From positions 62,001-126,000 of the forward strand of contig NZ_SSWX01000009.1 of assembly GCF_004803635.1 (NCBI RefSeq): 64,000 bases of DNA, written 5' to 3'. This document shows positions 1-64,000 of this stretch, one piece after another. Position 1 is the first letter of the stretch, and each line of letters opens with the position of its first letter. The DNA is from Lampropedia aestuarii (GTDB lineage Bacteria; Pseudomonadota; Gammaproteobacteria; Burkholderiales; Burkholderiaceae_C). The position numbers and the translations under genes are program-made. The notes beneath the pieces were generated by a model. That model saw only the letters and a program-made list of their open reading frames with translations. It did not search any database and was not told the DNA's origin.

Positions 1-94
1 CCGAGTCGTCGCTGGCCACCTCACTGGCTTTAGGGCCTAACAAGGCCTCCAGACCGCGTCCCAGGCCTTTGGTTTTTTTGGCTGCTGTTGCCAT
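1..94 (-). CDS. parB: ParB chromosome-partitioning protein, N-terminus only
   Basis: The gene is cut by the window edge; only about the first 31 residues are visible. They begin MATAAKKTKGLGRGLEALLG, the hallmark basic start of chromosomal ParB/Spo0J, which stimulates the ParA ATPase. ParB is a CTPase clamp that loads at parS sites, and four candidate sites lie nearby (1676, 2598, 4389, 7516). It is the last visible gene of the leftward mnmG-rsmG-parA-hydrolase-parB series and starts 14 bases after the hydrolase stop. The identification rests on the N-terminus plus context. Confidence 0.9.
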   Translation of the reverse strand, partial: MATAAKKTKGLGRGLEALLGPKASEVASDDS

Positions 95-108
95 AAACAA
101 TTACTCCC

Positions 109-675
109 TTAATCGGTCGATGTCTGCGCGATAAGCCGCTGCAGCACCTGGTGTCCGGCAGCCCAGTCGCCCAGGCCGCTGTCACTGTTGATATGGCCCA
201 AAGCGCCCAAGTCTTCGAACTGCGCGCCCCAGTGCATGGCCATGCTGTGCGCACGCGCCAGGCTACAAAACGGGTCGTTGGTGCTAGCCAGCACGACACT
301 GGCAAAGGGCAGGCGCTGCAAAGCAATGGGCTGCCAGCTGGGCAGCAAATGGCGGTTGTGTTCAGTCTCTACATCGGGCGGCGCGACCAGCAAGGCCGCT
401 TGCACGCGGTGGCCATGTTGGCTGTGGCTGGCCCAACGGGCCACCAGCTGACAGCCCAGGCTGTGGGCAACCAACACAATGGCTTGTGTCTCTGGCGTGG
501 CCAGAATGGCCTCTTCAAGCTGGATATTCCAATCGCCGCTTTTGGGACGTTGCCAGTCGTGCTGTTCAACGCGCTGGTAGCCGTACAAAGCCTCCCAGCG
601 GCTTTGCCAGTGGTCAGGGCCGGAGTTTTGCCAACCCGGCAAAACCAGGACCTGCAAAGCAGAGGCTGTGTGCAT
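109..675 (-). CDS. RBBP9/YdeN-family serine hydrolase
   Basis: This 188-residue protein is a small alpha/beta hydrolase of the RBBP9/YdeN type. The start carries the family pattern LVLPGWQNSGPDHWQSRWE (about residues 10-28). The nucleophile elbow is VAHSLG, with Ser near 72. A late NDPFC segment and a GHINSDSG segment probably supply the Asp and His of the triad. It sits between parA (16 bases upstream) and parB (14 bases downstream), so it is probably co-transcribed with the partition genes. The substrate is unknown and no partition role can be read from the sequence. Confidence 0.85.
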   Translation of the reverse strand: MHTASALQVLVLPGWQNSGPDHWQSRWEALYGYQRVEQHDWQRPKSGDWNIQLEEAILATPETQAIVLVAHSLGCQLVARWASHSQHGHRVQAALLVAPPDVETEHNRHLLPSWQPIALQRLPFASVVLASTNDPFCSLARAHSMAMHWGAQFEDLGALGHINSDSGLGDWAAGHQVLQRLIAQTSTD

Positions 676-691
676 TGCAGCCCTCCTTCAA

Positions 692-1531
692 TCAGTTGGA
701 TGCGGGTTTGACCAAGGCTGGCGCTGCGCCTGCCGCTTTGGGCTTTTTGGTCTTGTTTGGCAGCTTGCCGCCATTGCGCACGACCAGCTCTTCGGCAAAC
801 TCGATAAAGGCCTTGCTGCCTTTGGCATTCGGGTCATAGACCACACCGGGCAAGCCGTGGCTAGGCGCTTCGGCCAAGCGGACATTGCGCGGAATGATGC
901 TGTCAAACACCTTGTCGCCAAAGTGCTGTCTGAGCTCTTCACTCACTTGCTGCTGCAAGGTCACACGGGCATCAAACATCACGCGCAAGATACCAATGAT
1001 CTTCAAGTCACGGTTCAGGTTGGCATGCACTTGTTTGATGCTGTTGACCAGATCCGTCAATCCTTCAAGTGCGTAGTATTCGCACAGCATCGGCACGATC
1101 ACACCCTTGGCCATGCACAGGCCATTGAGTGTCAACAGGCCTAAAGACGGCGGGCAGTCGATCAAGACAAAGTCAAACTGGTCTTGCACGGCTTCAAACG
1201 CATCGCGCAGGCGGTTTTCGCGGCGCTCCATTGAAACCAGCTCAATTTCGGCGCCGGCCAGATCGCGGTTCGAGCCAATCACCTGGAAGTTGGCAGCTGG
1301 GGAGGTTTGCATCGCCTGCTGGGCCGTACAGTTGCCCAGCAACACGTCGTAGACCGAATGCGGCAGTGCGCGCTTGTCGACTCCGCAGCCCATCGTGGCA
1401 TTGCCTTGGGGGTCCAGATCAATCAACAAAACCCGCTGGCCAATCGCCGCCAAAGCGGCAGCCAGATTCACAGTTGTGGTTGTTTTCCCCACTCCACCTT
1501 TTTGGTTTGCTACACAGTAGATTTGCGCCAT
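692..1531 (-). CDS. parA: ParA/Soj chromosome-partitioning ATPase
   Basis: A 279-residue Walker-type ATPase that works with ParB-parS to segregate the replicated origin. The deviant Walker A motif KGGVGKTT is at about residues 11-18, followed by the DLDPQGNAT switch and the IDCPPSLG Walker B region. No N-terminal helix-turn-helix precedes the ATPase domain, which is typical of chromosomal (type Ib-like) ParA rather than plasmid type Ia. The C-terminus has a Lys/Ala/Pro-rich tail of about 25 residues. The gene is in the same direction as rsmG and mnmG upstream. Confidence 0.96.
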   Translation of the reverse strand: MAQIYCVANQKGGVGKTTTTVNLAAALAAIGQRVLLIDLDPQGNATMGCGVDKRALPHSVYDVLLGNCTAQQAMQTSPAANFQVIGSNRDLAGAEIELVSMERRENRLRDAFEAVQDQFDFVLIDCPPSLGLLTLNGLCMAKGVIVPMLCEYYALEGLTDLVNSIKQVHANLNRDLKIIGILRVMFDARVTLQQQVSEELRQHFGDKVFDSIIPRNVRLAEAPSHGLPGVVYDPNAKGSKAFIEFAEELVVRNGGKLPNKTKKPKAAGAAPALVKPASN

Positions 1532-1611
1532 TTATTTTTTCATCCTGTATCGGTTTTCAACACTTGCGTGATGAACGGCTGATGATAGCCGCAATCATGG
1601 TAGCAGCCTGC

Positions 1612-2280
1612 TCAATTGTCAGACTTACGCATCCAAACAATGCAACGTTCTGCATCGACGCCCGGCACCTGCAACTGTTCCACGTGAAACACCTGCGCGC
1701 CACTGGGCAAAACCTGCATCTCATCCAGAGGATGTTTGCCTTTCATCGCCATCCACACGCCTTGGGGCTGTAGCAGCTTGTGCGTGAGTTGCACAAAGTC
1801 CAGCAGACTGGCGAAAGCACGCGATGTGATCAGGCTGTAGGGCTGCTGCAGGGATTCAACCCGTGCGTGCGTAGCCAACAAATTGCCCAGTTTCAGCTCC
1901 ACACCTGCCTGACGCACAAAAGCCATTTTCTTGGCCACCGCATCGACACACTGGATATGCACTTGTGGACAACACACGGCCAACACAATACCAGGCAAGC
2001 CGCCGCCCGCGCCCACATCAAGCACCGTAGCGGGCAAGCCCTGCTCTTGCAGTTGATGCATCGCAGTCTGAAACGGCTGCACGACCGCCAGGCAGTCGAG
2101 CAAATGCAGGCGCAGCATTTCTTCAGGGTTGCGCACCGCAGTCAGGTTGTAGACCTTGTTCCACTTCTGCATCAATTCCAAATAATGCAGCAGTTGCTCT
2201 TGCTGGCGAGCCTCCAAGTTCAAGCCCAGTTGCTGCGCACCCTGCTCCAAAGCCTGCGCAATAGTTTCTGTGCTCTCCAT
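1612..2280 (-). CDS. rsmG: 16S rRNA (guanine527-N7)-methyltransferase RsmG
   Basis: A 222-residue SAM-dependent methyltransferase that modifies G527 of 16S rRNA. The glycine-rich SAM loop VLDVGAGGGLPGI lies at about residues 86-98, and the N-terminal helices match GidB (YLELMQKWNKVYNLTAVRN). Its start overlaps the mnmG stop by one base (TAATG), so translation is probably coupled. The 3' coding region contains a full-consensus parS site at 1676-1691, so this stretch is under double selection. Confidence 0.96.
   Translation of the reverse strand: MESTETIAQALEQGAQQLGLNLEARQQEQLLHYLELMQKWNKVYNLTAVRNPEEMLRLHLLDCLAVVQPFQTAMHQLQEQGLPATVLDVGAGGGLPGIVLAVCCPQVHIQCVDAVAKKMAFVRQAGVELKLGNLLATHARVESLQQPYSLITSRAFASLLDFVQLTHKLLQPQGVWMAMKGKHPLDEMQVLPSGAQVFHVEQLQVPGVDAERCIVWMRKSDN
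1676..1691. other. parS: parS site inside rsmG
   Basis: TGTTCCACGTGAAACA matches the general parS consensus TGTTNCACGTGAAACA at all 16 positions. It lies within the coding sequence of rsmG, about 1.6 kb from parB. Confidence 0.88.
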
Positions 2281-4277
2281 TAGCTGTTCACCTCATCAGC
2301 TGGAGCGGCCCAGCGTTTGCCCATTTTCTTCAAATGGATCAGCAGCAGCGACACCGCCGCAGGCGTGATTCCAGATATGCGCGAAGCCTGGCCCAAAGTT
2401 TGCGGGCGGTGCTTAGTCAGTTTTTGACGCACTTCAAATGACAGGGCAGCCACCTGGTTGTAGTCCAGGTCTTCAGGCAGCAACAGGTTTTCAAAATGCA
2501 GCGATTTTTCGACCTCTTCTTTTTGACGGTCGATATAGCCGCTGTACTTGGCCACGATCTCGATCTGCTCAACCACCGGCTCGTACAAATCAGCCAATGT
2601 TTCACATGAAACAGCAGGGCTGGCAATTTGCACCTTGGCGTCAGCTTCGGCTTGCATGCCCATCAAGGCTTTGTAAGTCACCGCTGGACGGCGCAGCAAG
2701 TCAAACAGGTTGTATTCGTGCTCCATGGCTTTGCCCAGCACTCGCTCGCTCTCTTGTTTGGACACAGTGCGTGGCGTGACCCAGGTGGCTTTGAGGCGCG
2801 CAGCTTCTGCATCAATTGCATCACGCTTGCGGCAGAACGCATCCCAGCGGGCATCGTCCACCAAACCCAGGCGGCGACCAGATTCGGTCAAGCGCAAGTC
2901 GGCATTGTCCTCACGCAACTGCAAACGGAATTCGGCGCGGCTGGTGAACATGCGGTACGGCTCGGTCACGCCTTTGGTAATCAAGTCGTCGACCAGCACG
3001 CCCAGATAAGCTTCGTCGCGGCGTGGCAGCCAGGCTTCCTTGTCTTGTGCATGCAAGGCCGCATTCAAACCGGCAAACAGACCTTGGGCTGCCGCTTCTT
3101 CGTAGCCGGTCGTGCCATTGATTTGGCCAGCAAAAAACAGGCCTTGAATCTGGCGTGTTTCGAAACTGTTTTTCAGCGCACGAGGATCATAGTAGTCGTA
3201 CTCGATCGCGTAACCGGGCCGAATGATATGGGCATTTTCCAGGCCAGGCATGGACCGCACCAATGCATACTGAACATCAAACGGCAGGCTGGTCGAGATG
3301 CCATTTGGGTAGACCTCGTGCGTGGTCAGGCCTTCTGGCTCCAGAAAAATTTGGTGGCTGTCTTTGTCGGCAAAGCGGTTGATCTTGTCTTCGACGCTAG
3401 GACAATAACGCGGGCCAACGCCTTCGATCTTGCCGGTGAACATCGGGCTGCGGTCAAAGCCACTGCGAATGATGTCGTGGGTTGTGGTATTGGTGTGCGT
3501 GATCCAGCAAGAGATTTGCCGCGGGTGCATTGCGCGGTTGCCCATGAAGCTGAACACTGGCAGATTGTCCGGATTGTCACCACCGGGCGTGCCATCACCA
3601 GGCTGCTCGGTGCATTTGCTGAAGTCGATGCTGCGGCCATCGAGGCGCGGCGGTGTGCCGGTTTTCAAACGGCCTTGCGGCAGTTGCAATTCTTTCAGAC
3701 GTGCCGACAAAGACACGGCTGGTGGGTCCCCCGCCCTGCCCGCTTGGTAATTATTCAAGCCAACATGGATGCGTCCATCCAAAAACGTACCGGCTGTTAG
3801 CACCACGGTGCGTGATCTGAAACGAATACCGACCTGTGTCACGGCGCCCACAACCTTGTCGCCTTCGAGCATCAAGTCATCGACCGCTTGCTGGAACAGC
3901 CACAGGTTAGGCTGGTTCTCCAGCATGCGGCGCACGGCCGCCTTGTACAAGACACGATCTGCCTGCGCGCGCGTGGCACGCACCGCAGGACCTTTGCTGC
4001 TATTGAGCGTGCGGAACTGAATGCCACTCTCATCGGCAGCCAAGCCCATCGCGCCACCCAGTGCATCGACCTCCTTGACCAGATGGCCTTTGCCAATCCC
4101 ACCAATCGATGGGTTGCAGCTCATCTGCCCCAGCGTTTCAATGTTGTGGGTGAGTAACAGTGTTTTGCTGCCCATGCGAGCAGCAGCCAAGGCCGCTTCA
4201 GTGCCTGCGTGGCCACCGCCAACAACAATGACATCAAACTCTTGGGGGTAGGTATAAGGGGATGCAGATTCAGACAT
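2280..4277 (-). CDS. mnmG: tRNA uridine-34 5-carboxymethylaminomethyl synthase subunit MnmG
   Basis: A 665-residue FAD enzyme which, with MnmE, installs the cmnm5 group on U34 of certain tRNAs. The Rossmann FAD motif [19 protein letters not shown] is near residues 18-36. The family signatures [17 protein letters not shown] and [11 protein letters not shown] follow, and the C-terminus has the usual helical MnmE/tRNA-binding domain. The length is a little above the E. coli protein (629). It heads the leftward rsmG-parA-parB series, the gidA-gidB arrangement often found near replication origins. A degenerate parS lies inside at 2598. Confidence 0.97.
2598..2613. other. Degenerate parS-like site inside mnmG
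   Basis: TGTTTCACATGAAACA differs from the parS palindrome only at one central base (CACATG instead of CACGTG). The central CG is important for ParB recognition, so this may be a weak or decayed site. It is listed because of its position among three full sites. Confidence 0.45.
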
Positions 4278-4388
4278 AGTGAACGGCCCAGCTGGTTATG
4301 CGTTTAGCCCGTTTTTTGCAAAACCCCGATTTTACCGGAGAGCCATGTAACCAGTACACCCCCTCAAGAATGCTGTGGCTCGACTTGT

Positions 4389-4404
4389 TGTTTCACGTGA
4401 AACA
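4389..4404. other. parS: Perfect palindromic parS site upstream of mnmG
   Basis: TGTTTCACGTGAAACA is a perfect 16-bp palindromic parS. It lies in the intergenic region about 110 bases upstream of the mnmG start and about 30 bases from a large inverted repeat. Confidence 0.95.
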
Positions 4405-4432
4405 TGAGCGGCTTTTTAATGCGCTGGATCTT

Positions 4433-4593
4433 AGAGCCTGTTCAAAGTCTCCACGCTGACCGCGTTGGAGCCCAAAAGGAGACGATGCGCGGCAAAAACC
4501 GCAGTCGGGCTATCTGCCCGGCGAGGATTTTGAACAAGGCAGCGTGCCTTTTGGGCTCCAACGCGGTCAGCGTGGAGACTTTGAACAGGCTCT
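4433..4593. repeat. 47-bp perfect inverted repeat element (MITE/REP-like)
   Basis: The arms at 4433-4479 and 4547-4593 are exact reverse complements over 47 bases, starting AGAGCCTGTTCAAAGTCTCC. A 67-base loop carries its own hairpin core GGGCTATCTGCCC. No coding region is present. A core of about 33 bases from the loop recurs in reverse orientation at 15690-15727. The structure fits a non-autonomous hairpin element. No target duplication can be assigned. Confidence 0.85.
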
Positions 4594-4599
4594 TATAAC

Positions 4600-4712
4600 T
4601 TGTCCACACGCGCTGTTTATCCACACCGGCGGCTTATCCACAAGCGCGACTTATCCACAAACCATGTGGCCATTCCATGCCGTCAAACCAGCAAATGGTT
4701 GCCTGTGGATAA
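4600..4712. other. DnaA-box array between mnmG and the LysR gene
   Basis: Perfect TTATCCACA boxes lie on the plus strand at 4617-4625, 4634-4642 and 4651-4659, exactly 17 bases apart. A reverse-strand box is at 4704-4712, inside the 3' end of the LysR gene. A one-mismatch box (TTGTCCACA) is at 4600-4608. No trio-like repeat or AT-rich unwinding stretch follows. A DnaA-binding, titration or auxiliary-origin role is more likely than initiation here. Confidence 0.8.
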
Positions 4713-5624
4713 GCCATCATCGCCACCGCGCTGAAACAGGCTGGAGAAATCACAACAGGACTGCCCCAGCATCGCCAACGCCGCAATCAGGGCGCTGTAC
4801 TTATGGCTCGATTGCAAGACGGCGTAGCGCATCGCGGGCAAGGGATCGGTGAGCGGAATTTCCTGCAAATAGCCTGAGCGAAAGAACTGCTCCAGACATT
4901 TGCGCGGCACATAGCCGACGCCTGCGCCGACATTGAGCAGGCCAATCAAAGCCAGCAGATTGCTGGTTTCCAACTCGGCCTTGCCTTGCAGGCCATAGAG
5001 CTGCATCCAGCGTGCGTAGTACGAGCCTGAGCCCGAGCGCTCGCCTTGCGTGATGCGGCGGTATTGCGCCAGCTCCAGTGGGTGCAGCGGCTTGGCCACA
5101 CTCACCAGACCAGGCTTGGCGGCCCAGACATTGTCGACTGCACCCAGCGGGGTACTGAGCACGCCTGCGTCTGAAAACGCATCGGGCACAACGATCAAAT
5201 CCAGCCGATCCTGCAGCAGCTCACGGTGCAGGTTCACGCTGGCATCCACGCAGGGAATCAATTCCAGCTTCGGGTAATGGCGCTCAATCAAGGTCACCCA
5301 CTGCGACAACCAGGTCATAGCCGTCAGCTCCGTCACACCAATGCGCACGCGCCGCTGCACCACGTCCGAGTGCGCAAACTGCTCCATCGCTGCATCGCGC
5401 TGGGCCAATAACTGACCAGCCAAAGCCACCAGTTCCTGGCCTTTGTCGGTCAACACGGCGCTGCGGGCGGTGCGGTCAAACAGGCTGGTGTTGAGCTGCT
5501 CTTCGAGTTCACGCACGCGCCTGGAAATCGCCGATTGGGTCGTGTGCAAATGCTCGGCGGCCGCGCCAAAACCGCCCAGTTGGGCAATCCAGTACACCGC
5601 TTCCAGTTGTTTATAAGTCCACAT
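4683..5624 (-). CDS. LysR-family transcriptional regulator
   Basis: A 313-residue LTTR. The N-terminal winged helix-turn-helix is at about residues 5-62 (FGAAAEHLHTTQSAISRRVR). A periplasmic-binding-protein-like effector domain follows from about residue 90. It is divergent from the RraA-like aldolase gene at 5756 across a 131-base gap, the usual layout for an LTTR controlling its neighbour. That gap contains the palindrome CGATATTAATCG (5685-5696), a candidate operator. The likely targets are the aldolase and the Bug receptor downstream. The effector is unknown. Confidence 0.92.
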   Translation of the reverse strand: MWTYKQLEAVYWIAQLGGFGAAAEHLHTTQSAISRRVRELEEQLNTSLFDRTARSAVLTDKGQELVALAGQLLAQRDAAMEQFAHSDVVQRRVRIGVTELTAMTWLSQWVTLIERHYPKLELIPCVDASVNLHRELLQDRLDLIVVPDAFSDAGVLSTPLGAVDNVWAAKPGLVSVAKPLHPLELAQYRRITQGERSGSGSYYARWMQLYGLQGKAELETSNLLALIGLLNVGAGVGYVPRKCLEQFFRSGYLQEIPLTDPLPAMRYAVLQSSHKYSALIAALAMLGQSCCDFSSLFQRGGDDGLSTGNHLLV

Positions 5625-5684
5625 TTTGGTGCATCTCGATTCGGGAAAGCCCTAGAAACATGCGATTTTACGAAGCATGCTGAT

Positions 5685-5696
5685 CGATATTAATCG
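5685..5696. promoter_or_regulatory. Candidate LysR operator palindrome
   Basis: CGATATTAATCG is an interrupted palindrome in the divergent promoter region of the LysR and aldolase genes. It sits in AT-rich sequence followed by a T-tract. LTTR sites are loosely defined, so this is an inference from position and symmetry. Confidence 0.4.
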
Positions 5697-5755
5697 TTTT
5701 TTTTAATTGGTGCTTTTGCGCAGAATCGCCCTTTTCAACTCAGCCCCGATTCACC

Positions 5756-6388
5756 ATGCACGATGCACCACACGCCCTGCTTGCACAATTTGCGCCCATT
5801 GTGACGCCACACATCAGCGACAATCTGCAACGCATGTCCGGCATTGTGGGCTTGCAACGCTTTCACCGCAGCAAAAAGCTGCTGGGCACGGCCCTCACGG
5901 TCAAATGCCGCCCCGGTGACAACCTGTTTATCTACAAGGCCCTGACCGAGCTGCAGCCAGGCCAGGTGCTGGTGATTGATGGCGCGGGTGACACCGCCAA
6001 TGCGCTGGTCGGTGAGCTGATCATGCTGTATGCCCAAGCGCATGGCTGCGCGGGTTTTGTCATCGACGGCGCGATCCGCGATAGCCAGGCCTTTTATGAC
6101 GCCGACTTCCCCTGCTACGCCCGCTCGGTGATCCACCGGGGCCCATACAAGCTCGGCCCCGGCGTCTTGCATGCGCCAGTCACCGTCGGTGGTCAGGTCA
6201 TTCAGTCGGGCGATTTCGTCGTTGGCGATGAAGACGGCGTGGTGAGTTTCTCGCCTGCCGAGGCCGCCAGTTTGCTGGCCGCGATTGAGAAAACCCAACA
6301 CAAGGAACAAGGCATCAAGGACGAGATTGCCACCGGCCAGCGCCAGCAGGCCTGGCTGACGGCCGTCTTGCAAAGCGCCGGCATTTAA
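5756..6388 (+). CDS. RraA-like / HMG-CHA aldolase family protein
   Basis: A 210-residue member of the RraA/4-hydroxy-4-methyl-2-oxoglutarate aldolase family. The fold signature VGELIMLYAQAHGCAGFVID is followed by GAIRD, whose Arg-Asp pair supports divalent metal and oxoacid binding in true aldolases. The C-terminal GDFVVGDEDGVVSF segment is also typical. Since Arg-Asp is present and RraA-specific context is absent, an aldolase that yields pyruvate from an aromatic or oxoacid breakdown product is more likely than an RNase E inhibitor. A Bug receptor follows 90 bases downstream; LysR is divergent. Confidence 0.82.
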   Translation: MHDAPHALLAQFAPIVTPHISDNLQRMSGIVGLQRFHRSKKLLGTALTVKCRPGDNLFIYKALTELQPGQVLVIDGAGDTANALVGELIMLYAQAHGCAGFVIDGAIRDSQAFYDADFPCYARSVIHRGPYKLGPGVLHAPVTVGGQVIQSGDFVVGDEDGVVSFSPAEAASLLAAIEKTQHKEQGIKDEIATGQRQQAWLTAVLQSAGI

Positions 6389-6477
6389 AGGCCTTGAAGC
6401 ACACACAGCAGGCCGCATCAACGTGGCCACTGTGTGCCCTACGCAATCACTCAATAACACCAGACTGGAGACACACC

Positions 6478-7467
6478 ATGGCTTTCTCATTCACCCTGCG
6501 CCCATTGCTCGGCCTCTGCGCCGCGATGGCCCTGAGCTGCGCAACAATTGGCAGCGCCCATGCCGATGCGGGCAACTTCCCGAACAAACCCATCAAAATC
6601 ACCGTGCCCTGGGCGCCGGGCGGTGCCACTGATGTCATCGCGCGTTTGATTGGCCAGCGCATGTCTGAGGAACTGGGCCAGCCGGTGGTGGTCGACAACA
6701 AGCCCGGCGCTGGCGGCAATATCGGCACGGGCTCGTTCACCCGCGAAAAAGCCGATGGCTACAGCCTGCTGATGGCCACCAGCAGCACCAACGCGATCAA
6801 TCCCAATCTGTACAAAACCCTGCCCTTCAAACCCGTGCAGGACTTTGCGCCGATCACGCAAGTGGCCAGCGTGCCCAATATTCTGGTGGTGGCCAAGGAC
6901 TCGCCTTTCAACTCGGTCGCCGACATTGTCGCAGCCGCCAAAGCGCAACCCGGTAACCTGTCCTACGGCTCGGCGGGCAATGGCTCATCCCAGCATTTGG
7001 CGGGCTCGATGTTTCTCAAAGCCACCGAAGTCGAGATCACCCATGTGCCCTACCGCGGCTCAGGCCCGGCAGCGGCAGATTTGATTGCGGGCCATCTGGA
7101 TCTGATGCTGGACACCGGCTCCATGCCGCATGTCAAAAGCGGCTCTTTAAAAGCCCTGGCCGTGGCCGCTGCTGAGCGCCTGCCCAGCCTGCCCGATGTG
7201 CCGACGTTTGAAGAGCTGGGCTATCCTGACTTTGAAACGGCCGCCTGGTACGGCATCGTCGCCCCGGCAGGCACACCGCCCGAAGTGCAAGAGAAGCTGA
7301 ACGCTGCCATCAACCATTCCTTGCAAGATGCGCAGATCAAAAGCCGATTGGAGGATTTTGGCGCGGTGGTCTCGGGCGGCAGCATCACAGCGTTCCAGGC
7401 TTTCTTTGTCAGCGAGATCGATCGCTTTGCGATTTTGGTGAAAAACTCAGGCGCTCGCGTTGAATAG
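6478..7467 (+). CDS. Bug-family tripartite tricarboxylate transporter substrate-binding protein
   Basis: A 329-residue periplasmic receptor of the TctC/Bug family. The start at 6478 is preferred because GGAGACACACC precedes it and the protein then opens with a signal peptide (cleavage probably after SAHA, near residue 24). The mature part starts NFPNKPIKITVPWAPGGATD, a family hallmark. No TctA/TctB membrane genes lie nearby, which is common for the expanded Bug families of Burkholderiales. It probably forms a unit with the aldolase gene. The ligand, presumably an organic or aromatic acid, cannot be read from sequence. Confidence 0.93.
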   Translation: MAFSFTLRPLLGLCAAMALSCATIGSAHADAGNFPNKPIKITVPWAPGGATDVIARLIGQRMSEELGQPVVVDNKPGAGGNIGTGSFTREKADGYSLLMATSSTNAINPNLYKTLPFKPVQDFAPITQVASVPNILVVAKDSPFNSVADIVAAAKAQPGNLSYGSAGNGSSQHLAGSMFLKATEVEITHVPYRGSGPAAADLIAGHLDLMLDTGSMPHVKSGSLKALAVAAAERLPSLPDVPTFEELGYPDFETAAWYGIVAPAGTPPEVQEKLNAAINHSLQDAQIKSRLEDFGAVVSGGSITAFQAFFVSEIDRFAILVKNSGARVE

Positions 7468-7515
7468 GACCGTAACCCACTCTTTCCCACGGGCATCCAC
7501 ATCCTTGTGAACTAT

Positions 7516-7531
7516 TGTTTCACGTGGAACA
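7516..7531. other. parS: parS site downstream of the Bug gene
   Basis: On the minus strand this reads TGTTCCACGTGAAACA, a full match to TGTTNCACGTGAAACA and identical to the site in rsmG. It lies between the convergent Bug and AraC genes, intergenic. Confidence 0.88.
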
Positions 7532-7537
7532 ACAGGC

Positions 7538-8515
7538 TTAAACGGGTGTTTGCGACTGGCGCGCAAACACCCGTTTTTTCTCCAGGACTTGCTGCTGGTA
7601 GGCGCGTGGCGCACAACCGGTCCAGCGCTTGAAAGCCCTGGCAAATACGCGCTCCGATTCATAGCCAGCCTGCTCGGCAATCACGGCCAGTGGCAAATGC
7701 AATTCGGTCTCCAACTGCTCGGCAGCTTGGGCCATCCGGTAGTGTGCCAAATACGCAATCGGCGCAATCCCCACCAGCTCCTTGAAACGCTCGGCAAAGC
7801 GTGAGCGCGACATGCCCGCGGCCGAAGCCAGCGATTGCACCGTCCAGGCCTGCCTGGGCGCGCGGTGCATCAAGGCCAGCGCTTTGGCGACTTGCAGATC
7901 AGCCATGCCGCGCCACCAGCCTTGTGCCCCGGCCGTCTCCGCCGAGAAAAACTGGCTCAGCAGATGGGCCAGAATCAACTCGCCCATGCGTGCGGCCTCC
8001 AAGCGCCAGCCAGGCGGCAGCAGCATGCTGTGCTCCACCAGGGCCGCAAAGCCCGGCTGCCAGCTCGCCAGCAGCCGCGACTGCTTGGCCGGCACATGCA
8101 AGAGCGGCGGCAACAGCGCCAACACGTTGTGCCGTGCCTGGGCATTGACCCACAGCAGGCTCGAATGCATATGTGTCAAAGCGCCCGCGCCGCCGTGCTG
8201 AAAGTACAGCGGAAATGCATCGAGAAGACCCTTGGCATGCCGCGCAATCATCTCGGTAAAAGAAGTCGCAGGCAGCCCCGGTGCCGAGGCCATGGTGTGC
8301 GCGGCACCAGTGGGCAACAGCACCCAATCGCCGGGCTCCACCCAGCAGGGCGTAGCGCCCTGCACTTCCAGCCAGTAGGGCTTGCCTTGGGCAATGCGAA
8401 TCATCGCGCCCGGCACGCCACTGGACGACAAGGCCCAGGGGCCGCGCAGCAAAAACTTGGCCGTGACCGCATCTTGGATGCGGCAAGACGCCAGTACCTC
8501 GCTTAAAGAGTCCAT
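7538..8515 (-). CDS. AraC-family regulator with cupin_6 domain
   Basis: About 325 residues from the preferred start at 8515 (MDSLSEVLASCR); an upstream in-frame ATG at 8614 would add 33 residues without domain content. The N-terminal half matches the cupin_6 AraC-binding type (RGPWALSS, then EPGDWVLLPTGAAHTM). The C-terminal half holds two HTH motifs, for example AGMSRSRFAERFKELVG and AGYESERVFARAFKRWTG. It is divergent from the flavin monooxygenase at 8828 and may regulate it. The effector is unknown. Confidence 0.9.
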   Translation of the reverse strand: MDSLSEVLASCRIQDAVTAKFLLRGPWALSSSGVPGAMIRIAQGKPYWLEVQGATPCWVEPGDWVLLPTGAAHTMASAPGLPATSFTEMIARHAKGLLDAFPLYFQHGGAGALTHMHSSLLWVNAQARHNVLALLPPLLHVPAKQSRLLASWQPGFAALVEHSMLLPPGWRLEAARMGELILAHLLSQFFSAETAGAQGWWRGMADLQVAKALALMHRAPRQAWTVQSLASAAGMSRSRFAERFKELVGIAPIAYLAHYRMAQAAEQLETELHLPLAVIAEQAGYESERVFARAFKRWTGCAPRAYQQQVLEKKRVFARQSQTPV

Positions 8516-8827
8516 ACCAATGCCTGCTGTTGAGCCATGAATTGATGCCGGGGATGCTGCCCTCACCACGCCTTTTGAAACATTGTGATGAGCATTCAAG
8601 GGTGTTTGTTTCACTCATAAAACTATGGAGATTTCCCCTAGGGACCCCGGGACGATGGGTGCCATTTTAGAGACGATGGGCGCTTTTCAGACCAGCATTC
8701 CCACACGAAACTGGCCGCTCTTTCACCAATAACGGCCAACTACAAGCCGATTGCAAGCAGCGCTCGGGCAGGCCCATTGATTCACGTTTATTTCATCTCC
8801 AACACCAATCAACAGCAGTTTTCATTT

Positions 8828-9976
8828 ATGCAAGCAACACCATTGAAGATCGGCATCGTTGGCGGCGGCGTGGGCGGCCTGGCGGCGGCCAATGCCCTGC
8901 ACCAAGCCGGCCACCACGTCAGCGTTTTTGAACAAAGCCAACAATTCATGCGCGTAGGCGCAGACATCAACCTCACGCCCAATGCCGTGCGCGCGCTCGA
9001 TGGCCTGGGCAGCGCGGTGGCCGAGCAAACCCGCGCCTCGGCCGCGCGGCCCACCCACCGCATCAGCCGCATCTGGGACAGTGGCGAAGAGACCTCTCGC
9101 CTGGCCATGGGTGATGAAGCCGAGCGCCTCTACGGCGCGCCACAGTTGACGATTCACCGTGCCGACTTGCTGGCCGCCTTCGCCGATGCCTTTCCACAGG
9201 ACCAGGTCTATTTTTCCAAACGCGCGCACAGCATCAGCGAAGATGCGCAAGGCGTGCACATTACATTCACTGATGGCGAAGTGTTCAAAGGCCTCGATGT
9301 GCTGGTCGGTGCCGATGGCATCCACTCGGTCGTGCGCAGCGCCTTGTTTGGCCAGGAGTCGCCGCGCTTTACCGGTGTTGTGGCGTTTCGCACCGTCGTG
9401 CCCACCGAGCGCGTCAAAGACATTCCCAATATTGCCGCCTTCACCAAATGGTGGGGCCCGAACCCGCAAAGCCAGATCGTCACCTTTCCGCTGAACCAGG
9501 GCCGCGATACCTTTATTTTTGCCACCACCGCGCAAGAGTCTTGGCACGAAGAATCCTGGACCAGCGCAGGCAGCGTTGACGAGCTGCGCGGCTTCTACAC
9601 CGACTTCCACGAAGATGCCCGCAACCTGCTGGACGCCTGCGACAGCGTGCTCAAAACCGCGCTGTATGAACGCGACCCGATGCCGCAATGGTCCAAGGGC
9701 CGCGTAACCTTGTTGGGCGATGCCTGCCACCCGATGCTGCCATTCATGGCGCAAGGGGCAGGCCAGGCAATTGAAGATGCGGTCGTGCTGGCGCGCAACC
9801 TCCATGGCATTAGCCGCGAGCAAGTGCCTCAAGCCCTGATGCGCTACCAAAGCATGCGCCAGGAACGCACCAGCACGATCCAGCTGGGCTCGCGCGGCAA
9901 TGCCTGGCTCAAAGACGGCGGCAACGCCGATTGGGTTTATGGCTATGACGCCTGGAAGGTGCCGCTGCCTGCCTAA
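8828..9976 (+). CDS. FAD-dependent aromatic monooxygenase, NicC-like
   Basis: A 382-residue class A flavoprotein hydroxylase. GIVGGGVGGLAAANAL at the N-terminus binds the FAD ADP, LVGADGIHSVVR is the DG motif, and RVTLLGDACHPMLPFMAQGA is the second FAD motif. The late VYGYDAWKV segment resembles the end of 6-hydroxynicotinate 3-monooxygenase (NicC), and salicylate hydroxylases are more distant relatives. Start ATG 8828 is chosen over a TTG at 8777 because it begins the Rossmann strand, although no clear ribosome site is visible. A heteroaromatic or hydroxybenzoate substrate is an inference. Confidence 0.87.
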   Translation: MQATPLKIGIVGGGVGGLAAANALHQAGHHVSVFEQSQQFMRVGADINLTPNAVRALDGLGSAVAEQTRASAARPTHRISRIWDSGEETSRLAMGDEAERLYGAPQLTIHRADLLAAFADAFPQDQVYFSKRAHSISEDAQGVHITFTDGEVFKGLDVLVGADGIHSVVRSALFGQESPRFTGVVAFRTVVPTERVKDIPNIAAFTKWWGPNPQSQIVTFPLNQGRDTFIFATTAQESWHEESWTSAGSVDELRGFYTDFHEDARNLLDACDSVLKTALYERDPMPQWSKGRVTLLGDACHPMLPFMAQGAGQAIEDAVVLARNLHGISREQVPQALMRYQSMRQERTSTIQLGSRGNAWLKDGGNADWVYGYDAWKVPLPA

Positions 9977-10072
9977 AACCCGCGCAGGCTCTTATCTCCC
10001 GGCCCTGCTGCCTAGCACTGCCATGCGCTGCAGCCAGGGCAGCACGCATTCCCACAACAAAGGAGACACACC

Positions 10073-11092
10073 ATGACTGGCCTTTTCTCTGCTTCATTCA
10101 AGACAGGTTTTGCCCGTAGTTGGCTGGCTCGCGGCGCTGGCCTGCTGCTCGCAAGCTGCCTGGCTGCCTCCGCCGCTCAGGCTCAAGCCAATAACAACTG
10201 GCCACAACGCCCAATCAATCTGGTGGTGGGCTATCCGGCTGGTGGCACCGTCGACATCCTGGGGCGTTTGTACGCCGACAAACTCGCTGCTCTGCTCAAA
10301 CAACCCGTGGTGGTGAACAACCGTGCAGGCGCCAGCGGCACGATTGGTGCGCAGTTTGTCGCCCGCGCCAATCCCGATGGCTACACCATTCTGTTCGCCC
10401 CAAGTACCTTTGCGATTGCGCCCTTGTTGGTGGGCGGCGCCAGCTCCCCTGATGTCAACGCCGACTTCACACCCATTGCCAAAGTGGGCAGCACGCCGCT
10501 GCTGATGCTCACGGGCGCGCAATCGGGTATCAGCAGTGTGGCCAACCTGGTTGAGCAAGCCAAAAACGGCAAGCAATTCAACTACGCCAGCCCCGGTGCA
10601 GGCTCACCGATGCACATGACCGGCGAAGTCTTTAACCGCCAGGCCGGCATCAAGATGCTGCATATTCCTTACCGTGGCATTGCGCCATCGCTGACCGATA
10701 CGATTGGTGGCCATATTCCGATCGTCTTTTCAACCCACGGCTCAGTGCTGCCCTATATGAGCGACAACTCGCTGATTGCGCTGGCCAGCACCAGCAAAAC
10801 GCGCTCGCCTTTATTGCCCCATGTGCCAACCCTGGCCGAGCAAGGTTATCCAGAGATCGACATCACCGCCTGGTGGGCCGTATTGGGCCCCAAAGGCCTG
10901 GATCCGTCGATCGTAAACATCCTGCAAACCGCCTTCACGGAAATCCTGAATCAGCCCGATGTGCTGGAGCAATTGCAGACCATGGCGATCACGCCCGAGC
11001 TGCAAGACGGCACGCAACTGGCCCAGACCATCCGGGCTGAAAACCAGTATTTTGGCGAGCTGATCAAGACACTGGATTTGAAGGTCGAATAA
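10073..11092 (+). CDS. Second Bug-family substrate-binding protein
   Basis: A 339-residue TctC/Bug receptor with an N-terminal signal peptide ending near AASAAQAQA. The mature start NWPQRPINLVVGYPAGGTVD is typical of the family. It carries the same leader (GGAGACACACC) before its ATG as the Bug gene at 6478, although the proteins themselves differ. It lies 96 bases after the monooxygenase and may deliver that pathway's substrate. A GC-rich hairpin with a T-tract (11135-11159) follows. Confidence 0.92.
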   Translation: MTGLFSASFKTGFARSWLARGAGLLLASCLAASAAQAQANNNWPQRPINLVVGYPAGGTVDILGRLYADKLAALLKQPVVVNNRAGASGTIGAQFVARANPDGYTILFAPSTFAIAPLLVGGASSPDVNADFTPIAKVGSTPLLMLTGAQSGISSVANLVEQAKNGKQFNYASPGAGSPMHMTGEVFNRQAGIKMLHIPYRGIAPSLTDTIGGHIPIVFSTHGSVLPYMSDNSLIALASTSKTRSPLLPHVPTLAEQGYPEIDITAWWAVLGPKGLDPSIVNILQTAFTEILNQPDVLEQLQTMAITPELQDGTQLAQTIRAENQYFGELIKTLDLKVE

Positions 11093-11134
11093 AGGCCCAG
11101 GCGGCCACATCAGGCCCCTTGGAATAGCCTAATT

Positions 11135-11159
11135 GCCGCCCTGACCTGCGGCGTTTTTT
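11135..11159 (+). terminator. Intrinsic terminator after the Bug gene
   Basis: GCCGC and GCGGC pair around an 8-base loop, followed by G and six T residues. It lies 43 bases after the Bug stop codon. Confidence 0.7.
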
Positions 11160-11294
11160 ATAGCGTTTTTGGCCGCGCTGCAGTGCCCTGAGCAATGCTG
11201 CTTATAGGCGATTTCTGGTTCCCCGGTAAAAACACGGCATTGGCGTTTCTGACTATAGTGGGGAGGTTTTTTAAACCATCCCAATTGAGGTTGT

Positions 11295-11903
11295 ATGAAG
11301 CTCTACTACAGTCCCGGTGCTTGCTCTTTGTCTCCCCATATTGTGTTGCAAGAGGCAGGCCTCGCACATGAGCTGGTTTTTGCCAGCACCAAAACACACA
11401 AACTCCAAGACGGCACCGATTTCTACACCATCAACCCACTGGGTTATGTGCCCGTGCTGGAGCTCGACGATGGCCGCCGTTTGACCGAAGGCCCCGCGAT
11501 TGTTCAATACATTGCCGACCTAGTGCCTGACAAACAATTGGTTCCAGCCGCTGGCAGCTATGAGCGCGCACTCGTGCAAAGCCGTTTGAACTTTATCGGC
11601 ACAGAACTGCACAAAAATTTTGGACCGCTGTTCACCCCTTCAAGCAGTGAAGAAGTCAAAACCGCAGCCAAAGACAAACTCATGAACCGCTTCCAGTTCA
11701 TCGAAGGCTTGCTGGCCAAAGATGAATACATCGCCAACAACCAGTTCAGCGTTGCCGATGCCTATTTGTTTGTTGCGGCATCCTGGGCGAAATACGTTGG
11801 TGTTGGCCTGAGCGCGTTTACGCAATTGCAAGCCTTTTCTGCACGCATTGGCGCTCGCCCTGCCGTGCAGGCCGCTTTGAAAGCAGAAGGTCTGCTGAAA
11901 TAA
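11295..11903 (+). CDS. Glutathione S-transferase, beta-class-like
   Basis: A 202-residue GST. The N-terminal thioredoxin-like domain starts MKLYYSPGACSLSPHIVL, with Cys10, the catalytic cysteine of bacterial beta-class GSTs such as BphK. The cis-proline segment GYVPVLELDDG and the GSH-contacting TEGPAIVQYIADL follow. The C-terminal helical domain is complete. It has its own upstream region after the Bug terminator and is the last gene before the origin region. It may act in detoxification linked to the aromatic cluster, but no specific substrate is evident. Confidence 0.92.
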   Translation: MKLYYSPGACSLSPHIVLQEAGLAHELVFASTKTHKLQDGTDFYTINPLGYVPVLELDDGRRLTEGPAIVQYIADLVPDKQLVPAAGSYERALVQSRLNFIGTELHKNFGPLFTPSSSEEVKTAAKDKLMNRFQFIEGLLAKDEYIANNQFSVADAYLFVAASWAKYVGVGLSAFTQLQAFSARIGARPAVQAALKAEGLLK

Positions 11904-11992
11904 ATTGGCAAGCGCATACCAGCAGCCTCGAAAAATGCTGCACACCCCTCGTTGCTTGAATGGGTGCGGTATGTGAATGCGTCGCAAGGCAT

Positions 11993-12028
11993 CTTTTTTG
12001 TCCATAGCCAAGGCTATGGACAAAAAAG
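11993..12028. repeat. Perfect 17-bp palindrome downstream of the GST gene
   Basis: CTTTTTTGTCCATAGCC is followed, after two A residues, by its exact reverse complement. The T and A runs sit at the outer ends of the stem, so neither strand has a U-tract after the hairpin. A standard intrinsic terminator is therefore unlikely. Weaker pairing (CGCAAG/CTTGCG) extends it outward. Confidence 0.8.
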
Positions 12029-12170
12029 GGCTTGCGCAACTGATCGCCTGATACCGTATTCAAACCGCAACAAGGCATTTTCCCCGCCTCCCCAAACAAC
12101 GGCACAAGCGGCGAGTGCGTCCACTCCAAATACCGCGCCAGACATGATCCCAATGGACTTGCCCCCATTG

Positions 12171-12543
12171 TTATCCCCATTGTTATCCACAGCTTTGGGC
12201 AGCGCAAAAACAGCCCTATTGAGCCCACTATGCATACCACTGGGCTGCGCCTGTTCTGCATGTCGCCCACCACACCATGATGGCACTGCTGCCGCGCACA
12301 GGCTAGCCCAAGGCCACATGCCCTGGTGCCGGTTTTGATGGGACTGAAATCCCTACAGCCAATGGCCATTCCCAACCAGTTTTTGAAAACAGGCACTCAC
12401 CAGAGCAATGACGCCTGAGGTGGCGGCATTGAAAGCCTCGCCTGTCTACCGTGAGAAGTGACCGCAGCTCAAGCCTAGCCATCGGTGCAGGCGAGATGGG
12501 CATTATTTGATGGCGTTCTCATGCAGCCCGCAGCTTATCCACA
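12171..12543 (+). other. Outlying DnaA boxes left of the origin modules
   Basis: TTATCCACA occurs at 12183-12191, directly after a TTATCCCCA-type box at 12171-12179, and again at 12535-12543. They are in the same orientation as the boxes next to the unwinding elements. Confidence 0.7.
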
Positions 12544-12878
12544 AAGCTCTTGGCGCATGAGAAAAAGCGCAACAGACGGTGCCGTCCACAGCACGGATCG
12601 GCCAGGCAATGACCAAGCTGCGTCAACAAGTTATCAACAGGCCGGCAAGCAAGCCACATCGATGTCGAAATGGCGGCTATTGGCGGTACTTGGGCTGAAG
12701 TCTCAGCGTGGCCGCAACCCAAACCAATGCCATCGTTTATGGCCACTTTTTAGCTCGACCCAAAACCTGGTTGAGCACTGTGTGAGCAAGCAAGCGTCCA
12801 GCTTGCTTGTGCTTGCTCTTTCTGTGGAAAAACTTGAATCAACGGCAACTTCCGTAGCCAAACAACGCCAGAACAAGC

Positions 12879-13093
12879 TGTGGATAAGTCTTGGGATCGG
12901 GGCTGCACGGTTTGGGGATGATCGGTCCAATTAGGGCCTCAGTCCAAGTTATCCCCAATTCAGGGTATCGAAGACCCCCTATTGCTGCACATGGTTTGAA
13001 TTTTCTTAAATGCATGTTTTTATTCACTAAAAACAAGTTATCCACAGAGTCCAGGGCCCTTTACTACTACGATTACTTCTTTTTTATACAAAA
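12879..13093 (+). other. oriC: Origin module A: DnaA boxes, DnaA-trio repeat, T-rich unwinding element
   Basis: In order: reverse DnaA box TGTGGATAA (12879-12887), TGGGGATGA (12913-12921), TTATCCCCA (12949-12957) and TTATCCACA (13038-13046). A 14-base GC-rich spacer follows, then TTACTACTACGATTACTTC from 13061 and a T-rich tract. Read in triplets the repeat is TTA-CTA-CTA-CGA-TTA-CTT-CTT, which matches the complement of the DnaA-trio consensus (3'-[G/A]A[T/A]-5'). In the known basal unwinding system a DnaA box, a GC-rich spacer and trios lie in this order. Box offsets are identical to module B. Activity as an origin is inferred. Confidence 0.82.
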
Positions 13094-13195
13094 GCATAGC
13101 AGTCGTAGTTGCTGTTGCGGATATTTTTAAAAATCGGCATCTACACAATCCGTCAGCAACATCTGTGGCCGCATACAGCATCCGCTTGTACTTAC

Positions 13196-13204
13196 TTATC
13201 CACA
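13196..13204 (+). other. Single DnaA box between the modules
   Basis: A perfect TTATCCACA lies 158 bases after the last box of module A, downstream of its T-rich tract. Confidence 0.65.
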
Positions 13205-13432
13205 ACAACAAAAAGCTCACCATACGAGCACCGCCGATGGGACCCCAAACACCACAGTTGAAAAACACAAAAAAATGGCTATTTTTCAAAGGCTTAAACA
13301 CCATAATCAACGCCAGAATTGGCTTGCAATGGCTGAGAAAAAGTACCAATGACGCGGTATCAGCTGCATAAAACGCCGTTTTTGCCTGTTTTTTGTGCAT
13401 TTTTTCTGCGCCATGCCGATTGCCAAGTCCAT

Positions 13433-14047
13433 TTATTGCGATGGATGCGCCCTAGAACTGCGCTGATCAGCATCTTTGGCGTCGCCAATCGCGTAAAAAT
13501 GCCCGCCTGCGATGTAGTGCAAGCTGCGCCATTGCGGATCAGCGCTCTCAAAATGCCAATGTCCATCAGAAAAAATCCGTGTATCGGCCCACGCGGCGAC
13601 CACTTCACCAATAAAAAGGTCGAATTTTTCCTGATTACCTGGCTCTTCAAGTACCCGGCAGGCGAGCCAAGCTGAACAACCAGTCACAAAAGGCAAATCC
13701 AGATCGGGCATTTCAAATAATTGGACGCCACTGCGAATTAATTTGTCTGGTTCTGTGGACAAACTATGGTGGCCCAACTGGTGGGTCATCTCCAATTGCG
13801 CCACAGTCGGAACTTGAATCACAAACCAGCCACTGTGCTCGACCAATTGGCGTGTGAAAGTCATTTTGTCCAAAACTACCGTCAGTTTTGGCGGCAAAAA
13901 GTCCAATACACAAGCCCAAGATGCAGACATAACGTTATCCACACCCAGGTGACGCGCAGAAACCAATACCGTTGGACCATGATTGAGCAATCGGTAGGCT
14001 TTATCAAGCGGCACAGCAGCCAGATGTGGGTTGATTTCAGAATACAT
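13433..14047 (-). CDS. Flavin reductase-like FMN-binding split-barrel protein
   Basis: A 204-residue protein of the flavin reductase-like family. The start is set at ATG 14047 (MYSEINPHLAAVPLDKAYRL), because the extra upstream ORF runs into the DnaA boxes of module B. The segment GPTVLVSARHLGVDNVMSAS and the following SWACVLDFLPPKLTVVLDK match the split barrel, with SWFVIQVP-type strands after it. It is the only gene between the two origin modules. A perfect DnaA box lies inside the coding sequence at 13935. The reaction, probably NAD(P)H-dependent flavin reduction, is inferred from family. Confidence 0.85.
   Translation of the reverse strand: MYSEINPHLAAVPLDKAYRLLNHGPTVLVSARHLGVDNVMSASWACVLDFLPPKLTVVLDKMTFTRQLVEHSGWFVIQVPTVAQLEMTHQLGHHSLSTEPDKLIRSGVQLFEMPDLDLPFVTGCSAWLACRVLEEPGNQEKFDLFIGEVVAAWADTRIFSDGHWHFESADPQWRSLHYIAGGHFYAIGDAKDADQRSSRAHPSQ
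13935..13943 (+). other. DnaA box inside the flavin reductase gene
   Basis: A perfect TTATCCACA lies in the coding sequence, about 180 bases left of module B. Confidence 0.65.
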
Positions 14048-14120
14048 AGGATTTGAAAACTTCAAAATGAGCCCATCCAAAGCAGAAACAGCACCCCAAA
14101 AGCGAGAATTCGCAACAAAC

Positions 14121-14336
14121 TGTGGATAAGTCTTGGGACGGGACTGGCATGGTTTGGGGATGAGTCGCTGCTCCGTCAGCATGCACTAAGTTATCCCCAA
14201 ATTGGTACTCGGAACCAGGGCCCTGCTCGCACAGGCTTGTAATTAGACTAAGGTTTTGATTTAAATCAGGAAAAACAAGTTATCCACAGAATGAGGCAGC
14301 CTTTACTACTACCATTATTTCTTTTTTATTCAAAAA
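14121..14336 (+). other. oriC: Origin module B: second copy of the DnaA-box and trio module
   Basis: TGTGGATAA (14121-14129), TGGGGATGA (14155-14163), TTATCCCCA (14192-14200) and TTATCCACA (14280-14288) lie at offsets 0, 34, 71 and 159. Module A has 0, 34, 70 and 159. A 14-base spacer and a trio-like TTACTACTACCATTATTTC start at 14303, offset 182 as in module A. A T-rich tract ends the module. The sequence between the boxes has largely diverged while the geometry is kept, which suggests selection on function. An FNR-like site overlaps at 14256. Confidence 0.82.
14256..14269. promoter_or_regulatory. FNR-box-like palindrome in origin module B
   Basis: TTGATTTAAATCAG differs by one base from the FNR consensus TTGAT-N4-ATCAA. 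It lies 11 bases before the last DnaA box of module B and about 440 bases from the fnr gene. Confidence 0.4.
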
Positions 14337-14347
14337 AAGTAAGCATA

Positions 14348-14705
14348 GTGAGTCCTCGGGCAATCGAAACAAGCATGTTTTGCGCAAGATTCAAATGCCA
14401 GGTTGTGCAGTTCGCAAACCATGCAATTGCTGAGCCAAGCACGATTGGGCAAAGCGCAAGCCGCAATTCGATTCGATACATACTCTAGCGAATCAACGAC
14501 AACCGACCGTTAGTTATCAGACAACTGCTTGTCGCAACTGCAAGGCGACGGCATGACAAAGGCAAGCGCTGGCTGCATCCGCAGTGGATAAGTTGTTTTT
14601 TCTTCCAGCACGCATCCGCCACTCATAAAAAATTTTGATGAGTGACGGATAGGTGGTTGGCTGCGGTGGGCAGCGGCTTGATTGGCCAGCGCTCAGGCAA
14701 AGGCG
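14348..14705. other. Gap between module B and fnr
   Basis: No gene is visible. It contains one near-consensus reverse DnaA box (AGTGGATAA, 14583-14591), followed by a T-rich stretch, and the 3' flank of fnr. Confidence 0.5.
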
Positions 14706-15422
14706 TTATGCCAATTGCGCCTTTGCTTTCAAAGCGACGGCATTGCAAATACGGACATGGCGCTTGTCGACCGCAATCAAACCTTGGTCTACCAATTTGC
14801 CAAAGGCACGGCTGACAGTTTCCAGTTGCAAACCCAAACAACTGCCAATGTCCTGACGTGACATGCACAACACCAGCTCTTGCGAAGAGAAGCCTCTGAC
14901 GGCCATGCGCTCGGTCAGGTGGAGTAAAAAGGCCGCCAAACGCTCTTCTGCACGCATACCGCCTAACAACAGCAATAAGCTGCGTTCCTGGACGATTTCA
15001 GCACTCATGATGCGTTGCAAATGCCGTGCAAGCGCAGGGATCTGCTCTGACAGGTCCTGCAGTTGCTGCACTGGCATCACGCACACCTGGGCATCTTCTA
15101 GTGCAATGGCATCGCTGCAGTACTGGCCGCTGACAAAACCATCCAAACCCAGTAGATCACCTGCTATCTGAAAACCAAACACTTGCTCATGGCCTTGGGC
15201 GCTGCGCATGCAGGTTTTGAAAGCGCCAGTGCGAATTGCAAACAAGGCCTCAAACGGCATGCCGCTATGAAACAGGCTTTGACCACGCGCAACCCGGCGT
15301 TTGCCTTGCACCAAGTGGTCGACCAAGGCCATTTGCTCGTTATCAAGCTCTGCAGGCATACATAGCTGGCGCAAATTGCATGCAGAGCAGGCAATCGGAT
15401 GCTGGGTATCGCGGACGCTCAT
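14706..15422 (-). CDS. fnr: Crp/Fnr-family oxygen-sensing regulator (FNR/ANR type)
   Basis: 238 residues from ATG 15422; a longer upstream ORF lacks domain content. Cys12, Cys15 and Cys21 have the CX2CX5C spacing of E. coli FNR, and Cys114 (DAQVCVMP) matches the fourth ligand, so a 4Fe-4S oxygen sensor is expected. A cNMP-type beta-roll follows (FEALFAIRTGAFKT, GDLLGLDGF). The C-terminal HTH is MSRQDIGSCLGLQLETVSRAF, with the E-xx-SR recognition pattern. A perfect FNR box lies 107 bases upstream, so autoregulation is likely. hemN is divergent, as is common for anaerobic haem synthesis. Confidence 0.94.
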   Translation of the reverse strand: MSVRDTQHPIACSACNLRQLCMPAELDNEQMALVDHLVQGKRRVARGQSLFHSGMPFEALFAIRTGAFKTCMRSAQGHEQVFGFQIAGDLLGLDGFVSGQYCSDAIALEDAQVCVMPVQQLQDLSEQIPALARHLQRIMSAEIVQERSLLLLLGGMRAEERLAAFLLHLTERMAVRGFSSQELVLCMSRQDIGSCLGLQLETVSRAFGKLVDQGLIAVDKRHVRICNAVALKAKAQLA

Positions 15423-15528
15423 CGGAGACTTTGCAGGGCGTGGAACATGAGGGCCATTATCTGGCCGAGACCAAGCGACTGTAAACAAGCACTTGTGCCT
15501 GCCCATTGGGCCATCAATGCCAGTCAAC

Positions 15529-15542
15529 TTGATCTAGATCAA
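15529..15542. promoter_or_regulatory. Perfect FNR box between fnr and hemN
   Basis: TTGATCTAGATCAA matches TTGAT-N4-ATCAA at all consensus positions. It is 107 bases from the fnr start and about 270 bases from hemN, with a hairpin repeat in between. Confidence 0.85.
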
Positions 15543-15610
15543 GGCGCGCATGGCCAGCCAGGTGCACACTGGCTGCAATACAACCACTAACCAGGCCGAT
15601 ACGCCGTTTT

Positions 15611-15792
15611 AGGAGCCTGATCATCATCTCCGCAATGTGTTGGTTGTGCCTTGCCCTTCGGATTGAAGCCAAAAGCCGCACTGCTTTGCTAAAAATCCTT
15701 GCCGGGCAGATAGCCCGACTGCGGTTTAGGCCGTGCATTGCTGCCATTGGGGCTTCAATGCGGCTGCGGGGAGATGTGTGAACCGGCTCTAA
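15611..15792. repeat. Second copy of the GAGCC hairpin element
   Basis: Its ends are imperfect inverted repeats (GAGCCTGATCA... and ...TGAACCGGCTC), with further pairing at ATTGAAGCC/GGCTTCAAT. The central core at 15690-15727 shares about 33 bases, in reverse orientation, with the loop of the element at 4433-4593. This includes GCCGGGCAGATAGCCCGAC. It ends 18 bases before hemN. Confidence 0.75.
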
Positions 15793-15810
15793 GCGCCGTA
15801 TGCGGCCTGG

Positions 15811-17289
15811 ATGACTATGACCCTTGCCCTGACCCCTCAAAACGCCCATACAGCCTCTGTACGGGCATTTAAAGCCCCTGGCGCGTCGATTGCAGACGCA
15901 GCGCTGCTTGAGCGCTTTAATATCGCTGGGCCGCGTTATACGTCCTACCCTACCGCAGACCGTTTTGTCGAGGCATTTGGCCCGCAGGATCTGCAAGCGG
16001 CTTACGCCCAACGGCGTGCAATACCGGGCTTGGCCAATCGGCCGGTCTCGATTTACCTGCATGTGCCTTTTTGTGAAGCGCTGTGTTATTACTGCGCCTG
16101 CAATAAGATCATCACCAAGCACAAGGAGCGCGCTGCGCCCTATTTGGCCGATGTCGCGCGTGAGATTGATGTGGTCATGCAGCAATTGGCTCCGACCGAG
16201 GGAGCGGCTAGCACCGCGGTGGCTAGCGTGTCTCAGCTGCACTTAGGCGGTGGCTCCCCAACCTTTTTAAGCGATGCTGAATTGGCCGATCTGATGGCCT
16301 TGTTGCGCCGCAGTTTTGTCTTTGCTGAGCCAGCCGAGTTATCGATTGAAGTCGATCCGCGCACCGTCACGCCTGCGCGTTTGCAGCATCTGCGCAGCCT
16401 GGGCTTTAATCGACTGAGTTTTGGTGTTCAGGACTTTGATGCGGCTGTGCAGCAAGCGGTGCACCGCGAGCAGTCCACCGGACAGGTGTTTGCACTGGTG
16501 CAAGCGGCCAGGCAGTTGCAGTTTGAGTCAATCAATGTGGATTTGATCTATGGCTTGCCAGGTCAGAGTCAGGCCTCGTTTGCGCAAACGCTGCAAACGT
16601 TGGTGGCCTTGCAGCCCGATCGTGTGGCCCTGTATGCGTATGCGCACCTGCCTACGCGCTTCAAACCCCAGCGGCGCATTGACAGCCAGCAACTGCCCTC
16701 AGGCGCTGAGAAAGTGGCCTTGCAGGCACTGGCGCTGCGCAGCATGCATGAGGCCGGCTACGTGGACATTGGCATGGACCATTTTGCGCTGCCCACAGAC
16801 AGTCTGGCCGTTGCCAAGCGCAAAGGCTTGTTGCACCGTAACTTTCAAGGCTATAGCACCCAGCCCGAGACCGATCTGATTGGCCTGGGCGTGTCCTCGA
16901 TCAGCAAGATTGGCGCGACATACAGCCAAAACGCCAAAGACTTGGAGAGCTACCGCGCCGCATTAGACCAAGGACAATTGCCGGTGGTGCGCGGCCTGGC
17001 CTTGAGCCGCGATGACCTGATTCGGCGCGAAGCCATCATGGCTTTGATGTGCCAGGGGGTGTTAGAGGTGCCCGCGTTTGCACAGCAATGGTTGCTGGAT
17101 TTCTCCAGCTACTTTGCGCCCGAGCTGGTGCAGCTGCAAGACTATGCAGCGCAGGGTTTGGTCGAGCTGAGTGAACAGCGCATCGCTGTCACGCCCAAAG
17201 GTTGGACCTTTGTGCGCGCGATTGCGATGGTGTTTGACCGTTATCTGCAAGAAGCGCAGCGCCGTGCGCAGTTCTCGAAAATTCTTTAA
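15811..17289 (+). CDS. hemN: Oxygen-independent coproporphyrinogen III dehydrogenase HemN
   Basis: A 492-residue radical SAM enzyme that converts coproporphyrinogen III to protoporphyrinogen IX without oxygen. The cluster motif is CEALCYYCAC (near residues 88-97), with the extra cysteine typical of genuine HemN rather than HemW. RYTSYPTADRF at the N-terminus and YGLPGQSQASF and FQGYSTQPETDLIGLG later are family signatures. The start is at 15811; a second ATG two codons later is possible, and no strong ribosome site is visible. FNR control is expected, but an inserted repeat separates the gene from the FNR box. Confidence 0.96.
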   Translation: MTMTLALTPQNAHTASVRAFKAPGASIADAALLERFNIAGPRYTSYPTADRFVEAFGPQDLQAAYAQRRAIPGLANRPVSIYLHVPFCEALCYYCACNKIITKHKERAAPYLADVAREIDVVMQQLAPTEGAASTAVASVSQLHLGGGSPTFLSDAELADLMALLRRSFVFAEPAELSIEVDPRTVTPARLQHLRSLGFNRLSFGVQDFDAAVQQAVHREQSTGQVFALVQAARQLQFESINVDLIYGLPGQSQASFAQTLQTLVALQPDRVALYAYAHLPTRFKPQRRIDSQQLPSGAEKVALQALALRSMHEAGYVDIGMDHFALPTDSLAVAKRKGLLHRNFQGYSTQPETDLIGLGVSSISKIGATYSQNAKDLESYRAALDQGQLPVVRGLALSRDDLIRREAIMALMCQGVLEVPAFAQQWLLDFSSYFAPELVQLQDYAAQGLVELSEQRIAVTPKGWTFVRAIAMVFDRYLQEAQRRAQFSKIL

Positions 17290-17315
17290 AGCAGCTGCGC
17301 TGCGGGCCATGGCTC

Positions 17316-17828
17316 TCAGGCCGCTGGCCGGTGTTTGACAAACACCGCGTCTTGCGGCCCTGCACTGCGGCCTTCGGTGCTGATTGGCAGCAGGGTCTCG
17401 ATCTGCCAGCCGCGGCGCTGGTAGAGCTGCGCGGCACGGCTGTCGATGCTGGTCTCCAGCCAAATGCGTGCTTGCGTTTGAAACAGGCTTTGCTCGGCCT
17501 GGTGCAGCAATGCGCTGCCAGCGCCCAGCCCTTCGTGCTGGGGTTCAACAAACAATGCAAATACGCAGGCCTCAGCGTGGTCGGCAATCGCAAAACCCAG
17601 CACGCAGCCAGCAGCCTCTGCCACCCACGTGCAGTCCTGGGCGTGGATCAGCTCCAGCACCGCTTGCTCGGTGATGCCCAGCTTGGCCAACTGCTGCATC
17701 GACAAGTGGTTTTCGCAGACCGCTGTACGGATTGCAAAAATACGCGCCACATCGGCTGGTATCGCCAGCCGAATTTGCAGTGCCTGTGGGCGCTGCCGCT
17801 CAAGCACCCAACTGTTCCCAGCGCTCAA
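17316..17828 (-). CDS. GNAT-family N-acetyltransferase
   Basis: A 170-residue acetyltransferase. RLAIPADVARIFAIRTAVCE begins the domain, and the acetyl-CoA loop is LFVEPQHEGLGAGSALLHQA, with the usual Q/R-x-x-G-x-G/A pattern modified to E-G-L-G-A-G. A late YQRRGW segment is also typical. Its start overlaps the end of the upstream ABC-F gene by 29 bases, suggesting co-transcription. A shorter start inside the overlap is possible. The acceptor is unknown. Confidence 0.85.
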   Translation of the reverse strand: MSAGNSWVLERQRPQALQIRLAIPADVARIFAIRTAVCENHLSMQQLAKLGITEQAVLELIHAQDCTWVAEAAGCVLGFAIADHAEACVFALFVEPQHEGLGAGSALLHQAEQSLFQTQARIWLETSIDSRAAQLYQRRGWQIETLLPISTEGRSAGPQDAVFVKHRPAA

Positions 17829-19686
17829 GAGCTGCCATCAACTCGTCTTCGATCACACTGGCGCGTTCGGTCAAAGCCGTGGCGCGAGGCAGGTCACTGC
17901 TGTAGAGGCTGCCATCGGCCAAGGCCTTGGTGATATCGGTTTGCTCGGCCTCCAAGGCTTCAATCAGTGCTGGCAAGGCGTCGAGCTCGCGCTGCTCTTT
18001 GTAGCTGAGCTTGCGCTTGGCCGCCGCTGGTGCCGGGGCGGGCGCAGTTGCGGGCGCGCTGGCTGCATTTTTGCTGGGCGTATTGAGGCGTTGTGCAGCC
18101 AGTGCTTGCTGCTCGCGCATGCGCTGCGACTGGATCAGCCAGTCTTGCACACTGCCATCGTATTCACGCCATATGCCATTGCCTTCAGCCGCCAGAATGC
18201 TGGTGACAACGTTGTCGACAAATGTGCGGTCATGGCTGACCAGAAACACCGTTCCATCGTAGGTTTGCAGCAGCTCTTCGAGCAGCTCCAGCGTTTCCAT
18301 ATCGAGGTCGTTGGTTGGCTCGTCCAGTACCAGCACGTTGGCTGGCTGGGCAAACAAACGCGCGAGCAACAAACGGTTGCGCTCACCGCCAGAGAGCGAC
18401 TTGACTGGCGAGCGCGCACGCTGTGGCGAGAACAGGAAGTCACCCAAATAGCTTTTGACGTGCTTGCGCTGGTTGCCGATTTCAATCCATTCGCTGCCAG
18501 GGCTGATGAAGTCTTCTAGCGTGGCCTCGGGGTTGATGGCCTCGCGCATCTGGTCAAAATACGCAATGCGCAAATTCGTGCCTTGGCGCACTGTGCCCGA
18601 ATCGGGCTGCAACTCCCCCAGAATCAATTTGAGCAACGTGGATTTGCCTGCGCCGTTGGGGCCTAGCAGGGCGATTTTGTCGCCACGCATGACCGTTGTG
18701 CTGAGGTCTCGAATCAGTTGCTTGTCGCCAAAGCCTTTGCTGACATTGGTCAGCTCGGCCACGATCTTGCCGCTGGAGTCGCCGCTGTTGAGACCCATGC
18801 GCACATTGCCCAGCGCCGTGCGGCGCTCAGCGCGCTGCTGGCGCAATACTTCGAGGCGGGCGATGCGGCTGACACTGCGGGTGCGGCGCGCTTCCACGCC
18901 TTTGCGAATCCAGATCTCTTCCTGGGCCAGCAGTTTGTCGGCCTTGGCGTTCTCGACCGCTTCCTGCGCCAGTTGTTCTTCTTTTTGCGCGCGGTACTGG
19001 GTGTAGTTGCCGGGGTAGGAGCGCAATTGGCCGCGGTCGAGCTCGACCACACGGGTTGCAACCTGGTCCAGAAAGGCCCGGTCGTGGGTGATCACGACGA
19101 TGCTGCCTTTGAACTCTTTGAGCAGGCCCTCGAGCCAGGCAATCGAGTCCAAGTCCAAATGGTTGGTTGGCTCATCGAGCAGCAGCAAGTCGGGCTTGGT
19201 CACAAAAGCCTGGGCCAGCGCGACGCGTTTTTTATTGCCGCCAGACAGCGTGCTGACCAGGGCGTCCTTGTTCAGGTGCAAGCGCTGCAGAGTCTCTTCT
19301 ACGCGCTGCTCCCAGTTCCAGCCATCGGCCGCTTCGATTTGGGTTTGTAGTGCATCCAGATCAACCCCGTCTTCATGCCGGAAGTAAGCTTCGCGCAGCG
19401 CAATCACCTGGGCCAGGCCCGCTGAGACTGCATCAAAAATGGTTTGGGCCGGATCGAGATCCGGCTCTTGCGGCACATAAGCAATGCGTAGGCCGTTTTG
19501 CAAATGGATTGCGCCATCATCGGCGTGCGCAATGCCCGCGATGATTTTCAACAACGAGGACTTGCCTGCGCCATTGCGGCCAATAAAAGCGATGCGTTCG
19601 TTGTTTTCGACGGAAAAATCCGCCTTGTCGAGCAGGGCCACATCGCCGAAAGCCAACTGCATGTTCAAAAGGGTAATCAGTGCCAT
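17800..19686 (-). CDS. uup: ABC-F family ATPase, Uup-like
   Basis: A 628-residue protein with two ABC domains and no membrane segments. The first has GRNGAGKSSLLK, LSGGNKKRVALAQAF and LLLDEPTNHLD. The second has GPNGAGKSTLLK, LSGGERNRLLLARLF and LVLDEPTNDLD. The C-terminus, after an Ala/Pro-rich linker, is a Lys/Glu-rich coiled coil (LSYKEQRELDALPALIEALE) that in Uup binds DNA. Uup and its relatives act on the ribosome and influence transposon excision. The GNAT gene follows with an overlap. Confidence 0.92.
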   Translation of the reverse strand: MALITLLNMQLAFGDVALLDKADFSVENNERIAFIGRNGAGKSSLLKIIAGIAHADDGAIHLQNGLRIAYVPQEPDLDPAQTIFDAVSAGLAQVIALREAYFRHEDGVDLDALQTQIEAADGWNWEQRVEETLQRLHLNKDALVSTLSGGNKKRVALAQAFVTKPDLLLLDEPTNHLDLDSIAWLEGLLKEFKGSIVVITHDRAFLDQVATRVVELDRGQLRSYPGNYTQYRAQKEEQLAQEAVENAKADKLLAQEEIWIRKGVEARRTRSVSRIARLEVLRQQRAERRTALGNVRMGLNSGDSSGKIVAELTNVSKGFGDKQLIRDLSTTVMRGDKIALLGPNGAGKSTLLKLILGELQPDSGTVRQGTNLRIAYFDQMREAINPEATLEDFISPGSEWIEIGNQRKHVKSYLGDFLFSPQRARSPVKSLSGGERNRLLLARLFAQPANVLVLDEPTNDLDMETLELLEELLQTYDGTVFLVSHDRTFVDNVVTSILAAEGNGIWREYDGSVQDWLIQSQRMREQQALAAQRLNTPSKNAASAPATAPAPAPAAAKRKLSYKEQRELDALPALIEALEAEQTDITKALADGSLYSSDLPRATALTERASVIEDELMAALERWEQLGA

Positions 19687-19821
19687 AGGGCGCGATTATC
19701 CTGCTTATCGTGCGAACGGGGCTTTCACACTACTTTTTAAAGCAGTTTGTTGGCTACTGTTGACACAGATGCGCTAGCGGCGAGCAGCTGTATTTTGCGC
19801 CGCTGGCTGAGCTTGCTGCGC

Positions 19822-20241
19822 TTATGCGCTGGGCTGGTCTTGGCGTTGTTGTTCGGCCGCTTTGGCCTCGCGCTCCAGGCGCGTGTCTTGCCAAGGCCAA
19901 TGGCCGTTGATTTCAACGCCCAAAGAGATGCTCAAAAAGGTCCGCACCAGCACCAGACCGGCCAGGATCAGCAAATCGTCCAGCGTGGGGGCAATCACCA
20001 GCGATTGCAGGATGTCGGCGGCCACCAGAAATTCCAGTCCCAGCAAAATGCTGCGCCCCAGCGTTGAGCGAAACGACGGGTAGGCCTGCGAAAAACTCGA
20101 TTGCCAGGCATTTTTGACAAACAAACAAGTGGCTGCTGCAGCGCCAATCACAATCGCCAAGGTACCACTGACCTCCAGCAAGGTGACGGCCAGCTCATAG
20201 AGCCGATTGAGCTCCCAGTGTTCTCCAGCAAAACTCAGCAT
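19822..20241 (-). CDS. DUF1622 membrane protein
   Basis: A 139-residue protein with about three hydrophobic segments: LLEVSGTLAIVIGAAAATCL, ILLGLEFLVAADILQSLVI and DLLILAGLVLVRTFLSISLG. The LGLEFLVAADI and RTFLS patterns are characteristic of DUF1622. The C-terminal tail is charged and Gln-rich. The function is unknown. It is transcribed leftward on its own, 135 bases from the uup start. Confidence 0.8.
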   Translation of the reverse strand: MLSFAGEHWELNRLYELAVTLLEVSGTLAIVIGAAAATCLFVKNAWQSSFSQAYPSFRSTLGRSILLGLEFLVAADILQSLVIAPTLDDLLILAGLVLVRTFLSISLGVEINGHWPWQDTRLEREAKAAEQQRQDQPSA

Positions 20242-20867
20242 CAGATTCCTCCTCTCCCTGCGCGGGCAATATGGATGCGGCCATTATCTTGGCATTTGCT
20301 GCTGCTGTTTGCCGCTGGCCAGGTGCGTCTGAGACAGACCGCATGAGACAGCCCACATTGTTCAATCATGGGTGTATGCGACACGGCATTTGTTGGGCAC
20401 GTTGGCCTCGATCTATGCATCCTACTGGTAGTTTTTGTATGAATGACAGCAGTGCTGTACGATGCAGACGGCCACCACTTCCAGCCGCGGTCACACTGCT
20501 GCCTTCCTTCTAGCAATTGCTGCTACCAGTGTGAGCCTGCATTTTTAAATCAATTACTAACAATTGGTAGTTAGTTAATTTTCATTGAAATTCATGGTCA
20601 CAATAGGCGTGGCATGGGGCAATCTGCTGGCCGCTTATACAAGCGTTTTCAATGGCGCAATCGACACCGGTGGTAACTGCATTGCTGGTTGGCGCAGGCG
20701 CGTACCGTATCCAACGGCTTACTGGTGAAGCTGAACAGATTGACAATTGGGCCGAGCATTTGCAGCAACACAAGCGCGTCTGCAAAGCCCGTGCGCAGGT
20801 ACATGAAGCCGTGCGGCGCTACCACTGAGGCTTTAACAGTTATTCGATGGTAGTTGCGAGCCGCTTG
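20242..20867. other. Gene-poor gap
   Basis: No gene with family support is seen. An AT-rich tract lies around 20540-20590. A possible 61-residue plus-strand ORF runs from 20652 to 20837 but lacks a visible ribosome site, and its product is not recognised. Confidence 0.4.
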
Positions 20868-22949
20868 TTATGCCACGACGTTTTGGCGAGCCAGATGCTT
20901 GTTCGCAAAATCGACATACCAATCCAGGCAATCGGGATTGGCCATGGTTTCGCGGTTAATGACTTTCTCCACGGCTTGTCCCAGCATCAGCTTTTTGATG
21001 GGCAGCTCCTGCTTCTTACCGCTCAAGGTGCGCGGTATTTGCTCCACTTGTACGATGGCATCGGGCACAAAGCGTGGCGACAAGGCCAGGCGGATGCTGT
21101 TGGCCAAACGCTGCCGCAAGTCCTCATCAAGGAGGATGCCGTCGCGCAGCACCACGAACAGCGGCATATAGCTGTCGCGGCCCAAATACTCCAAATCGAC
21201 AACCATCGAGTCCAGCACTTCGGGCAGGGCTTCAACGGCGCTGTAGAGTTCGCTGGTGCCCATGCGCAGGCCATGGCGGTTAATGGTTGCGTCTGAGCGG
21301 CCATAGATCACGCAGCTACCGTCTGAGCCAATCGAGATCCAGTCGCCATGGCGCCAAGCAGCCCCGGCACTGGCTGGCAAATCGCCGCCATGGGGGTTGC
21401 GACCATGGCCGGCAGGGTAGCTGTCGAAGTAGCTGCTGTGGTAGCGCTGGCCTTCTTTATCGCCCCATAAATACAACGGCATGGATGGAATGGGCTGGCT
21501 GCACACCAACTCGCCCACCTGGTCGAACACTGGCTGGCCGGCCTCATTCCAAGCCTGCACAGCTGCGCCCAGCATGCGGCACTGCATGCGCCCAGGCGTT
21601 TGCGGCAGTTGGCGGTTGCCGCCCAAAAAGGCACCTGCGAAATCCGTGCCACCAGAGATATTGCACCACCACACGCCCTGGCCGCCATCGCCCGAAACGC
21701 CGGCTTTGCGCATGAATTCCGTGCCCCATTGTTGTACGTCTTCGCTCAGTGGCGAGCCGGTACTGCCCAGCGCGCGAATGCGGCGCAGATCGCCACAGTC
21801 GGCTGGATCAATATCGGCCTTGGCGCACAGTGCGTAAAAGGCTGCGCCGACGCCAAAAAACGTCACGCCGTGGCGGGCTGCAAAGCGCCAAAGGGTCGTC
21901 ATGTCTGGGCGGTCTTTTGGACCGGCCGGGTTGCCGTCAAAAATCACCACCGTGCAGCCGCGCTGCAAGCCAGCCACTTGCGCATTCCACATCACCCAGC
22001 CGGTTGAGCTGTACCAGTGGTAGCGCTCGCCAAAGCTGTTGGCCTCGTAGCTGCAGCCCAGGTCATTGTGCAAAGTGCCCAGCTGCATTTGCACCATCAT
22101 CATGCCGCCGTGGCCATGCACAATCGGTTTGGGCAGGCCGGTCGTGCCACTGGAGTAGACAATCCACAGCGGGTGGTCAAATGGCAACCACAGTGGCTCG
22201 AACACTTGTGTGGCAGCATCGTCACGCGCTGCCAGTTCGGCAAAATTGGCGTAGCCCGACCATTGCACATTGTCTTTGCGGTTGCCCACGACGATGGCGT
22301 GCCGCAGTGAGGGCAAGGCCTGGCGAATTTGCTCACTGACAGCTTGCCTGTCGAAACTTTTGCCGCCGTAGACCACGCCATCGACAGTGAATAAGACCAC
22401 AGGCTCAATCTGTTTGAATCGGTCCAGCACCGCATTGATGCCCATATCAGGCGCGCAGATGCTCCACACACCACCGACACTGATGGTGGCCATAAAAGCC
22501 ACGATCGTTTGTGCAATATTGGGCAGGTAGGCCGCAACCCGGTCACCGGGTTGCACGCCCATGGCCTGCAACTCCACGGCCAAGGCCGCAACCTGCTGGC
22601 GCAGTTGCGGCCAGCTCAGCGTTGTCACCTGGCCATCTTCGTTGTCAGCAATGACCGCTGGCAGGCCTGCCGCATCGGCAGCCTCGACATGGCGCAGGAT
22701 TTGTTGGGCCATGTTGACTTGCGCGCCTTCAAACCATTGCGCACCTGGCATCACGTTCTCTTTGAGCACCTGCTTATAGGGCGTTGGCGACTGCAGGTCG
22801 CAGTAGTCCCAAATGCTCTGCCAAAAGTCTTCAATCTCGCTGGTAGACCACTGCCACAGTGCGTCATAGCTGTCGAAAGTCAGGCCACGTGTGCGTTGCA
22901 ACCACTCTTGGTAGAGCTGAATTTGGGGAATATAAGCAGGTGATGTCAT
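20868..22949 (-). CDS. Acetoacetyl-CoA synthetase
   Basis: A 693-residue acyl-adenylate enzyme. The AMP-binding loop is YSSGTTGLPKPIVHGHGG, and WYSSTGWVMWN and GSTGSPLSEDVQQW are typical of acetoacetate-CoA ligase. The N-terminal FWQSIWDYCDL domain is the ACS-type extension. The C-terminal RTLSGKKQELPIKKL contains the catalytic lysine region. It probably activates acetoacetate for use as carbon source or for polyhydroxybutyrate-linked metabolism. Acetyl-CoA synthetase is the main alternative but fits the motifs less well. Confidence 0.92.
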   Translation of the reverse strand: MTSPAYIPQIQLYQEWLQRTRGLTFDSYDALWQWSTSEIEDFWQSIWDYCDLQSPTPYKQVLKENVMPGAQWFEGAQVNMAQQILRHVEAADAAGLPAVIADNEDGQVTTLSWPQLRQQVAALAVELQAMGVQPGDRVAAYLPNIAQTIVAFMATISVGGVWSICAPDMGINAVLDRFKQIEPVVLFTVDGVVYGGKSFDRQAVSEQIRQALPSLRHAIVVGNRKDNVQWSGYANFAELAARDDAATQVFEPLWLPFDHPLWIVYSSGTTGLPKPIVHGHGGMMMVQMQLGTLHNDLGCSYEANSFGERYHWYSSTGWVMWNAQVAGLQRGCTVVIFDGNPAGPKDRPDMTTLWRFAARHGVTFFGVGAAFYALCAKADIDPADCGDLRRIRALGSTGSPLSEDVQQWGTEFMRKAGVSGDGGQGVWWCNISGGTDFAGAFLGGNRQLPQTPGRMQCRMLGAAVQAWNEAGQPVFDQVGELVCSQPIPSMPLYLWGDKEGQRYHSSYFDSYPAGHGRNPHGGDLPASAGAAWRHGDWISIGSDGSCVIYGRSDATINRHGLRMGTSELYSAVEALPEVLDSMVVDLEYLGRDSYMPLFVVLRDGILLDEDLRQRLANSIRLALSPRFVPDAIVQVEQIPRTLSGKKQELPIKKLMLGQAVEKVINRETMANPDCLDWYVDFANKHLARQNVVA

Positions 22950-23304
22950 GGCCTTGAGGGTAAGCAGTCAGGCCCGCTTGTGCCTCAGTGTTTGTACCGA
23001 GGCTCTGTCGCGCAAGAGATATGCACAGCAGCGGTGGCCCAGGATCGCCATCGGGCTGCCGCATCCACTAGTGCCTCTTCATGCCTTAAAAGGCCCTTCT
23101 CGCTGACAGATTGAAGGCGCGCGGTGCTTACAGGCCAATGCCGTAGTAGTAGGGCCGCTGCATCCCATTCAGCACCCAATGTGCCTTGCCATTTGGGCAC
23201 GCCGACGGCCATTGCATGCTCGCCCGGTTGTGGGGACGCTGATCACGCGCCAATACACGGCATACAACAGTTCAAGGCTTTCACATCAGGTTCTTACAAG
23301 CCAT
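22950..23304. other. Gap between the acetoacetyl-CoA synthetase start and the ilvA terminator
   Basis: I see no gene, repeat or clear regulatory signal here. It must hold the promoter of the leftward synthetase gene. Confidence 0.4.
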
Positions 23305-23328
23305 GAAAAAAGGGCGCTAAGGCCCTTT
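23305..23328 (-). terminator. Intrinsic terminator of ilvA
   Basis: On the minus strand AAAGGGC and GCCCTTT pair around a 6-base loop, followed by further T residues. It lies about 27 bases after the ilvA stop. Confidence 0.8.
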
Positions 23329-23354
23329 GGTATGGTGCATGAGACGCGCCTGGC

Positions 23355-24923
23355 TTACTCGCTGGCGCGCAAAAACAGCTGGTAAGCCGGGTTATTGCTT
23401 TCTTCCACATACGGGTAGCCCAACTCGTTGAGAAAGGCCTGGAATGCCGCATCGTCTTCTTGCGGCACCTGTATGCCGACCAGGATCTTGCCGTAGTCCG
23501 CGCCCTGGTTGCGGTAGTGGAACAGGCTGATGTTCCAGCTCGGCTGCATCAGGCTGAGGAACTTGAACAAGGCACCTGGTCGCTCAGGGAATATGAAGCG
23601 CAGCAAACGCTCGTTATTGGCCAGTGGCGCAGGGCCGCCAATCAGGTGGCGCAAATGTTCTTTGGCCAGCTCGTCTTCAGTCAAATCCAGGGTTTTGAAG
23701 CCGTGCGTGTCCAGGTGGTTGGTGATTTGCTGTGACTCGCCTGGTCCATTGGTGGACAGGCCGACAAATACATGGGCGGCTTTTTTGCCGTTGAGGCGGT
23801 AGTTGAACTCGGTGACGTTGCGCGCCGCGCCTGGCAATTGCGCAATGGTTTGGCAGAAATTGCGGAAGCTGCCGCGTTCTTCTTTCATCGTCACGGCAAA
23901 CAATGCTTCGCGTTGCTCACCAACCAAGGCGCGCTCTGCGACAAAGCGCAGGCGATCAAAGTTCATATTCGCGCCGCACAAGATCGCCGCGTATGTCTCG
24001 CCCTGCTTGTTTTGCAAGGCTGCGTATTGTTTGGCTGCAGCCACGGCCAATGCACCGGCTGGCTCCACAATGCTGCGGGTGTCGATAAAAATGTCTTTGA
24101 TGGCCGCACACACTTCATCCGTGGTCACGGTGACATAGCCATCGACCAGCTCGCGGCTGATGCGAAAGGTTTCTTCACCGACCAGCTTGACGGCCGTGCC
24201 GTCCGAGAACAAGCCGACGTCGGCGAGTTCGACGCGCCGGCCTGCCTGGGCCGACTGGATCATGGCATCCGAGTCGTTCATTTGCACGCCGATGACCTTG
24301 ACATCGGGGCGCACGGCTTTGATGTAATTGGCCACGCCTGCGACCAAGCCACCGCCCCCAATGGCTACAAACACCGCATCCAGGCGGTTGTTGCCCAGGC
24401 TTTGCAGCTGGCGCAGCATTTCCATGGCAATCGTGCCCTGGCCGGCAATCACGTCCGGATCATCAAACGGGTGCACAAAGGTCAGGCCTTGTTCGGCTTG
24501 CAGTTTGAGCGCGAATTGGTAGGCATCGCTGAAACTATCACCAGAGAGCACGACTTCACCGCCGAAACCGCGCACCGCATCAATCTTGACCTGGGGGGTC
24601 GAGACTGGCATGACCACTACGGCGCGCGCGCCCAGCTTGCGTGCGGACAAGGCCACGCCTTGTGCGTGGTTGCCAGCCGAGGCACAAATCACACCGCGCT
24701 CGAGCTCAGCCGGGGTGAGATTGGCCATTTTGTTGTAGGCGCCGCGCAGCTTGAAGCTGAACACCGGTTGTTGGTCTTCGCGTTTGAGCAGTACCTGGTT
24801 GCCAATACGGGCGGAGAGTTGACGCGCGGGCTCTAAGGGTGTTTCAACTGCCACGTCGTAGACGCGGGCGGTGAGGATTTTCTTCAAATAGTCCGAAGGA
24901 CTGAGGCAGGAGGTGTTGGTCAT
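23355..24923 (-). CDS. ilvA: Threonine ammonia-lyase, biosynthetic
   Basis: 522 residues from ATG 24923 (MTNTSCLSPSDYLKKIL); the upstream extension is not conserved in character. The PLP lysine lies in FSFKLRGAYNKMANL (about residues 54-68), and the phosphate loop is AIGGGGLVAGVANYIK. The C-terminal 180 residues form two ACT-like regulatory domains (ERPGALFKFLSL is one), as in the isoleucine-inhibited biosynthetic enzyme. It makes 2-oxobutyrate for isoleucine synthesis. A leader peptide and an intrinsic terminator lie upstream, indicating attenuation. Confidence 0.95.
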   Translation of the reverse strand: MTNTSCLSPSDYLKKILTARVYDVAVETPLEPARQLSARIGNQVLLKREDQQPVFSFKLRGAYNKMANLTPAELERGVICASAGNHAQGVALSARKLGARAVVVMPVSTPQVKIDAVRGFGGEVVLSGDSFSDAYQFALKLQAEQGLTFVHPFDDPDVIAGQGTIAMEMLRQLQSLGNNRLDAVFVAIGGGGLVAGVANYIKAVRPDVKVIGVQMNDSDAMIQSAQAGRRVELADVGLFSDGTAVKLVGEETFRISRELVDGYVTVTTDEVCAAIKDIFIDTRSIVEPAGALAVAAAKQYAALQNKQGETYAAILCGANMNFDRLRFVAERALVGEQREALFAVTMKEERGSFRNFCQTIAQLPGAARNVTEFNYRLNGKKAAHVFVGLSTNGPGESQQITNHLDTHGFKTLDLTEDELAKEHLRHLIGGPAPLANNERLLRFIFPERPGALFKFLSLMQPSWNISLFHYRNQGADYGKILVGIQVPQEDDAAFQAFLNELGYPYVEESNNPAYQLFLRASE

Positions 24924-25160
24924 GTGGAGCAATCGGCTCAGCAGATGCAGTAGCGCAGCGTCAGCACAAACAACGCCTTGCTCAGCATCGGCTATACGGC
25001 ATTGGGATTCGCGCAAGCAAGGCCGGCAGCGCATTCCCGTCAGATGAAAAGACCCATCATAGGACGATTCCTGCTCTTTGGGTTTGGTCAGAACCAGCGA
25101 AATAGCCAGAAATGCTTTAAAAAGTAGGCTGCAGTCGCATGCGAGAAGTCCATGGGCAAG

Positions 25161-25194
25161 AAAAAAGCCCCGTAGTCATTGCTGACTGCGGGGC
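25161..25194 (-). terminator. Leader terminator upstream of ilvA (putative attenuator)
   Basis: On the minus strand GCCCCGCAGTC pairs with GACTACGGGGC (one mismatch) around a 6-base loop, followed by TTTTTT. The only leftward ORF before it is the short leader at 25254-25316. It therefore lies in the 5' leader of ilvA, 238 bases before the gene. Confidence 0.8.
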
Positions 25195-25198
25195 GAAT

Positions 25199-25284
25199 CC
25201 ACCATTTGAGAGGTGGAGGAGACAAATGGTAGTTAAATGGTGTTAATCCAAACCTACATCAGGATCAATAGGGTTAACACCATT
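25199..25284 (-). promoter_or_regulatory. Competing RNA pairings in the ilvA leader
   Basis: In the minus-strand RNA, segment 1 (25274-25284, AATGGTGTTAA) is an exact 11-base complement of segment 2 (25236-25246). Segment 2 can alternatively pair over 8 bases (CACCATTT, 25235-25242) with segment 3 (25200-25207). Segment 1 lies inside the leader peptide codons, so a stalled ribosome would cover it. Segment 3 ends 5 bases before the terminator stem rather than overlapping it, so the switching mechanism is not fully explained. Confidence 0.55.
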
Positions 25285-25316
25285 AACAATGCTGCTATTG
25301 TAGATCGTTTTTGCAT
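25254..25316 (-). CDS. ilvA leader peptide, rich in Leu, Ile, Thr and Val
   Basis: A 20-residue ORF reads MQKRSTIAALLMVLTLLILM and stops before the leader hairpins. The last nine residues, also startable at ATG 25283, are almost all branched-chain residues plus Thr, the substrate and end-product amino acids of the pathway. No strong ribosome site is visible before either start. A leader peptide that senses charged tRNA for these amino acids is the simplest explanation, given the terminator downstream. Confidence 0.6.
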   Translation of the reverse strand: MQKRSTIAALLMVLTLLILM

Positions 25317-25367
25317 TTTTGTGCTGCGTCGCAAAAAACAGTTGATAAATTAACAAAGGATTGAAAT

Positions 25368-25817
25368 ATGGAATGCACGGTTAGTTGGACTGGCGCAACA
25401 GGTGCGCGCTCTGGCATGGGCTTTTTGGCAGAAACAGGCAGTGGCCATGTATTGGTGATGGATGGGGCTTCTGATGCGGTCAAGCCGGAAAACGGCGGCC
25501 AGAATCTGGCGCCGCGCCCGATGGAGACTTTATTGGCCGGCACAGGCGGCTGTACCGCTTATGACGTGGTGCTGATCCTCAAGCGTGGCAGGCACGATGT
25601 CAAAGGCTGCAGCGTCAAAATCACCTCAGAGCGTGCCGAGACGGATCCCAAGGTATTTACCAAAATCCATATGCATTTCACGCTGCAGGGTGAGGGCTTG
25701 CCAGAAGCTGCGGTGGCACGCGCCATTGAGCTCAGCCATGAGAAGTACTGCTCGGCCAGCATCATGTTGGGAAAAACAGCCGAGATCACCACCAGTTTTG
25801 AAATCCTGGTTGCCTGA
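25368..25817 (+). CDS. OsmC-family protein (YhfA-like)
   Basis: A 149-residue OsmC/Ohr-superfamily protein. The two redox cysteines of the family are in GTGGCTAYDVVLILKR and HEKYCSASIML, although the flanking sequence fits the YhfA branch better than Ohr. A ribosome site AAAGGA precedes the ATG by 7 bases. The gene is divergent from the ilvA leader, sharing a 51-base promoter gap. Peroxide reduction is plausible; the physiological role of this branch is unclear. Confidence 0.88.
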   Translation: MECTVSWTGATGARSGMGFLAETGSGHVLVMDGASDAVKPENGGQNLAPRPMETLLAGTGGCTAYDVVLILKRGRHDVKGCSVKITSERAETDPKVFTKIHMHFTLQGEGLPEAAVARAIELSHEKYCSASIMLGKTAEITTSFEILVA

Positions 25818-26021
25818 GAACGTGTTTGCGATCTTTTTGCAGTCGCCCGTCGACATGGCTTGGTTTGTGGCCAAAACTCCAGCGTTTGGGGCGCTGTCGC
25901 TATCGGCCTTTCATCATGTGGGCCTAAACACCTAGTCCATGGTAAAGGCATGTGCAGGCCTGCCAACATGCTTGCATGGTGACCTGCACACATGCCTTGC
26001 GCCCGGTACAAGACGCAGGGG

Positions 26022-27242
26022 TTATGACTTGGGTGGCTGTTCTGGCGCAGTGGCGGTGGAGTCCTCCAGCGGGTGATCCACCGCCTGGATTTTGCGCACC
26101 ACTGGTGTGCCTGCTGCCACAATGCCCGCGACCACCCAAAAGACGGCACCGACACCAATCAAAGCGCCAAATGAACCGGCGACCATGGGCATGAAAAAGC
26201 TTGATGCGTTGATGAACATCAGGCGAATGCCCAAGGCTTCGCCTTGGCGGTTGGCAGGTGTGACCTGGGTGAGCAAGCTCATGATCATCGGTTGCACGCA
26301 ACCCAGTGAAGCACCCAGCACAATCGCGCAAACAATCATCTCGGCCGCGTGTGTCACCATCGGGTAGATGGCAAATACCAGTACCGTGATGATGCACGAG
26401 GTGGCAATCACACGTTTTTCCGAGTAGCGTGAGCTGATCATCGGCAAGGCCATGCGAATCAGCGCGGCTGCAATCGCAAAGGCGCCCAAAATCGTGCCAA
26501 TGGTCGAGGCACTGAGGCCGCGCTCGTAGCCCAGGATAGGCACCAGAAAGGTGTGGATGTCCCAACTGGCCGATTGCAGCCAGTTGACAAACAAGATGTA
26601 GCGGAAATTGGCCGAGCGCAGCAAATCCCATGCATGGGTCGGTGCGGCTTTGGGGTCATAAGGCTCGTAAGGCAATTCACGCACATGCATCACCAGCAGC
26701 CAGGTAATCAGTGGCAGCACCGCGAGCACTGCGAAGCTGATGCGAAAAGCCTGCAAATCACCAGACACGAGGCCGGCATGGTCGATCAACAGGCCCACCC
26801 CAAATGGCCCCAAAAAATTCGAGACTGCAGGGGCAATGGCCAGCCAGCTGAAGAACTGTTTGCGTTCTGCATTCGAGGTGGCCGCTCGGCCAATGTGGCG
26901 CTGCAGCACAATCACCGTAATGCCAGCAGATGCGCCAGTCAGCATGGCGGCAATGCACAGCACAGGAATCGATGGCAGCGCCGTGGCCAACACCATTGCC
27001 AGGCCAGCGGCAAGAACGGCAAAACCCATGGGTCTGCGCACACCGTGGTGGTCGGCATATTTCCCGGCCGGAATCGCCAAAAAGATTTGGCTGAGCGCAA
27101 ACAGCGCAATCAAGGCTCCTACGGCCCCTGCGCTATAGCCCAGCGACAAGGCCAAGAGCGGCGCTGCCAAGCGCAAACCGGTCATTGTGGTGTGCAGGAA
27201 AATTTGTGCAAAAACCAGCCGCAATAATTCGTTTCGTGACAT
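26022..27242 (-). CDS. MFS transporter
   Basis: 406 residues from ATG 27242 (MSRNELLRLVFAQIFLH), with about 12 hydrophobic segments. The MFS loop 2-3 motif is GKYADHHGVRRPMG, and a central loop (HVRELPYEPYDPKAAP) separates the two six-helix halves. No substrate-specific signature is recognised. The C-terminal tail is short and acidic. It is convergent with the OsmC gene and divergent from ghrA. Confidence 0.88.
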   Translation of the reverse strand: MSRNELLRLVFAQIFLHTTMTGLRLAAPLLALSLGYSAGAVGALIALFALSQIFLAIPAGKYADHHGVRRPMGFAVLAAGLAMVLATALPSIPVLCIAAMLTGASAGITVIVLQRHIGRAATSNAERKQFFSWLAIAPAVSNFLGPFGVGLLIDHAGLVSGDLQAFRISFAVLAVLPLITWLLVMHVRELPYEPYDPKAAPTHAWDLLRSANFRYILFVNWLQSASWDIHTFLVPILGYERGLSASTIGTILGAFAIAAALIRMALPMISSRYSEKRVIATSCIITVLVFAIYPMVTHAAEMIVCAIVLGASLGCVQPMIMSLLTQVTPANRQGEALGIRLMFINASSFFMPMVAGSFGALIGVGAVFWVVAGIVAAGTPVVRKIQAVDHPLEDSTATAPEQPPKS

Positions 27243-27376
27243 GCACCGTCTCCATTGTTTCGTGCGTAAGGCCCGCACCCACCAGCAGCATTCTATGAGT
27301 TTAAACACCTTAATCACGCCTATCTGAGGGCGCTGGCGCTGTGAGCGGTGCGCTTTTTTGGGCGATACTGCGCAGC

Positions 27377-28348
27377 ATGACTTCACCAGAATTGACCCCC
27401 ATTCCAATGCCCGCTGCTGCGCAGTCAGAGACCATTGCCGTGTTCTACCAAAGCCCCAGTCTTGCGCCTTTGCTGCAGGCCCTGCAAGGGGCCTGGCCCG
27501 AGGCGCAATGGGCAGTCTGGCCTGAAGTGGCCCCGCAGGCTACCAAAGCCGTGGTCTGGGCACCTACGCAGGCCTTTATCGACCAGCATCCCCACTTGCA
27601 GTACCTGTTTAATATGGGTGCTGGCGTTGATGCATTGCTGCAGCTGCAGCTGCCCGAGCAGTTGCAGGTGGTGCGCATTGAAGATGGCGGCATGGCCGTC
27701 CAAATGGCTGAATACGTCACGTATGCGGTGCTGCGCCATGTGCGTGAGTTTGACCATTACGCCCACAGCCAAGCGAAGGCGCAGTGGCAACCGCGTGCGA
27801 TGCAGCAACGCGCCGACTTTCCGATTGGCGTGATGGGCCTGGGCGTGCTGGGGGCACACGTTGCCAAAGTTTTGGCTGGGCTAGGGTTTGAGGTCAATGG
27901 CTGGAGCCAGAGTCCTAAACAGATTGAAGGCGTGCATACATATGCAGGAGAGGGCGAATTGTCCGCTTTTTTGCAAAGCAGCCGCATTCTCGTGTGTTTG
28001 CTGCCGCTCACACCCGCCACCGAAGGCATTCTGAACCGTGCCCACTTGCAGCAACTGCAAGCGGGGGCCTACCTGATCAATGTTGCTCGTGGCGGCCATT
28101 TGGTCGAAGCCGATTTGCTGGCCTTGTTGGAAGAGGGCCATCTGGCCGGTGCGATGCTCGATGTTTGCCAACCCGAGCCTTTGCCTCCAGAGCATCCGTT
28201 CTGGCGGCATCCACGCATCGCATTGACGCCGCATATTTCTGCCCAGACTGGTCAACAAGAAGCCGCGCAGCAAATCACTGCCAATGCACGGCGCATTGCC
28301 TCTGGCCAAGCGCCGCATGGGCTGGTCAATCGCAGCGGTGGTTATTGA
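27377..28348 (+). CDS. ghrA: Glyoxylate/hydroxypyruvate reductase A-like D-2-hydroxyacid dehydrogenase
   Basis: 323 residues from ATG 27377. The nucleotide-binding segment is [36 protein letters not shown] contains the catalytic Arg region, and [15 protein letters not shown] supplies the Glu. [14 protein letters not shown] carries the catalytic His. The short N-terminal catalytic domain matches the GhrA type. It would reduce glyoxylate or hydroxypyruvate with NADPH. rarA follows 24 bases later in the same direction. Confidence 0.9.
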
Positions 28349-28372
28349 GCTGCGCTAAAAGGAAGGGGTTGT

Positions 28373-29680
28373 ATGTCTGATCTGTTTGCACAAGAGCCCG
28401 CCGCTCCCCTGGCCGAAGTGCTGCGACCTAAAACGCTGGAGGAGGTGGTTGGCCAGTCCCATCTGCTGGGCGAGGGCAAGCCCCTGCGTTTGGCATTCCA
28501 GTCGGGTCGGCCTCACTCGATGATTTTCTGGGGGCCGCCCGGTGTGGGTAAAACCACTCTGGCGCGGCTCACGGCCACGGCGTTCAAGTGCGAGTTCATT
28601 GCCTTGTCGGCAGTATTTTCTGGTGTCAAAGACATCCGAGCGGCGATGGAGCAGGCCCAGCAAAACCTCGCCATGGGCAAGCACACGATCTTGTTTGTCG
28701 ATGAGATTCACCGCTTCAACAAGTCCCAACAAGATGCCTTGTTGCCCTATGCAGAAAGCGGGCTGGTGACTTTCATCGGTGCGACCACTGAAAACCCGTC
28801 GTTTGAGGTGAACTCGGCCTTGCTCTCGCGCGCGCAGGTTTATGTGCTCAAGTCCCTGACGGACGAGGAGTTGCGACAGTTGTTGCAACGGGTACAGGAT
28901 GCGGGTGCGCTGCCTGGCTTGCAATGGCAGGAGCAGGCCATTGAAACCACCATTGGTTATGCAGACGGCGATGCCAGGCGGTTCTTAAACCTGCTGGAGC
29001 AAACCAGTACAGCGGCCAATGCCTCAGGCATTACGGAGATCACGGCCGATTTTTTGCACAACGCCCTGACCTTGAACAGCCGGCGTTTTGACAAAGGCGG
29101 TGACAACTTCTACGACCAGATCTCGGCGCTGCACAAATCGGTGCGCGGCTCGCATCCCGATGCAGCGCTGTATTGGCTCACCCGCATGTTGGACGGCGGC
29201 GCAGATGCCCGTTATTTATCGCGTCGCATCGTGCGCATGGCCTGGGAGGACATTGGCCTGGCCGATCCCCGCGCGATGCAAATTGCCAATGATGCAGCCC
29301 TGACCTATGAACGCTTGGGAAGCCCTGAAGGCGAGCTGGCGCTGGGTCAAGCGGTGATTTATTTGTCCATAGCGCCCAAAAGCAATGCCGGCTACAACGC
29401 CTACAACCGGGCCAAGGCTTTTGTGAAGCAAGACAAAAGCCGCGAAGTGCCAGTGCATTTGCGCAATGCGCCCACCAAGCTGATGAAGGAGCTCGGTTAC
29501 GGCCATGAGTACCGCTACGCCCATGACGAGCCCAATGCCTATGCTGCCGGCGAGACCTATTTGCCTGACGGCATTGAAGAGCCCGGTTGGTACCAGCCGG
29601 TGCCAAGAGGCCTGGAAGTCAAGATTGCAGAGAAATTAAACAGACTGAAACAGTGGGACAAAGAGGCCGGTAACGCGTGA
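28373..29680 (+). CDS. rarA: Replication-associated recombination protein A
   Basis: A 435-residue AAA+ ATPase related to the clamp-loader family. It starts with [20 protein letters not shown]. Walker A is [13 protein letters not shown], Walker B is [15 protein letters not shown], and sensor 1 is [12 protein letters not shown]. The C-terminal tetramerisation domain ([31 protein letters not shown]) is complete. RarA acts at stalled replication forks and single-strand ends. Confidence 0.96.
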
Positions 29681-30115
29681 TGCTGCACGAACCAAGCCAA
29701 GCCAAGCCAAGCCAAGCCAAGCTTGCTGTCGGCGTGTTTTCGCTAAGCAGACAAGAAGGGTATTTGCTGCCTGCAGTGCGATGAAATACGAAAACAATCG
29801 TGAACTTGCACACAAGCTGTCACACTAGCCAGAGGTGGGTTGCTAAAATATGTAAACATTTTTAAGTAATCCATCAGGATGTCTCGTGTCTTTGGTTTTT
29901 ATTGGTCTTTTTGATCTGCCGCGCCACCCTGTCGCACAGCCGCTGCAAGGCTCTCATTTGAGCGATTGCACAATGGTTTCGTGCGCAACAGTGTTTGGCC
30001 ATGGCCTGGCAAGTAAGTTGGCTGGAGGCCTCAACAACAAAATACATTTGTTTTCAAGTGCTTTCCGTTTGTGTTCATTTTCGAACAGTTTCTTTCTGCG
30101 GAGCACACTTGTCGC
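29681..30115. other. Gap with a pentanucleotide tandem repeat
   Basis: No gene is visible between rarA and the pilin-like gene. It holds the (CCAAG)6 repeat and an AT-rich stretch near 29845-29875 that may carry a promoter. Confidence 0.45.
29692..29721. repeat. (CCAAG)6 tandem repeat
   Basis: Six exact copies of CCAAG lie 12 bases after the rarA stop codon. Such short tandem repeats can vary in copy number; here it is not inside a reading frame. Confidence 0.95.
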
Positions 30116-30598
30116 ATGAGCTTTCGCCGCAGACCTGGCCAACGTGGTTTATCGTTGATGGATATTGTGCTGATGCAGCTGTTGCTGGTGATGGTGTGCG
30201 CGACCCCGTTTGTGATCAGCTGGCTCAATAGCATGCATGTCGAGCGCAGCAAAGGCGCGCTGATTCAGGCCAGCCAGCATGCGCGCGCCTTGGCACTGCG
30301 TTATGCTGACCCCACGAATGGCGATGCACCCACGCCTTCTGCGCCGGTAGCAGGCATCAAACTGTTGCCCAATGCGATTGTGCTGGTGTGCAGAAAAGAC
30401 CCTTCTGACAGCAACTGTCGTGAAGGTGGCTCGAACGTCGAGTGGCGTGCGGACTTGAGCCGAGGCGTTGGTGTGGCCGTGACCATCAACCAGCAAAACG
30501 AAGTCATTTTTGGCTTTGACCATACTGGTGCCTTGCTGGCGCAAGCAGATTTCAGAATATCCAAAGGCATGGAATACGAAGCCGGCCAACTGTATTGA
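30116..30598 (+). CDS. Prepilin-like protein (type IV pilin/pseudopilin N-terminus)
   Basis: 160 residues from ATG 30116, preceded by GGAG. The start RRRPGQRGLSLMDIVLMQLL looks like a basic prepilin leader ending in Gly, then a hydrophobic helix. The residue after Gly is Leu instead of Phe, and position +5 is Asp instead of the usual Glu. A single membrane helix and a C-terminal domain with a CRKDPSDSNC pair of cysteines follow, reminiscent of FimT/GspH minor pilins. No other pilus genes are nearby. The assignment is moderate. Confidence 0.6.
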   Translation: MSFRRRPGQRGLSLMDIVLMQLLLVMVCATPFVISWLNSMHVERSKGALIQASQHARALALRYADPTNGDAPTPSAPVAGIKLLPNAIVLVCRKDPSDSNCREGGSNVEWRADLSRGVGVAVTINQQNEVIFGFDHTGALLAQADFRISKGMEYEAGQLY

Positions 30599-32269
<1,671 letters not shown>

Positions 32270-32505
32270 TCGACTGCCGTCGCCTCCGCATACACAATGG
32301 CACAGCAAGGTGCCATTTTTTTCGTGGCATCGCCTCTGGAACTGTCATGCAGGTGCTTGTTGCAAACGCGCAATTGGTTTAACAATAGCCAATGAGGCAT
32401 AGTCTTTGCGCCAGGCGCAGTGGCTATCCGCACGTTTTCAGCCAAGGCTGGCACAATCGAGCAGGCATCGCTGCCAACATTGCCCATCATAGGATTGCGA
32501 TTTAC

Positions 32506-33348
32506 ATGAAATTCCAAGGTACCGACAACTACGTTGCTACGCAAGATTTGACCCTGGCGGTCAACGCCGCTATTGCGCTGGAGCGCCCTTTGCTGGTCAA
32601 GGGCGAGCCAGGGACAGGCAAAACCATGCTGGCTGAAGAAGTGGCTCAATCGCTGGGCTTGAATCTGCTGCAGTGGCACATCAAATCCACCACCAAGGCC
32701 CAGCAAGGTCTGTATGAATACGATGCAGTGAGCCGCTTGCGTGATTCGCAGCTGGGTGACGACCGCGTCAAAGACATCCACAACTACATTGTCAAAGGCG
32801 TGTTGTGGCAGGCTTTCACGGCTGAGCAGCCGACCGCCTTGCTGATCGATGAAATTGACAAGGCCGATATCGAGTTTCCCAACGATTTGCTGCGTGAACT
32901 CGACCGCATGGAGTTTTATGTTTACGAGACGCGCGAATGGGTCAAAGCCCGTCAGCGCCCGATTGTGTTCATTACCTCGAACAACGAAAAAGAACTGCCC
33001 GACGCGTTCTTACGCCGCTGCTTTTTCCACTACATCAAGTTCCCAGAGGCCGAGACGATGCAAGAGATCGTCAAAGTGCACTTCCCGCATTTGAAGGGCG
33101 AGTTGCTGGCCGCTGCGCTCAAGAGTTTCTATGAGGTGCGCAGCATTCCGGGCCTGAAGAAAAAGCCCTCGACCAGTGAGCTGATTGATTGGCTCAAGCT
33201 GCTCGTCGCAGAAGATATTCCAGTTTCAGCCTTGCGCAGCCAGGACGACAAAATTGCCATGCCACCTCTTTTGGGCGCTTTGCTTAAAAACGAGCAAGAT
33301 GTGTCCTTGTTCGAGAAACTGGTATTTATGAACCAGCGCAACCGCTAA
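32506..33348 (+). CDS. MoxR-family AAA+ ATPase
   Basis: 280 residues from ATG 32506 (MKFQGTDNYVATQDLTLAV). Walker A is VKGEPGTGKTMLAEE, Walker B is ALLIDEIDKADIEFPND, and sensor 1 is PIVFITSNNEKELPDAFLRR. MoxR proteins act as chaperones with VWA partners to insert cofactors or remodel complexes. A CoxE-like VWA gene lies 1.9 kb downstream on the same strand (35222). The genes in between suggest the pair is not a tight operon here. Confidence 0.92.
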   Translation: MKFQGTDNYVATQDLTLAVNAAIALERPLLVKGEPGTGKTMLAEEVAQSLGLNLLQWHIKSTTKAQQGLYEYDAVSRLRDSQLGDDRVKDIHNYIVKGVLWQAFTAEQPTALLIDEIDKADIEFPNDLLRELDRMEFYVYETREWVKARQRPIVFITSNNEKELPDAFLRRCFFHYIKFPEAETMQEIVKVHFPHLKGELLAAALKSFYEVRSIPGLKKKPSTSELIDWLKLLVAEDIPVSALRSQDDKIAMPPLLGALLKNEQDVSLFEKLVFMNQRNR

Positions 33349-33419
33349 ACAGGTTGCGGCTTTTGCTTCTGCAAGCCCGCTGCGCTGTTGCACTGCACTT
33401 CGCAACGAAGGAATTTGTG

Positions 33420-33899
33420 ATGCTAACAACCGCTCATTCATCTGCGCGTCAAACACGCATTGGGCATGTGCTGGCGCAGTGCGCGGCCAGTCTTGGCATG
33501 GCGGCGCTGCTGATGGCCTGTGGAGATGGTTACCGTGGCTACTTCATCTGGGGCAACAAACCTCCTGCAGAAGACGACGACTCTGGGTTGGTCATTATCA
33601 TCACCAAATCCCAGCTCAGTGCCGCACAAGAGGTGCGGCCGCTGAACAGGTATCAGACCAAACTGCAGCACAGCAGCGCGGCCTTGCAAAGCGAGCTGTC
33701 GCGTTTGCAGACCACCGATGAGGCCCGCTGTGAGCTGGGGGCTGTTGTGTACGAATTGGAGCTGCAATGGCCACAGCGCGCTGAGCGCTACCGCTCGAAC
33801 AATTGGTCTTGTAGCGCAGCTCCAGCAGTCCATATCAAAGACTATATTTCCGCTGTAGATTTAGCCCGTTTTGCACAGCAACTGGCCAAGGAGCAATGA
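33420..33899 (+). CDS. Putative lipoprotein
   Basis: 159 residues from ATG 33420, with GAAGGA upstream. The N-terminal hydrophobic stretch ends in LLMAC, a plausible lipobox with Cys near residue 34, followed by GDGYRGYFIWGNK. The rest is soluble and Gln/Leu-rich with two further cysteines (ARCELG, WSCSAAP). I do not recognise a family. It ends three bases before the GNAT gene, so the two are probably co-transcribed. Confidence 0.6.
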   Translation: MLTTAHSSARQTRIGHVLAQCAASLGMAALLMACGDGYRGYFIWGNKPPAEDDDSGLVIIITKSQLSAAQEVRPLNRYQTKLQHSSAALQSELSRLQTTDEARCELGAVVYELELQWPQRAERYRSNNWSCSAAPAVHIKDYISAVDLARFAQQLAKEQ

Positions 33900-33902
33900 A
33901 CA

Positions 33903-34505
33903 ATGGCATTTGTAGAGGCGGTCCGTTTGGCCGCACAAGGAGTGGTGCTTGAGCCTTTGGGCTTGCAGCACGAAGCGGGCTTGCGCGCTGCGACACAAGA
34001 TGGCCAGTTATGGACGTTGCGCGTGACCTCGGCACCTGAACCTGACCAGGTGCGCAGCTATATTGAGGCGGCACTGGCCGCTCGCGAACAAGGCCAGCGC
34101 TTTGCGTTTGCCGTGCTCGATGAAGCCTCTGGCGACGTGCTGGGCACCAGCAGCTACCATGATATTGTGCCTGCCGTGCGGCGCGTCGAGATTGGCTACA
34201 CCTGGTATGCCAAACGCGTGCAGCGCACGCATGTCAACTCCACTTGTAAGCTGCTGCTGCTCACGCATGCGTTTGAGACCTTGCAATGCCAGATCGTGGG
34301 TTGGCGCACTGACAACTTCAACTACGCCAGCCAAAAGGCGATTGAGCGGTTGGGGGCGAAAAAAGATGGTGTGATTCGCGGCCACGCGCTGCGCCGAGAT
34401 GGCACGATCCGTGACACGGTGATGTACAGCATGAGCGCGTTTGAATGGCCCGAAGCGCGTGCGCAACTGCTCGACCAACAAGCCAAATACCGGGCCCATG
34501 GCTGA
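33903..34505 (+). CDS. GNAT-family acetyltransferase, RimJ/RimL-like
   Basis: A 200-residue protein. The motif VRRVEIGYTWYAKRVQRTHV and the end AIERLGAKKDGVIRGHALRRDGTIRDTVMYS match the RimJ/RimL type of ribosomal or small-molecule N-acetyltransferases. The N-terminus LEPLGLQHEAGLRAATQDGQ is also typical. Substrates are diverse and cannot be predicted. Confidence 0.88.
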   Translation: MAFVEAVRLAAQGVVLEPLGLQHEAGLRAATQDGQLWTLRVTSAPEPDQVRSYIEAALAAREQGQRFAFAVLDEASGDVLGTSSYHDIVPAVRRVEIGYTWYAKRVQRTHVNSTCKLLLLTHAFETLQCQIVGWRTDNFNYASQKAIERLGAKKDGVIRGHALRRDGTIRDTVMYSMSAFEWPEARAQLLDQQAKYRAHG

Positions 34506-34544
34506 GGAGCCGCACATGCTGCCCCGATGTGCTCAAGCGCTGCT

Positions 34545-35132
34545 TCAGGCTGGTGCTGGCGCCTCTGCCAGCAGGCCCACGTATGGCCTGGCAACCAAAT
34601 CCAGAATCGGGATATGCAATTGCTGCGTGAGCCGAATGAACATATTGAGTTGTTCATCTGGCACGATTTCAAACACCCGGTTGGCTACCCGCTCTACGTA
34701 CCGCTCGCCCGAACGCTCCAGGATTAAATTGAGCGCGACCAAAATCAGCTCGAGGATGCTGTGCGGCTCATCGCTTTGTCGCAGCGAGTGCACAACCTGG
34801 ATCGCCTCCTCGTTTTGTTGCAGCTGCAACAAGTCGATCAAATATATTTTGCAGGCCGCCAAACTGCGATTTTTGGCGCGTTTGGGCCCTTCTGCGGCGT
34901 TGGAGGGCACGGCGACCACTGGGGCTGGTGGGGGCGTCTGCGATACGCCGCGCAGTAAACCGGCCTGCTCTAGTTTTTTCAACAGCGGCACACAGTCCTT
35001 GCCAAAAATGTCGACCATGTCGGCTAATGAGCGCGCGCCGTTTGACAGGATCAGAATTTGGCGCTCTTTGGGCGCCAATTGGCTGCGTGCTTCTAATGCA
35101 AAAACGCCGCTGGCGGTTTTCTCGATGGTCAT
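34545..35132 (-). CDS. Hypothetical protein with possible winged-helix start
   Basis: 195 residues from ATG 35132, with GAGAAAGG before it. The first 70 residues (LAPKERQILILSNGARSLAD, then DCVPLLKKLEQAGLLRG) look like a small helical or winged-helix domain. A Pro/Ala linker and a mostly helical second half follow (ELILVALNLILERSGERYVE). I do not recognise the family. It is on the opposite strand between the MoxR and VWA genes and is divergent from the VWA gene. Confidence 0.65.
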   Translation of the reverse strand: MTIEKTASGVFALEARSQLAPKERQILILSNGARSLADMVDIFGKDCVPLLKKLEQAGLLRGVSQTPPPAPVVAVPSNAAEGPKRAKNRSLAACKIYLIDLLQLQQNEEAIQVVHSLRQSDEPHSILELILVALNLILERSGERYVERVANRVFEIVPDEQLNMFIRLTQQLHIPILDLVARPYVGLLAEAPAPA

Positions 35133-35221
35133 GGGCCTTTCTCTCAAAATGCGAGATGCAAGGACTGTAGGCTGGGAATATGAAAGATTGATTACATAAT
35201 TTTTAAAATGGATCAAAAGCG

Positions 35222-36409
35222 ATGCTGATTGATTTTTTCTATACCTTGCGCGCCGGGAAACTGCCTGTATCGGTCAAAGAGTTCCTGGCTTTGCTCGAAG
35301 CCTTGGACAAGGGCGTGATTGGCCCCAAGGCCGAGAACCCGACCAGTCTGGACGATTTCTACCACCTCTCGCGCACTATTTTGGTCAAGGACGAAAAGCA
35401 CTTTGACAAGTTCGACCGCGCTTTTGCAGCCTATTTCAAAGGCGTCGAGATGCTGACCGACTACAGCAAGGAAATCCCTGACGACTGGCTGCGCAAGCTG
35501 CTTGACAAAGAACTCAGCGCCGAAGAAAAAGCCGCGCTCGAGGCCATGGGCTGGGATGAGCTGATGGAAACCTTTAAAAAGCGCTTGCAAGAGCAGCAAG
35601 AGCGCCATGAGGGCGGCAGCAAATGGATAGGCACGGGCGGCACTTCGCCGTTTGGCAATGGCGGCGTGAATCCGCGTGGCATTCGTGTGGGGGGCAAAGG
35701 CGGCAATAAAACGGCCGTCAAAGTCTGGGATGCGCGCATGTACCGCGACTATGACGACACCCAAGAGCTGGGCACGCGCAACATCAAGGTCGCGCTGCGT
35801 CGCTTGCGCAAATTTGCCCGCACCAGCAACGAGCTGGAGCTGGATTTGCAAAACACCATCCAGTCCACGGCGGCCAATGCCGGCTACCTGGACATCAAGA
35901 TGGTGCCGGAGCGGCACAACAACGTGAAGGTGCTGCTCTTGATGGATGTGGGCGGCACGATGGACGAGCACATCAAGCGGGTCGAGGAGCTGTTTTCCGC
36001 GGTGAAAACCGAGTTCAAGCACCTGGAGTTTTACTACTTCCACAATTGCGTCTACGACTTCGTGTGGAAGAACAACAAGCGCCGCTTTGCCGAGAAGTTC
36101 GACACCTGGGATGTGATGCGCAAGTACAACAAGGACTACAAGCTGATCTTTGTTGGCGATGCGACCATGAGCCCGTACGAAATTTTGCAACCCGGTGGCA
36201 GTGTGGAGTACAACAACCCGGAAGCCGGTGCTGAATGGTTGCAGCGCCTCACCAATGCCTTTCCTCACCACGCCTGGATCAATCCTGAGCCGCAAGGCGT
36301 ATGGGGCTACCGCCAAAGCATTGCCTTGATCCAGCAATTGGTTGGCAACCGCATGTTTCCGCTGACCCTCAAAGGCCTGGAAGATGCGATGCGCTTGCTC
36401 TCCAAATAA
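35222..36409 (+). CDS. CoxE-like VWA domain protein
   Basis: A 395-residue protein of the COG3825/CoxE type. An N-terminal helical region (FFYTLRAGKLPVSVKEFLAL) precedes a Gly-rich linker (GTGGTSPFGNGGVNPRG). The VWA domain has LLLMDVGGTMDEH at the metal site; the canonical DxSxS is DxGxT here. A second VWA segment LIFVGDATMSPYEI follows. Proteins of this type partner MoxR ATPases, and one is encoded at 32506. The gene starts within the promoter region of the leftward hypothetical gene. Confidence 0.9.
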   Translation: MLIDFFYTLRAGKLPVSVKEFLALLEALDKGVIGPKAENPTSLDDFYHLSRTILVKDEKHFDKFDRAFAAYFKGVEMLTDYSKEIPDDWLRKLLDKELSAEEKAALEAMGWDELMETFKKRLQEQQERHEGGSKWIGTGGTSPFGNGGVNPRGIRVGGKGGNKTAVKVWDARMYRDYDDTQELGTRNIKVALRRLRKFARTSNELELDLQNTIQSTAANAGYLDIKMVPERHNNVKVLLLMDVGGTMDEHIKRVEELFSAVKTEFKHLEFYYFHNCVYDFVWKNNKRRFAEKFDTWDVMRKYNKDYKLIFVGDATMSPYEILQPGGSVEYNNPEAGAEWLQRLTNAFPHHAWINPEPQGVWGYRQSIALIQQLVGNRMFPLTLKGLEDAMRLLSK

Positions 36410-36456
36410 GACGCAGTAGGCCGCGCGCAGGCGACACAGCGGCCTGCGCCCTGCTG

Positions 36457-36939
36457 TCAGTGCAGTGGTGGCTGCTGCATCTGAAAATGCAGCAAGCTGA
36501 AGTACAGCGTCACATCACCAGCCTGGTCGACAAAGGTGCCCAGCGCATGCTGCAGGCGGGCGGCAATGCACAGGCACTCCAGTGCTTCGGCTTGGCCGCC
36601 GGCGATTTCTGGGGTTGTGAGCAAGGCCAAACCATTGTTCATGCCAAATTCGCGCACCACAGCCAAAGCCTCGCCATGTTGGGCTGGCAAGGCGTCATTG
36701 GCCCAGGCCCACAAAAAGGTGCCGCCGCTTTTGGAGCTGGTGCCCACCAAACACACGGTGGCCACGACATCGCCCAAGGGGCTGTCAAAAGTCAGGGTCG
36801 CAGTGTCCAGATCCCAGCGGTAGGGCGCGCCTTGCAGCGCAAAACGCTGCTGCCACACCTCGTTGCGCTCAAACATCTGTTTGACCGTATCTTTACTCCA
36901 TTGCGTCCAATCGGTGTCGTTGTGCATCGTGCTGCTCAT
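36457..36939 (-). CDS. Hypothetical protein, DUF6882-like
   Basis: A 160-residue soluble protein. The FLWAWANDALP segment, and the later description of an acid-rich helical C-terminus, resemble DUF6882 proteins; I am only moderately sure of the family. No catalytic motif is evident. It is 10 bases downstream of the CoA-transferase gene on the same strand and is probably co-transcribed with it. Confidence 0.6.
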   Translation of the reverse strand: MSSTMHNDTDWTQWSKDTVKQMFERNEVWQQRFALQGAPYRWDLDTATLTFDSPLGDVVATVCLVGTSSKSGGTFLWAWANDALPAQHGEALAVVREFGMNNGLALLTTPEIAGGQAEALECLCIAARLQHALGTFVDQAGDVTLYFSLLHFQMQQPPLH

Positions 36940-36949
36940 GCTGCAGGCC

Positions 36950-38467
36950 TCAGGGTTTCATGCTGCCGGTGCGCTGGGCCCGGTCATGCCAGCTCAGGGC
37001 TTCGCTGAGAATCGTTGGTGTGTGCTTGCCAACCGACTGGAACAGGGCGCGCTCGTAATAGTCTTGCAGCAGCGGCTTGTAGTCGGGGTGGACGCAATTG
37101 GCAATGATGCTGCGGGCCCGCTCTTTGGGGGATAGGCCGCGCAAATCGGCCAAGCCCTGGTCGGTGACAATGATTTGCACATCGTGCTCGGTGTGATCGA
37201 CATGCGAGACGCTGGGCACAATGCAGGACACATCGCCATTTTTGGCAATCGAATTGGCCATGAAAATCGACAAATAGGCATTGCGGGCGAAGTCGCCCGA
37301 GCCGCCAATGCCGTTCATGATCGCGCTGCCGTTGACGTGGGTGGAGTTGACGTTGCCGTAAATATCGGCCTCGATCATCGCGTTCATCGCAATCACGCCC
37401 AGGCGGCGAATCAGCTCTGGGTGGTTGCTGATCTCTTGTGGGCGCAGCACCACTTTGTCGCGGTAGAAATCGATGTTCTTCATGAACTCGTGCTCGCCTT
37501 CTGGGCTCAATGACAAGGCCGTGCACGACGCGTTCGCCAGTTTGCCCGAGCGCAGCATCGCCAGCATGCCGTCCTGCAGTACCTCGGTGAAGGACGTCAG
37601 GTTCTCAAACGGCCCATCATTCAAACCGGCCAGCACCGCATTGGCAATATTGCCCACGCCGGATTGCAGCGGCAACAAATCTTTGGGCAAGCGACCCAGT
37701 TTCACCTCGTGTTTGAAGAACTCGATCAAATGCCCGGCAATGCGTTTGGAGGAATCATCGGGGGCTTTGAAAGCCGAATTGCGGTCCGACTTATTGGTCG
37801 GCACAATCGCAATGACTTTGTTTGGATCACAGCGCAAGTACTGCTCGCCAATGCGGTCGCTGGTCTTGGTCAGCGGAATTGGCACGCGGTGTGGTGGCAA
37901 TTGCGTGCCGTAGTAAATATCGTGCATGCCGGCCAGAGCCAGCGGCGCGTATTCGTTGACTTCCAAAATCACCAGGTCGGCCTGATCCAGCCAGGTCTTG
38001 TTGTTGCCTACTGAAGTTGATGGAATTAAGCTACCATCTGGTAGGATGCCTGCGACTTCAATCACGGCGACATCGAGCTTGCCAAAAAAGCCAAACCACA
38101 CATACTGCGCAACATGCGAGAGGTGCATGTCGATGTACTGCATGCTGCCTTCGTTGATGCGTTTGCGGCCAATCGGATCGGACTGGTAAGGCAGGCGCGT
38201 ATGAATGCCGTTGACTTTGGCCAGTGCCCCATCAATTTCAGGCGCAGTCGAGGCACCAGTCCACAGATCAATCTTGAACGATTTACCTTGCTCGTAGAGT
38301 TTTTCAATGCGGTTGGCCAGGGCTTGCGGTACCGCGTTGGGCGAGCCTGAGCCGGTAAAACCGCTCATGCCGACATTGGCCCCTTCTGGAATCAACTCGG
38401 CCGCCTGCTCGGCGGTCATGATTTTGCTGTGCAGCGCAGTGCATTGGATACGATCAAATTCTGGCAT
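36950..38467 (-). CDS. Acetyl-CoA hydrolase / succinyl-CoA:acetate CoA-transferase family
   Basis: A 505-residue class I CoA-transferase of the AarC/Ach1 type. Signatures include GANVGMSGFTGSGSPNAVP near the N-terminus, QSGVGNIANAVLAGL, and EADIYGNVNSTHVNGS, which carries the catalytic Glu. GIGGSGDFARNAYLSIFM follows. These enzymes move CoA between acetyl- and succinyl- or propionyl-CoA. The hydrolase activity named in older records is often a side reaction. Confidence 0.92.
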   Translation of the reverse strand: MPEFDRIQCTALHSKIMTAEQAAELIPEGANVGMSGFTGSGSPNAVPQALANRIEKLYEQGKSFKIDLWTGASTAPEIDGALAKVNGIHTRLPYQSDPIGRKRINEGSMQYIDMHLSHVAQYVWFGFFGKLDVAVIEVAGILPDGSLIPSTSVGNNKTWLDQADLVILEVNEYAPLALAGMHDIYYGTQLPPHRVPIPLTKTSDRIGEQYLRCDPNKVIAIVPTNKSDRNSAFKAPDDSSKRIAGHLIEFFKHEVKLGRLPKDLLPLQSGVGNIANAVLAGLNDGPFENLTSFTEVLQDGMLAMLRSGKLANASCTALSLSPEGEHEFMKNIDFYRDKVVLRPQEISNHPELIRRLGVIAMNAMIEADIYGNVNSTHVNGSAIMNGIGGSGDFARNAYLSIFMANSIAKNGDVSCIVPSVSHVDHTEHDVQIIVTDQGLADLRGLSPKERARSIIANCVHPDYKPLLQDYYERALFQSVGKHTPTILSEALSWHDRAQRTGSMKP

Positions 38468-38998
38468 AGCTGTGCTTTGGCTTGATGGGTCAAAAAGAGA
38501 CTTGCATCGTACGCCCGATCAATTAATCACACCAATGATTCAAGGGTTTTTAAGTAGGTGTTATCCCTAGATTTCCGGTCAAACAAGGTAAATGCAGCGA
38601 GCCATTGGCAGCTTTTCACAGCCTGCCAAATGCAGGTTTGTACTGGCTGGTACGCTCAGTATTGATGATCTCTTTGACGCGCGAAATTCTGTCAACATAT
38701 GCGCCCAGCAGTAGGATGACGCAGGCTTATGCATGGCCGTGCGCATGTATTTTTGCTTGCCCAAAATGCATGAATGCAACGGCATGCTGAGTCGATTTTT
38801 CGCGCAATCCGCACAGAGGCGGCTGAAATTGGTTGGTGGGGTATTGGGTTGAAATGGCCTGCGTTTTGACTATGCCGTCCTGGTGGCTGCGGGCCAGCCA
38901 CTACAACCTACTCAGATGGCACATGCAGGGTATGCGCGGGCGCCGCAGGGCAAGGCCACCAGGCACGGCATGCCCACGGCAGCTGCTAACAAAAGCCC
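38468..38998. other. Gene-free gap
   Basis: No ORF here shows a ribosome site or family signature, and I see no clear repeat. It separates the CoA-transferase promoter from the 3' end of pdxT. Confidence 0.45.
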
Positions 38999-39583
38999 TT
39001 AAAAGCCATTTAGCCAATACGCATGCACCCGCGAGTCGGCGCCCAATTCGGGGTGAAAACTGCAGCCCATCACTTGGCCTTGTTGTACCAAGACGGGCGT
39101 GCCATCGCAATCGGCCAACACCTGTACTTCGGGGCTGAGCGCGGTAATGCGTGGCGCGCGAATAAACACCGCTTCTAATGGCCCGCCCGCCAAATTGGTT
39201 TGGGCACTGGTGATATGCGAGTCGCGTTGGCGCCCATAGGCGTTGCGTTGCACCGTCACAGCCAGTGCGCCCAAGCTGGGTTGCTGGGGTAATACCGCTT
39301 GCGCTAGCAAAATCAATCCTGCGCAAGTGCCTAAACAGGGCTTGGTTGTGACAAATTCCTGCAGCGCCGCATACAGCTGGGGCGTTTGCTGCAGGTGGTG
39401 CAGCATGGTGCTGGATTCGCCGCCAGGTAAAACCAGGCCATCGATGCCTTGCAGATCGGCCGCTGTGCGCACCCACAGGCAGTCAGCGCCCAGCTGGCTG
39501 AGCATGCGGGCATGCGCTTCGTAGGCGCCTTGCAACGCCAAGATGCCAATGGTGGGGGCTTTCTTGCCAGTGGGCACTCGCAT
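38999..39583 (-). CDS. pdxT: Pyridoxal 5'-phosphate synthase glutaminase subunit PdxT
   Basis: A 194-residue class I glutaminase. The GESSTM loop is in LVLPGGESSTML, the nucleophile Cys is in LGTCAGLILLA, and the His/Glu pair is in SFHPELGAD. It delivers ammonia to PdxS. The start codon lies one base beyond the pdxS stop (TGA, 39587-39585), so the two are translated from one message. Confidence 0.95.
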   Translation of the reverse strand: MRVPTGKKAPTIGILALQGAYEAHARMLSQLGADCLWVRTAADLQGIDGLVLPGGESSTMLHHLQQTPQLYAALQEFVTTKPCLGTCAGLILLAQAVLPQQPSLGALAVTVQRNAYGRQRDSHITSAQTNLAGGPLEAVFIRAPRITALSPEVQVLADCDGTPVLVQQGQVMGCSFHPELGADSRVHAYWLNGF

Positions 39584-39584
39584 C

Positions 39585-40535
39585 TCAGTCGCCTCGGTTT
39601 TGCAATAAGCCAGTCGGTTCTAGCGAAGACACCGCCAAGCCCTGCATGGCGCTATCGCACTCTGCGCTGCATTCGGCCACGATGGCGGCGTCGTCAAAAT
39701 GGGTGCAGGCACGCACAATCGCTTTGGCACGCTGTGTGGCTTCTTCTTGGCTGGCGTAGGTTTGACCGTTGTTCATGAAAATGCCTGAGCCGACAAAAAT
39801 GGCTTGTGCGCCCAATTGGCGCATCAAGGCTGCGTCGGCAGGCGTGGCAATGCCACCAGCAGAGAAATTAGGCACTGGCAACTCGCCGGTTTGGGCGACT
39901 TGCTGCACCAAGGCAAACGGCACACGCAAATCGCGCGCGGCCACATACAGCTCGTCGCTGCGCAACGCAGACAAGGCACGGATATCGGCCATGATTTGGC
40001 GCATGTGCTTGACCGCATGCACGACATCGCCCGTGCCTGGCTCGCCCTTGGTTCGGATCATCGCTGCGCCTTCATTGATGCGGCGCAGGGCTTCGCCCAA
40101 ATCGCGCGCACCACAGACAAACGGCGTATCAAACGCTTGTTTGTCGATGTGGTGAACCTCGTCAGCCGGGGTCAGTACTTCACTCTCGTCAATGAAGTCC
40201 ACGCCCAAATGTGCCAACACCTGGGCTTCGGCAAAATGGCCAATGCGGGCCTTGGCCATGACCGGAATTGACACCTCGGCCATGATGGCCTGAATCAGGC
40301 GTGGGTTGGCCATGCGGGCGACGCCGCCTTGCGCGCGGATTTGTGCGGGCACACGCTCGAGCGCCATCACCGCGCAGGCTCCGGCGGCTTGGGCAATGTG
40401 TGCTTGCTCGACCGTGCAGACATCCATGATGACGCCGCCTTTGAGCATTTCTGCCAAGCCGACTTTGAGGCGTTGTTGTGCAGGCAGTGTGGCCAAGGGC
40501 GTGGCGGAGTTGTCAGGGTGGGCAATCGTGTTCAT
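39585..40535 (-). CDS. pdxS: Pyridoxal 5'-phosphate synthase lyase subunit PdxS
   Basis: 316 residues from ATG 40535 ([17 protein letters not shown]). The (beta/alpha)8 enzyme makes PLP from ribose 5-phosphate, glyceraldehyde 3-phosphate and ammonia. Signatures are [33 protein letters not shown] with the active lysine, and [15 protein letters not shown]. It has a longer Ala-rich start than the usual 294-residue protein. This DXP-independent pathway is uncommon in betaproteobacteria, which usually use PdxA/PdxJ. pdxR is divergent. Confidence 0.95.
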
Positions 40536-40621
40536 GGATGGTCTTTCATCTGTCTCAAGAGACGGTTGTGCAAAAGTAGCGCTATCGTAGAAAAATGAGG
40601 CCGAGCAGAAAAGACAAGGTT

Positions 40622-40666
40622 GCAGTACAGTTTCGCCAAACTGTATTGTTTCTTCAGCAGTACAGT
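40622..40666. promoter_or_regulatory. Candidate PdxR operator between pdxS and pdxR
   Basis: GCAGTACAGT is repeated directly at 40622-40631 and 40657-40666. Between them TACAGTTT and AAACTGTA form an inverted repeat around CGCC. Three TACAGT half-sites in a divergent MocR-type promoter fit the repeated sites known for PdxR/MocR proteins. Confidence 0.6.
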
Positions 40667-40725
40667 GGTGGTGAGAGAGCGGCAGCAGCGCTGCTGGTAC
40701 AGGACGATTTTTTGCGAGTTTTGGC

Positions 40726-42156
40726 ATGAGCGATTCTTTTGACCCCGTGGCATTGGCTACGCCCGGCGCAGCCGGCGCGACCTCTAGAGTGGAGGCGGTG
40801 ATGCACGACATACGCCAGCGCATTGCCACACGCAACCTGTGCGTTGGCAAACGCCTGCCATCGATCCGTGTGCAGGCCGAGGGCCTGGGCATGTCACGCT
40901 CCACTGTGGTCGAGGCCTATGCACGTTTGGCAGCGCTTGGCATCATTGAGTCACGCCCCGGTTCGGGCTTTTATGTGGGCCGCCAGCTCAGCCCTTTTCA
41001 GATGGCCGAAGCCCCGAGCGGTTATCGCCCAGCCACCGATCCGGTCTGGGTCACACGCCAGGCCTTGCTGGCTGATGCAGACAGCCTCAAGCCGGGCTGT
41101 GGCTGGCTGCCCGACAGCTGGATGCCTGAGCAAGAGATTCGGCGTGCCTTGCGCACGCTCTCACGCAAAGCGCTGGCTCCTCTGACAGCGTACGGCACGC
41201 CGCAAGGCTCGCCGCCACTGCGCCAATTGCTTGCGCATCGCTTGGGTGAGCGCAACTTGCATGTGTCAGCCGAGCAATTGATGCTGACCGAGTCCAGCAC
41301 CCAGGCGGTGGATTTGCTGTGCCGCTTATTGCTGCAGCCAGGTGATACCGTGCTGGTCGATGACCCTTGTTATTTCAGCTTCCAGGCGATGCTGCGCGCC
41401 CACCGGGCCCATGTGGTCAGCGTGCCCTATACGCCGCAGGGGCCCGATGTCAAAGCCATGGCCGAATGCCTGGCCACGCACCGCCCACGGCTCTACATCA
41501 CCAATGCGGCATTGCACAACCCGACTGGCGCTAGTCTGAGTTTGGATGTCGCGCACAAAGTCCTGATGCTGGCCAGCCAGCACGACTTGACCATCATTGA
41601 AGACGATGTGTTTGCTGATTTTGAACACTACCGCACACCGCGTTATGCCGCGCTCGATGGCTTGCAGCGCGTGGTCTATGTGGGCAGTTTCTCTAAAACC
41701 CTGTCCGCTTCGGTGCGTGTGGGCCATATTGCAACGCGCGCAGACTGGATTGAGCAGCTGGTGGATTTGAAGTTGGCCATTGCATTTGAATCCGGCCACT
41801 TTTCGGCCGATTTGTTGCACACCATGCTCGGCAGCGGCACCTACCAGCGCCATATGAACAGCTTGCGCGCCCGGCTCGCTGACGCCATGGGCCTGTGTCT
41901 GGAGCGTTTGCAGCGTTTGGGCATTGAGGCCTGGCACAGGCCTGATGCAGGCATGTTCGTCTGGTGCCAGCTGCCCGGCGGTTTGGATGCTACCGCCTTG
42001 TCTGAATATGCGCTGGCGCAGCACCAGATGTTGCTGGCGCCTGGCAACTCGTTCAGTCCATCGCAGCAAGCCACCGGCTTTTTACGTTTCAATGTCGCGC
42101 AAAGCCTGTCACCGGCCGTTTTTGAGGCCTTGGACCAAAGCATGCAGGCGCTGTGA
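40726..42156 (+). CDS. pdxR: MocR-family PLP-responsive regulator PdxR
   Basis: A 476-residue fusion of a GntR winged helix ([20 protein letters not shown], about residues 43-62) and an aminotransferase fold I domain. The latter includes [20 protein letters not shown], with the PLP Schiff-base lysine, and [16 protein letters not shown]. It is divergent from pdxST, the classic arrangement in which PdxR activates PLP synthesis when PLP is low and is itself PLP-bound. Possible operators lie in the intergenic region. Confidence 0.92.
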
Positions 42157-42218
42157 GCGCTTGTGAGTATCTTATTGAATAACCAGCAGTAATGGCCATG
42201 ACAATGGCGCTGCGCTTG

Positions 42219-42386
42219 TGTGGATAAGTGTATTTTGTTATTGCAAAACAATAGCTTATAAATTCTTAAGCCAACTGCACGCCACACATATTGTCGATCG
42301 CCTTTGTTGGGGATAACTTGCTTGCTTGGCCCCTGGCCGGCAGCCAACTTCAGTCCCAGCAGTCGCTGTCAGACGACTTATCCACA
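42219..42386 (-). other. Origin-like module C: third, inverted DnaA-box module without clear trios
   Basis: Read on the minus strand, the boxes are TGTGGATAA (start 42386), TTATCCCCA (start 42316) and TTATCCACA (start 42227). Offsets are 0, 70 and 159, the same as module A and within one base of module B. AAGTTATCCCCAA is shared by all three. The sequence after the last box has only a weak TTA-CTG-CTG run and no T-rich tract. It probably binds DnaA but may not unwind. Confidence 0.75.
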
Positions 42387-42527
42387 GCGCGCACGGCGCA
42401 GGTCTTCGCGTTGGTGACAGCCATTCCTGCGTGCTGCTTATATCGTGGGGCTTGCCGCTTTAGCTAATGCGGCGCAATCGCCGACCACCCCACTGCAGCT
42501 GTGCTGCATCAGCAAGAGGATATCCTG

Positions 42528-43352
42528 ATGACAAACCATGAATTTCGCCAGCGCGTGCAGGTGCAGTTAGCAGATGATGGTGTGGCCACCGTCACTTTGC
42601 AGCGAGCAGAAAAAATGAACGCGCTCGATGCGGCGATGTTCCATGGTTTGGTGGAGGCCGGTGCCTGGTTGCAACAAGCCAAAGGCCTGCGCGCAGTGGT
42701 TTTGCATGGCGCAGGCAAAGCGTTCTGTGCCGGTTTGGACATGGCCAATTTCGAGGGTATTTTGCAAAGCGGCAGCGTGGACCCCGCGCTGAGCCAGTTG
42801 GCCGAGCGCAGGCACGGGCTGGCCAATTTGCCGCAGGCGGTGTGCTGGCAGTGGCGCACACTGGCCGTGCCGGTGGTTGCAGCGCTGCATGGTGTGGCGT
42901 TGGGAGGCGGATTGCAGCTGGCGCTGGGCGCCGATATTCGCCTGGTTGCGCCGGGCACGCGCCTGTCGGTGCGTGAAATGCACTGGGGCCTGGTGCCCGA
43001 TATGGCCGGCATGCCGCTGTTGCGTGAGCTGGTGCGCGCCGATATCGCCAGAGAATTGGTGTTTACAGGCCGTTTGGTGGAGGCTGAAGAAGCCAGCCGA
43101 ATTGGTCTGGCGACGCGGATTGAGGACGATCCGTTGCAAGCGGCGCAGGCCTTGGCGCGCCAAATGGCCGGTTTTCATCCACAGGCGATGCGTGCGGCCA
43201 AACGTTTGCTCAATAGCAGCTGGGATGCGTCAGCTGGCGACCTGTTGCTGGCCGAGTCGCTTGAGCAGCAGCAATTGCTGGGTAGCGAGAACCAGCGCGA
43301 GGCTGTCGCGGCAGGTCTTGAAAAGCGCGTGCCAGTTTTCAAAGACGTGTAA
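42528..43352 (+). CDS. Enoyl-CoA hydratase/isomerase family protein
   Basis: 274 residues from ATG 42528, preceded by GAGGAT. A crotonase-fold protein: GKAFCAGLDMANFEG and GVALGGGLQLALGADIRLVA give the oxyanion-hole segments. The usual first catalytic Glu position carries REMHWGLVPDMAG, close to the family pattern, with VPDM as a variation. The CoA substrate is unknown. It has no clear operon partners. Confidence 0.85.
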   Translation: MTNHEFRQRVQVQLADDGVATVTLQRAEKMNALDAAMFHGLVEAGAWLQQAKGLRAVVLHGAGKAFCAGLDMANFEGILQSGSVDPALSQLAERRHGLANLPQAVCWQWRTLAVPVVAALHGVALGGGLQLALGADIRLVAPGTRLSVREMHWGLVPDMAGMPLLRELVRADIARELVFTGRLVEAEEASRIGLATRIEDDPLQAAQALARQMAGFHPQAMRAAKRLLNSSWDASAGDLLLAESLEQQQLLGSENQREAVAAGLEKRVPVFKDV

Positions 43353-43441
43353 TCGCCGCTGGCCTTGCGGCTCATCCTGATACCGCTCTCATACCAGCAA
43401 TGAGGGCAGCAATGAGGGGTTTGCAGAGCCTGCCTGGGTGT

Positions 43442-44383
43442 TCAGCGCCACAAATCCTCGAACCCGCCTACGGGCTCAAACCAGCGGTTGCGCATGACCA
43501 GCCGCCGGGGCCCTGGCATCCACACCGTGGCGTCGCTGTGCAGCGGATCGCCCGGAAAACACACGATGCGCTGGCCTTCATGGTCGATGCTGACAGGCGC
43601 AATGCAATATGGCGCCTGGCCTGCGGCATAGCTTTGCAGTGCCGCGATGCTGGCAAAACGGCTCAAATGCGCCAAGGTCATCAACTGCGGTGGGGCCAGC
43701 AAAATCTCGCGTTGCTGGTGGCTGTGTAAGAACCCCTGCGGTGTGTCCCAGACCAGCCGCGTGGCCTCACAGGCGTCGGCGCTGGCCAATTGGCCTTCGG
43801 GGGCTTGGGCCAGTAAAAACCAGGTATCAAAGCGTTTGGTGCTGAAGTTGGGCACCTGCGGCGTAATCCAGCGCGAGAACGGCTGCATGCCCAACACGCT
43901 AGTGGCAATTGGGCTGCTGGCGGGCCAGGGCAGGCCGGCCAGCAAGGCTTGGCGCAGTGATTGCAGTGCAGCTGCTTCTGGCAACTGGGCTGCAGCGGTC
44001 CAGACCAGGCCTACTTCTTCCAAGGTTTCGCGCAGCACTGCACCGTACAGGCTGGCCACGGTGTCCGCTTGCATGTGCTGCGGTGCCCACAAGCCCGATT
44101 GCGTGGGCCAGAGCTGCTCAAAGCCCGCGGCCTGGGCAATGGCGGCGTCACCTGCATCGACTTTGCCGCCTGGAAATACCAGCGCACCGGCGAAATTGCG
44201 CGAACTGGCTGAGCGCTCCATCAGCAGCACTTCAAAGCCGTGCTGGGCGTGCGGGCGCACAACGATCACGCTAGCCGCCAAAATCGGCGTACTGGTCTCA
44301 GCGGGTGCAGGCTCGTTGGTGGGCTCTGGGGCGGTGGCAAGTGGCAGGTCGCCTGTTTGACGCATTGTTTTATCTCCATTCAT
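43442..44383 (-). CDS. NUDIX hydrolase with inserted Nudix box
   Basis: A 313-residue protein. A Nudix-type domain starts with ASVIVVRPHAQHGFEVLLME. The Nudix box begins GGKVDAGD and ends AVLRETLEEVGLVW. A stretch of about 55 residues is inserted between its two halves, as in NUDT19/RP2-type CoA or acyl-CoA diphosphatases. The C-terminal part (WITPQVPNFSTKRFDTWFLL) fits the same group. A CoA-ester substrate is suggested by that resemblance, and both neighbours act on CoA- or acyl-type substrates. Confidence 0.85.
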   Translation of the reverse strand: MNGDKTMRQTGDLPLATAPEPTNEPAPAETSTPILAASVIVVRPHAQHGFEVLLMERSASSRNFAGALVFPGGKVDAGDAAIAQAAGFEQLWPTQSGLWAPQHMQADTVASLYGAVLRETLEEVGLVWTAAAQLPEAAALQSLRQALLAGLPWPASSPIATSVLGMQPFSRWITPQVPNFSTKRFDTWFLLAQAPEGQLASADACEATRLVWDTPQGFLHSHQQREILLAPPQLMTLAHLSRFASIAALQSYAAGQAPYCIAPVSIDHEGQRIVCFPGDPLHSDATVWMPGPRRLVMRNRWFEPVGGFEDLWR

Positions 44384-44495
44384 TATGATGGCGCGCAGCT
44401 GCGGTTAGCCCATAGGGCGAACCGGCGCAGGCAATGGCCCGTTGTGGCTGGGCCTGCTGCGGCACACAACACACGATACATCAAGGAGCAAAGAA

Positions 44496-45416
44496 ATGGC
44501 ATTGGATTTTCACGGCCGCGTAGCCATTGTGACAGGAGCCGGTGGTGGCCTGGGGCGCGAGCACGCGCTGGCGCTGGCCAGGCGTGGTGCCAAGGTGTTG
44601 GTCAATGATTTGGGCGCAAGCGTCAAAGGCGAAGGCGGCTCGCTGTCGGCGGCGCAACAAGTGGTTGACGAAATCAAGGCCTTTGGCGGTGAAGCCATGG
44701 CCAATGGCGCCTCGGTTACCGATTTTGAAGCCGTGCAAGCGATGGTGGCCCAGGTGGTTGAGGCCTGGGGCCGTGTGGATATCTTGGTCAATAACGCAGG
44801 TATCTTGCGCGACAAAAGTTTTGCCAAAATGGACATGGCCGATTTCCGCCTGGTCGTCGATGTGCATTTGATGGGCGCGGTGTATTGCGCCAAGGCTGTC
44901 TGGGAGCATATGGTCGCGCAGCAATACGGACGTATTGTGATGACTACCTCGTCAACGGGTTTGTATGGCAATTTTGGCCAAACCAATTACGGCGCGGCCA
45001 AACTGGCGCAAGTGGGTTTTATGCAAACGCTGGCGCTGGAAGGCGCGAAACACCACATCCATGTCAATGCCTTGGCACCAACGGCAGCCACTCGCATGAC
45101 TGAAGGTCTGATGCCTGAAGAGGTGCTGGCCCAGTTGCAACCTGCGGCCGTGGTGCCAGCGATGCTGGCTTTGGCGCATGAGAGTGCGCCGACACGGGCG
45201 ATTTTGTGCGCTGGCGCAGGCAGCTTTGAGGCCGCCCACATCAGCTTGACGCAAGGCATCCATTTGGGCGTGGGCCCGGATGTCGATTCTGAGCTGTCAA
45301 CCCGCTTGGCCGAGGTGCTCGATCGTGCTGGTGAAACCGTGCCCGCTGGTGGCCATGCGCAAGGCGAATTGGAGATCAAAAAAGCGCTGGCGGCGCACCA
45401 GTCGCGCGCAAGCTAA
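44496..45416 (+). CDS. Short-chain dehydrogenase/reductase, HSD17B4-like
   Basis: 306 residues from ATG 44496, with AAGGAG upstream. The cofactor motif is TGAGGGLGREHALALARRGA, NNAGILRDKSF follows, and the catalytic Ser and YGAAK lie in TTSSTGLYGNFGQTNYGAAK. The length and the RDKSF and GQTNY features match the (3R)-hydroxyacyl-CoA dehydrogenase domain of peroxisomal MFE-2 and its bacterial homologues. It is divergent from the NUDIX gene. Oxidation of a hydroxyacyl-CoA is likely. Confidence 0.9.
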   Translation: MALDFHGRVAIVTGAGGGLGREHALALARRGAKVLVNDLGASVKGEGGSLSAAQQVVDEIKAFGGEAMANGASVTDFEAVQAMVAQVVEAWGRVDILVNNAGILRDKSFAKMDMADFRLVVDVHLMGAVYCAKAVWEHMVAQQYGRIVMTTSSTGLYGNFGQTNYGAAKLAQVGFMQTLALEGAKHHIHVNALAPTAATRMTEGLMPEEVLAQLQPAAVVPAMLALAHESAPTRAILCAGAGSFEAAHISLTQGIHLGVGPDVDSELSTRLAEVLDRAGETVPAGGHAQGELEIKKALAAHQSRAS

Positions 45417-45808
45417 GCGGCCTTGGCAGGCCAAGCCTGCCTGGCTCAAACAGGGTTCGATCACCAATTCAACTGGTATATAGGTAGCAGCCATTGCTAT
45501 GAGTTTGTGGTCGTCCTATAGAACGCACACCTGACAACTCTTTTGCCAGCTTTTGTCACCATGCCATGTTGCTATGTTGGCAATTTTCGCCAGGCAGAGC
45601 GCCTGACCGTTGATTGCAACGCGCACCGTATCCTTTTAGACTCCAACGCGGTCTGCATGCGGAAGGTGAACACGCTTTGGTGGCATACGCAGGCGGATTG
45701 ATGGATTTATGCTGACCAATTGGCGGTTTTTCGCTGCCTGGTGGTGCAATGGCGCAAGGGCTGGGCGATACTTGCGCTTTCCATCGTTGTGAATAAAGTT
45801 CTGTTTGT
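45417..45808. other. Gap with a possible hairpin-element relic
   Basis: No gene is visible. A partial copy of the repeat family (GACTCCAACGCGGTCTGC ... AAGGTGAACACGCT) lies at about 45639-45676. The rest shows no clear signal. Confidence 0.4.
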
Positions 45809-46762
45809 ATGAGTATTCAATGGTTTCCCGGCCACATGCACCTCACCCGCAAAGCCATCGGCGAGCGGGTTAAAACCATTGATGTGGTCATTGAGATGGT
45901 CGATGCACGCCTGCCTGCGTCCAGCGCCAATCCGATGCTGCGTGACCTGCTGGCGCAAAAGCCCAATCTGAAAATTCTCAACAAGGCCGACTTGGCCGAT
46001 GCCAGCCGCACGCAAGCCTGGCTTGAATGGTACAACCAGCAAGACAACACCAGGGCGGTGGCGATGGATGGCCACCACACGGCGCCGGCCAAGGCCATGA
46101 TTGAAGCCTGTCTCGATTTGGCGCCTACGCGCGGCACGATGGTCAAGCCGATGCGTGTGTTGATTTGCGGTATTCCGAACGTAGGCAAATCGACTTTGAT
46201 CAATACGATGGTCGGGCGGCGCGTGGCCAAGGCGGCCAATGAACCTGGCGTGACCCGCCAAGAGCAACGCTTTTCGTTGCAGGACGGTTTTTATTTATTC
46301 GACACGCCAGGGGTTTTGTGGCCCCGCATCATCGTTGCGCAAAGTGGCTACAACCTGGCTGCTGCTGGCTCAATTGGCCGCAATGCGTTTGATGACGAGC
46401 TGGTGGCGCTGGAGCTGATCGCCTATTTGCAACAGTATTACGCCAGCGTCTTGCTGGAGCGCTACCAGGTGGTGGACAACGTCGCTGAGGTGCAGGCGAT
46501 GCCTGACCATGAGCTGTTCGAGTTGATTGGCCGCAAGCGCGGCGCGCTGATGCCCGGTGGCCGCATCAACGCGCAAAAAGCCGCTGAAATTATTTTGCAA
46601 GATTTTCGCTCTGGCATGCTGGGCCGCATCACGCTGGAGACTCCAGCGGAGTTTGAGGAATGGCTGAAAACCGGTGAACGTCTGGATGCCGAGCGCACCC
46701 TGCGCAAGGAGCAGTACGAGCTCGATCGGCAGCAAAATAAGAAGCGCCGAAAGAAAAAATGA
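45809..46762 (+). CDS. ylqF: Ribosome biogenesis GTPase YlqF/RbgA
   Basis: A 317-residue circularly permuted GTPase. The order of motifs is G4 (LNKADLAD) first, then G1 (GIPNVGKSTLINTM), then G3 (FDTPGVLWPRI), which defines the YlqF/YawG type. The N-terminus IQWFPGHMHLTRKAI is diagnostic. The C-terminal ANTAR-like helical part ends in a Lys/Arg-rich tail. In Bacillus it completes the 50S subunit. tRNA-Thr follows 46 bases downstream. Confidence 0.95.
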   Translation: MSIQWFPGHMHLTRKAIGERVKTIDVVIEMVDARLPASSANPMLRDLLAQKPNLKILNKADLADASRTQAWLEWYNQQDNTRAVAMDGHHTAPAKAMIEACLDLAPTRGTMVKPMRVLICGIPNVGKSTLINTMVGRRVAKAANEPGVTRQEQRFSLQDGFYLFDTPGVLWPRIIVAQSGYNLAAAGSIGRNAFDDELVALELIAYLQQYYASVLLERYQVVDNVAEVQAMPDHELFELIGRKRGALMPGGRINAQKAAEIILQDFRSGMLGRITLETPAEFEEWLKTGERLDAERTLRKEQYELDRQQNKKRRKKK

Positions 46763-46790
46763 AATTTTTCTAAACAGGCGCTTTTTTTGT

Positions 46791-46798
46791 TATACAAT
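46791..46798 (+). promoter_or_regulatory. Likely -10 element of tRNA-Thr
   Basis: TATACAAT lies 10 bases before the tRNA 5' end at the expected -10 distance. The -35 region is weak (TTCTAA near 46768-46773). Confidence 0.5.
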
Positions 46799-46807
46799 CT
46801 GTGCTTC

Positions 46808-46883
46808 GCCGGTTTAGCTCAGTTGGTAGAGCACCCGCCTTGTAAGCGGTAGGTCGTCAGTTCGAATCCGACAACCGGCACCA
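46808..46883 (+). tRNA. thrT: tRNA-Thr (anticodon TGT)
   Basis: A 76-base cloverleaf including the encoded CCA. The acceptor stem pairs GCCGGTT with AACCGGC. The D arm is GCTCAGTTGGTAGAGC, and the anticodon stem-loop is CCGCCTTGTAAGCGG with anticodon TGT. The T arm contains TTCGAATCC. The anticodon reads ACA codons. Confidence 0.97.
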
Positions 46884-46891
46884 AAACAAAA

Positions 46892-46924
46892 AAGCCCACT
46901 TGTGCAAACAAGTGGGCTTTTTCT
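46892..46924 (+). terminator. Intrinsic terminator after tRNA-Thr
   Basis: AAGCCCACTTGT pairs with ACAAGTGGGCTT across a 4-base loop, followed by T residues. It is strong and sits immediately after the tRNA. Confidence 0.93.
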
Positions 46925-47027
46925 TTTTCACTAGGCAGTGATCCAAGTCGCGTGCGCTGTTACATCAAGCGATTGCCTGCTGGCCTTGTGCATCCCTATA
47001 CAATTTTCAGATCGAGGGATGCAACAG

Positions 47028-47984
47028 ATGAAACGACAAGATATCGAGCGCAGGCCCATGCCTGATGCGGTGATCGAGAGCCTAGAGCCTGAAGCGCAGA
47101 TGTACCGTGAGCACCACGCAGATGGTGTTTACCTGCGTGTCATGCCCAATGGCATGAAGGACTGGCAGCTGCACTATCAACGAGAAGACGGCACATGGTC
47201 TTGGCTCGAGCTGGGTAACTTTGGCAAAGCGCAAGACCAGCTCACCGGCCAGTTTGCCCGCCAGATGGCCATTGAGCTGATTGAGGAGGCCAAGAGCCGT
47301 GGCGTGCCGTTGCTACCAGCCAATGCGCCAGCGCCTGCGATCATGGCGCAGCCGGCGTTTGCCCAGCTGGACAGCGTTCTGGTGCCAGGCAAGAGCGCCC
47401 CTTTCCCGCATGTCTCTGCAGCCGAGTTGCCGGCGCTGCTGCGCGCGCTGCGCGCTTATTCCGTGCGGCCCATGGCGATAGGCTTGCAATTGCTGCTGCT
47501 GCTGGGTGTGCGTCCGGCCGAATTGCGCGCAGCCGAATGGGCCGAGTTTGACCTTGCTGCGGGATTGTGGAATGTCGCAGCTGGCCGTCACAAACAGCGC
47601 GAGGATTTTCTGCTGCCGTTGCCAACCCAGGCCATTCAATTGCTGCATGAGCTCCATGCCCACCGAACCACTGGGCCATTTCTGTTTCCTGGCCGCAGCA
47701 AGAGCCTGCCCAAGCCCGTTGGCAATATGGCGTTCAACCACGCGCTAGACCGCCTGGGTTACAAAGGCAGGCAAACACCCAATGGCCTGCGCACGCTCTT
47801 GAGCGCGGCAGCGCAGGCGGCAGGCAAGGACCATCGCATCGTCGACAGTGCCTATGTGCACAAGCGCAAGAAGGCGGCGGGCACAGGCAATCAACAGCAA
47901 ACGCTGAGCCAGCGCCTCGAATTGCTGCAATGGTGGGCGGCTGAGTTGGATGCCATGGTGGCCGCCCCCATGGCCTCCATTTAG
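47028..47984 (+). CDS. Tyrosine-recombinase-like protein with altered catalytic residues
   Basis: 318 residues from ATG 47028 (GAGGG upstream). The N-terminal SAM-like/DUF4102 region (GVYLRVMPNGMKDWQLHYQR) and LLLLGVRPAELRAAEWAEFDL resemble P4-type integrases and keep the first catalytic Arg. The H-x-x-R box, normally HGFR, is NGLR, and the terminal tyrosine region reads QTLSQRLELLQWWAAELD without a Tyr in the expected place. It lies just after tRNA-Thr, a typical integration site, but no island or attR is seen. It may be a relic or a domesticated DNA-binding protein. Confidence 0.7.
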   Translation: MKRQDIERRPMPDAVIESLEPEAQMYREHHADGVYLRVMPNGMKDWQLHYQREDGTWSWLELGNFGKAQDQLTGQFARQMAIELIEEAKSRGVPLLPANAPAPAIMAQPAFAQLDSVLVPGKSAPFPHVSAAELPALLRALRAYSVRPMAIGLQLLLLLGVRPAELRAAEWAEFDLAAGLWNVAAGRHKQREDFLLPLPTQAIQLLHELHAHRTTGPFLFPGRSKSLPKPVGNMAFNHALDRLGYKGRQTPNGLRTLLSAAAQAAGKDHRIVDSAYVHKRKKAAGTGNQQQTLSQRLELLQWWAAELDAMVAAPMASI

Positions 47985-48235
47985 ACAGGCCAGGAGCGTG
48001 CAGTCAACAGCTTGTCGCAGCACAGAGCACTCCCACCATCACACATCACACGCAGTGGCGCAGTCCGATGGGCCAGGCTGGGCACAGCGATTGCTGTGCT
48101 GGAGCTGCCACATTCAGAGCCGCGAACACCACCCTTGATATGCCGTTGTAAAAGCCGGTTGTGCCTGTTGTACGGCCTGCCGCTTTGCGCCTAGTCACAA
48201 CCACAAACCCTCGGCTCGCAGGGAGGGAGCTGCTT

Positions 48236-48682
48236 TTATCCCACCGTGGCGCTGATACGCAGCCGTATCTGTGTAATCACGGGCCTGTTGGCCTGGTGCT
48301 GCTCTTGCAGCACTTGCAGTAAATGGGGACTCAAATGCCGAAGTTTCGCCGCTGCCGCGGAGTTTGGCACAATAAGGCACCATTGATGGCCCTCGATAGG
48401 GCCAGCTTGCACAAATGTGCGCAAGGCCATTGGCAATGCTGGCTGTATGCATTGCAGCAATTGTTCCGACAGACTGGCCTGCTGGGTCAGTTGCGTCAAT
48501 AGCGGCGATTGGCCAATCAATGTACCAATATGCGTTTGAGGGACTTGGCGTGCAGGCCCGATCGGGCTTGCTGCATAAGCAGCCCTGGCATGCGATGGCG
48601 AACGTTTGCGTGGCACGTGTGGAGATGTCCCGCGTGGTGGAACTGTGAACTGAATTTCTGAGTGGCGGCAACGGGCCACCAC
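48236..48682 (-). CDS. dciA: DciA-like (DUF721) replicative helicase loader
   Basis: A 148-residue protein (GTG start) of the DUF721 type. LRTFVQAGPIEGHQWCLIVP, SAAAAKLRHLSPHLLQVLQE and QIRLRISATVG form the KH-like DUF721 core. DciA loads the replicative helicase in bacteria without DnaC/DnaI. The N-terminus is short and basic. Its position next to the M23 peptidase and secA matches the usual place of dciA in proteobacteria. The start is uncertain; no clear ribosome site is visible. Confidence 0.75.
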   Translation of the reverse strand: MVARCRHSEIQFTVPPRGTSPHVPRKRSPSHARAAYAASPIGPARQVPQTHIGTLIGQSPLLTQLTQQASLSEQLLQCIQPALPMALRTFVQAGPIEGHQWCLIVPNSAAAAKLRHLSPHLLQVLQEQHQANRPVITQIRLRISATVG

Positions 48683-48688
48683 GGTGAG

Positions 48689-48717
48689 AGACGGTATTGC
48701 TGCAATACCGTCTTTTT
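48689..48717 (+). terminator. Perfect 12-bp inverted repeat with T-tract
   Basis: AGACGGTATTGC and GCAATACCGTCT flank a single T and are followed by TTTTT. It has the form of an intrinsic terminator on the plus strand but lies between the divergent dciA and M23 starts, 28 bases before the latter. Confidence 0.65.
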
Positions 48718-48744
48718 CTTGTGGCTCTATTCAAAGACACTGTA

Positions 48745-49710
48745 ATGCAATTGATTATGACGGATGCGCGCTTATCGCGCAGCTATACATTGAACTTTCC
48801 GCTGGTGAGCGTGGTGCTGGCCTTGTTGCTGACCTTGCTCGCTGGTGCTGCGGCCTTGCTGGTGCTGCAGTCGCAGCTGCGCAGCACCGAGTGGAGCGCG
48901 CAAACCTCGACCATGAGCCGGGTGCTGGGGCTGGCCAACCAGGCCAATGAATCCTTGGTTGCTGAGCGTGCAGCGATGCGCAGGAACACCGACGAAATGG
49001 CCCGCAGAGTCGGTGAGATGCAGGCCAAACTGGTGCAGTTGCAAGCCATGTCCGAACGGGTCTCGGATTTGGCCGGTGTGCCAGCGCCTGAGGCGGGCGA
49101 GCTGGATGTGGTGTCGATGTCTTTGGATGCGGGCGGGCCGCTGTTCAATGATGTGCCCATGGAGTCTGCAGAGCTGATGAATTTGCTCGATCGCATCCAA
49201 AGCGATGTGACTGCCCAGTCCGATTTTTTAATGGTTGCAGAAACCCGCTTTCTCTCCGATGTGCTGGAGTGGCGGATGATTCCGACGCAAGAGCCAGTGC
49301 CAGGTCGCCAGGTTGGTTCTTCGTTTGGCACACGCATTGACCCGTTGACCGGGCGCAAAGCCACGCATACCGGGCTGGATTTCCAAGCGCCTACGGGCAC
49401 GCCGATTTTGGCGGCAGCTGGGGGCATTGTGATCACGCAGCAATACCACGCCGCTTACGGCAATATGTTGGAAATTGACCATGGCAATGGCGTCATTAGC
49501 CGCTATGCCCATGCCTCGAAGCTGTTGGCCAAGCGCGGCGATGTGGTGCGCCGTGGTGAAAAAATCGCTGAAGTAGGCAGTACCGGTCGCTCGACCGGGC
49601 CGCATCTGCATTTTGAGGTTTTGGTCAATGGCCAGCAGCAGAACCCGCAACGTTTTTTAACAGCGGGCAAACAAGCGTCCTGGTCGGATTTATTGGCACA
49701 GAACCGCTGA
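48745..49710 (+). CDS. M23-family peptidoglycan endopeptidase with membrane anchor
   Basis: 321 residues from ATG 48745. A transmembrane helix lies at about residues 20-42 (VSVVLALLLTLLAGAAALLV), then a coiled coil (residues 50-110), then the LytM domain. The zinc ligands are in HTGLDFQAPTGTP and GPHLHFEV, with GNMLEIDHGNG between. It probably cleaves peptide cross-links or regulates amidases in the periplasm. secA follows 570 bases downstream; this neighbourhood is conserved in Burkholderiales. Confidence 0.93.
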   Translation: MQLIMTDARLSRSYTLNFPLVSVVLALLLTLLAGAAALLVLQSQLRSTEWSAQTSTMSRVLGLANQANESLVAERAAMRRNTDEMARRVGEMQAKLVQLQAMSERVSDLAGVPAPEAGELDVVSMSLDAGGPLFNDVPMESAELMNLLDRIQSDVTAQSDFLMVAETRFLSDVLEWRMIPTQEPVPGRQVGSSFGTRIDPLTGRKATHTGLDFQAPTGTPILAAAGGIVITQQYHAAYGNMLEIDHGNGVISRYAHASKLLAKRGDVVRRGEKIAEVGSTGRSTGPHLHFEVLVNGQQQNPQRFLTAGKQASWSDLLAQNR

Positions 49711-49840
49711 GAACCTGTTGATGTTTTTTTCGCAGACTGCTTTGAACTCCAAAAGACAAGGCACAACAAAGCACATTACTGCGTTGCCTCTTTTGTGTGC
49801 CTTGCGCGACTGTGAAAAGACCACCAACAGGCTCTGAGCG
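49706..49840. repeat. Long imperfect palindrome related to the hairpin elements
   Basis: The left end GCTGAGAACCTGTTGATG pairs imperfectly with the right end CCACCAACAGGCTCTGAGC. Further partial pairing occurs inside (GCAGAC/GACTGT, GGCACAACAAAG/CTTTTGTGTGCC). It starts at the stop codon of the M23 gene and has no GGGCTATCTGCCC core, so it would be a diverged member. Confidence 0.6.
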
Positions 49841-50279
49841 CAAGGCGCAATGGCACGGTCTTGTCACCAAGCGTGCGCAGTTTTAAGCCTATGATTTGCT
49901 GTTGTTTGGATTTTTCACGCGATTGCCGACTCTGTGATCCATAGGGCTTGCCATTCCAGCGGCCTATTTTCTTGCGCTTGCATCTTGAAACATGGGGTTA
50001 TGCCCCCAAGCTGTGGATTTCGGCACCATGGCAATAGCCGCTATAGTGCACGAGGCTGGTGCCAATGGCAGCTGTTGCGAGGCAGCTAGGTTAGGATGAA
50101 TCCTGGTTAAGAAAAAGCTGCCGTTAGAATGCGCGATGCTTCTTAGCTGTAGTGGGCACCCTGGTCTCTGTGAATGGCAGGCGTTGGCGGTCACTATTGG
50201 CTTTCGATTTTTTATTTAGACTAGACTTTTGAGGAACCGGCTGCCCCCAGCAAATATGGCGTGCGGGACGGTAAATTTC
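49841..50279. other. Region upstream of secA
   Basis: No gene is visible. I see no SecM-like leader. The secA promoter presumably lies in the AT-richer right part near 50200-50230. Confidence 0.4.
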
Positions 50280-53006
<2,727 letters not shown>

Positions 53007-53066
53007 ATCAGATGGCAGGTGCTAGCGGGCACCTGCATCTCGGCTCAATCAGCTGCGCTGAGAGCG

Positions 53067-53107
53067 AAAAAAAAGATGCCTTGATTGTGAGGCATCTTTT
53101 TTTATTT
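53067..53107 (+). terminator. Bidirectional-type terminator after secA
   Basis: AAAAAAAAGATGCC pairs with GGCATCTTTTTTT across a 10-base loop. The A-run before and T-run after the stem make it suitable for both directions. Confidence 0.9.
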
Positions 53108-53205
53108 GTGGATGGACTGCTGGCGCAGACCACGCATGCGATGTCGCGAGCCAAGCTCCAATGCAGCGCTGTGTGCAGCGGCTGCAACGTCTTAATGAAC
53201 AGGCT

Positions 53206-53964
53206 CTATGACAGCAGGCCATCCCAGGCCGAACGCACAATCAGCAAGCCCACTACACCAATAAACATCCAGCGTACAAAGCCAGAGCCATAGCGCAGTG
53301 CCATTGCTGTGCCCAAAAAGCTGCCCACAATATTGCTCAGCGCCAATGGGATCACCAGGTGCCACCAAATATGGCCCTTCCAGCCCAGCAGCAAGATAGC
53401 GGCCAAATTGGTGGCGATATTGAGCAGCTTGGCATTGGCTGCCGCATTGAGAAAATCAAAACCCAGGATGCGCACAAACGCAAACACCAGGAAGCTGCCC
53501 GCACCTGGGCCAAAAAAGCCATCGTAAAAGCCCACGATTAAGCCAATCAGAACGCCCAAGCTGATCTCTTTGGCAGGATTGGCAATCGGGCGGCTTTCCT
53601 GGCCCAAATCCTTGCGTGCCAATGTATAGAGCAAGACGGCCAAAAGCACAAACGGCAGGGCTTTGCGCAAGAAATCGGCCGATACCAGAGTGATGGCCCA
53701 GGCACCCAGCATCGAGCCGACAAACGCTGCGCCAATGGCTGGCAGCAAGGTGTGCCAGCGAAAAGTCACACGCCGTGCGTACTTCCATGCCGAAAACGTC
53801 GTGCCCCAAATGGCGCCGGATTTGTTCGTGCCCAGCAGTGTCGCTGGCAGCGCATTGGGATAGGCGGCAAACAGCACAGGCACCAGTACGAGGCCGCCCC
53901 CGCCGACAATGGCGTCGACAAAACCGGCAAACAGTGAAGCGAGAGAGACAATGATCCATTCCAT
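53206..53964 (-). CDS. TSUP (TauE/SafE) family membrane protein
   Basis: A 252-residue permease with about eight hydrophobic segments. LFAGFVDAIVGGGGLVLVPV near the N-terminus and LIGLIVGFYDGFFGPGAGSF in the middle are the paired TSUP motifs. These proteins often export sulfite, sulfoacetate or other sulfur-containing organic acids. Its own gene stands between the secA terminator and the next periplasmic receptor, on the opposite strand. The substrate is unknown. Confidence 0.92.
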   Translation of the reverse strand: MEWIIVSLASLFAGFVDAIVGGGGLVLVPVLFAAYPNALPATLLGTNKSGAIWGTTFSAWKYARRVTFRWHTLLPAIGAAFVGSMLGAWAITLVSADFLRKALPFVLLAVLLYTLARKDLGQESRPIANPAKEISLGVLIGLIVGFYDGFFGPGAGSFLVFAFVRILGFDFLNAAANAKLLNIATNLAAILLLGWKGHIWWHLVIPLALSNIVGSFLGTAMALRYGSGFVRWMFIGVVGLLIVRSAWDGLLS

Positions 53965-54479
53965 GGCGAGCGATTATCCTGTGGTTTTGCGCTTGCTGGG
54001 TCTGGCGCAATAGATGCATCACGCTGCCAATGGCTCATAGTAAGCGCTGAGAATCAGCACCCAAGCGGCGCACAGTTTGGATGTTGATGCGTGTTGCACG
54101 CTTTAGCCAGCTGATCATCGCCAAATGGCTGCGAACGCCTGCACCATCGCAAGCCAGGCAAGGCTGATGTGGCCGTGTGCGTGCAAAAGCCTTCAATTAT
54201 GCGTATTTGCATATTAAATGTGCATTTTTACAAAAACGAGCAACCGATGCTGATCGGCGAGCTTGGCGTTGTAAAAGCAGTTTTTGAAGCAAGTGGCCAT
54301 AAAATCTATTTATTGCTGTTAATTTTCTTATTGGTTTTCTGCGTATTTGCAGACCTATAAATCTTATATAAGCAAATTTACCCAAAGATAATGCCGCCAA
54401 TGCGCTGTGACAGTGGGCTCTGGGTCGTGCTTGCTGGCTGGCTGCAACTTTTAATGCTGGATTGACTGCGAGGTGTGCG
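53965..54479. other. AT-rich gap with a small hydrophobic ORF
   Basis: The stretch 54190-54400 is clearly more AT-rich than its surroundings. A plus-strand ORF from ATG 54247 to 54360 encodes about 37 residues ending IYLLLLIFLLVFCVFADL, a possible single-helix peptide, but with no good ribosome site. Confidence 0.35.
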
Positions 54480-55817
54480 ATGTCTATGAATTTACCCCGC
54501 CTGACTGGCGCGCGCGCGCTGGCTGCTGCGGTATGGATGGCTGTGCCAATGCTGGCAGCGCAGGCACACAACGTGCAAGCGGCGCAGCCTGCAGCCACCG
54601 CGCCCAGTGGTGCGCCGATTCAATTGGCCTTGGTCGAAAGCCTGTCAGGTCCTTTTGCCAACACGGGCGAGGCCGTTTTTCGCAATCTGCTGTGGGCTAC
54701 CGAACGCGTCAATGCACGCGGCGGTGTGCAGTTGCCGCCAGAGCACGGCGGCGCAAGGCCGCTGCAGATCGTGCGTTTTGACAGCAAGGGCCAGACCGAA
54801 GAAGCCTTGGCAGCCTTGCAAGCGGCCAAAGATGCTGGTGCACAATTTGTGTTGCAAGGCAATTCTTCTGCCACTGCCGAGGCGATCTTGAACGCTGTGG
54901 ACAAAAACAACCGGCGCACGCCTGACAAGCCGATGGTGTTTTTGAATTACTCGGCAGTCGACCCGGCACTGACAAACGAAAAATGCAGCTTCTGGCATTT
55001 CCGTTTTGATGCCCATGCCGATATGCGCATGAATGCCTTGATGGAGGTTCTGCAGGCCGATACCGAGCTGAAGAAAGTCTACTTGTTTGGCCAGGACTAC
55101 AGTTTTGGCCATGCGGTGCTGCGTGAGGCGCGACGCCAGCTGGAGCTGCGCCGCCCCGATATTGAAATTGTTGCTGAAGAATACCATCCGATTGGCCGCA
55201 TCAAGGACTTTGCCCCGTACGGTGCGAAAATCAAGGCCAGCGGCGCGCAAGCAGTGATCACCGGCAACTGGGGCAACGACCTGACGCTGTTTGTCAAAGC
55301 CGCCAACGAGGTTGGTTTTGCTGGCAACTTCTACACGTTCTATGGCAATGCATTGGGCGCGCCTGCCGCGATTGGCGATGCCGGTGTGGGCAAAGTGATT
55401 GCGGTGGCCGACTGGCTGCCCAATAACCCGACCGAAGGCAGTGCGGCTTTTTACAAGGCGTTCCGTGAGCGTTTCCCGCGCCCAGCCGATGATTATGTGC
55501 ATATGCGCATGCAGCTGCTGATTGAGTCCTTGGCTGCGGCGATCGAGCAAGCTGGCAGCACCGATCCACAGGCGGTGGCCTTTGCACTGGAGGATGTTGC
55601 AGTCTCCTTGTACGGGCAACAAGGCGCAATGCGCGCAGCCGACCACCAGTTCCAGCAGTCTTTGTTGGTGGGACGCATGCAAAAATCAGGCAGCGCAAGC
55701 GTGCCATTCGATGTTGAAGGCTCAGGTTATGGTTTTGAGGTGATTCGCCATTTCACGCCAGAGCAGGCGGCAATGCCATCAAGCTGTGAGATGCAGCGCC
55801 CAGCTGCCGCCTCCTGA
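54480..55817 (+). CDS. Periplasmic leucine-type binding protein (type 1 fold)
   Basis: 445 residues from ATG 54480. A signal peptide with AMLAAQA-like end (near residue 30) precedes IQLALVESLSGPFANTGEAV, typical of the branched-chain amino-acid receptor (LivJ) family. VYLFGQDYSFGHAVLREARR and QAVITGNWGNDLTLFVKAAN are further hallmarks. No ABC permease or ATPase genes are adjacent. The ligand may be an amino acid, amide or aromatic acid. Confidence 0.88.
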   Translation: MSMNLPRLTGARALAAAVWMAVPMLAAQAHNVQAAQPAATAPSGAPIQLALVESLSGPFANTGEAVFRNLLWATERVNARGGVQLPPEHGGARPLQIVRFDSKGQTEEALAALQAAKDAGAQFVLQGNSSATAEAILNAVDKNNRRTPDKPMVFLNYSAVDPALTNEKCSFWHFRFDAHADMRMNALMEVLQADTELKKVYLFGQDYSFGHAVLREARRQLELRRPDIEIVAEEYHPIGRIKDFAPYGAKIKASGAQAVITGNWGNDLTLFVKAANEVGFAGNFYTFYGNALGAPAAIGDAGVGKVIAVADWLPNNPTEGSAAFYKAFRERFPRPADDYVHMRMQLLIESLAAAIEQAGSTDPQAVAFALEDVAVSLYGQQGAMRAADHQFQQSLLVGRMQKSGSASVPFDVEGSGYGFEVIRHFTPEQAAMPSSCEMQRPAAAS

Positions 55818-55873
55818 GCCACGGCTTGTTGGTAGGCTGACGGTGCAGCCGCGCGGGCGGGGGGGCTGCGCCG

Positions 55874-57130
55874 TTATTCGTTGTTGGGCGTGCTCGCCTG
55901 CGGTGTTGGCGTAGGTGCTGCCGCTGCACTGGGCGCAGTGGCAGCAGGCGTAACCGGCAGTTGCAAGGCTTTGAGGCGCTGCTCCACTGCCTCACCCAGT
56001 TTTAAAACGGCCAGTGCATAGTAGCTCGATTGGTTGTAGCGCGTGACGGCATAAAAATTCTCGGTGCCGATCACGTATTCGGGCGGGTTCTCACCGTTTT
56101 TCAGCTCAACCAGCGCCATTTGACCGTCGTACTGCTGCTTGGCTGGCAGCAGCGACACGCCCAGCGCGGTCAAGCCCACCATGTCAAAGCTGGGCAAAAT
56201 ATCGGGCGCCAGCAGCGTGCGCATTTGCTCTGGCGTGGTTTGCTGCAAGTCGACCTCAAAGTAGGCCGGTTGATTGGGGCGCCAGCCATGCGCACGCAGG
56301 TAATTGGCCACCGAGGCAATCGCATCGTCCGTGCTGCTGATCAAATTGACCGCACCGCTGCGGTTGTAGTCCTCGCCATACAAAGTCCAGTTCGATGGCA
56401 TGAACTGGGGAATGCCCATGGCGCCAGCGAAGCTGCCAGTCACTGCTAGCGGATCCAGGCCATTGGTGTGGCACAGGCGCAAGAACTCCTCGAGTTCTTT
56501 GCGAAAGTACGCGGCCCGTTCGGTGGCTCTGGGGTGCTCGGTCGGGTAATCAAACGCCAGTGTGGCCAGCGCATCCAAGACCCGGATATTGCCCATATTC
56601 TGGCCATACGAGGTCTCAATGCCGATGATGCCGACAATCACACTGGCTGGCACGCCCCACTGGGCCTCTACATCGGCCAGGGTGGCCCGGTTACGGCGCC
56701 AGAATTGCACGCCCGACTCAATCCTTGCAGCACTGACGAGGCGGGCCTGGTAGGCCTGCCAGTCGCGCACCGTGGAGGTTGTCCCAGGCGCAGGCGTCAT
56801 CAAACGTTTGACCCGCTTGTTGTACTGCGCCTGCCCCAACACTTGCATGGCCCAAGCGGTGGGAATTTCGGGGTCGGCGGCAAAGGTGCCTGCAAACTCG
56901 CGCACTTGTTGGGACCAATTGGCCAGACTGGCCGCGGTGGTTGCTGCTGTCGAGGCCGCGGCTGGGCTGCTTTGCGCTTGCGCATACGTTGGCAGCAGCG
57001 CACTGGCGGCGATCATCGCGCAGCTGACCAAGGCACGCCCGAACGCCCTGCGCTGGGGTCCAGCAGACATCAGCAGGGTGGAATTCAAGGAGTGCGGCAC
57101 AGGTTTAGTCAGCTGTAAGCGAGTGATCAT
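55874..57130 (-). CDS. mltB: Lytic murein transglycosylase B
   Basis: A 418-residue MltB-type enzyme; an internal start at 57070 (MSAGPQRRAFGRALVSCAM) gives a better signal peptide ending TYAQAQ. The catalytic Glu lies in VIVGIIGIETSYGQNMG, and AVTGSFAGAMGIPQFMPSNW and GRALVSC-like features fit the family. The Ala/Pro-rich C-terminal tail is low complexity. Its start overlaps the tgpA stop by 4 bases (ATGA), so the two are co-translated. Confidence 0.92.
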   Translation of the reverse strand: MITRLQLTKPVPHSLNSTLLMSAGPQRRAFGRALVSCAMIAASALLPTYAQAQSSPAAASTAATTAASLANWSQQVREFAGTFAADPEIPTAWAMQVLGQAQYNKRVKRLMTPAPGTTSTVRDWQAYQARLVSAARIESGVQFWRRNRATLADVEAQWGVPASVIVGIIGIETSYGQNMGNIRVLDALATLAFDYPTEHPRATERAAYFRKELEEFLRLCHTNGLDPLAVTGSFAGAMGIPQFMPSNWTLYGEDYNRSGAVNLISSTDDAIASVANYLRAHGWRPNQPAYFEVDLQQTTPEQMRTLLAPDILPSFDMVGLTALGVSLLPAKQQYDGQMALVELKNGENPPEYVIGTENFYAVTRYNQSSYYALAVLKLGEAVEQRLKALQLPVTPAATAPSAAAAPTPTPQASTPNNE

Positions 57131-59199
57131 GTCTGGGGCTTAGAGGGCCAGCTCAGGCGTCGCCAGCGGCGCTTGAGCTCGGGCAGTGTCTCAGGAGAGT
57201 GGCGTGCATAACGGAGTGCATCCATCGCGAGCAACCATTGTGATACATCGGCAGCCGCATGCGGACCAAAAAACCCTTCTGCCGCTTGCGCCATGCGCGC
57301 TGGCGGTGTGTGGGCCGGCAGTTGCAAGCCTTGTTGCTGCAAACGCGTCTGGGTCAAAGTCAAGAGCTGCGCCCATGGATCGCGTGCCTGGCGCCGCCAG
57401 TACGGCCACACCAAATACAGCAAGCCGGTGGCGAGCACCAGGACCACGCTCAGCGTAGCCAATTGCAGCCAGTTCAGGCGCTGCAAGCCCAGGCTCTCCA
57501 ATAGCGACTGCTGGCTGCGCTGGTCGTAGTTCAGCACCCATTGGGTCCAGCGGTAGTCCATGGCGTCTTGGATGGCTTGCAAACGCGTGAGCCAGGGCAT
57601 GTCATTGCCCCAGGCTGCGGCGCGTGCGTCGCTGCCGCTGCTCTGCAAGGCTGCGGTTTGTGTCAGATTGATGCGCTGGGGCGCAATCGCCCCGGTGGGA
57701 TCAATGCGCACCCAGCCTTCGCGCGGCAGCCACACTTCTACCCAGGCATGGGCATCGGATTGGCGCACAATCAAGACCCCGTCGACTGGGTTGATTTCTC
57801 CACCTTGGTAGCCAGTGACAATGCGCGCTGGAATACCAGCGGCACGCATCAGCACCGCATAGGCCGAGGCGATATGCTCGCAAAAACCGCTGCGGTGCAC
57901 AAACCAGAAATCATCGGCAGTGTCTTCGCTGTAGAGCGGCGGCTGCAAGGTATAGCTGTAGTTGTCTTGGCGCAGCAATTGCAGCACATGCTCGACCAGT
58001 GCCCGATCTCGTTGCGATGCAGGGATTTGGGCATCTGCCTCGATGTTGGCGCGCAATTGTGCTGCCCATGTGCGGGTGCGCGGATTGTCGCTTTCTGGCA
58101 GCTGCAGGTAAGGCGCTAATTCTTGGGCTTGTGCTGCTTGTGCGTATTGCCCCTGTAGATAGCTCGTTGTCTGGTAGCGTTTGGCGCTGTTGAGGGGGCG
58201 GTAGCTATTCCATACCAGCTCTTGGTTGAGCATACTGGTGGCAGGCATGTCGGCGGCCCGTTCGGGGGCAGTGGGCATCCAGTCAAGCGGCAGCAGCCAA
58301 CGCTGGCCGTGCGCCTCCACGACAGATTCATAGCGCACGGGCTGGCCTTGTGGCACAAATGGGTTGCTATAGCTGCCAGCGGGCGCCTTGGCATTCACTG
58401 GGCCTGTATTAAGCGCCTGCCAACTGCGGCCCTGGATACGCGAGAGCACTGGCCCGCGAAAATACATTTGGGACTGCTCAGGCACAGGCGAGTCCTCGTC
58501 AAAGCGCACACGCAGTGCGATGGCGCGGCTTTGCGCCAGATCGGCTATCGTGCCGACCTCCATCGCGCCCGACAAGCCTGTACGGCCTTGCGTGGGCGCA
58601 TTGGGCACACCCCAGAGCGGCGCAAAGCGTGGAAACACCAGGTACAAGGTGGCAATCAAGGGCAGGCCAATGCCCAGTAGCAGCAGGGCGGACTTTGCCG
58701 ACTCCCAAAGCGGCGGCCTACCGACCGGCTTATGGGCATTGACCAAGGCGGTCAGCAAACCGCAGAACACCACCACCATCAGCAGCGCAACAAGCATGCT
58801 TTGGGCGAATAAGAAGGTGGTGACAATGCAGAAAAAACCCAGGAAAAACAGCACGAATGAATCACGCCTGGCCTGCATCTCCAGGGTTTTGAGTACCAAT
58901 AGCAGCAGCAGCATGGTCAGCGCAGCGCCAGAAATGGAGGCATTCGCAACCAGCTCGAAAGCGACTCCAGCGGCAGACAGCAGCAGCAAAACCACCAGTT
59001 GCCAGCGTTTGGGCAAGGCTTTGCTGCGCACAGTGAGGCTGATGCGCCAGCCCAGCAACAGCAGGGCAAAAATGGCTGTCCAAATGGGCAAGACACGGCT
59101 CATCTGCATGACCAGAATGGTCAAGACCGCCAGCAGGAATAAATCGTCGCGCGCTTGGCGTGAGAGCCGTTGGTGCCAAGGCAAGGTGGCTGTGGACAT
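57127..59199 (-). CDS. tgpA: Transglutaminase-like membrane protein TgpA
   Basis: 690 residues from ATG 59199. The first 180 residues form about six membrane helices. The periplasmic transglutaminase core has Cys in HRSGFCEHIASAYAVLMRAA, His in SDAHAWVEVWLP and Asp in WVRIDPTGAI. Another membrane helix (LVLATGLLYLVWPYW) and a DUF4129 tail follow. It lies with DUF58 and MoxR genes upstream, the usual TgpA cluster. The cellular substrate is unknown in general. Confidence 0.93.
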   Translation of the reverse strand: MSTATLPWHQRLSRQARDDLFLLAVLTILVMQMSRVLPIWTAIFALLLLGWRISLTVRSKALPKRWQLVVLLLLSAAGVAFELVANASISGAALTMLLLLLVLKTLEMQARRDSFVLFFLGFFCIVTTFLFAQSMLVALLMVVVFCGLLTALVNAHKPVGRPPLWESAKSALLLLGIGLPLIATLYLVFPRFAPLWGVPNAPTQGRTGLSGAMEVGTIADLAQSRAIALRVRFDEDSPVPEQSQMYFRGPVLSRIQGRSWQALNTGPVNAKAPAGSYSNPFVPQGQPVRYESVVEAHGQRWLLPLDWMPTAPERAADMPATSMLNQELVWNSYRPLNSAKRYQTTSYLQGQYAQAAQAQELAPYLQLPESDNPRTRTWAAQLRANIEADAQIPASQRDRALVEHVLQLLRQDNYSYTLQPPLYSEDTADDFWFVHRSGFCEHIASAYAVLMRAAGIPARIVTGYQGGEINPVDGVLIVRQSDAHAWVEVWLPREGWVRIDPTGAIAPQRINLTQTAALQSSGSDARAAAWGNDMPWLTRLQAIQDAMDYRWTQWVLNYDQRSQQSLLESLGLQRLNWLQLATLSVVLVLATGLLYLVWPYWRRQARDPWAQLLTLTQTRLQQQGLQLPAHTPPARMAQAAEGFFGPHAAADVSQWLLAMDALRYARHSPETLPELKRRWRRLSWPSKPQT

Positions 59200-59207
59200 G
59201 CGTTCTT

Positions 59208-60215
59208 TCAACTCAGGGCCAATGCTTTGAGGCATTGGTGTTGATGGGCCGGCCCTTGCGCGGGCTCAATGCTCAGATGGGGCAGGCGCAGGCCATAGCT
59301 GAGGCCTTGGGCCTCGGCACTCAGAACCCAGGCGCATAGGCGCGAGAGCACCGCCTCGGGTTGTTGCAAGCCGGTGGCCGCATGGTCCAACCACAGCTCG
59401 GTGGTGTTTTGCTGGGTTTGGTCGCGGCGCACCCAGTCGCCTGAGCCGGTCACCATGGCTGTGGCGGTTTTCTTCCACAGAATCGATTTGATCGGGTCGC
59501 CCCTCTGGTAGCTGCGAAAGCCTTCCATCTCAAACGAGGGTGAACGCGAAGAAGCCAGGCCCGCCTCGCCTGCCAGCCCGCTTTGCGCAATCGCAGGGGC
59601 ATTGGGCTCAGGCGTTGGATACACCAGCAGCTTGATGGCCGGTCGCCACAGCGACCAGACGCGAAAAGCCCCAATCGGGTAACGCGTCTCGATGGCAATG
59701 GTTGGGCCATCGTGCCAGCCGCGCGTGGGCATAAACAGCATCAATGCGGTGGATGCCACTTGTGCCTGCGGCACATTGACCACCACTTCTGCCGTGCCAG
59801 CGGCCGCGCCTTGCGCGGCCAGACCAATCGCGTAGCGCGAGCGCTTGCCCGGATGCTGAAGGTGTACCGGCAAGGCGGCGGCGGTGCCGGCAAATACGGG
59901 GGCAGGCTCATGCGTGCGCAATTCCAAGCCGCGCAAATTGCCGTGCGCCACCAGGATGCTGATAAAGGTCACGCCAGCGAGCATGAAGCAAAACAAAAAA
60001 CCCAGGTTGATTTGGTAGTTGATCGCGGCAACCAGCAGCAGCAAGGCCGTCAGGCCCAGCATCCAGCCGGCACGGCTGGGCAGCACATAAAGATTGCGCT
60101 GCGACAGCACCCAGTGGTTGCTGCGCGGCAGGCGCTGCTGCATCCACCGCTCAAAGCGACGGCGCAGCGGCGTCAAAGGGGAAAAGGCCGGTAATAAACG
60201 GCGTGGACTGGACAT
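59208..60215 (-). CDS. DUF58 protein
   Basis: A 335-residue protein with two membrane helices near residues 50-90 (MLGLTALLLLVAAINYQINL, FCFMLAGVTFISILVA). The DUF58 hallmark is RSYQRGDPIKSILWKKTA, and the domain is related to VWA. It starts 14 bases after the MoxR stop and ends 8 bases before tgpA. It probably works with the MoxR ATPase and TgpA at the membrane. Confidence 0.92.
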   Translation of the reverse strand: MSSPRRLLPAFSPLTPLRRRFERWMQQRLPRSNHWVLSQRNLYVLPSRAGWMLGLTALLLLVAAINYQINLGFLFCFMLAGVTFISILVAHGNLRGLELRTHEPAPVFAGTAAALPVHLQHPGKRSRYAIGLAAQGAAAGTAEVVVNVPQAQVASTALMLFMPTRGWHDGPTIAIETRYPIGAFRVWSLWRPAIKLLVYPTPEPNAPAIAQSGLAGEAGLASSRSPSFEMEGFRSYQRGDPIKSILWKKTATAMVTGSGDWVRRDQTQQNTTELWLDHAATGLQQPEAVLSRLCAWVLSAEAQGLSYGLRLPHLSIEPAQGPAHQHQCLKALALS

Positions 60216-60229
60216 AGGCAGCAGCCGTT

Positions 60230-61150
60230 TTAACGCAGGGGCGTGGCATGGACCATAGCGCGCACTTGCGCCGCGGCATTGAGGCCTGACTGCGCCAACG
60301 GCACCAAGCGGTGGGCAATGGTTTGCTCAATCGTGTCTTGCACGTCTTCGGGCGAGACGTGCTTGCGCCCCAGAATGAACGCGCGGGCCTTGGCCGTGCG
60401 CACGACGGCAATCGCTGCGCGCGGGCTCAGGCCTTGTACAAACCACTGGCCTGAGCGGCTGGCATCGACCAGATCCAGCACATAGTCGAGCAAGGCGGTT
60501 GAGGTGTGCACTTGCAACACCTCCTGCTGCAGCGCTTGTACCTGTTGCGCGCTCATTACCGCTTGCAGTTGCTGCAGATGCTGGCGGTGGCCATTGACGC
60601 TCAGCAGCAGGCGCTCGGCTTCGCGGTCGGGGTAGCCCAGCGAGACGCGCATCAAAAAACGGTCGAGCTGCGACTCGGGCAGTGGATAAGTGCCCAATTG
60701 TTCGCGTGGGTTTTGCGTGGCAATCACAAAGAAGGGTTGTGGCAGTGGGCGCGTTGCGCCTTCGGCCGAGACTTGCTGCTCTTCCATCGCCTCGAGCAAG
60801 GCGCTTTGTGATTTGGGGCTAGCGCGGTTGATTTCATCGGCCAGCAGGATTTGCGAAAAAATCGGCCCTGGGTGGAACACAAAGCTTTCCTGGCTGCGCT
60901 CATACACCGATACCCCAGTCAAATCACTGGGCATTAAATCGGCGGTGAATTGCACGCGCGCAAATTGCAAGCCAAAGGTGTATGCCAGGCCATGGGCCAG
61001 CGTGGTTTTGCCCACGCCGGGCACGTCTTCCAGCAGCAAATGCCCCCCGGCGAGCAAGCAGGTCACGCAGTCCAGCACCTGGGCATTTTTGCCAACGATC
61101 AAGGCATTGAGTTGTGAGAGTACAGAGTCGATTTGGGGGTTGATAGTCAT
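60230..61150 (-). CDS. MoxR-family AAA+ ATPase of the TgpA cluster
   Basis: A 306-residue AAA+ protein. Walker A is [15 protein letters not shown], Walker B is ILLADEINRASPKSQSALLE, and sensor 1 is FFVIATQNPREQLGTYPLPE. These are typical of the MoxR subfamily that pairs with DUF58 proteins. It heads the leftward MoxR-DUF58-tgpA-mltB operon and is distinct from the MoxR gene at 32506, which pairs with a CoxE-like protein. Confidence 0.94.
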   Translation of the reverse strand: MTINPQIDSVLSQLNALIVGKNAQVLDCVTCLLAGGHLLLEDVPGVGKTTLAHGLAYTFGLQFARVQFTADLMPSDLTGVSVYERSQESFVFHPGPIFSQILLADEINRASPKSQSALLEAMEEQQVSAEGATRPLPQPFFVIATQNPREQLGTYPLPESQLDRFLMRVSLGYPDREAERLLLSVNGHRQHLQQLQAVMSAQQVQALQQEVLQVHTSTALLDYVLDLVDASRSGQWFVQGLSPRAAIAVVRTAKARAFILGRKHVSPEDVQDTIEQTIAHRLVPLAQSGLNAAAQVRAMVHATPLR

Positions 61151-61286
61151 TTTGACGTTACAGTAATCATCACGTGTGAACGAGAGTGATGACAGGCTAA
61201 GTGAGGCACTTCACAGCACTGCGCGCCCTTAATGTAAGGGTTTGTGTGAATTGCCATAAGAAACTGGATTCTAAAGAGACAAGCCC

Positions 61287-62240
61287 ATGACCACTGGATA
61301 CATTACCCATCGCGATTGCTGGTTACATGATATGGGTGCCGCACACCCAGAGTGTGCGGCGCGCCTGGATGCGATTGAAGACCGCCTGTTGATGACAGGT
61401 GTGATGGATACACTGCGCCGCCTGGATGCGCCCAAGGCCTCGGTCTACGACCTGGAGCTGGCCCATTCTAGGCTGCATGTGGCAGCCATGCGTGGTCTGG
61501 ACCATATGATGCAAGACGAGTTGCAGGCCGGCGGCGATGGTTGTTCACAAATTGACACCGATACCGTGCTGTGCCCGCATACTTGGAATGCGGCCCTGCG
61601 CGCTGCTGGTGCGGTGCTGCTGGCGACTGACCAGGTGATGTCGGGGGCGCTTGACAATGCCTTTTGTGCGGTACGCCCGCCTGGCCACCATGCCGAGCGA
61701 GACAAGGCGATGGGCTTTTGCTTTTTCAACAATGTCGCCATTGGCGCCAAGTACGCACTCAACCGCTACCAGCTCAAACGCGTGGCGGTGGTGGATTTTG
61801 ATGTCCACCATGGCAACGGCACAGAAGACATCTTGGCGAGCGAGCCAAGGGCCTTGATGGTCAGTTTCTTCCAGTCGCCGTTCTACCCCAATAGCGGCGA
61901 GGTGGCCAAGGGCGAGAACATGGTCAATATTCCGGTGCCGGCCTACACCAAGGGCATGGACATTCGCGAGTTGATTGACATGCTGTGGCTGCCCAGGCTC
62001 GAAGCCTTCAAGCCCGAGATGATTTTCATCAGCGCTGGCTTTGATGCCCACCGCGATGACGATATGGGCCAGCTGATGCTCAATGAGAGCGATTACACCT
62101 GGATCACGCGGATGGTGATGGAAGTCGCCAGGCGCCACTCCAATGGCCGCGTGGTCTCCAGTTTGGAGGGCGGCTACGTGCCCGCTGCGCTGGCGCGCAG
62201 TGTCGAGGCGCATGTGCGCGTGTTGTCCGGCTTGGACTAA
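61287..62240 (+). CDS. Histone deacetylase-family deacetylase
   Basis: A 317-residue class II-like HDAC/acetylpolyamine amidohydrolase. The motifs RPPGHHAERDKAMGFCFFNN, VDFDVHHGNGTEDIL and SAGFDAHRDDDMGQL contain the His-His and Asp/His zinc-site residues. Bacterial members deacetylate polyamines, acetoin-like compounds or lysines. Zn-dependent hydrolysis is secure; the substrate is not. The enoyl-CoA hydratase gene follows 49 bases later. Confidence 0.94.
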   Translation: MTTGYITHRDCWLHDMGAAHPECAARLDAIEDRLLMTGVMDTLRRLDAPKASVYDLELAHSRLHVAAMRGLDHMMQDELQAGGDGCSQIDTDTVLCPHTWNAALRAAGAVLLATDQVMSGALDNAFCAVRPPGHHAERDKAMGFCFFNNVAIGAKYALNRYQLKRVAVVDFDVHHGNGTEDILASEPRALMVSFFQSPFYPNSGEVAKGENMVNIPVPAYTKGMDIRELIDMLWLPRLEAFKPEMIFISAGFDAHRDDDMGQLMLNESDYTWITRMVMEVARRHSNGRVVSSLEGGYVPAALARSVEAHVRVLSGLD

Positions 62241-62289
62241 TGGCGAAGGCGGCTGATCAGCAGCCCTGTTTTTAAAAGAAAGCAATGCA

Positions 62290-63066
62290 ATGAGTGACTC
62301 CTTATTGAATGTGGTGCGGCCACGCGCTGGCGTGGTGGAAGTGGTCCTGAACGATCCGGGACGTTTCAATGCGCTGGGCGGCGAGATGCTGGAGCAGTTG
62401 ATTGCCACCTTCAAAGATTTAGCGCTGGATGAATCCTTGCGGGCAGTGGTCATTGCCGGCAATGGCAAGGCCTTCTGTGCCGGCCATAACCTCAAGGACA
62501 TGGCCGCCCACCCCGAGTTGCAGTGGTACCAGGCCTTGTTTGCGCAGTGCACGCGCTTTATGCTGTCGATCCACCAGCTACCGGTGCCGGTGGTGGCCAA
62601 AGTGCAAGGCATTGCTACGGCTGCGGGCTGCCAGCTGGTCGCACAGTGCGACTTGGCTGTGGCCTCTGAAGAGGCGCGCTTTGCTGTCAGCGGCATCCAG
62701 TACGGCCTGTTTTGCTCAACGCCCAGCGTGCCTTTGGTGCGCAATGTGCCGCTGAAAAAAGCCATGGAAATGCTGGTGACAGGTGAGTTTGTCTCTGCCC
62801 AGGATGCCTTGCAGGCGGGTTTGCTGAATCGGGTGGTGGCCAGCGACGCGGTAGATGCCGAGGTTGAGCGCCTGCTCGATGCGATTGTGGCCAAACCGCG
62901 TATTTCGCTGGCGCGGGGCAAAGCCTTGCTGTATGCCCAAAAAGACATGGGGCTGGAGGCGGCCTACCAATTGGCGGCCCAGACCATGGCCATCAATATG
63001 ATGGACGCTGCCGCGCAAGAAGGCGCGCAGGCCTTTGCGCAAAAACGCCCGCCGCGCTGGGAGTGA
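62290..63066 (+). CDS. Enoyl-CoA hydratase/isomerase family protein
   Basis: A 258-residue crotonase. GNGKAFCAGHNLKDM and GIATAAGCQLVAQCDLAVAS form the oxyanion hole, and the start MSDSLLNVVRPRAGVVEVVL is typical. The second segment lacks the usual Glu (VSGIQYGLFCSTPSVPL), so hydratase activity is uncertain and an isomerase or other CoA reaction is possible. It appears co-directional with the HDAC gene. Confidence 0.88.
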   Translation: MSDSLLNVVRPRAGVVEVVLNDPGRFNALGGEMLEQLIATFKDLALDESLRAVVIAGNGKAFCAGHNLKDMAAHPELQWYQALFAQCTRFMLSIHQLPVPVVAKVQGIATAAGCQLVAQCDLAVASEEARFAVSGIQYGLFCSTPSVPLVRNVPLKKAMEMLVTGEFVSAQDALQAGLLNRVVASDAVDAEVERLLDAIVAKPRISLARGKALLYAQKDMGLEAAYQLAAQTMAINMMDAAAQEGAQAFAQKRPPRWE

Positions 63067-63193
63067 TGCTGGCTGCCAGCGTCGGTGACATTTTTTGCAG
63101 ATTGCGCTATGGCGCAACGGATAGGATATACAGCCCAACTGGTGGCGCTGCGCAGCGCCACCCATCCCAAGAAGTGTGGAGCTTTGCTTGCCT

Positions 63194-64000
63194 ATGTCTG
63201 ATCCCATCGCTGTGCCCGCTGCAGTTGCTGTTGATGCCCCGATTCCCTTGCTAGGCGAGGGCTTGGCAGAAACCTCATTGAAAGATTGGTTTGCACAATT
63301 TAGCGGCCCGCAGGTCCTGCTGGAGCTGGGCGTGATTGTGCTGGTGATTGCACTTGTCTGGTGGGGCTTGCGCAGCCTGCGCAGCGCCTTGCGCTACGAC
63401 AATCCAGACTCGGTGCTCTTTGGCAGCAAATTGGTCGATGGCGCCTTGTTTCCGCTGCTGAGCTTGCTGACGCTGTCCGTTTGCAGGGCGGCGCTGGCGC
63501 CTTACCAGAACGGATTGTTGCTGAGTTTGGCCATCCCTATCTTCACCTCCTTGCTGCTGATTCGCGTTGGCGTCAAAGTGCTTAAAGTCGCCTTCCCAGG
63601 CAAACGCTGGGTCGAGCCGGTCGCGCGCAGCTTTTCGTGGCTGATCTGGATGTGTGTGGTGCTGTGGATCATTGGGCTGGGCCAAACCTTGCTCAACAGC
63701 TTGGAGGCCATTCAATGGGGCATTGGTGGCAAGCAGGTCTCGGTCTTGCGGCTGCTGGAATCGGTCTTGACGGCGGGGCTCTTTTTGCTGGGCAGTCTGT
63801 GGCTGTCCTCTGCGCTTGAGAAAAAGCTGATGGCTTCGGCGACGACCACGCACTTGCCGGGTCGCAAAGGCTTTACAACCGCCTTGCGGGCCGTGCTGAT
63901 GTTTATCGGCTTGCTGGTGGCGATGAACATGGCCGGCATTGATTTGACGGCCTTGTCGGTGTTTGGCGGTGCGCTGGGCGTCGGGATTGGTTTGGGCTTG
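63194..64000 (+). CDS. MscS-family mechanosensitive channel, 3' truncated by window
   Basis: The open frame runs off the window; 269 residues are visible. After a short soluble start come several membrane helices (LLELGVIVLVIALVWWGL, LLSLAIPIFTSLLLIRVG, LIWMCVVLWIIGLG, VLTAGLFLLGSLWLS). The last visible stretch LSVFGGALGVGIGLGL is the start of the pore-lining TM3 of MscS proteins. The extra N-terminal helices suggest a larger MscS-like channel. Confidence 0.9.
   Translation, partial: MSDPIAVPAAVAVDAPIPLLGEGLAETSLKDWFAQFSGPQVLLELGVIVLVIALVWWGLRSLRSALRYDNPDSVLFGSKLVDGALFPLLSLLTLSVCRAALAPYQNGLLLSLAIPIFTSLLLIRVGVKVLKVAFPGKRWVEPVARSFSWLIWMCVVLWIIGLGQTLLNSLEAIQWGIGGKQVSVLRLLESVLTAGLFLLGSLWLSSALEKKLMASATTTHLPGRKGFTTALRAVLMFIGLLVAMNMAGIDLTALSVFGGALGVGIGLGL

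Follow-up and report, generated by a model that had tools for sequence, protein, structure and literature searches.

Bacterial chromosomes are usually described with one oriC. The 64,000-nucleotide stretch of Lampropedia aestuarii DNA analysed here (the window) raises the question of whether two similar arrays of DnaA boxes within it are two complete cores of the chromosomal origin.

Two modules of one geometry

The two arrays, modules A and B, are direct repeats with a spacing of 1242 (an ungapped repeat finder returned the same two copies, as two stretches). Their parts are as follows.

12171..12191, + strand: accessory boxes TTATCCCCA and TTATCCACA, exact
12879..13098, + strand: putative origin module A, with boxes at 12879 (reverse), 12913, 12949 and 13038, IHF-like site, trio and T-rich tract
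13007..13019, − strand: IHF-like site of module A, 2 mismatches to WATCAANNNNTTR
13038..13046, + strand: R1-like DnaA box adjoining the trio, module A
13061..13079, + strand: DnaA-trio run TTACTACTACGATTACTTC, module A
14121..14340, + strand: putative origin module B, with boxes at 14121 (reverse), 14155, 14191 and 14280, IHF-like site, trio and T-rich tract
14249..14261, − strand: IHF-like site of module B, 0 mismatches to WATCAANNNNTTR
14280..14288, + strand: R1-like DnaA box adjoining the trio, module B
14303..14321, + strand: DnaA-trio run TTACTACTACCATTATTTC, module B

In both modules a reverse box TGTGGATAA at offset 0 (12879 and 14121) is followed by TGGGGATGA at +34 (12913 and 14155), TTATCCCCA at +70 (12949 and 14191) and TTATCCACA at +159 (13038 and 14280), then by a 14-nt gap, the trio TTACTACTAC at +182 (13061 and 14303) and a T-rich tract. 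A preliminary description of the locus had given these box offsets, spacer and trio position, which direct reading bears out to the base, and had held that the spacing is kept while the remainder has diverged; the identity of A and B is indeed 89% at 66 motif positions, marked by hand, and 51% at the remaining 174. More exact DnaA boxes lie around the modules at 12183, 12535, 13196 and 13935; these, the IHF-like site, a third, inverted copy, and a box array and parS-type sites near mnmG were absent from that description. Exact boxes at 0/70/159 are expected ~5e-11 times per 4.17-Mb genome by a first-order Markov estimate made for this one geometry, picked post hoc, and a chance origin of the modules is rejected.

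The survey of the basal unwinding system requires, in its available text, three trios within 16 bp of a box, and gives a peak of spacer length at 10–13 bp and a potential system in 1755 of 2070 predicted origins (Pelliciari 2021, PMC8287927). Modules A and B share its box, spacer and trio: each has a box, a 14-nt spacer, inside the 16-bp limit, and at least three trios. The run TACTACTAC is present in both, and the strict NTN run comprises exactly 3 triplets in each.

Position of the locus on the chromosome

The A/B locus is very probably the chromosomal origin. It combines a DnaA-box cluster and, by its sequence, an unwinding element with a position at the switch in strand asymmetry. The raw cumulative GC skew, computed on one 180-kb contig, is a flat-bottomed V with its minimum window at 22.9 kb and a V fit at 20–24 kb. 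The flattening comes from the low share of plus-strand coding sequence, only 21% of coding bases, between 14.4 and 26 kb. When the skew is taken at third codon positions and corrected for the coding strand, with genes called by a simple longest-ORF rule, the best switch falls at 15.25–16.5 kb for both GC and TA. The 2-lnL interval for GC is 12.5–16.5 kb, and the bootstrap 5–95% ranges are 12.0–20.5 kb for GC and −3.0 to 15.5 kb for TA. The preliminary description had named a skew minimum far from 12–14.5 kb as a result that would refute it; on this contig the corrected GC switch agrees with its reading, and the raw minimum lies off, on the flat bottom.

Other placements of the origin fit less well. 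At the box array upstream of mnmG (4.6 kb) the corrected skew is worse by 14.4 lnL for GC and 3.6 for TA, and at the third copy (42.3 kb) by 21.6 and 10.2, respectively. A place beside dnaA was also rejected: the gene is on another contig (C2:137298), with a single exact box just upstream. The whole genome has three exact matches to the parS consensus, all of them in the window at 1.7–7.5 kb.

1676..1691, + strand: parS-type site, exact
4389..4404: parS-type site, exact
7516..7531: parS-type site, exact
2598..2613: parS-type site, one mismatch

The skews of related genomes are mixed. In G195 the raw minimum is ~0.7 kb from one of two modules, with dnaA ~100 kb off. In G004 it is 6 kb from a module; the corrected GC fit fails there (negative coefficient), and the TA optimum is 10–12 kb off, though the module is within 2 lnL. 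The raw minimum of G012 is 34 kb from the nearest module and 18 kb from dnaA, and the corrected GC interval barely reaches the module. In G012, as in G195, the TA fit fails to indicate the modules. On a contig of G001 (C35, L166–L168) with modules 35 kb apart, the cumulative skew turns near 35 kb, by the module at 37.8 kb and not the one at 2.5 kb. The distance between dnaA and the module, measured along the contig, is ~40–110 kb in ten and 120–260 kb in five genomes of a single or few contigs, and ~630 kb in G004. The module is an origin marker independent of dnaA.

Each module has the layout of an E. coli-type core

Besides the boxes and the trio, 22 aligned modules have a conserved YAANNNNTTGATW core at a single offset from the trio-proximal box; the core is the reverse complement of the IHF consensus. 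This IHF-like site, which played no part in selecting the modules, has on average 2.2 mismatches over the 22, against a mean of 6.15 (SD 0.83) for 110 offsets scanned on the same strand and 3.1 for the best offset on the opposite strand. There is no mismatch in module B, two in module A and one in the third copy, and in A and B the site is 27 bp from the trio-proximal box.

Read backwards, the module runs from the trio/AT tract through TGTGGATAA, the IHF-like site at +27, TGGGGATAA at +89 and TCATCCCCA at +125 to TTATCCACA at +159. The oriC of E. coli K-12 (NC_000913.3, 3925744–3925975) has the same order: the DUE side, R1 TGTGGATAA, an IHF-like match at +27 (one of three that score equally), weaker internal boxes and the inverted R4 TTATCCACA. 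The distance from R1 to R4 is 159 bp in the window modules and 180 bp in E. coli, that is, 21 bp or about two helical turns shorter. Unlike the E. coli oriC, the window has a clear DnaA-trio run, two complete copies and 8.6 kb to mnmG, the gene that adjoins the origin in E. coli and in two genomes of the window's own genus (G006 and G007).

Thus, the R1-like box, the IHF-like site and the inverted outer box follow one another in order in both A and B, with the R1–IHF spacing kept. Because of the IHF-like site at +27 and the inverted outer box, each module is, as far as its motifs tell, more than a basal unwinding element and is laid out as a whole E. coli-type oriC core. It differs from the basal system in these two added elements and in being present in two copies per origin.

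Distribution of the module in relatives

A sequence-only model (model R1, distinct from box R1) was built from 21 modules, among them A and B of the window genome (G000), the modules of G002, G005 and G009 and one of G004. This training set did not include the modules of G001, G003, G006 and G007, the other G004 module or the third copy of the window. A and B, both inside it, score 84.7 and 90.4 bits. Of the 10 genomes in the genus, counting that of the window, 9 have the module at E ≤ 2.6e-9; in the tenth (G008) the match is weak (E 0.04) and lies next to a run of N. At E ≤ 1e-4 there are three copies in G000 and G002, two in each of G001, G004, G005 and G009, and one in each of G003, G006 and G007. 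Model R1 matches 376 of 399 genomes of the family (E ≤ 0.001), most of them once. At the order level it matches 52 of 150 genomes, 4 of these 52 belonging to the family and the others being mostly weaker.

At least 120 of the 399 family genomes have multiple matches (at least 15 with three and at least 105 with two, E ≤ 0.001), counted anywhere in the genome, with completeness and closeness checked only at 43 loci. These counts are lower bounds owing to the stricter filters of the search, and fragmented assemblies may hide further copies. Among the matches listed, at least 39 genomes have several copies on the same contig, 38 of them in the same orientation and one (G417) with an opposed pair 38 kb apart. 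Also among the matches listed, neighbours in the same orientation are separated by 267 bp (G390) to 13.5 kb (G405), with a third copy of G013 at 20 kb. G004 has an opposed pair 10 kb apart. Three modules lie within ~3.5–5 kb in a single orientation in G168, G390 and G012 (L217, L219 and L181). A match (E ≤ 0.1) lies within 10 kb of mnmG at 18 of 80 named loci, and clear pairs 364–438 bp apart are found near this gene in Delftia sp. PS-11, Comamonas kerstersii and C. denitrificans. Two or three copies of the origin core are thus far from rare in this one family, occurring in many of its genomes, some of them named Delftia and Comamonas records.

Within the genus the module adjoins differing genes from genome to genome. 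It is directly upstream of mnmG in G006 and G007, and in G003 it lies between a SIS/CBS-domain (kdsD-like) and a cobalamin adenosyltransferase gene. The two places in G001, 35 kb apart, are beside fumarase and between TetR and outer-membrane efflux genes. In G005 a dehydroquinase gene and an ornithine cyclodeaminase-like gene flank the modules, which are ~5 kb from mnmG.

Age and conservation of the copies

The copies were compared at 43 loci of 41 genomes picked for at least two matches, plus the window's kin; 87 modules were kept and six weak partial matches of the 93 dropped. As the loci were picked for multiple matches, this set says nothing on frequency. A trio of the TACTAC type follows the box after 13–18 nt in 86 of the 87 modules, including both members of every pair, the exception being the third copy of the window. 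The inner box is present with at most one mismatch in 81, the IHF-like site with at most three in 77 and the outer box with at most one in 71. The conservation of boxes and trio is partly circular because box or trio patterns had served to find the training modules of model R1. One G009 copy has a single mismatch in each of its two strong boxes.

A genome was scored as one-to-one when its two copies pair with the two of another genome at identities at least 10 points above both the sibling and the crossed comparisons. Twenty-two of the 41 multi-copy genomes pass, and 30 do so with a 5-point margin. G005 and G009, for example, pair at 89% versus 62–64%. Other such sets are G027/G195/G278/G405, G168/G390 and G260/G329, and there are sets across two genera (G235/G428/G134 with G373/G136). 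A simpler count, in which every copy is nearer to another genome than to its sibling, was uninformative: it gave 36 of 41 genomes, and shuffled labels give 37–41. Mean identity is 59% between siblings and 54% between modules of different genomes. The one-to-one pairing in 22 of 41 genomes indicates that the twin cores are old in many lineages, where the copies are, judged by their pairing, old and maintained paralogs.

The paired test established no one-to-one pairing for the two copies in the window or for those in G002: the window pair is 66% and the G002 pair 68% identical, and the A copies of the two genomes are 72% and the B copies 66% identical. In G347, G255 and G178 (L235, L239 and L240) the siblings are 77–89% identical, which suggests recent duplication or conversion.

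The gene between the copies

13433..14182, − strand: flavin reductase-like gene between A and B (PF01613, 2.6e-19)

Called from 14182, this open reading frame runs into module B; a start at the ATG that ends at 14047 is likelier, and module B is then just upstream of the gene. In G002 the two modules start 515 bp apart, with no ORF of at least 90 aa between them, and in G005 a DUF4279 gene stands between them; the loci holding the pairs in these two genomes gave no flavin reductase match. Seven of 26 gaps examined are without an ORF of at least 90 aa, those in the remaining gaps being mechanical calls. A role for the gene was rejected on these gaps, and its place between A and B is incidental.

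The preliminary description had read the locus as a bipartite oriC with two unwinding sites around this gene, analogous to that of Helicobacter. Its core stands, in that the locus is very probably the origin and has two apparent unwinding sites; the weight given to the gene finds no support in the G002, G005 and other gaps, and the analogy is loose. The H. pylori oriC has two box clusters and one DUE (in the available text of PMC8235120), whereas here boxes, IHF-like site and trio are in each copy.

The third copy and the array upstream of mnmG

4600..4712, + strand: box array upstream of mnmG, four boxes at 17-bp steps (one with a mismatch) and one reverse box
42206..42386, − strand (inverted): third module, which retains the 0/70/159 boxes and the IHF-like site but lacks a trio at the expected place

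The third copy, flanked by a MocR-type (GntR/aminotransferase) gene on one side and an enoyl-CoA hydratase gene on the other, scores 26.3 bits with model R1, having been outside its training set. A copy in G002 (L040) with the same flanking genes has trios (the TTATTACTATCATTATT tract). The third copy is best read as a former origin core, on the evidence of these motifs. With boxes and an IHF-like site present and the trio missing from its place, it also invites comparison with datA- or DARS-type sites. At the position of the window's array, G006 and G007 carry an origin module and G008 the weak match beside the run of N; the array may be the remnant of an older place of the origin.

Comparison with known origins

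The two modules share with the bipartite origins of H. pylori and B. subtilis the presence of two DnaA-box clusters close together. In B. subtilis there is one opening site, with the clusters around dnaA (PMC13220808, available text, which also names the IHF site, trios, datA and DARS). The preliminary description gives the same placement around dnaA for H. pylori. In the window A and B each have a trio and a T-rich tract, and dnaA is on another contig, not between them.

Double origins on one chromosome have been proposed before. DoriC has very few putative cases, including Ralstonia pickettii 12D, one a close pair around two dnaA genes and others 150, 291 and 882 kb apart, with no evidence that two functional origins are ever used on one chromosome (Gao 2015, PMC4403523). 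Here, by contrast, the modules are homologous, of one geometry and often within 0.3–13 kb. The skew switch of chromosome 1 of Cupriavidus metallidurans CH34 is ~90 kb from dnaA, and a 213-nt stretch ahead of it holds three perfect DnaA boxes (PMC2864759). This origin is likewise distant from dnaA, but the available part of that paper describes no duplication or module geometry.

One strain of V. cholerae has the unlike origins of two fused chromosomes rather than twins of one core. That natural strain has two functional origins on one chromosome (Ori-Finder 2022, PMC10225481, available text), and so shares with our proposal two origins on one chromosome in nature, functional in its case. The literature searched, largely without subscription journals, yielded no description of twin complete oriC cores, and two complete cores in this family are not described in the available text of PMC4403523, PMC8287927, PMC2864759, PMC4572682, PMC8235120, PMC10225481 and PMC13220808. 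The twin complete cores are very probably the real origin. They make testable the use of two unwinding sites, once-per-cycle control over them and the movement of an origin along the chromosome.

A proposed composite origin and the alternatives

We favour, with some but not strong confidence, the reading that this Comamonadaceae-type bacterium has a composite chromosomal origin, made up of two complete E. coli-type cores as direct repeats, 1.24 kb apart, each of which can be opened. From the observed motifs, spacing, skew position and conservation we infer binding, bending and opening as follows. DnaA would occupy the R1-like box (13038/14280) as well as the inverted outer box (12879/14121), between which weaker TGGGGAT-type boxes lie, and IHF would introduce a bend 27 bp from R1. 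Next, DnaA would load on the DnaA-trio past the 14-nt spacer and open the T-rich tract. Each core would be able to open, the second adding redundancy or raising the chance of initiation at one genetic origin locus; the third, trio-less copy 28 kb off, on this reading a former origin core, would still bind DnaA but not open. A wider proposal, that about a third of the family has two or three complete homologous cores, in many lineages separate paralogs across species, each able to start replication as a natural redundancy, is made only tentatively. Two copies are not required, since most family genomes show one match.

The pair might instead be a snapshot of turnover, in which cores duplicate, one takes over and the other decays, the third copy being a later stage. 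This would account for the absence of a trio from its place in that copy and its presence in the G002 counterpart, for the weakened boxes in one G009 copy, for the different neighbours of the module within the genus and for the recent look of siblings in three genomes; nor is the window pair demonstrably older than the split from G002. The one-to-one pairing in 22 genomes and the trios kept in both copies speak against it, and we consider it rather unlikely. Slightly less credence goes to an arrangement in which one core opens and the second, an enhancer of DnaA loading, contacts it through a loop, as B. subtilis oriC1, a possible enhancer, may do through a DnaA-formed loop to oriC, with strand separation at oriC alone (PMC13220808, available text). 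The spacing of neighbouring copies, ~0.27 to >13 kb among the matches listed, would be tolerable for looping, but a pure enhancer needs neither DnaA-trio nor spacer, and the trio is kept in 86 of 87 modules, in a set found with a model that includes it.

That the extra copies serve for DnaA titration or nucleotide exchange, like datA or DARS, suits boxes lacking a trio, as in the third copy and perhaps the mnmG-upstream array; for A and B, which both keep trio, spacer and T-rich tract, it fits poorly, and we regard it as very improbable. The position of module B just upstream of the flavin reductase gene is what could be said for chance or for promoter-associated DnaA boxes of that gene; with the ~5e-11 box triples expected per genome, a module in 376 of 399 family genomes and no flavin reductase match at the pair loci of G002 and G005, we give this practically no credence. 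The composite of two openable cores remains our preferred reading of the A/B locus.

Other features of the window

A perfect 47-nt inverted repeat with 67 nt between its arms occupies 4433–4593, on the side of the box array that faces mnmG. It overlaps a 95-nt stretch with 81% complementarity to 15669–15763, near Crp/Fnr-type and hemN-like genes. At 25160–25224 on the − strand there is a match to RF02278 (Betaproteobacteria toxic small RNA) of 50.9 bits, just over the cut-off of 50.
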